Shown here: one piece after another, positions 1 to 21,142 of the stretch | How positions within the stretch are numbered: the stretch's first letter is position 1 | Layout of the letters: every line of letters starts with the position of its first letter | DNA from: a virus | Length of the DNA stretch: 21,142 bases | Virus record (IMG/VR): IMGVR_UViG_3300019776_000416 | Coordinates: 1 to 21,142 of that record | Reading direction: 5' to 3' (one strand) | Notes under the pieces: model-generated | Database searches by the model: none | What the model saw: only the letters and a program-made list of their open reading frames with translations | Told to the model about the DNA's origin: nothing | Position numbers and translations under genes: made by a program

Positions 1-1248
1 AAATCATATTACTACTCATCACCAACAATTGATGGCGAGTCGCGCATAGCTGAGCTTTATGAGAGCGGAACACAGCGCAAAGCATTGGCAGAATGCATCC
101 ATTGTGGCCATCCGCAGGAGTTGATCTTTGAAAATCTGGTAATGACTGATGATGGAGTGGCAATGTATCCGTGCGCAGAATGCGGCGGAATGCACAAAGA
201 ATCAGATAAAACCAAAATGTTTGAAAATGGCTTGTGGTCTGTTCCGGTAACCGGGACAGATAACGAAATAGAGTCATTTACAGCAAACTCAATGTATTTG
301 CCCTATGGATGGCTGTCTTGGTCTGATTTGATGAAGGAATACGACGCTGCAAAGGCACAGCTTGACGCTGGTAACGATGCAATGATGATCGTGTTTTATA
401 ACACCAGGCTTGCAAGAACTTGGAAAAGATCGGTTCAGGCGGTCAGTTTTGATGTGCTGAAAGGCCGTGCAGAAGATATTCCGCTGCGGATCGCGCCATA
501 TGGTGTGCTGATGATAACTGCCGGTGTAGACACTCAAGATAATCGGTTAGCTGTGCAAATTGTCGGTTGGGGAAGGAATCTCAAGGCTATTCCACTGGAT
601 TACGTCGAATTGATGGGCGATCCGGCGGAAGCTGACGTTTGGAATCAGCTCACAGAATTGCTAAACAGGAAAATTCAGCACGAGTCTGGAAGCGAGTTAC
701 CAATTGTTGCAACGCTTATCGATACCGGCGGGCACCGCGGCGAAGCTGTTAAAAATTATGTCAGATCAAAACGCATCAAATGTGCAATAGCCGGGTTCGG
801 TGCGACCAAGATAGACGCGCAGCCACTCAGCAAGGGTAGCTTGCAGGATGTTAACTGGAAGGGCGTGTATGACAAAAAAGGCGTAATGATTCACGCGGTT
901 GGTACGGTAGAGATAAAGCATGTGATTTTCAGTAGATTAGCCAAGGATTCAGAAAAAGCACCAGAAGATCGAATGATCCGGTTCAGCAATGAATTTGATG
1001 ACAGTTATTTCGCCGGGATCGTATCAGAATCATACGACCGCAAAAAGAAAAGGTACGAAAAAAAGCCAGGTGTGAGAAATGAGCCGCTTGATACATTGGT
1101 TTACGCATACGCTGCACTGCATCACTCAAGCATCAGAGCGCACAGGTACACCGAAAAAGACTGGGAAATTTTAGAACAAAAAATAAACTCAGGAGAAAGC
1201 ACGCATCAATCAGGAAAAATCTCTTTAAACAACTGGGCGAGAGCATGA
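1..1248 (+). CDS. Phage terminase large subunit, lambda gpA family (5'-truncated by the window)
   Basis: The frame is open from base 1 with no credible start, so the gene begins outside the window; 415 residues are visible, against 641 in lambda gpA. The protein should be the motor and nuclease that cuts concatemeric DNA and pumps it through the portal. The N-terminal ATPase part with the Walker motifs is missing from view. Numbering from the window edge, a zinc-ribbon-like pair CX2C (C32, C35) and CX2C (C58, C61) is followed by an RNase H-like nuclease domain. Its probable acidic metal ligands are D177 (in AGVDTQDNR), D241 (in LIDTGGH) and D364 (in PLDTLVYA). These motifs and the spacing fit the GpA family. 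The stop overlaps the next gene's start (ATGA), which suggests translational coupling. Assignment to the family is firm; the roles of individual residues are inferred from the family. Confidence 0.93.
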   Translation, partial: KSYYYSSPTIDGESRIAELYESGTQRKALAECIHCGHPQELIFENLVMTDDGVAMYPCAECGGMHKESDKTKMFENGLWSVPVTGTDNEIESFTANSMYLPYGWLSWSDLMKEYDAAKAQLDAGNDAMMIVFYNTRLARTWKRSVQAVSFDVLKGRAEDIPLRIAPYGVLMITAGVDTQDNRLAVQIVGWGRNLKAIPLDYVELMGDPAEADVWNQLTELLNRKIQHESGSELPIVATLIDTGGHRGEAVKNYVRSKRIKCAIAGFGATKIDAQPLSKGSLQDVNWKGVYDKKGVMIHAVGTVEIKHVIFSRLAKDSEKAPEDRMIRFSNEFDDSYFAGIVSESYDRKKKRYEKKPGVRNEPLDTLVYAYAALHHSSIRAHRYTEKDWEILEQKINSGESTHQSGKISLNNWARA

Positions 1249-1526
1249 CAAAACGATCTGACATTGTGGATGATATTTTTACGCGGATAAAGGATGTTCT
1301 CGGGGATGAGTTCAAAGGACAAATTGTTGTTAGATTAGAGCAAGAAGAAGTAAGAATTAGGCAAGATTGGGGAGGGACAGAACATTATGTTCTAAAAAAA
1401 CGCGACAGAGAAAAGAAAAAAGCGCAAGCGATGGAAGAATTGAAAAGAGGCGCGCGTATTTGTGACGTGGTAAATAGTACCGGCATAAGCAGAACGCAGA
1501 TTTACAAGATGTTAAAGCGCAGATAG
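1245..1526 (+). CDS. Mor transcription activator family-like small regulator
   Basis: This is a 93-residue protein whose ATG overlaps the terminase stop. The middle contains a WGG..HYV stretch (about residues 46-52), like the conserved GG-Y segment of Mu Mor and C. The C-terminus (about residues 70-92) is a helix-turn-helix ending in SRTQIYKMLKRR, matching the Mor/C pattern in which the last helix contacts DNA. Mu Mor is about 129 residues, so this copy is short at the N-terminal dimerisation end. Mor proteins bind as dimers and activate middle promoters; here the gene is embedded in the packaging operon, so it may tune late transcription. A repeated sequence lies just downstream (1535-1554, again at 3367-3386), but no link to this protein is shown. 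The alternative is a generic HTH protein accessory to the terminase. The family call is moderately sure; the role is inference. Confidence 0.62.
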   Translation: MTKRSDIVDDIFTRIKDVLGDEFKGQIVVRLEQEEVRIRQDWGGTEHYVLKKRDREKKKAQAMEELKRGARICDVVNSTGISRTQIYKMLKRR

Positions 1527-1534
1527 TACCGTTT

Positions 1535-1554
1535 TACCCTATTTTAGGCGCATT
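1535..1554 (+). repeat. Imperfect 20-bp intergenic repeat, copy 1 (possible operator or promoter)
   Basis: This sequence matches 3367-3386 at 17 of 20 positions, including an identical TACCCTATTTT followed by a shared GCATT. It lies in the 64-nt gap after the Mor-like gene and before the DUF6148 gene. The match is seen directly. A regulatory role is inference, based on both copies lying in the only sizeable gaps of the early head genes. Confidence 0.45.
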
Positions 1555-1590
1555 ACCCGGCATTAACCTACCCGAAATCATGGGGGTATT

Positions 1591-1818
1591 ATGGCCGGTA
1601 TTACGCTGGAACAAGCAGAAGCTCAACTGGCTGCTTATATAGAAGCCGAATCAAAAGTCCTTCTCGGACAATCTTACGAAATATCAAACAGGAAGCTTAC
1701 TCGCGCTGATTTAACATCGATCCGGCAAGGGATTGACTTGTGGGATCGGCGCGTTAAGCAATTATCCGCAGCAGCAAACGGCAGGGGCCGGGCGCGCAAT
1801 TTATCTGCCGGGTGGTGA
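1591..1818 (+). CDS. DUF6148 small head protein, at the position of lambda gpW
   Basis: This 75-residue protein has an ATG start preceded by a strong GGGGG ribosome-binding site a few bases upstream. The sequence pattern, an N-terminal MAGITLEQAEAQLAAY, a central GQSYEI...LTRADL, then a helical ..IDLWDRRVKQL, is that of the DUF6148 phage family. It lies between terminase and portal, where lambda places gpW (68 residues), the head-completion protein that stabilises packaged DNA and joins the tail adaptor. It has similar size and a largely helical composition, so a gpW-like role is plausible from context but not demonstrated. The portal gene begins 4 nt after its stop. Confidence 0.75.
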   Translation: MAGITLEQAEAQLAAYIEAESKVLLGQSYEISNRKLTRADLTSIRQGIDLWDRRVKQLSAAANGRGRARNLSAGW

Positions 1819-1822
1819 TAGC

Positions 1823-3352
1823 GTGAATAAGAGGAAACTTAAAAAAGTTGTAGCGGAAATACGCAAACATAATACAAAATTAGCATTATCCGGCAGTTAT
1901 AACGGCGGATCGTTGCGCAGACAGGCTCTTAGCAACTGGAACCCATACGCCGGTGATGCGAATTCGGATACTGTTTACGACCTGCCTACGCTTCGCTCCC
2001 GTTCGCGCGATTTAGAAAGAAACTCCCCAATAGGCTGCGCAGCGATAAACACAAGAGTCTCTAATGACATCGGCACTGGTTTATCCATGCAAAGCAATCC
2101 CGATGTCGAGTTTTTGGGATGGAGTGATGAATATGCGGCCAAATGGAAAAAAAATACAGAAGCGGAATACCTTCTGTGGGCAACAAGTTTAGACAGTGAC
2201 GCGGCAAGATGCGTCAACTTCTTCGGCAATCAGGTATTAGCCAGACGATCGATGCTTACTTCTGGCGATATTGTTGTTCTTACTCCAGTAATTAAGCGCA
2301 ATTCGCCATATTCTTTGACAGTGCAGTTGGTGGAGGCCGACCGGTTATCCAACAAAGACAGGCTGCCAGACTCTGCGACTAGAGTTTCTGGCGTAAATAT
2401 TGATGGTAATGGCGCGCCAGTTAGTTATTCAATATCTAACAAGCACCCAGGCGCAATCAATCAGGCTGGTATGACATGGACGGAAGTTCAGGCATACGGC
2501 AGAAACGGACGGCGCAATGTAATTCACCTATTCGAGAAGAAAAGACCGGGGCAAGTCCGGGGTGTACCATATCTCGCGCCAGTGATCGAGCATTTAAAGC
2601 AACTCGCGCGCTACTCAGAAGCGGAGCTGCAAGCTGCTGTTGTATCGGCTGCGCTGGCAATATTCGTGAAAATGGATGCTGAGGCATTTTCTACCCTTTT
2701 TGAGGATGAAAGTAGTGAGCAATACATCAAAAACGCGACATCATGGAACGGCACAATACCGACAGGCCTTGACGGGCACGGCAAAGCTGTCAATTTATTG
2801 CCCGGTGAGGACATAACCGCTCCAGCATTAGGAAGGCCGAATGTTAACTTCGATCCGTTCTTTCTGTCGATGCTTAAACAGATCGGCCCAGCATTAGAAA
2901 TCCCTTTTGAAGTCCTAGTTAAACACTTTTCAAGCAGCTACTCAGCAAGTCGCGCGGCATTACTAGATTTCTGGCGCGTCACCAAAATAAGCCGCGACTT
3001 CATGGCAACATATTTCTGTGAACCGATAAAAGAATTGTGGTTTGAGGAAGCGGTTTCTCTCGGCAGAATACCGGCACCAGGATTCTTCTATGATCCAAGG
3101 ATACGGCAAGCATACACGCGTTGTTCTTGGATAGGCGACAGTCCGGGCAGTATTGATCCAGAAAAAGAAGCAAATGCGGCAGTTACCCGGATGGATGCAG
3201 GTATCACTACGCTCGAAACGGAAACGATTGCATACAACGGCGGAGACTGGGAAGCAAATCACCGGCAGAGAGCAAAAGAAGTCAGCATGCGGCAGCAAGA
3301 CGGCCTTGTTATTGACAAAACAGCGACGCCATCAATGCCGCAACAGTCTTAA
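1823..3352 (+). CDS. Phage portal protein, lambda gpB family
   Basis: The portal forms the dodecameric ring at one capsid vertex through which DNA enters and to which the tail binds. I choose the GTG at 1823 (509 residues) because it lies just after the preceding stop, has a GGTGGTGAT stretch upstream, and gives the basic N-terminus usual for the family. An in-frame TTG at 1733 would overlap the DUF6148 gene and add an unlikely leader. Family features seen are an early R-A-R-x-L-x-R-N-S-P helix region (about residues 60-75, here RSRSRDLERNSPIGCAAI), a central ..QVRGVPYLAPVIEHLKQLARYSEAEL segment split over about residues 245-275, and a late FSSSYSASRAALLDFWR motif (about residues 375-392). 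The C-terminus is polar and Gln-rich. The length is close to lambda gpB (533). Confidence is high. Confidence 0.93.
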   Translation: MNKRKLKKVVAEIRKHNTKLALSGSYNGGSLRRQALSNWNPYAGDANSDTVYDLPTLRSRSRDLERNSPIGCAAINTRVSNDIGTGLSMQSNPDVEFLGWSDEYAAKWKKNTEAEYLLWATSLDSDAARCVNFFGNQVLARRSMLTSGDIVVLTPVIKRNSPYSLTVQLVEADRLSNKDRLPDSATRVSGVNIDGNGAPVSYSISNKHPGAINQAGMTWTEVQAYGRNGRRNVIHLFEKKRPGQVRGVPYLAPVIEHLKQLARYSEAELQAAVVSAALAIFVKMDAEAFSTLFEDESSEQYIKNATSWNGTIPTGLDGHGKAVNLLPGEDITAPALGRPNVNFDPFFLSMLKQIGPALEIPFEVLVKHFSSSYSASRAALLDFWRVTKISRDFMATYFCEPIKELWFEEAVSLGRIPAPGFFYDPRIRQAYTRCSWIGDSPGSIDPEKEANAAVTRMDAGITTLETETIAYNGGDWEANHRQRAKEVSMRQQDGLVIDKTATPSMPQQS

Positions 3353-3366
3353 AAATAATCCATAAA

Positions 3367-3386
3367 TACCCTATTTTGTGTGCATT
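3367..3386 (+). repeat. Imperfect 20-bp intergenic repeat, copy 2
   Basis: This is the second copy of the sequence at 1535-1554 (17 of 20 identical), in the 73-nt gap between the portal and the S49 protease genes and just upstream of the start-codon hairpin at 3399-3428. Its presence in non-coding sequence before a second gene makes a promoter or operator conceivable. Nothing in the sequence proves it. Confidence 0.45.
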
Positions 3387-3398
3387 TTCTGGAATTAT

Positions 3399-3428
3399 CA
3401 TGCATCAATCTAAAAAGGTTGATGCATG
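3399..3428 (+). promoter_or_regulatory. Perfect 10-bp hairpin enclosing the protease start codon and Shine-Dalgarno
   Basis: CATGCATCAA (3399-3408) is exactly complementary to TTGATGCATG (3419-3428) across a 10-nt loop. The loop carries the AAAAAGG ribosome-binding site (about 3412-3418), and the right arm ends with the ATG (3426-3428) of the protease gene. In mRNA the start codon would be paired and the ribosome-binding site confined to the loop. A 14-codon upstream ORF (3400-3444, ATG to TAA), preceded by GGAA, begins in the left arm and runs through the hairpin and past the protease start. Its translation would melt the hairpin. The structure is seen directly; the regulatory role is inferred. 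Confidence 0.6.
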
Positions 3429-4787
3429 CACGTTACCGACATAATCACAGCACCTTGGGCTATTTTGCCCGAAAAATTGCTTGAAATACAGGCGGTATAC
3501 ACTGCGCATGTTCGCGGCGAAAAGATTGATATTGCGGCGATAGAAGCGCGTCTCGGGAAACCTTTGGTAAACGATCAGCAAGGCTACCAAAACATCGGTG
3601 GCGTGGCTGTGATACCTGTATCTGGTGTCATCGGCAAGAAAATGAACATGATGACGCAAATCAGCGGCGGTGCGTCAACTCAACTAATAGAGCGCGACAT
3701 TAAAGCGGCTCTTTCCGATTCGGAAGTAAATTCCATCCTGCTGCATTTTGATTCGCCGGGCGGCACAGTAGACGGTACGCAGAATCTTTCTGATGTTGTG
3801 AGCATGGCTTCAAGCATTAAACCTACGATTGCCTTTGCTGACGGGATGATGGCAAGCGCGGCTTATTGGATCGGAAGCGCAGCAAATCAGGTCGTGGCAT
3901 CTTCAAAAACCACTCAAATAGGTTCTATCGGCGTAAGAACGTCTCACGTTGACGTATCAAAAGCAAACGCAAGCGCAGGAGTCACGGTTACCGATATTTA
4001 CGCAGGAAAATACAAAGCCATAGCGACAGAAAACGCCCCATTATCGAAAGAAGGTAAGGCGTATATGCAGGATCATGTAGATCAGCTTTATACGATATTT
4101 GTTGATGCGGTGGCAGCAAATCGCGGCGTATCCGCAAAAAAAGTGCTTTCAGATATGGCTGACGCAAAGCTATTTCTTGCGGAAGAAGCGCAAAAAGCTG
4201 GGCTAATAGATCACATTGCAACACTCGAAACGACAATTTCAAATATGCAAACAGGAGTTTGGCCGATGGGCAACAAAAAAGCTGAAACACAACCAACTCA
4301 GCCAGCGGCTGAAATTACTCAAGAGGTTATCACTATGGATATCAGCGCAGTTAAAGAGCAATACCCGGACATCGTTGCCGCATTGCAAGCGGAAGGCGCA
4401 AAAGCAGAGCGTGACCGCATTGCGTCATGTGAGGCCCAATCAATGCCTGGATTTGAATCAATTGTGTCAACGATGAAGCTGGATGGCAAGTCAACCGGCG
4501 CAGACGTGGCAATGGCAATCATTGCAGAACAGAAAAAGCAGCAATCCAGCCATGCAAAGGCGTTTGTCGATAACGCACCGGCACCAGTTGCGCATGCTGC
4601 TGTTGATCCGGTAAAGCAAGAATCGTCTGCTGATGACAAATCTCTTCCGATTGAAGATCGAGCAAAAGCTAAATGGGAAAAAGATGAAATGTTGCGTGCA
4701 GAGTTTGCAGACCAGTTCGATGCATATCTGGCATTTGAAAAAGCAAATGCTGCAGGAAGCGTGAGGATACAAGGGCGCGCGCATTAA
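3426..4787 (+). CDS. S49 (SppA/ClpP-fold) prohead maturation protease with scaffold-like C-terminus, lambda gpC-like
   Basis: This 453-residue protein cleaves head proteins during prohead maturation. The N-terminal part (about 1-70, with PWAILPEKLLEIQAVY and VAVIPVSGVIGK) and the peptidase core match phage S49 peptidases. Visible core motifs are FDSPGGTVDGT (about residues 109-119) and ADGMMASAAYW with the probable nucleophile S144. The GKYK segment (K195 or K197) probably supplies the catalytic lysine of the Ser-Lys dyad. From about residue 281 the sequence becomes charged and helical, rich in Ala, Glu, Lys and Gln, as in scaffold domains. It contains two well-placed internal starts, which implies a lambda C/Nu3 arrangement. 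The ATG at 3426 has AAGG 8 nt upstream and gives the N-terminus typical of homologues. Translation is probably affected by the hairpin at 3399-3428. Confidence 0.92.
   Translation: MHVTDIITAPWAILPEKLLEIQAVYTAHVRGEKIDIAAIEARLGKPLVNDQQGYQNIGGVAVIPVSGVIGKKMNMMTQISGGASTQLIERDIKAALSDSEVNSILLHFDSPGGTVDGTQNLSDVVSMASSIKPTIAFADGMMASAAYWIGSAANQVVASSKTTQIGSIGVRTSHVDVSKANASAGVTVTDIYAGKYKAIATENAPLSKEGKAYMQDHVDQLYTIFVDAVAANRGVSAKKVLSDMADAKLFLAEEAQKAGLIDHIATLETTISNMQTGVWPMGNKKAETQPTQPAAEITQEVITMDISAVKEQYPDIVAALQAEGAKAERDRIASCEAQSMPGFESIVSTMKLDGKSTGADVAMAIIAEQKKQQSSHAKAFVDNAPAPVAHAAVDPVKQESSADDKSLPIEDRAKAKWEKDEMLRAEFADQFDAYLAFEKANAAGSVRIQGRAH
4266..4787 (+). CDS. Nested in-frame head scaffold protein, Nu3-like (internal start in the protease gene)
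   Basis: Within the protease gene, AGGAG at 4253-4257 lies 8 nt before an in-frame ATG at 4266, giving a separate 173-residue product identical to the protease C-terminus. A second in-frame ATG at 4335 has AAGAGG (4321-4326) 8 nt before it and would give 150 residues. The predicted product is charged and mostly helical, has no catalytic residues and begins where the peptidase fold ends, which is what a scaffold needs. Lambda makes its scaffold Nu3 from an internal start in gene C in this way. No separate scaffold gene is visible between protease and major capsid. The start signals are seen directly; the function is inferred from lambda. Which of the two starts is used is open. Confidence 0.66.
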   Translation: MGNKKAETQPTQPAAEITQEVITMDISAVKEQYPDIVAALQAEGAKAERDRIASCEAQSMPGFESIVSTMKLDGKSTGADVAMAIIAEQKKQQSSHAKAFVDNAPAPVAHAAVDPVKQESSADDKSLPIEDRAKAKWEKDEMLRAEFADQFDAYLAFEKANAAGSVRIQGRAH

Positions 4788-4806
4788 GCGGAAATAAATT
4801 TTTTAA

Positions 4807-4831
4807 CCATACGCCGTGAGGCGCTACGGAG
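4807..4831 (+). promoter_or_regulatory. Leader hairpin copy A, upstream of the decoration gene
   Basis: CGCC (4812-4815), a GTGA loop (4816-4819) and GGCG (4820-4823) form a 4-bp stem with a GNRA-type tetraloop. GGAG (4828-4831) and the ATG at 4838 follow. A T-run and AACC precede it, closely like the copy upstream of 17865. Unlike the other copies, the link between stem and ribosome-binding site is CTAC rather than CT. Confidence 0.7.
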
Positions 4832-4837
4832 AAATAG

Positions 4838-5614
4838 ATGACTACATTAGCTGCAAACAAGCAACGTCCCTATGAAATAGGCGACTACAACGATATTCCG
4901 GTCATTGCATCGGATATTATTTACGAGGGAGCTGCGGTAGGTATGGTTGCGGCTTCTGGTCACGCAAGGCCATTAACTACCGCCGATAGATTCGTTGGTT
5001 TTGCTGTTAGACAAGCCGACAATTCTTCCGGCGCTGCTGCTGCAATCAATGTAACCGTGCAAATGCGCGGTGAAATTCAGTTAGCTGTAACAGGCGCAGT
5101 TATTACCGACCTTAAACAGCCTGTCTATGCGGCTGATGATGATTCCTTCCAATTCTCCCCGGTTGGTGGCGTGTTTGTTGGATTTGTTAAGCGCTTCGTT
5201 TCGTCAGGCGTGGTTATCGTTGAGTTTGATGCGAGCGGTTTCCTTGATCCTTGGCATATGTATTCGGTGCGAGAGGAGCTTACCGGAACCAAAACATTCG
5301 ACGCAGAAGATAGCGGCAAGCTGTTCACTGTGACCGCTGCTGCTGATAACGCTGCTCTTACCCTTCCAGCTATTGCGGCTGGCTTGTCAGGAATCACCAT
5401 TTTGGCAATTGGTGCTTTTGGCACAACCAAGGTAGTTATTGATCCGAATGCGTCCGACATGATTCTTGGGCCTGACATTACTGGCGCTGATAACAAAGAT
5501 TTGATCTGCACCAAGGCAACTCAGCGCAGAGGCGACTTTGTGACGCTGATTGCTGGCGATGCTGACGGATACATGGTTACCGCTTTACGCGGCACATGGG
5601 CACGCGAGGCTTAA
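4838..5614 (+). CDS. Head decoration protein, lambda gpD-like N-terminal domain with a C-terminal extension
   Basis: This 258-residue protein has an excellent GGAG ribosome-binding site 6 nt before the ATG. Roughly residues 1-135 are a beta-rich domain like those of phage capsid cement proteins: a start resembling MTTLAANKQRPYEIGDYNDI, then IIYEGAAVGMV and a closing GVVIVEFDA. Such proteins trimerise on the expanded shell and brace it against packaged DNA. Lambda gpD is only 110 residues, so the second half (about 140-258, Ala/Gly/Thr-rich beta sequence beginning REELTGTKTFDAEDSGKLF) is an added domain. It may be exposed on the capsid surface and resembles domains found on phage structural proteins, with no binding target visible. 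The position between protease/scaffold and major capsid is that of lambda D. The hairpin leader fits very high expression. The call is good for the N-terminus; the extension is unassigned. Confidence 0.8.
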   Translation: MTTLAANKQRPYEIGDYNDIPVIASDIIYEGAAVGMVAASGHARPLTTADRFVGFAVRQADNSSGAAAAINVTVQMRGEIQLAVTGAVITDLKQPVYAADDDSFQFSPVGGVFVGFVKRFVSSGVVIVEFDASGFLDPWHMYSVREELTGTKTFDAEDSGKLFTVTAAADNAALTLPAIAAGLSGITILAIGAFGTTKVVIDPNASDMILGPDITGADNKDLICTKATQRRGDFVTLIAGDADGYMVTALRGTWAREA

Positions 5615-5633
5615 TAGTTAAGTTGTAACCGAG

Positions 5634-5698
5634 GCAGGATAACGCTGTGAAGCCGTGATCCTGCAATTCAAAAACCTAACGCCGTGATGGCGCTGGAG
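5634..5698 (+). promoter_or_regulatory. Tandem leader hairpins upstream of the major capsid gene
   Basis: The 90-nt gap before the capsid gene holds two related structures. The first has a perfect 7-bp outer stem, GCAGGAT (5634-5640) with ATCCTGC (5658-5664), enclosing a degenerate copy, AACGCTGTGAAGCC, in which GCT/AGC pairs around GTGA. The second is a near-consensus copy, CGCC (5680-5683), loop GTGAT (5684-5688) and GGCG (5689-5692), followed by CTGGAG and the ATG at 5705. There is no T-run, so a terminator is unlikely. The same double layout occurs before the tail tube gene. Confidence 0.7.
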
Positions 5699-5704
5699 AA
5701 ATAA

Positions 5705-6658
5705 ATGGCAGACCAAAGTATTTTATCAAGCCGTGCGATCATCGGCATGTATTACGCGCAATTGGAAACAGCGACCGGCGCGGCATGGATCAACTTAGTA
5801 TCAAATCTGTTTAACTCCGATCAAGCAAGCGAAACCTACCCATTCCTCGGGCAATCGCCATCAATGCGCGAGTGGCTTGGCGGCAGGAATCCAAAGGCTT
5901 TGGCTGGCAACAGCTTAACCATTGTAAATAAGCATTACGAAGCCACACTGGCCATCGCTATCAAAGACATGCGGCGCGACAAAACCGCACAGATTCAGGC
6001 GCGCATACAAGAATTTGTCGATCAAGATACCCGCCACTGGGGCAGCTTGCTGACTGACTTTATTCTGGCGGCTCCATCAACACCGTGCTATGACGGTCAA
6101 TACTTTTTCGATACCGATCACTCAGAAGGTGATAGCGGCTCCCAAAGTAACGACATCACTTGTGATATCAGCACTTACCCTGCTGCGCAGCATGGAACAA
6201 TAACGGCCCCAAGCGTTGAGGAAATGCAGCAATCAATCATGAAGGGCATCGAGGCCATATTGTCGTTTAAAGACAATCAAGGCCAACCAATGAATGACAA
6301 TGCGCGCGAGTTCCTGGTTATGGTGCCGGTAACATTGTGGGCGGTAGCAACAGCAGCCACCAGTTCCATTTTAACCTCTTCGCTCGCGCAAAATCTGAAC
6401 CCTAACGGCATGAACGGCATGACTGTTCGGGTTGAAATGAACCCGCGCCTGACCTGGACTGATTCTTTCGCTGTATTCCGCACTGACAGCCCAATTAAAC
6501 CGCTGATCCGCCAATCTGAAACAGCACCGGCATTGCAGATCATTGACGAAAATTCAGAACATGCATTCAAGCACCAAGAAATTTTGGTTGGTATCGACAC
6601 CTGGCGTAATGCTGGATATGGCTACTGGCAACGCGCTTGCTACGTGACGATGGTGTGA
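5705..6658 (+). CDS. Major capsid protein, Mu gpT family
   Basis: This 317-residue protein builds the icosahedral shell. The family signature is clear: YPFLGQSPSMREWLGGR (about residues 45-61), NKHYEATLAI and a following DMRRDK (about 78-95), and YDGQYFFDTDH (129-139), all typical of Mu-like gpT (PF10124). Mu gpT is about 305 residues, so the length fits a complete gene. The ATG at 5705 has GGAG 6 nt upstream as part of the hairpin leader, which fits the most abundant virion protein. The surrounding terminase, portal and protease genes are of lambda type, so this shell gene marks a mosaic junction in the head module. Confidence in the family is high. Whether it is processed by the upstream protease cannot be read here. 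Confidence 0.94.
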   Translation: MADQSILSSRAIIGMYYAQLETATGAAWINLVSNLFNSDQASETYPFLGQSPSMREWLGGRNPKALAGNSLTIVNKHYEATLAIAIKDMRRDKTAQIQARIQEFVDQDTRHWGSLLTDFILAAPSTPCYDGQYFFDTDHSEGDSGSQSNDITCDISTYPAAQHGTITAPSVEEMQQSIMKGIEAILSFKDNQGQPMNDNAREFLVMVPVTLWAVATAATSSILTSSLAQNLNPNGMNGMTVRVEMNPRLTWTDSFAVFRTDSPIKPLIRQSETAPALQIIDENSEHAFKHQEILVGIDTWRNAGYGYWQRACYVTMV

Positions 6659-6660
6659 TT

Positions 6661-6981
6661 ATGAAGTACACAACCACTGCAATTGTTGAATTAACAAGCG
6701 GAATTTTGAAGCTTTCAAAGGATCAGGCGCGGCGCAGGATGCGCAATTTAAAAGCTCTCAAAGACGGCAGTTTCGAGATATTGCGAGCAGTTCAATTCAA
6801 GGCTGGCGAAACGTTTGATTATGACGGAGATATACCAAAAACGCTTGCCAATAGCTTATCCGAATTTGGAAGCGGCATAACCATTGCTGAAAAAGCGGCG
6901 GTAGCGGCGGCCAAGAAAAAGAAACAAAAAGAACCGGACTCCACTGATGCAGAAGAAGGCGACAAGGACAAGGCTGAGTAA
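6661..6981 (+). CDS. Small phage head-region protein with lysine-rich tail, function unknown
   Basis: I take the ATG at 6661 (106 residues), 2 nt after the capsid stop. An in-frame TTG at 6637 lies inside the capsid gene and is unlikely. The first 70 residues are a compact mixed alpha/beta stretch with a basic helix (SKDQARRRMRNLKAL) and a strand pair (FEILRAVQFKAGETFDYD). From about residue 78 it becomes Ala-rich, then strongly charged (AAAKKKKQKEPD, ending DKDKAE), and is probably disordered. The stop overlaps the next start (TAATG), so it belongs to the same translated unit. The slot between major capsid and head-tail adaptor often holds small head-completion proteins, but no family is recognised and I assign no function. 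Confidence 0.6.
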   Translation: MKYTTTAIVELTSGILKLSKDQARRRMRNLKALKDGSFEILRAVQFKAGETFDYDGDIPKTLANSLSEFGSGITIAEKAAVAAAKKKKQKEPDSTDAEEGDKDKAE

Positions 6982-7253
6982 TGTTCTCGGAAGATTTGAG
7001 CATATTCATGGATACGGAAGATTTCGCAACAGCGGCAGATATAAACGGCTCAACTGTTAACGGAATCCTTGGGAATGAGTTTGTTCAAGTCGACTACGTC
7101 GAGTCTAAAGCGCCAGCTTTTGAGTGCGCAGCTGCTGATGTTGTCGGTGTGGCTCATGGCGATACGGTAACAATCAGCAGCGATTCGTACAAAGTGCGCG
7201 GTATACAGCCGGATGGCACTGGGCTTGTTAAATTGATCATGGAATTGCAATGA
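6981..7253 (+). CDS. Head-tail joining protein, lambda gpFII-like
   Basis: This 90-residue, beta-rich protein has the pattern of the FII/phage-attachment family: VNGILGNEFVQVDYVES, a central FECAAADVVGVAHGDTVTI and the closing YKVRGIQPDGTGLVKLIMEL. FII proteins bind the completed head beneath the portal and gpW and make the surface to which the tail attaches. Lambda gpFII is 117 residues; this shorter form retains the C-terminal beta barrel and its GIQPDGTG loop. It overlaps the upstream gene by one base and the downstream gene by an ATGA junction, typical of a coupled connector operon. The position between capsid and tail terminator supports the call. Confidence 0.82.
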   Translation: MFSEDLSIFMDTEDFATAADINGSTVNGILGNEFVQVDYVESKAPAFECAAADVVGVAHGDTVTISSDSYKVRGIQPDGTGLVKLIMELQ

Positions 7254-7690
7254 CAGATCACGTTAGAAAGCAGTTACGCGATCAAGTTGCTGTTCTGGTT
7301 CAGAGTTTAACGACTTACGCGGTTACTGTATTCAAAAATCGCAGATACCCGGTTGATCCGTCTGAATTGCCGTGCTTGATCGTGCAGACCGGAGAAGAGC
7401 GCATCGAGAATTTAACAATTGATTTTCCTGCGCAACAAGTCAGAAGTGAGCAATTGATAATCAGTGTGATAGTTGAGAACACAAGCACGCTAGATGACAT
7501 GCTCGACGAAATTTGCAAAGACATAGAAATCGCGCTTGCCGGTCATGTGACTGTGGCTAAAAGTTTCAATTTGCTTGGTGTGTCTGCAATAGAGCCAAGC
7601 GTTGTAGGGCAGAAGCCGGTAGGTCAAGTTGATATGACATTTATTGCGGAGATTTACACGCTAGAAAACGCACCATTTACAGCTTTATAG
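7250..7690 (+). CDS. Tail terminator protein, lambda gpU-like
   Basis: This 146-residue protein starts at an ATG overlapping the previous stop. The layout resembles gpU-like tail terminators: an N-terminal helix (VRKQLRDQVAVLVQSL), a strand with VFKNRRYPVDPSELPCLIV, a middle beta hairpin (RSEQLIISVIVE), a helix with LDDMLDEICKDIEIAL, and a final strand VDMTFIAEIYTL. These proteins form a hexameric ring that stops tail tube polymerisation and joins the tail to the head. Lambda gpU is 131 residues. A minor tail protein Z-like role is the alternative, as automated annotation often mixes the two. Its position immediately before the tail tube gene supports the terminator call. Confidence 0.75.
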   Translation: MTDHVRKQLRDQVAVLVQSLTTYAVTVFKNRRYPVDPSELPCLIVQTGEERIENLTIDFPAQQVRSEQLIISVIVENTSTLDDMLDEICKDIEIALAGHVTVAKSFNLLGVSAIEPSVVGQKPVGQVDMTFIAEIYTLENAPFTAL

Positions 7691-7701
7691 CAGCAAAAAG
7701 G

Positions 7702-7762
7702 CCGGGTTAACGCCGTGAGGCGCTGCTCGGATGATTAAACCTAACGTCGTGAGACGCTGGAG
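7702..7762 (+). promoter_or_regulatory. Tandem leader hairpins upstream of the tail tube gene
   Basis: The 80-nt gap repeats the double layout seen before the capsid gene. The first structure has an outer stem (CCGGG 7702-7706 with CTCGG... 7726-7730, one G-T wobble) around a consensus core: CGCC 7711-7714, GTGA 7715-7718, GGCG 7719-7722. The second core is CGTC (7745-7748), GTGA (7749-7752) and GACG (7753-7756), followed by CTGGAG and the ATG at 7771. The C-to-T change in one arm is matched by G-to-A in the other. This is a compensatory change that argues for a paired RNA. Confidence 0.74.
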
Positions 7763-7770
7763 AAAGAAAA

Positions 7771-8412
7771 ATGGCATTGATCCTACGGAATGCGGTTGTG
7801 CAGATTCAGACCGCTCTCGCATCAGCAAAAACAATCACAGGCATTTCAAAAGTCACAGAAGCTGTAATTACAGCAACGCACGATTATTCGGTTGGTGACT
7901 ACATCTTGATCGAAGCGGTGGGAGGTATGACGCAGATTAATAACCGGGTTGTCCGCGTTAAATCTGTAAGCACCACTGTTTCTTTCGTGGCGGAAGGTCT
8001 GGACTCCACTGATTTCACTACCTACACCTCGGGCGGAACGGCGAAAAAGATCACTCTCGGCGCATCGTTCGACAACATAACTCAACTTGATTTGCCTGAT
8101 GGCGCTCCTGATGAGGTGGACGTTACCACGATTCACGATGACGAAAAGCAAATTGAATTTGGTCATCAATCAGCACAAAAAGGCACTTTGTCGCTGATCG
8201 CCAATCCGCTGGCAACTGCTGTCGTTGAGGTGCAAACAGCATCGGCTGCGCTGGAAAGACGAGCTTTTCTGGTTACTTTGGCATCAGGTCAAAAGGCGTT
8301 GTTTAACGCTTACTGCGCTGGCGGCTCTGGCTTCTCTGGTGGTGTCGGTGCAGCTGGTACAGCGCAGATCAGTTTGACGCTGCGTAACAAGCCTCAGTGG
8401 TTCGCGTCATGA
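7771..8412 (+). CDS. Major tail tube protein with an internal E1-FCCH-like insert
   Basis: This 213-residue protein should polymerise as hexameric rings around the tape measure to form the non-contractile tail. The C-terminal two thirds (from about residue 95) match phage tail tube proteins: LPDGAPDEVDVTTIHDDEKQ, then a Gly-rich ..GSGFSGGVGAAGTAQISLTL ending in a final beta strand. Residues of about 20-90 look like the small beta domain found in many phage proteins and resembling the FCCH domain of E1 enzymes (AVITATHDYSVGDYILIE.VGGMTQINNRVVRVKSV). Here it is inserted near the N-terminus. The ATG has GGAG within the hairpin leader, consistent with a high-copy protein. The next gene overlaps by ATGA. 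The tube call rests on these motifs and on position between tail terminator and assembly chaperone. Confidence 0.84.
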   Translation: MALILRNAVVQIQTALASAKTITGISKVTEAVITATHDYSVGDYILIEAVGGMTQINNRVVRVKSVSTTVSFVAEGLDSTDFTTYTSGGTAKKITLGASFDNITQLDLPDGAPDEVDVTTIHDDEKQIEFGHQSAQKGTLSLIANPLATAVVEVQTASAALERRAFLVTLASGQKALFNAYCAGGSGFSGGVGAAGTAQISLTLRNKPQWFAS

Positions 8413-8750
8413 GTTCCATAGCTGAAAAGTTACGCGCTGCCAGAAAGATTGAAATCAAGATCGGAGAAATTACTTTCACCGGTTCTCGCGTCACACCTGA
8501 GCAATACAGCCGGTATTCAAATGCAGCCATGACGGATGCTGATGTTTGCCGACTGCATATCGACGGCGTTGAGGGCGCGAAAGAATCCGATCTGATCGAT
8601 GGCGGTGCAAAGAGTCCCTGGAAATTCAGCCGCGAAGATTTTAGCGAAGTCATTGCAGAAAAGCCGGAATGGTACAAGCCGCTCGTTTCTGAGCTGATCA
8701 AGCACGCGCAAGAGCGGTATCTGAATAAGGCTGAAAACGAAAAAAACTAG
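8409..8750 (+). CDS. Tail assembly chaperone, lambda gpG-like (unshifted product)
   Basis: This 113-residue product starts at the ATG (8409) overlapping the tail tube stop; an in-frame GTG at 8397 lies inside that gene. The sequence is mixed alpha/beta with a KIEIKIGEITFTGSRVTPEQ start and a helical C-terminus, like siphophage tail assembly chaperones. These coat the tape measure before the tube polymerises and are absent from the virion. The diagnostic feature is the slippery run at its end (8741-8747), just before the TAG, with an open -1 frame behind it. The position between tail tube and tape measure is the universal place for this gene. The unshifted form should be much more abundant than the fusion, as in lambda G versus GT. 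Confidence 0.85.
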   Translation: MSSIAEKLRAARKIEIKIGEITFTGSRVTPEQYSRYSNAAMTDADVCRLHIDGVEGAKESDLIDGGAKSPWKFSREDFSEVIAEKPEWYKPLVSELIKHAQERYLNKAENEKN

Positions 8751-8992
8751 ATGACTGGCTCGACTATCAGCAAATTAAAGACCTTGCTGGTGGCGAGTCA
8801 GTAGCTCTAAACAGCAACAACGAAAAAGCGGTAATCGGCTGGAATCTGCTGGGTTGTAAGCTGGATTTCAGCCAAATAGACAGCGTTGCTGAGTATCTGC
8901 AAGTTGAGGATATCGAATTATTCATTGACAGTTTGGTTGTTCTAAAAAGATATAACGATGACCGCAACAACGCAAATCAACATAACAGCTAA
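8409..8992 (+). CDS. Tail assembly chaperone frameshift fusion, lambda gpGT-like (-1 shift at 8741-8747)
   Basis: After a -1 shift on A_AAA_AAC the ribosome continues from base 8747 through 81 further codons to TAA at 8990-8992, giving a fusion of about 194 residues. The extension has no start codon of its own. It begins LDDWLDYQQIKDL and is acidic and helical, as expected of the T domain that binds the tape measure. It overlaps the tape measure start (8958) by 35 bases. The conserved siphophage arrangement, G then a slippery site then T then tape measure, is present in full. The frameshift itself is inferred from sequence. Confidence 0.82.
8741..8747 (+). promoter_or_regulatory. Programmed -1 ribosomal frameshift site A_AAA_AAC
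   Basis: In the chaperone frame the codons read GAA-AAA-AAC-TAG, so the heptamer A AAA AAC fits X XXY YYZ exactly and lies directly against the stop codon. Shifting by -1 opens an 81-codon extension. I could not identify a clear stimulating stem downstream. The stop codon itself may help by causing a pause. Confidence 0.84.
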
Positions 8993-11900
8993 AGATTCGA
9001 CGGCAGGGGCGTTTTCCTCTGCTAAGAACAATCTTTCCGATCTTGCGTCGAGCGCGTTAAAAACGACTGCCAGCCTTGCCGGAATCGGTTTAAGCATTGC
9101 CGGTGCAGTCGAAGCCGTAAAAGGCATCACACAAGCAACAATCCAGTTTCAACAATTCAATAGCACGCTACAAGTAGGCTTAGGATCGGCTCAAAAGGCC
9201 GGTGAAGCCTTATCATTCGTTCGTGCAGAATCTCAGCGTCTTGGGCTTGATCTGGCTGTTTCTGCGGATCAGTTTGCAAAACTAGCCGCGGCATCTAAAG
9301 GAACCGCGCTAGAAGGCAAGGCAACGCGAGATATCTTCACGTCAATGTCCGAGGCTGCCACGGTGCTCGGTTTGTCCGCAGATCAGACGCGCGGCGCGCT
9401 GAATGCATTCCAACAAATGATATCCAAAGGCAAGGTGCAAGCCGAAGAATTGCGCGGCCAATTGGGCGAACGTTTGCCCGGCGCATTTGGCCTTGCTGCG
9501 CGTGCCATGGGTGTTACCACGGCAGAGCTTGATAAATTACTGGCTGCCGGGAAAGTTACGGCTGATGATCTTCTTCCGAAATTAGCAGTTGAGTTAAATA
9601 AAACGTTCGGCCCACAAGCGGAAGAGTCTGCGAAGGGTCTGCAATCGCAGATTAACCGCATGAATACAGCGCTATTTGATCTAAAAATAGCCGTCGGCGA
9701 ATCCGGATTAATCAATTTCCTATCGAGCGGCATTGAGCTTGCAACAAAGCTCGGCAATGCGCTCACAGCTGCCTTTGGTGGCGGCCCTAAACTAAACCCA
9801 ATTGAGAAACAAGTCGAGCTTATCAAGACTCTCGAAAACGAGCTTGAGCGGATGCAGGGCATCAACGCTATCATCCCAATAAGCGACTTTATTTTCAGCA
9901 AAAAAGAATCCGATTTAATTAAATTCAGGATTGAAGCGGCCAAAGAGGATTTAGAAAAACTCAAAGCTATCGCTGCGATACCTGTGCCCGGTGGAAAACC
10001 AACATTGCCCGGGAAGATTGCCGAAGATTCTGGATCAGCCAAAAAAGCGTTGGATGAGCTTAACAAAGCTCAAACCGCAGCCATCGCCCGAGAACATGAA
10101 TACATCAAGCTGCTGCAGATCGAGCGTAAAGCACATGCTGATCTTGTAAAACCATATTTGGATAGCGCTGATTCCGCAGAAAAAAGATTGTCCGCAATGA
10201 ATGACGAGGTTGCGGCCATGAAGCTTTCTGTTGCAAACGGTATCAGCCTGGAAAGATCAATTGAGCTGACGACAATTGCGCGCCTGGAAGAAAAAAAGGT
10301 AATCGAGAAGGATTCCGATGTTGTTTCGCAAATACAGCGTGAGATAAATGCGCGAAAAGGTCTTGTTGACCTGATACCAGAGCATAAAAAACTGGTTGAT
10401 CAAACGCGCGATTCCACCGACCAGATTTCGCAGTTATGGATGCAAGCCGGTCGCAACATTCAAAGCACGCTGGCAAATAGCATATTCAATATTTTTGATG
10501 ATGGCCTTAAAGGCATGGTCAAGAATGTTATTTCTGCGGTTGGCCGGATTGCTTCTGAATTCGCTGCATTGAAACTGTCGCAAAGCATCGGGCTTGCCGG
10601 GATGTTCGGCGCGTCAGGGGCAAGTTCTAGCGGCGGCGGATTATCAACGTTACTCACCGGCGCATCACTGGCAAGCGGCGCATCAAACTTATTCAAGACA
10701 GGATTTGGTGCAACGTCTCTATTGAGCGGCGCTGGATCGCTCTTGCCCGGTTCTGCTGGTGCGTTTTTTAGCGGCATGGGTGGCGGTACGGTAGCTGGTG
10801 TATCAAGTCCTGCTGCGCTGATGGGTTCATCATTTGCGGCGGCTGCTGGCCCTGCAATGGGAATAGCTGCGGCCGCTTTTGCGGTTGATGCATTCGGCAA
10901 GGCAATTGCTGGAGATAAAACGCTCGGTAACGGATTCACCGATTTCATGCAGAAAATTCCGGTGCTCGGTGCCGGGTGGAATATCGTTGCAGGGTTGTTT
11001 GGGCGCGGCCCAATGAAACAGCAAGGTACTCTGCTTGAGGGGCAGATTGGCGCGCAAGGTTTTGAATCTGGAATGCTGCAAACAAGATTCAAAGCCAAGG
11101 GCGGTTTGTTTAGATCAGACAAAATTGACTATTCGCGCGTCGATGCGGTAACCGGCCAAACTTTCACAGATAACAATAAGCTGCTTGGCTTTACCGATGA
11201 GTTATCCAAGGCAAGCAAGGTTATTTTTGGCGCAATCAACGAATCCACGAAACAAACAAGTTCGAGCTTGCGCGTTGTTGCAAAAGACTTGGGTCTGGCA
11301 ACCAGCGGAATAGATGATTTCAGCTACTCATTAAGCATCCTGACCGACAAAGGCCAAGCGGTCAGCGAAGAGCAAATCGGTGAAGAGATCGGCAAAATAT
11401 CCGAAGCTCTTGCACGCAGCTTGTTACCTGCTGTCGATTCTTACTCGAGATTTGGTGAAACAGCCGTCCAAACTGTAACGCGCCTGGGTGCTGAATTCAA
11501 GGGACTGGAAAACGGCGCGATGAACTTGGGCGCATCCGCTGCTTTTGCTAAAGAGATGATCTCAGGCATGAGCATCGAAACCAGAACGGCTTTTGTGAAT
11601 CTTGCCGGTGGCTTGGAAAATATCCAAACTTTAACCGGGTATTTCGCTGAAAACTACCTGACCCCAGCGGAGAAAATCGCGCCGCTGATCGATGGCCTGG
11701 TTAATGCCGCCAAAGAGCTTGGCTACATTTACACTACTGATGTCACCAAAGACCAAGTAAAAGCACTTATCCAGTCTCAAGAAATTACCGGCGAAACGCG
11801 ATTAGGATTACTAAAGCTGTTACCGGCATTCGATACCGTGCGTAACACGCTCGATGCAATGTCAGGCGCAACCGGAACCGCAGCCGATGCAATTAATGGC

Positions 11901-13013
11901 TTTGCAAGTATCGTTCAAGGATTGCGAAGCGATCTGAATTCTACCTATCAAAGCGAACGTTCTGCGATTGAGTCAACGATTTCCAGATTCAAGGATTTAG
12001 CCGGTCAGTTGCGCTCATCGCGCGAAAGTTTGGCGCTTGGGGCATTGTCACCACTCACGCCAGGGCAAAAACTGGATGAGGCCAGGGCACAATTCAATCA
12101 AACAAGAATCGCGGCTGCTTCTGGTGACCAAAACGCATTGGCCAAGCTGCCCACAATTGCCCAGTCATTTCTGCAAGCCAGCCAAACATACAACGCATCC
12201 GGCGCGGCGTATCTGTCAGATTTTAGCATGGTCAATGACGTGCTTAAAAATGCGGAAAGTTCAGCGCTGTCGCAGATCGACATTGCCACGAATCAATTGA
12301 CCGCTCTTGATGAGAGCGTGAAAAACCTGATTGAGATCAAAGACAGCACGAAAACAGTTGTTGACCTGATCAGAGAATTGAATATTGCTGTTTTGACAAG
12401 CAAAGGCAATCCAGGCATATCCACAAGCGACATTCAGGGTTATTTGGCGGCTCATCCCGGCATGAGTCCGCAGGAAATAGCAAACGTAGCCACATCGCGC
12501 GGCGTTTCGCTTGATCAATTGGCGGCTGCGGGATACGACACCAGCAACATAATTCGGCTTGCAAACGCAGCGAATGTGAGCGATCAGCAAATCAAATCGT
12601 TCGTTGATGCAAATATCGGCAATCCGATGGCGATCTATAACGCTGCAATACAGAACGGCATTTCCTCTACCCGGCTATCATCTGCGAGCGGCTTGGCGCT
12701 GGCTGACATACAAGACTTTGTGCGCAAAAACAATCTGCCGTCGTTTGCAAAAGGCACTGATTTCATTTCCCGTAGCGGCTTGGCAATGGTTCACCGGGCG
12801 GAAGCAATCGTCCCATCGTCAACCACTGACGAAATTAAAAAACTGCGCGAAGAATTGGCCAAGCTGCGCGAAGAACAAAACCGGCAAACCGGTGACATGA
12901 TCAAGGTGACTGACATCACCAATCGCCAAAACGCGCAAGCAATAGCAAAAGCCTTGGCCGAAGCTGAAAGAACCAGACAATGGAGCGACCGCAGCAAAGC
13001 GGCGTTAGCATAG
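8958..13013 (+). CDS. Tail length tape measure protein
   Basis: This 1351-residue protein sets tail length and is ejected during infection. The N-terminus has a hydrophobic stretch (about residues 28-55) and then the tape measure N-terminal domain (about 60-250), with typical segments GLDLAVSADQFAKLAAA, LNAFQQMISKGKVQAEELRGQ and GERLPGAFGLAARAMG. A Gly/Ala/Ser-rich, strongly hydrophobic stretch lies at about 545-655 and probably interacts with membrane during DNA entry. Long helical sections flank it. Two imperfect repeats of about 50 residues lie at about 1159-1262. Near the end come GLAMVHRAEAIVPS, a motif common at tape measure C-termini, and a short coiled coil (KKLREELAKLREEQNRQ). At about 1.5 angstroms per residue of helix a tail near 200 nm would be expected. 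The ATG lies inside the chaperone extension, with only a weak AAAAAGA upstream. Confidence 0.95.
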   Translation: MTATTQINITAKDSTAGAFSSAKNNLSDLASSALKTTASLAGIGLSIAGAVEAVKGITQATIQFQQFNSTLQVGLGSAQKAGEALSFVRAESQRLGLDLAVSADQFAKLAAASKGTALEGKATRDIFTSMSEAATVLGLSADQTRGALNAFQQMISKGKVQAEELRGQLGERLPGAFGLAARAMGVTTAELDKLLAAGKVTADDLLPKLAVELNKTFGPQAEESAKGLQSQINRMNTALFDLKIAVGESGLINFLSSGIELATKLGNALTAAFGGGPKLNPIEKQVELIKTLENELERMQGINAIIPISDFIFSKKESDLIKFRIEAAKEDLEKLKAIAAIPVPGGKPTLPGKIAEDSGSAKKALDELNKAQTAAIAREHEYIKLLQIERKAHADLVKPYLDSADSAEKRLSAMNDEVAAMKLSVANGISLERSIELTTIARLEEKKVIEKDSDVVSQIQREINARKGLVDLIPEHKKLVDQTRDSTDQISQLWMQAGRNIQSTLANSIFNIFDDGLKGMVKNVISAVGRIASEFAALKLSQSIGLAGMFGASGASSSGGGLSTLLTGASLASGASNLFKTGFGATSLLSGAGSLLPGSAGAFFSGMGGGTVAGVSSPAALMGSSFAAAAGPAMGIAAAAFAVDAFGKAIAGDKTLGNGFTDFMQKIPVLGAGWNIVAGLFGRGPMKQQGTLLEGQIGAQGFESGMLQTRFKAKGGLFRSDKIDYSRVDAVTGQTFTDNNKLLGFTDELSKASKVIFGAINESTKQTSSSLRVVAKDLGLATSGIDDFSYSLSILTDKGQAVSEEQIGEEIGKISEALARSLLPAVDSYSRFGETAVQTVTRLGAEFKGLENGAMNLGASAAFAKEMISGMSIETRTAFVNLAGGLENIQTLTGYFAENYLTPAEKIAPLIDGLVNAAKELGYIYTTDVTKDQVKALIQSQEITGETRLGLLKLLPAFDTVRNTLDAMSGATGTAADAINGFASIVQGLRSDLNSTYQSERSAIESTISRFKDLAGQLRSSRESLALGALSPLTPGQKLDEARAQFNQTRIAAASGDQNALAKLPTIAQSFLQASQTYNASGAAYLSDFSMVNDVLKNAESSALSQIDIATNQLTALDESVKNLIEIKDSTKTVVDLIRELNIAVLTSKGNPGISTSDIQGYLAAHPGMSPQEIANVATSRGVSLDQLAAAGYDTSNIIRLANAANVSDQQIKSFVDANIGNPMAIYNAAIQNGISSTRLSSASGLALADIQDFVRKNNLPSFAKGTDFISRSGLAMVHRAEAIVPSSTTDEIKKLREELAKLREEQNRQTGDMIKVTDITNRQNAQAIAKALAEAERTRQWSDRSKAALA

Positions 13014-14468
13014 ATGGCAGTCGATTTCACAGCCTGGTTAACCGATCCGACAGCGATACGTTGCGTTATTGTTGAGGCCGTGGCGAATGTTTCTGGATCC
13101 GACACAACGCGCTACCTGTCGACTAAAAACTACGCCGACACCGTGGCCGGGAGAATTTACGATCCGATAGTCAATGCTGAATCAGTGCAATTAATCGAGC
13201 GCATGAGTCTTGATTCATCGCCGTCCATGAGCTTTGGCGATATCGAAATTTACAACGTAGACGGCTCGCTGGATAGCTGGCTGACTGACATTTGGGTAAA
13301 CAAGTCAATCACTGTGCTAGTGGGTGATGTGCGCTGGCTGCGCGCAGATTTTACGACCATTTTCAGCGGCACAATTGAGGATATCGACAGCCGTGCGCGC
13401 GATACGCTCAACATTAAAGTGCGTGACAAGCTACAACGGCTCAATACACCGCTGACTGAAACCACGTTAGGCGGTACATCGGTCAATAAAAATGAATTGA
13501 TTCCATTATGTTTTGGTGAGTGTTTCAACGTTTCGCCGCTGCTGACTAACCCGGCAACGCTGGAATATAAAGTACACGGCGCGGCCATTGAGTCAATCAT
13601 TGAGGTGCGCGATAACGGCGTTCCGGTAAGCAAGACCGTTACCGTTGCGCAAGGAAAATTTACGTTATCAGCGCAGCCGTTTGGACAGGTAACCGCCAGC
13701 GTGCAGGGCGACAAGCCGTCGACATGGGACAAAACAGTATCGAAGCTGGTGCAGCGCATTGTCACAGGCTATGGTGGCGTGAATAAGTTCGTGTCTGGTG
13801 ATCTGGATACCGTGCAGCTTGCCGCTTTTGATGCGGCTAATACTCAGCCGGTTGGGATTTACATCAGCGATCGGGAAAACACATTAAGCGTATGCAACCG
13901 GATCGCCGCCAGCGTTGGCGCGCAATTGGTTATGTCACGCCTGGGTAAGCTGCAATTGCTCAAAATCGAATTGCCAGCCAGCGGCACAGCGTTTGCAATC
14001 GACGCGAATGACATAATTGAAAACAGCCTGAGCATATCGCAGAAAATCCCGGTTAAGGCTGCATTCAAGGTCAACTATGACCAAAACTGGACAGTTCAGG
14101 AGGGATTGCAAACCGGGATACCAGAAGAGCACAAAGATATGTACGCGCTGGAATGGCTATCGGTCACGGCGCAGGATTCAACGGTAAAAACCAATTATTC
14201 GCTTGATTCAGAACCGGTTCCAGTTGATACGTTACTGCTGACTGAATCGGACGCAACAACAGAAGCCACTCGCTTGCTGAATCTGTACAAAACACCGCGG
14301 TTCGTTGTTACTTTCACCGGCACGGCACGGCTGGTTGAATTAACGTTAGGTCAGCGCGTCACGTTGACTTACCCGCGATTCGGGCTTGATTCAGCGAAAG
14401 AAGGTCAAGTTATCGGGCTGTCAATCGATTGGAGCAATCTCACTGTTAAATGTGAGGTGATCGTTTAA
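13014..14468 (+). CDS. Probable tail hub or tail tip protein
   Basis: This 484-residue protein begins at an ATG directly after the tape measure stop. It is beta-rich. The N-terminal half has a strand region with GDIEIYNVDGSLDSWL and a following FSGTIEDIDSRARDTLNIKVRD (about residues 80-140). That layout, strands describing a surface followed by a short insertion of D-K-L-x-x-L, recurs in proteins at the tip of siphophage tails. A later part (about 280-330) contains CNRIAASVGAQLVMSRLGKLQLLK, a helix-strand unit also found in hub proteins of the gp27 type. The gene lies where the distal tail proteins begin, right behind the tape measure. The exact equivalent in lambda (M, L or J N-terminal) cannot be decided from the sequence. 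Confidence 0.6.
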   Translation: MAVDFTAWLTDPTAIRCVIVEAVANVSGSDTTRYLSTKNYADTVAGRIYDPIVNAESVQLIERMSLDSSPSMSFGDIEIYNVDGSLDSWLTDIWVNKSITVLVGDVRWLRADFTTIFSGTIEDIDSRARDTLNIKVRDKLQRLNTPLTETTLGGTSVNKNELIPLCFGECFNVSPLLTNPATLEYKVHGAAIESIIEVRDNGVPVSKTVTVAQGKFTLSAQPFGQVTASVQGDKPSTWDKTVSKLVQRIVTGYGGVNKFVSGDLDTVQLAAFDAANTQPVGIYISDRENTLSVCNRIAASVGAQLVMSRLGKLQLLKIELPASGTAFAIDANDIIENSLSISQKIPVKAAFKVNYDQNWTVQEGLQTGIPEEHKDMYALEWLSVTAQDSTVKTNYSLDSEPVPVDTLLLTESDATTEATRLLNLYKTPRFVVTFTGTARLVELTLGQRVTLTYPRFGLDSAKEGQVIGLSIDWSNLTVKCEVIV

Positions 14469-15421
14469 TGGCTACCGTACTCAATAAGCGTGATGTTGAT
14501 CTGCAAGCAGCCAGCCCACGGACGGCAACGGTTAACCTTGGTTCAACTGTAAACGTCAATGGCAACGTTACGGGCACGCTTGACGGCACATCAGTGACCA
14601 CTGTAGTAAATGCCGCTCTGAGTGCCACGGCAAACTATTTTACTACCAGCACAAGTGATCCTACGGGTGGCGCAAACGGTGACGCGCATTTCAACAGTTC
14701 TACTAATGTCATGTGGTTCAAGGTTTCAGGAACATGGACAAGGGGAGGGACGGTAAGCGCGAGTGAAATCACGACAGGAACGCTTGCGGCTGCGCGAATC
14801 GCTGCGAATAGTATTACAGCCAGCAAAATAAGTGTTTCCTCTCTTTCAGCAATCGCGGCCAATTTAGGAACGATTACAGCCGGTGACATAACAAGCTCAT
14901 CAAATATAAATATTACCGGAACAGGAAAATTTGAGGGTAATGGAAGTGTTGGCGGGTATAGCGCAGCGATACTGGCGAACAATGGCAAAAGTAGCGCGAA
15001 CGGCGTTGTATCTTGGTCAGGGTCAAGCGCTGGTGATGCGGCTGTTTTGGGATTGGCTACGTCATCCAGTGCATACGGTGTGTATGGTTATGCATCGGCA
15101 GCAAGCACCACTGGTGTTTTTGGTTCTGCCGTAACTTCATCAGCGGTTGGTGTTACTGCATCGAATAGCTCAAGCGGAACAGCTTTGAAAGTTTTGGGGC
15201 CGATGACCATTACAAGCACCGCTCTTGTATCAAATCTCCGATCTGCGACCTGCTTGTTGGCTGATAATTCAACAAAATGGAATGGCTACACGTTTGGTTC
15301 GGCAACAACTGGTTCAGCAACAGCTACATTTCTAGCGAATAAACCCGGGTCAAATTCAAATGTTACATGGATCCCAATAACAAACGGTTCTAGTAGCGGG
15401 TATCTGCCGTTTTTTACATAA
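14468..15421 (+). CDS. Tail fibre-like protein (resembling the C-terminal part of central fibre proteins)
   Basis: This 317-residue protein overlaps the upstream gene by one base (TAATG). It has low complexity and is rich in Ser, Thr, Ala and Gly. The N-terminus carries short beta repeats (ATVNLGSTVNVNGNVTGTL). Residues of about 100-150 have SEITTGTLAAARIAANSITASKI split by SLSAIAANLGTITAGDI, the triple-stranded repeat seen near the end of lambda J-type fibres. Residues of about 165-245 hold repeats of the YGVYGYAS / TGVFGSAV / VGVTASNS type, also common in fibre shafts. A short C-terminal domain ends in GYLPFFT. It probably trimerises and extends from the tail tip, possibly to contact the host. 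No enzymatic motif was seen. Confidence 0.72.
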   Translation: MATVLNKRDVDLQAASPRTATVNLGSTVNVNGNVTGTLDGTSVTTVVNAALSATANYFTTSTSDPTGGANGDAHFNSSTNVMWFKVSGTWTRGGTVSASEITTGTLAAARIAANSITASKISVSSLSAIAANLGTITAGDITSSSNINITGTGKFEGNGSVGGYSAAILANNGKSSANGVVSWSGSSAGDAAVLGLATSSSAYGVYGYASAASTTGVFGSAVTSSAVGVTASNSSSGTALKVLGPMTITSTALVSNLRSATCLLADNSTKWNGYTFGSATTGSATATFLANKPGSNSNVTWIPITNGSSSGYLPFFT

Positions 15422-15434
15422 CAAAGGAAACAAC

Positions 15435-15776
15435 ATGGCAAGAGAACGAACTGTAATTTTAGACACTGATGAAGATATCGTGGCATTTGAGCACCACATT
15501 TACGACCGGTTTATCAGAATTTTGGTTGGGTTTGGTGTGCGCGATGCTGCCGGAAATTTCACACCATCACCTAACCAAAATTATGAACAAATAGTAATAG
15601 CCGGGAAAGAATACGAAGATTTTATGAAGGCATCAGGTGACCGGCCTGCAAATCAATTCAGGAAGGAAGATTTATGGCAGCCGGTTGATTACGTTAGGGC
15701 TGATGTTTTGGCGAAGCGTGCGGCAGTTGAAGAGGCTGTTGTTGAAGAAGTTCCAGTTAAAGCAACGAAAAAATGA
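15435..15776 (+). CDS. Small phage protein of unknown function, tail region
   Basis: This 113-residue protein has AAAGGA 6 nt before its ATG. The N-terminal 90 residues contain charged helices and short strands (DIVAFEHHIYDRFIRILVGFGV, given here as two parts: DIVAFEHHIYD and RFIRILVGFGV). The C-terminus is a run of Ala, Val, Glu and Lys (EEAVVEEVPVKATKK), probably flexible. The stop overlaps the next gene's ATG, so the two are coupled. The position between fibre and a tail surface protein suggests a role in tail tip assembly. No family is recognised, so this is only positional inference. Confidence 0.5.
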   Translation: MARERTVILDTDEDIVAFEHHIYDRFIRILVGFGVRDAAGNFTPSPNQNYEQIVIAGKEYEDFMKASGDRPANQFRKEDLWQPVDYVRADVLAKRAAVEEAVVEEVPVKATKK

Positions 15777-16609
15777 GCAATTTAAGAATCATCTATAAAA
15801 ATTTGTTCGACGATTACGACACGCTCACGCAGCTTGTTGGTTCGACTGCTGGCGGCTTTCCGCTGACAAATTTGACCGATGACACAAAGAGCAAAACATG
15901 GCGGTCAACCGATCTGCTATCGCCAAAAATAAAAGTGACGTGGGCAAGTGCGCAGACATTGAGCGCTGTTGCCATGGCATTCACAAATCTAATTGCCGGA
16001 TCCACGTTTCAGATTACTTTGTACGACGCAACAACCGGCGGAACTTTGTTACTCGATGCCGGCGCTGTTAGCGTTGGTTACTCATACGATGCGCCGATCG
16101 GTTTTAGCTCAATCGGTTCAGCGAGTTTTGCATACGGCGGAGGTGCGAATGTGGCGGCTTTCTTTGCATCAACTTCCGGCGTGCGCAGAATGGAAATCGA
16201 ATTCACCAGCGCAGGCAATCCGGACGGTTACATCGAGTTAAGCAGGATCATCGCAGGAGCGTACTGGGAGCCAGAAAAAGGCGCTTCTTACGGCGCTTCT
16301 GTGGCTTTTGTGGACAGCACGACCGGGCAGAGAACATCAGCCGGGGGATTAATAACTGACCGCGGCACAATCCACCGCGAAATGAGTTTTTCACTGGGCG
16401 CGATGAATGCGACCGATCGGCAGAATTTAAACAACTTGTTCCGATCGATCGGAAAAAGCCAGCCGCTTTTTGTCAGCTTGACGCCAGGAGACTCAAATAC
16501 AGAGGGTGAATTGTTCGGGCAGATTTACGGAAAACTTGAGGATGGCATAACAACAGACTTTGCCTTTTACCGGTACTACAGTTCGCAGATGAAAATCATT
16601 GAGCTGTGA
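15773..16609 (+). CDS. Probable distal tail or baseplate protein with a discoidin-like beta domain
   Basis: This 278-residue protein begins at an ATG overlapping the previous stop. Residues of about 25-165 resemble the jelly-roll layout of galactose-binding (discoidin-like) domains: a TWRSTDLLSPKIKVTW start, a middle LSAVAMAFTNLIAGSTFQI and TLYDATTGG, and a closing RRMEIEFTSAGNPDGYIELS. This arrangement occurs in phage tail proteins that decorate the tip. The last 80 residues contain REMSFSLGAMNATDRQNLNN, then strands ending in YYSSQMKIIEL. No catalytic motif was seen. The role is structural by context, perhaps carbohydrate contact. The family is inferred by fold pattern only. Confidence 0.52.
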   Translation: MSNLRIIYKNLFDDYDTLTQLVGSTAGGFPLTNLTDDTKSKTWRSTDLLSPKIKVTWASAQTLSAVAMAFTNLIAGSTFQITLYDATTGGTLLLDAGAVSVGYSYDAPIGFSSIGSASFAYGGGANVAAFFASTSGVRRMEIEFTSAGNPDGYIELSRIIAGAYWEPEKGASYGASVAFVDSTTGQRTSAGGLITDRGTIHREMSFSLGAMNATDRQNLNNLFRSIGKSQPLFVSLTPGDSNTEGELFGQIYGKLEDGITTDFAFYRYYSSQMKIIEL

Positions 16610-16620
16610 CTTTTATCACA
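16605..16620 (+). promoter_or_regulatory. Inverted repeat TGTGA-N6-TCACA, CRP-type half sites
   Basis: TGTGA (16605-16609) and TCACA (16616-16620) are separated by six bases, which equals the core consensus for the CRP family. It begins in the stop region of the preceding gene and lies 44 nt before the lysis-region gene at 16664. A possible -10 (AATAAT, 16635-16640) would place its centre near -34.5, not at the usual -41.5 or -61.5. A simple hairpin is the alternative. Confidence 0.3.
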
Positions 16621-16663
16621 TACAAAAACAACTTAATAATTCATCCTGCGGAGGGCGAAACTA

Positions 16664-16918
16664 TTGGAAACTCAAATGATATTAAATACTCTCTTCGGAA
16701 TTATTGCGGCCCTAGTTGGATGGTATGTGAGGATTATGTGGGAATCAATTAAAGATTTGCAGAAATCAGGTTCCGATACTGCTGAGAAAGTGCAGAGAAT
16801 AGAGGTTTTGGTTGCTGGTGACTATGTGAGAAGAGACGATCTGGACAGGACTACAGGGGCAATTTTCATGAAATTGGACAGGATTTACGACAAGTTGGAT
16901 ACAAAACAGGATAAATGA
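16664..16918 (+). CDS. Small one-helix membrane protein at the head of the lysis region (possible holin)
   Basis: I choose the TTG at 16664 (84 residues) because GGAGG (16650-16654) lies 9 nt upstream; the in-frame ATG at 16676 would be 21 nt away. Residues of about 5-22 (MILNTLFGIIAALVGWYV) form one transmembrane segment. A charged, probably coiled-coil tail follows (IKDLQKSGSDTAEKVQRIE, then DRIYDKLDTKQDK). This pattern is common in phage genomes just upstream of spanin genes. A holin or holin-associated role is suggested by the neighbouring spanin pair, but many such proteins are uncharacterised and one helix alone does not prove it. The next gene begins 1 nt after its stop. Confidence 0.6.
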   Translation: METQMILNTLFGIIAALVGWYVRIMWESIKDLQKSGSDTAEKVQRIEVLVAGDYVRRDDLDRTTGAIFMKLDRIYDKLDTKQDK

Positions 16919-16919
16919 T

Positions 16920-17387
16920 ATGAGTCCATTACAAATAAAACTAGCCATTTATGCGGCAATGGCGCTGATTTTGACCGGGATATATTTTAGTTGGGAATAT
17001 CACATCAAATCTGTGCAGAAAGAAAAAGACCGGGCTGAGGTGGCTTTGCGTGATGCAGATACGGCAAGGCAAAGCGCTGAATTGATGGCTGCGGAAAAGA
17101 GCAGAGTGGAAAAATTGAACAATGAACAAAACGAGAGGTTACAGAATGCAATTACTATCTATGCGGATCATGCCAGCAATCTTACTGATGATGTTGCTAA
17201 TCTCACTAACCGGCTGCGGATCAATCGCGCCCCGGCAAGTTGTAGTAAAAACACCGTGTCCGGAACAAGCGACGATAACGGAAAAGGAAAAGCTGGAAAT
17301 AATGAAGCGGATACAGATATTGCGCGCGCGGCAATCGAATTAGCGAATATGTGTGAATTGCAGATCAACAAATTACCGGTGAAATGA
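16920..17387 (+). CDS. Inner-membrane spanin (Rz-like)
   Basis: This 155-residue protein has one N-terminal transmembrane segment (about residues 6-25, IKLAIYAAMALILTGIYF) and then a long charged heptad-like helix (about 30-100, VQKEKDRAEVALRDADTA, RVEKLNNEQNERLQNA). This is the standard layout of inner-membrane spanins, which are anchored in the cytoplasmic membrane and reach across the periplasm to fuse it with the outer membrane at the last step of lysis. A lipoprotein gene lies completely inside it in another frame, the diagnostic Rz/Rz1 arrangement. The C-terminal part is polar with two Cys (in ASCSKN and NMCELQ). Lambda Rz is 153 residues. Confidence 0.85.
   Translation: MSPLQIKLAIYAAMALILTGIYFSWEYHIKSVQKEKDRAEVALRDADTARQSAELMAAEKSRVEKLNNEQNERLQNAITIYADHASNLTDDVANLTNRLRINRAPASCSKNTVSGTSDDNGKGKAGNNEADTDIARAAIELANMCELQINKLPVK
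17146..17343 (+). CDS. Outer-membrane spanin lipoprotein (Rz1-like), embedded in the Rz gene
   Basis: This 65-residue product is in the +1 frame relative to the surrounding Rz gene. I choose the ATG at 17146, with AGAGG (17134-17138) 7 nt before it; an in-frame ATG at 17122 would add 8 residues. A signal sequence (MRIMPAILLMMLLISLTG) ends in the lipobox LTGC with the lipidation site at C24. The mature part is short and begins GSIAPRQVVVKTPCPEQATI, a Pro- and Cys-containing stretch typical of Rz1 proteins, followed by a charged helix. It should be fixed in the outer membrane and contact Rz by its C-terminus. Complete embedding, rather than partial overlap, is as in lambda. Confidence 0.88.
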   Translation: MQLLSMRIMPAILLMMLLISLTGCGSIAPRQVVVKTPCPEQATITEKEKLEIMKRIQILRARQSN

Positions 17388-17827
17388 TGGGTAAATTTTT
17401 GACCGATCTAGCATCAATTGAAATTGATAAAGGCGGATTGTTCAGCCGTCCGCGATATCGGCTGACATCGCCGCTGATTTACAAATCGAACAATGTCGGC
17501 CTGATTATCGCAGACGAAAACAGAGAGACTGATTACGATTCAACGCCACGCATCCCGGTCTTTTATATGCTGCTTGGGAATCGCGGCAAAGCACCAGCAA
17601 CTATTCACGATCAATTGTACGATCAGCCGCATGAGCGCATAGCCGGAACTGGGTTGACTGTAGACCGCGCAACGGCAGACAAAGTGCTACGCGGCGCAAC
17701 ATATGAAAGCATGAGAATTTCAGAACCTGAAACACTGCTTGATAATTTGACGAATATCGCATGCCTTGGTATTGCTTGGTTGATTTGGGCAGGAGTTAGG
17801 CTGGGCGGCTGGGCACACTGGAAGTAA
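17384..17827 (+). CDS. DUF1353 family phage protein with a C-terminal hydrophobic helix
   Basis: This 147-residue protein begins at tandem ATGs (17384 or 17387), the first overlapping the Rz stop. The DUF1353 pattern is seen: TDLASI near the start, then PATIHDQLYD (about residues 71-80), a helix with DRATADKVLRGATYESM, and a terminal GVRLGGWAHW. A hydrophobic stretch (LTNIACLGIAWLIWAGV) near the end could span or enter a membrane. The function of this family is not established. The conserved HD could suggest metal binding, but that is inference. Directly downstream of the spanins it occupies a slot where lysis accessory genes occur. No endolysin was found in the window, and I do not assign this one as such. 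Confidence 0.72.
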   Translation: MMGKFLTDLASIEIDKGGLFSRPRYRLTSPLIYKSNNVGLIIADENRETDYDSTPRIPVFYMLLGNRGKAPATIHDQLYDQPHERIAGTGLTVDRATADKVLRGATYESMRISEPETLLDNLTNIACLGIAWLIWAGVRLGGWAHWK

Positions 17828-17835
17828 TTTTTTTA

Positions 17836-17860
17836 ACCTAACGCCGTGAGGCGCTGGAGG
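17836..17860 (+). promoter_or_regulatory. Leader hairpin copy upstream of the small gene at 17865
   Basis: This is a full consensus copy: AACCTAACGCC, GTGA (17846-17849), GGCG (17850-17853), then CT and GGAGG (17856-17860), with the ATG at 17865. A seven-T run precedes it as at copy A (4807). It lies 10 kb away from the other copies, so it was not formed by local duplication. Confidence 0.74.
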
Positions 17861-17864
17861 AAGT

Positions 17865-18107
17865 ATGTCAGGAACATCTTTTGACGATGGTTTGGCGAAA
17901 ATAATCGACACAACCACAAGCTCAACTTATACCTATATCCACAAGGCAATGGAAGAGAATGCGTCCAGAACTGCGGCTGTCTGGCTTACAAAGAGGATAC
18001 CGAACGCAGGGGGGCGCGTAGCTTTTGCAAATTCAATTACTGATTTTTCAAGACCTGATTTATTAATGACAGTGGCCGAGGGATTATCTGCCACTTACGC
18101 TTCCTGA
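17865..18107 (+). CDS. Small protein of unknown function with the structural-gene leader hairpin
   Basis: This 80-residue protein has no signal peptide or membrane segment. The sequence is mixed: an N-terminal DGLAKIIDTTTSSTYTYIH, a helix with MEENASRTAAVWLTKRI and a C-terminus rich in Ala and Ser. No family is recognised. It has the strongest ribosome-binding site in the region (GGAGG, 4 nt before the ATG) within the hairpin leader shared only with the decoration, capsid and tail tube genes. This suggests high expression and perhaps a virion role, but that is inference. It heads a run with the two large genes that follow. Confidence 0.55.
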   Translation: MSGTSFDDGLAKIIDTTTSSTYTYIHKAMEENASRTAAVWLTKRIPNAGGRVAFANSITDFSRPDLLMTVAEGLSATYAS

Positions 18108-18114
18108 GGTCGCT

Positions 18115-19023
18115 ATGAGTACAAATCAACCTTGGGATGATGGATTTTATGAAAATCGCGGCCCGTTGAAAATACCTCAGGTTGTTTCTAGCCGGTTACA
18201 AATCGCTGGAACAAATATTGATCCATACGAATTCACCTGGGTGCAATTTACCTTTCTTGTTGTCGCAGATTATACCGGCATAACAATCCGCATAACCGAC
18301 CGGCACCAGGATTCGCGCGGAGTTGGCGGGATATTGGTGACCGGCGGCGCATCTTGGACGCTGGAAAGTCCGCAGATTTATTATTCAACATTTGCGAGCG
18401 CTCCATCAGCTGCATCATACACTGGATGGCGCATTACCGGGCCGTGGGCTGGCAAGGGTAGCCCAGTACTAGAAAGTAACGGTACAGATTGGCGTTACAA
18501 GTCTGGTAGCCGGGTTGCATTAGGATCAGCTCTTCTGGTCAGCAAAACCACAACGGCAGGCGCAATTTACACAGAAGAGGCTTTGTTAACAGTACAAATA
18601 CCGATAAATAACGGCAGATCATTACTGCAGCCAGGTGACAGATTATTTATTGATCATCACGCAAGCAAAACAGGTTCAGCAGATAAATTTAGTCGTGATT
18701 TCCGCTTCGGTACTAGTGCAACGCCTACCAGCAATACATCACTGGATCCGCTAACAGCGTCAAGCGCTTCTGCAACTTTAGGTCTTGACGAAATGATTGC
18801 TTTTAGATGTGTTGATGATACGCACTTGGTAAAAGAAGGCCCGAGCGGATTTTTATCTTATCAGGGCGGCACAAACACTACCAGAAGCTCGCAGAAAACA
18901 GTTACAAGCATTTTAAGCGCTTTGCAATATTTTTCTTGCACTTACAACCTTACCAGCGTCGGCGGAACGGATACAGCAATGAAGCTAGAGGCTGGGGTAG
19001 TTTACATTGAGCACTGCGGGTAA
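18115..19023 (+). CDS. Large phage protein of unknown function, probably a tail or surface protein
   Basis: This 302-residue protein has GAGGT 4 nt before its ATG. It is beta-rich with many Ser, Thr and Gly residues. The N-terminal third contains PWDDGFYENRGPLKIPQV and an ITIRITDRHQDSRGVGGI loop, then WTLESPQIYYS and a closing IVHI-like strand set (VVYIEHCG at the end). The pattern suggests a beta sandwich like receptor-binding or tail decoration proteins, but no domain or catalytic motif can be named. Position after the lysis genes and immediately before another large beta-rich gene suggests a distal host-contact module carried outside the main tail operon. Confidence 0.5.
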   Translation: MSTNQPWDDGFYENRGPLKIPQVVSSRLQIAGTNIDPYEFTWVQFTFLVVADYTGITIRITDRHQDSRGVGGILVTGGASWTLESPQIYYSTFASAPSAASYTGWRITGPWAGKGSPVLESNGTDWRYKSGSRVALGSALLVSKTTTAGAIYTEEALLTVQIPINNGRSLLQPGDRLFIDHHASKTGSADKFSRDFRFGTSATPTSNTSLDPLTASSASATLGLDEMIAFRCVDDTHLVKEGPSGFLSYQGGTNTTRSSQKTVTSILSALQYFSCTYNLTSVGGTDTAMKLEAGVVYIEHCG

Positions 19024-19028
19024 TCATC

Positions 19029-20192
19029 ATGAGCGGAAACTATACAGCACGATCAAATTTTAAAATAAAATCAAGAAACGACAATATTTTAGAATGGTTT
19101 GCAACCGACTTCGATGGTGTAACTCTAGCTGCGCCGTCTAATTTTCAACCATCCCCTGGGACGCCAGCCAGCCAGCATGTCGCAAATGGCGGCACAGTTC
19201 CAAACTACTTATCTTATGTTTGCGATAATCTGATAACCGGAACAGATGCCTCAACAGGATACGGGCCACCAAGCGGTGACCCGTTGAAAGTTACCGTGCT
19301 CTATGGCGTGTACGTAATTGATTATTACAGAGGGTTCGCAACAAACGACCGGGCCGGGGTGGATATAGTGGCTCCAATATCGTTTGAAGATGTTGTGATA
19401 AACGGTGAAAGCACGAAAGCCTTAGTTCTAACGCAAACAGAAGTTCCGCAGGCAACTTTTGACAACGCGGTGCATTCAGGCGGGTTCAGGCAGCAGCTTT
19501 GGTATACTTTTTACAGAAACACAACAACCGGAAACGATTTGCCTGTCGCTTCTTTTAACGGATTTTTTTGGGTAAATGATCTATCAGATAAATACTATAT
19601 CCCCGCATCAGGATATGCTGGCGCGAAGAACAGAACAACGTTCATTGATTGGAAAAGCGGCACGGCATCCAATGGCGGAGATTATCGTGTATCAATCGCA
19701 CTGATTGCAGCTACAGACCTTGAGGTAAGCGAGTACGGTGCCACTAAGGGGCAAAGAGGATTTGAGATAGTTCTGGATAATCAAGGTAACGCAACGCCTG
19801 ATCTAACACCGGCGCACGATGAATATGTTCGTTTCAAAAATTTCTCCGTACCAATTCCGGAGGGTGAGTTTTTTGAGTTTGATTTTTATTTAAAACGTGG
19901 CGCTTCTGTATCAGACACAACAACTGGTAGATTTTTATTCAGGATAAGGCCGCAAGGAAGTTTATGGTGGACAGTTGTCTGCGATTTGACATCAGAAAGT
20001 ATTGCTCAATTCAATATTGATCATCCAAGCGAGGCGCTTTTCCCGTCCGCGCAGAATTGCAGGATGATAACAATGGGATCAAGGGGAGATAAAATGCAGC
20101 GGCTATTCTGCGGACAATACTCTAACCGATACAACAAAGAATTCACGGTTAAATTTGCCAAAATTAAATTTAATAGTGGGCTGAGAGATTAA
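19029..20192 (+). CDS. Large phage protein of unknown function, possibly receptor-binding (jelly-roll-like C-terminus)
   Basis: This 387-residue protein starts 5 nt after the previous stop, with only a weak CGGG upstream, so it may be coupled. It is beta-rich and aromatic. The first half has repeated Tyr-rich strands (VTVLYGVYVIDYYRGF, QLWYTFYRNTTTGNDL). The second half (about residues 250-340), with FKNFSVPIPEGEFFEFDFYL and GRFLFRIRPQGSLWWTVVCDL, looks like a concanavalin or polysaccharide-lyase type jelly roll, which would fit carbohydrate contact. No catalytic residues can be named, so enzymatic activity is not claimed. It is the last + strand gene before the attachment site. Confidence 0.5.
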   Translation: MSGNYTARSNFKIKSRNDNILEWFATDFDGVTLAAPSNFQPSPGTPASQHVANGGTVPNYLSYVCDNLITGTDASTGYGPPSGDPLKVTVLYGVYVIDYYRGFATNDRAGVDIVAPISFEDVVINGESTKALVLTQTEVPQATFDNAVHSGGFRQQLWYTFYRNTTTGNDLPVASFNGFFWVNDLSDKYYIPASGYAGAKNRTTFIDWKSGTASNGGDYRVSIALIAATDLEVSEYGATKGQRGFEIVLDNQGNATPDLTPAHDEYVRFKNFSVPIPEGEFFEFDFYLKRGASVSDTTTGRFLFRIRPQGSLWWTVVCDLTSESIAQFNIDHPSEALFPSAQNCRMITMGSRGDKMQRLFCGQYSNRYNKEFTVKFAKIKFNSGLRD

Positions 20193-20200
20193 AATTGCAC

Positions 20201-20217
20201 TACGTTTTCGCTACGTT
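20201..20217 (+). repeat. 17-bp direct repeat, left copy (TACGTTTTCGCTACGTT)
   Basis: This sequence is identical to 20417-20433. The two lie 216 bp apart around the tRNA fragment and each holds two TACGTT units at 11-bp spacing. Confidence 0.85.
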
Positions 20218-20261
20218 ATTAAATTCAAGTAAATTAATTTTTGTCTAAGTTGTTGATTTTG

Positions 20262-20310
20262 TGGTGCTGTTGAGAGGAGTCGAACCTCCGACCTACTGAT
20301 TACGAATCAG
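20262..20310 (-). pseudogene. 3' fragment of a tRNA-Thr(CGT) gene (attachment core)
   Basis: On the - strand it reads the anticodon loop TTCGTAA (anticodon CGT, threonine) with its right stem, a variable loop, a T arm (GGAGG, loop TTCGACT, CCTCT), the acceptor 3' strand CAACAGC, discriminator A and an encoded CCA. The acceptor 5' strand and D arm are missing: beyond 20310 there is no GCTGTTG or D-arm sequence in this orientation. It cannot fold as a complete tRNA. Phages that integrate in tRNA genes carry exactly such a 3' half to restore the gene. Confidence 0.82.
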
Positions 20311-20415
20311 ATATGACAGTTTAAAATATAAATGCAATCAGTTGGTTAGAATTTTATAACGTAGTGAACTGTAATTCTGTGTATGTTTGCAATCAATAAC
20401 TTACATTTTGTGCAA

Positions 20416-20607
20416 TTACGTTTTCGCTACGTTTTCTTTGTAAAATATAACAGCTTTTTCAAGTGTTTTTGATGCTGGTCGGTTCGATTTTAAAAACTCA
20501 ATCACATCAGTAGATAAAGTAAACGTGATTCTTTGTTTTTTATCTGCCTTTTGTTTTCTTCCTGATCCTTCCCGCTTTCCGCCACGCGCATTGCTTGGTT
20601 TAGTCAT
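20416..20607 (-). CDS. Small basic protein, ribbon-helix-helix-like
   Basis: I choose the ATG at 20607 (63 residues), with GGGAG a few bases before it on the - strand; a longer reading from 20649 lacks such a site. The N-terminus is GGKREGSGRKQ, a basic Gly-rich start found in many small phage and plasmid ribbon-helix-helix proteins. It is followed by a strand (RITFTLS) and two helices (TDVIEFLK, KTLEKAVIFYKENV). This suggests DNA binding as a dimer, perhaps autoregulation or control of lysogeny. The start overlaps the upstream gene's stop (ATGA). Its last codons lie over the right-hand arm repeats of the attachment site, so the gene end and the repeats share bases. Confidence 0.62.
   Translation of the reverse strand: MTKPSNARGGKREGSGRKQKADKKQRITFTLSTDVIEFLKSNRPASKTLEKAVIFYKENVAKT
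20417..20433 (+). repeat. 17-bp direct repeat, right copy
   Basis: This is identical to 20201-20217. It overlaps the 3' end of the - strand ribbon-helix-helix gene, so part of it is also coding. The left copy is non-coding, so coding constraint alone does not explain the match. Confidence 0.85.
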
Positions 20608-21142
20608 TTTGCGCTCCCGAGTTGAGCGTTGCGCGTAACCCATGCCCATGCAACGCAGCGCTCAAAATCTGCAAGCCAGCCGATTGAGCTAGTGTGTGCC
20701 ATGATTGATGGATGCAAAGCCACTGCGCACCAGGGCGTTGCCGGTTGCTTGATGCCGTCCGGATGCTCAAAATTTGCCAGCATCATCGCCCAAAGCGGGC
20801 CGGAATGACGCGAGCGCTGGGCAACACCAAAGGTTACCAGCGGGATATCCGCGCCAGCCGGTTGTCCTGGCTGGTGCGGGCCGGTTGGGCCGTAGACCGT
20901 TACCAGCAAGCCGCCGTCTTGCACGTATGCAACCGCATAAAAGTGGCTGAGTTCTACCGCCGGCAGCGGTGCTTTTTGACCGGCGTTAACAATCGATTGA
21001 AGCCACGGAGCAACGACTGCCAGCGCATCGTCAGTCACATCATCCCGCGATCCGGTGCTGTTTGATCTTTTGCGCTGCCAATTGCCATTCAGGAAAGTTC
21101 TTTTGAGTCCATATTTAGGATCGGCTCCGGTTATCTCAGCAA
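20604..21142 (-). CDS. Phage-type protein of unknown function, 5'-truncated by the window
   Basis: The frame stays open to the right edge, so the start probably lies outside. A GTG at 21038 is a possible internal start (144 residues) but has only a weak upstream site. The in-frame sequence before it, with DPKYGLKRTFLNGNW, is protein-like, which favours a longer gene. The body contains APWLQSIVNAGQ and PAVELSHFYAVAYVQDGGLL, then TPWCAVALHPSIMAHT and WLADFERCVAWAW. This resembles uncharacterised phage or prophage proteins; no domain can be named. It is more GC-rich than the late genes (36 of 60 bases G or C in 20881-20940, against 26 of 60 in 19081-19140). It is coupled to the ribbon-helix-helix gene. 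Confidence 0.5.
   Translation of the reverse strand, partial: AEITGADPKYGLKRTFLNGNWQRKRSNSTGSRDDVTDDALAVVAPWLQSIVNAGQKAPLPAVELSHFYAVAYVQDGGLLVTVYGPTGPHQPGQPAGADIPLVTFGVAQRSRHSGPLWAMMLANFEHPDGIKQPATPWCAVALHPSIMAHTSSIGWLADFERCVAWAWVTRNAQLGSAK

Follow-up and report, generated by a model that had tools for sequence, protein, structure and literature searches.

In the coat operator of phage MS2, a hairpin with fixed loop bases at the translation start is bound by a phage protein. The operator of T4 gene 43 combines the ribosome-binding site (RBS) with a hairpin located ~40 nt upstream and is bound by the gene's own product (PMC3014915). Two further T4 proteins, RegA and RegB, treat many initiation regions of one phage: RegA sites are devoid of structure, whereas RegB cuts Shine-Dalgarno (SD) sequences of the GGAG type, which RNA structure shields from it (PMC3014915). 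The element analyzed here resembles the gene 43 and MS2 operators in being a hairpin with fixed loop bases at the translation start of phage genes. However, each of these operators serves one gene, whereas a single phage can have the element before as many as six genes with unrelated products; it also differs from the RegA and RegB targets in that its GGA is paired or absent. Judged by sequence, it appears to work like a known kind of RNA, the translational operator or leader, from which it differs in its presence before several unrelated genes per phage and across unrelated phages.

Hairpin leaders in a tailed phage genome

The window, i.e., the whole stretch of DNA analyzed (21,142 bases), is the complete IMG/VR record IMGVR_UViG_3300019776_000416 of a tailed phage with genes for terminase, portal, S49-type protease, decoration protein, Mu-like gpT capsid protein, tail terminator, and tail-tube protein. 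An earlier sequence-only reading had described a recurrent core hairpin followed by CTGGAG. The core is real: a pattern search of the window finds CGCCGTGAGGCG exactly at 4812, 7711, and 17842. The copy at 7745 is CGTC-GTGA-GACG, a compensated stem, bearing out the claim that pairing is kept rather than sequence, and the one at 5680-5692, CGCC-GTGAT-GGCG, has a pentaloop with a fifth loop base (GUGAU), a form that recurs in other phages. CTGGAG itself follows the core only at 5693, 7757, and 17854, but not at 4812 and 7711, where the bases 3′ of the core are CTACGGAG and CTGCTCGG, respectively. The purported degenerate copy at 5643 is unsupported by sequence alone because window matches with up to three mismatches are at chance level (16 found vs 16.1 expected); it does, however, fold as a long hairpin (5634-5664), the outer stem of which shows A-U to G-C compensation relative to L006 and L007 (compensatory stem changes are seen in the related contigs L005-L007).

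When the whole window was scanned with a covariance model, filters off, four leaders (Table 1) and nothing else convincing emerged, in agreement with the claim that only four genes are preceded by the hairpin. Given that the model (R1, with rough E-values) was built partly from these window sequences, the scan shows absence elsewhere in the window rather than providing independent support. The next-best match, at 8301 (E 0.009), lies inside the tail-tube coding sequence and lacks the loop. The leaders of the major capsid protein (MCP) and tail-tube genes are tandem pairs, the upstream member of which has a long outer stem. At the decoration gene, where the internal loop is a variant, the relative L005/G001 has the canonical form, and the variant itself recurs in L288.

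Table 1 Hairpin leaders in the 21,142-base window and the genes that follow them
Feature	Position	Strand	Details
Decoration-gene leader element	4806..4831	+	CC-AUA-CGCC-GUGA-GGCG-CUA-C-GG, variant internal loop; SD CGGAG; ATG 4838
Decoration/cement-like protein	4838..5614	+	phrog_1731; weak PF22758 similarity
Upstream hairpin of MCP leader	5634..5664	+	7-bp outer stem GCAGGAU/AUCCUGC, inner GCU-GUGA-AGC; fold and compensation
Main MCP element	5674..5698	+	Pentaloop GUGAU; SD GGAG 5695-5698; ATG 5705; model E 4e-7
MCP, Mu-like gpT	5705..6658	+	PF10124, phrog_371
Upstream tandem hairpin, tail-tube leader	7702..7730	+	6-bp outer helix CCGGGU/GCUCGG, internal loop UAA/CU; E 2e-7
Main tail-tube element	7739..7762	+	Stem CGUC/GACG; SD GGAG 7759-7762; ATG 7771; E 3e-9
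Tail tube protein	7771..8412	+	PF08813, phrog_584
Element before small gene	17836..17859	+	Consensus form; ATG 17865; E 2e-10
80-aa protein, no assigned function	17865..18107	+	Directly 5′ of 302-aa and 387-aa genes, likewise unassigned

Association with start codons and virion genes

Copies of the hairpin were collected by seeded pattern scans of IMG/VR, so that all counts are lower bounds biased to the seed: at least 341 distinct copies were found, at least 299 of which are tied to a gene start. The pattern TAACNNNGTGANNNGCTGGAG occurs at 65 distinct sites in IMG/VR viral contigs, with a fully pairable stem at 51. Directly 5′ of an ATG lie 48 of these 51 paired-stem sites but only 1 of the 14 unpaired ones (Fisher p = 5e-10), indicating that the recurrence is not due to chance. 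The paired stems are of seven types: GCA/TGC (17), GCC/GGC (13), GCT/AGC (7), GTC/GAC (5), GTT/AAC (4), GAT/ATC (3), and GAA/TTC (2); the last two sites have no start codon nearby and look like chance matches.

By similarity to annotated representatives, the element-gene pairs (at least 299) involve MCP (96), scaffold (30), DNA-ejection-like (24), portal (18), fibre or spike (16), tail tube (13), terminase (2), and decoration (2) genes, along with genes for a 106-aa (45) and a 107-aa (12) protein, neither with an assigned function, and others (41). The MCPs belong to six PHROG families (371, 1328, 283, 6671/264, 212, and 10), and among 20 phages the element precedes 10 of the 12 recognised MCP genes. 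Each phage carries between one and six copies among roughly 40-90 genes. Hence, the expectation that a model-type search of phages would yield hits clustered before capsid and tail genes proved correct, and the link to virion structural genes holds across MCPs of six families, scaffold, portal, and tail tube. The narrower proposal that the hairpin marks the most abundant virion proteins, abundance being deduced from their roles, fits the MCP, decoration, and tail-tube genes, but scaffold, portal, terminase, ejection, and fibre genes are preceded as well. Portal and terminase are low-copy, so abundance is not the whole rule, and targets such as portal, terminase, and scaffold weaken a simple reading in which the element yields more protein.

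Anatomy of the element

The element spans ~24 nt with the consensus 5′-N[CU][CU]-UAA-CGNN-GNGA-NNCG-C[UCA]-G[GA]N-3′ and is composed of a 4-bp inner helix with a GNGA loop, a UAA/CH internal loop, and an outer helix of 2-3 bp. The internal loop and the outer helix were overlooked in the initial description, which had recognized a GNRA-type loop; the loop is indeed GNRA-like but narrower, GNGA only. In an IMG/VR scan that left the loop and inner pair free, GTGA (41), GCGA (37), GAGA (21), and GGGA (1) were recovered along with isolated loops of other kinds. Of 100 GNGA sites, 99 were located 5′ of an ATG, and GNAA loops were absent from the paired sites. Searches with 3-, 6-, or 7-nt loops yielded chance matches only, whereas pentaloops of the form GNGAY are present in 24 of the gene-linked copies (at least 299). 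Among the matches listed, UAA was found in 92 and NAA in 103 of 115 paired sites before ATG when the 5′ flank was left free, and the first base of the 3′ internal loop, likewise left free, was C in 145 of 155 such sites, followed by U, A, or C.

For analysis of covariation, 110 distinct elements were picked by TAAC, loop, closing C..GC, and ATG position; pairing elsewhere was not a criterion. Both helices covary, with a score of 0.383 compared to 0.171 in shuffles (which ignore relatedness), none of 500 reaching as high a value. Against the same shuffles, paired cells amount to 87.4% vs 75.5% and changes on both sides to 94 vs 28.5 cells. Sliding the partner columns by 1-3 positions yields a score of at most 0.157. 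The outer pair 2:22 is CG in 60 elements, UA in 24, UG in 8, and AU and GC in 3 each; because this pair covaries, the alternative register suggested by RNAfold (CUA paired with UGG) was dropped. At the level of sequence, CCUAAC/GCUGG, with its asymmetric UAA loop, resembles GNRA tetraloop receptors, a GNRA-type loop being present too; compared with the tetraloop/receptor sequences, however, the 3′ strand is CU rather than UAU or A, and the loop is GNGA rather than GAAA.

Position relative to the Shine-Dalgarno sequence

In type I copies (at least 195), the GG of the SD sequence GGAG sits in the outer helix, and the SD lies 5-6 nt from the start codon in 147 of 195 copies among the matches listed. 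In type II (at least 74 copies), the outer helix is UUC/GAA, CUC/GAG, or similar, and an AAGG-type SD follows just 3′. Where the SD is other than GGAG, the 5′ strand changes along with it (UUC..GAA, CUC..GAG, AUC..GAU), which indicates that the outer helix itself is under selection. The predicted probability that the SD is unpaired is 0.33 with the element and 0.42 when the element is shuffled (mean dG -6.6 kcal/mol); with occlusion this mild, the hairpin alone would be a weak switch, and repression by folding alone would be weak.

Tandem pairs recur at a spacing of 29-42 nt, the upstream copies mostly lacking a start codon of their own. In type III, a second hairpin of unrelated sequence is located directly 3′ of the outer helix and is usually followed by a GAC-containing spacer and the SD. 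This type accounts for about 18-20 of the 30 copies placed 30-60 nt from the start among the matches listed; most of the remainder are pairs, tandem or degenerate, that precede MCP or tail-tube genes, and a few cases are unassigned. Genes following type III leaders encode acidic proteins of ~320 aa matching scaffold representatives (phrog_3927), a call supported by PHROG for one of the two representatives and otherwise by phmmer similarity; the second representative, scafB, has no PHROG match and was called scaffold by position and composition only.

Distribution and comparison with described RNAs

The element is spread over unrelated phages and nearly absent from bacterial genomes. The relatives of the window MCP at 84-85% identity (L005-L009) carry it, but those of lower identity do not; it is also missing from named phages whose MCPs are related (Rhodoferax phage P26218, Manatee Spring phages, and EBPR podovirus 1), showing that it is not generally needed. 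BLAST searches of an annotated phage collection with short element queries gave chance matches only and no named carrier; a match in Pseudomonas phage Medea1 was examined and set aside. An exact scan of 84,980 bacterial and archaeal species, one genome per species, gave 10 matches, ~4 of them in start-codon context: a prophage of Undibacterium rivi (tandem, before the tail tube gene) and contigs binned as Nitrosomonas, Polaromonas, and a Hyphomicrobiales MAG. In ~1,080 sampled bacterial genomes, only the seeds and one further Burkholderiales genome matched, the leader in this additional prophage being the same as in contig L341. The hosts look to be mainly Burkholderiales, judging from a few cases in which the binning of phage contigs can be wrong.

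Rfam 15 yielded no relevant match, and no score reaching a family's gathering threshold, in the window (E up to 5), nine carrier loci, or the MCP region, although some models may miss an element of just 24 nt. Mu-gpT-DE RNA (RF03012) is, like the element, a structured RNA, and takes its name from Mu gpT, to whose family the capsid protein of the window belongs; its 53-position model found none of 24 carriers, including the window, at E <= 0.1, with an E. coli control genome registering below the cut-off. We found no description of the hairpin in the open-licence literature, and subscription journals may hold one. Within these searches, the statement that no described element has this sequence stands. 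The element is not an intrinsic terminator because the SD and start codon come after it rather than a U run. Nor does it look like a CsrA/RsmA target, its GGA being in the outer helix or missing. Like cis-regulatory mRNA leaders, it is conserved in structure and occupies a constant position 5′ of coding regions, consistent with the cis RNA element suggested initially.

Proposed function and alternatives

We propose, with a probability of roughly 0.6, that the element is a conserved phage cis-regulatory RNA which, located at the RBS of virion-protein genes, sets the rate or timing of translation initiation. Its fixed place at the SD, the SD within or abutting the structure, and the compensated helices of copies with displaced SDs all suggest that it would act on the mRNA, at this step. 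Neither a stability cap nor simple occlusion would require the invariant bases of the loop and internal loop, which are therefore probably read by something. Candidate readers are, on the ribosome, the 30S platform or a ribosomal protein and, otherwise, a host RNA-binding protein. Binding or docking would then change 30S access to the SD overlapped or abutted by the outer helix, and the tandem and scaffold-associated two-hairpin forms could allow output to differ between proteins that are required in unequal quantities.

An alternative is that the element is an operator for a phage-encoded RNA-binding regulator that represses or activates late genes. Such regulators include MS2 coat, T4 gp43, Mu Com, and lambda N, which acts at boxB, and strict loop and internal-loop bases, tandem sites, and phage-only distribution are typical of protein operators. 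However, no protein family found by BLAST, with which short divergent peptides would be missed, extends to more than 9 of 20 carriers; the most widely shared one looks like a terminase. The CsrA gene is absent from 41 carriers (phage genomes). We consider this possibility unlikely. The lack of both a widely shared phage protein and a T7-type RNA polymerase (see below) makes the ribosome or a host protein the likelier reader, and a short divergent phage peptide appears less likely than either.

Alternatively, the hairpin might serve mRNA stability or processing, capping 5′ ends left by upstream cleavage or termination and shielding them against RNase E-type decay. Among the copies listed, a terminator-like hairpin lies immediately 5′ of 24%, compared with 2.9% of other gene starts (p = 6e-19), suggesting an RNA end between the two; this observation keeps the processing hypothesis alive and leaves little room for a promoter there. 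Tandem hairpins, too, would fit a protective cap. Nevertheless, three quarters of the copies have no such upstream hairpin, and a pure cap needs neither an invariant loop, nor a UAA/CH internal loop, nor fixed spacing to the SD, which makes a role of this kind quite improbable.

Another explanation, that the element is merely a recombining RBS cassette which spreads without a regulatory role beyond a good SD, is very unlikely: the SD is within or adjoining the element and unrelated phages carry it, but type II copies lose GGAG and yet keep the helix by compensatory change, upstream tandem copies mostly lack a start codon, and an SD needs neither loop nor internal loop. Least credible is a transcription element: a promoter of the N4 virion-RNAP type, recognized as a DNA hairpin, or one that a phage RNA polymerase reads. 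In its favor, the hairpin covaries, terminators lie directly upstream, and there is one copy per gene. However, no T7-type RNA polymerase (PF00940) was detected in 41 carriers (T7 control positive) and the largest ORF in 20 carriers is 2117 aa (some records being fragments), U-G is common in the outer helix (102 of at least 299 gene-linked copies at one pair), and GGAG or the displaced SD must be in RNA.

Returning to regulation of translation initiation, we more tentatively entertain a broader scenario, in which unrelated tailed phages, mainly of Burkholderiales, would mark capsid, scaffold, and tail mRNAs with a shared RNA "virion-gene code" read by the ribosome or an RNA-binding protein of the host, the single, tandem, and two-hairpin forms setting protein ratios or timing with no phage regulator involved.

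To our knowledge, it is mainly in a few model phages that we understand how capsid, scaffold, portal, and tail proteins come to be made in very different amounts when their genes share transcripts. One covarying RNA that accompanies MCP genes of six PHROG families and has a form of its own before scaffold genes makes control of protein ratios directly testable and points to an RNA reader, possibly host-encoded. The element would also provide a compact tunable part for translation and a sequence marker by which virion genes could be recognized in metagenomes.

Variants and flanking features of the leader hairpin

Within the internal loop of the element, columns 4 and 20 are preferentially occupied by U with U or C with C, a preference which suggests a non-canonical pyrimidine pair. 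In one group of phages (L085, L093, L094, L097, L102, L104 and L109), the leader reads CGCC-GTGA-GGCG-CTGGAG followed by ATG, and its 5′ flank is CCC rather than UAA; these leaders possibly represent a distinct variant of the element. A terminator often lies immediately 5′ of them. Across the carrier loci (phage sequences with element copies), about one quarter of the copies are directly preceded by a terminator-like hairpin, frequently with a TTCG loop. The two-hairpin (type III) leaders of scaffold genes (L182, L278, L299, L333, L348 and others) contain an extra hairpin of unconstrained sequence, and the order is second hairpin, spacer with GAC, and Shine-Dalgarno sequence.

Coordinates of the features discussed
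Sequence	Positions	Strand	Feature
L212	4336-4653		106-aa protein family member
Window	20265-20335	-	Weak tRNA-like similarity; at 26.5 bits it misses the Rfam threshold (29)

The commonest unnamed gene 3′ of the element encodes a 106-aa protein family (the L212 protein and homologues; preceded by 45 copies of the element), for which searches against PHROG and Pfam returned no matches. The hairpin could serve as a handle for locating this family in metagenomes.
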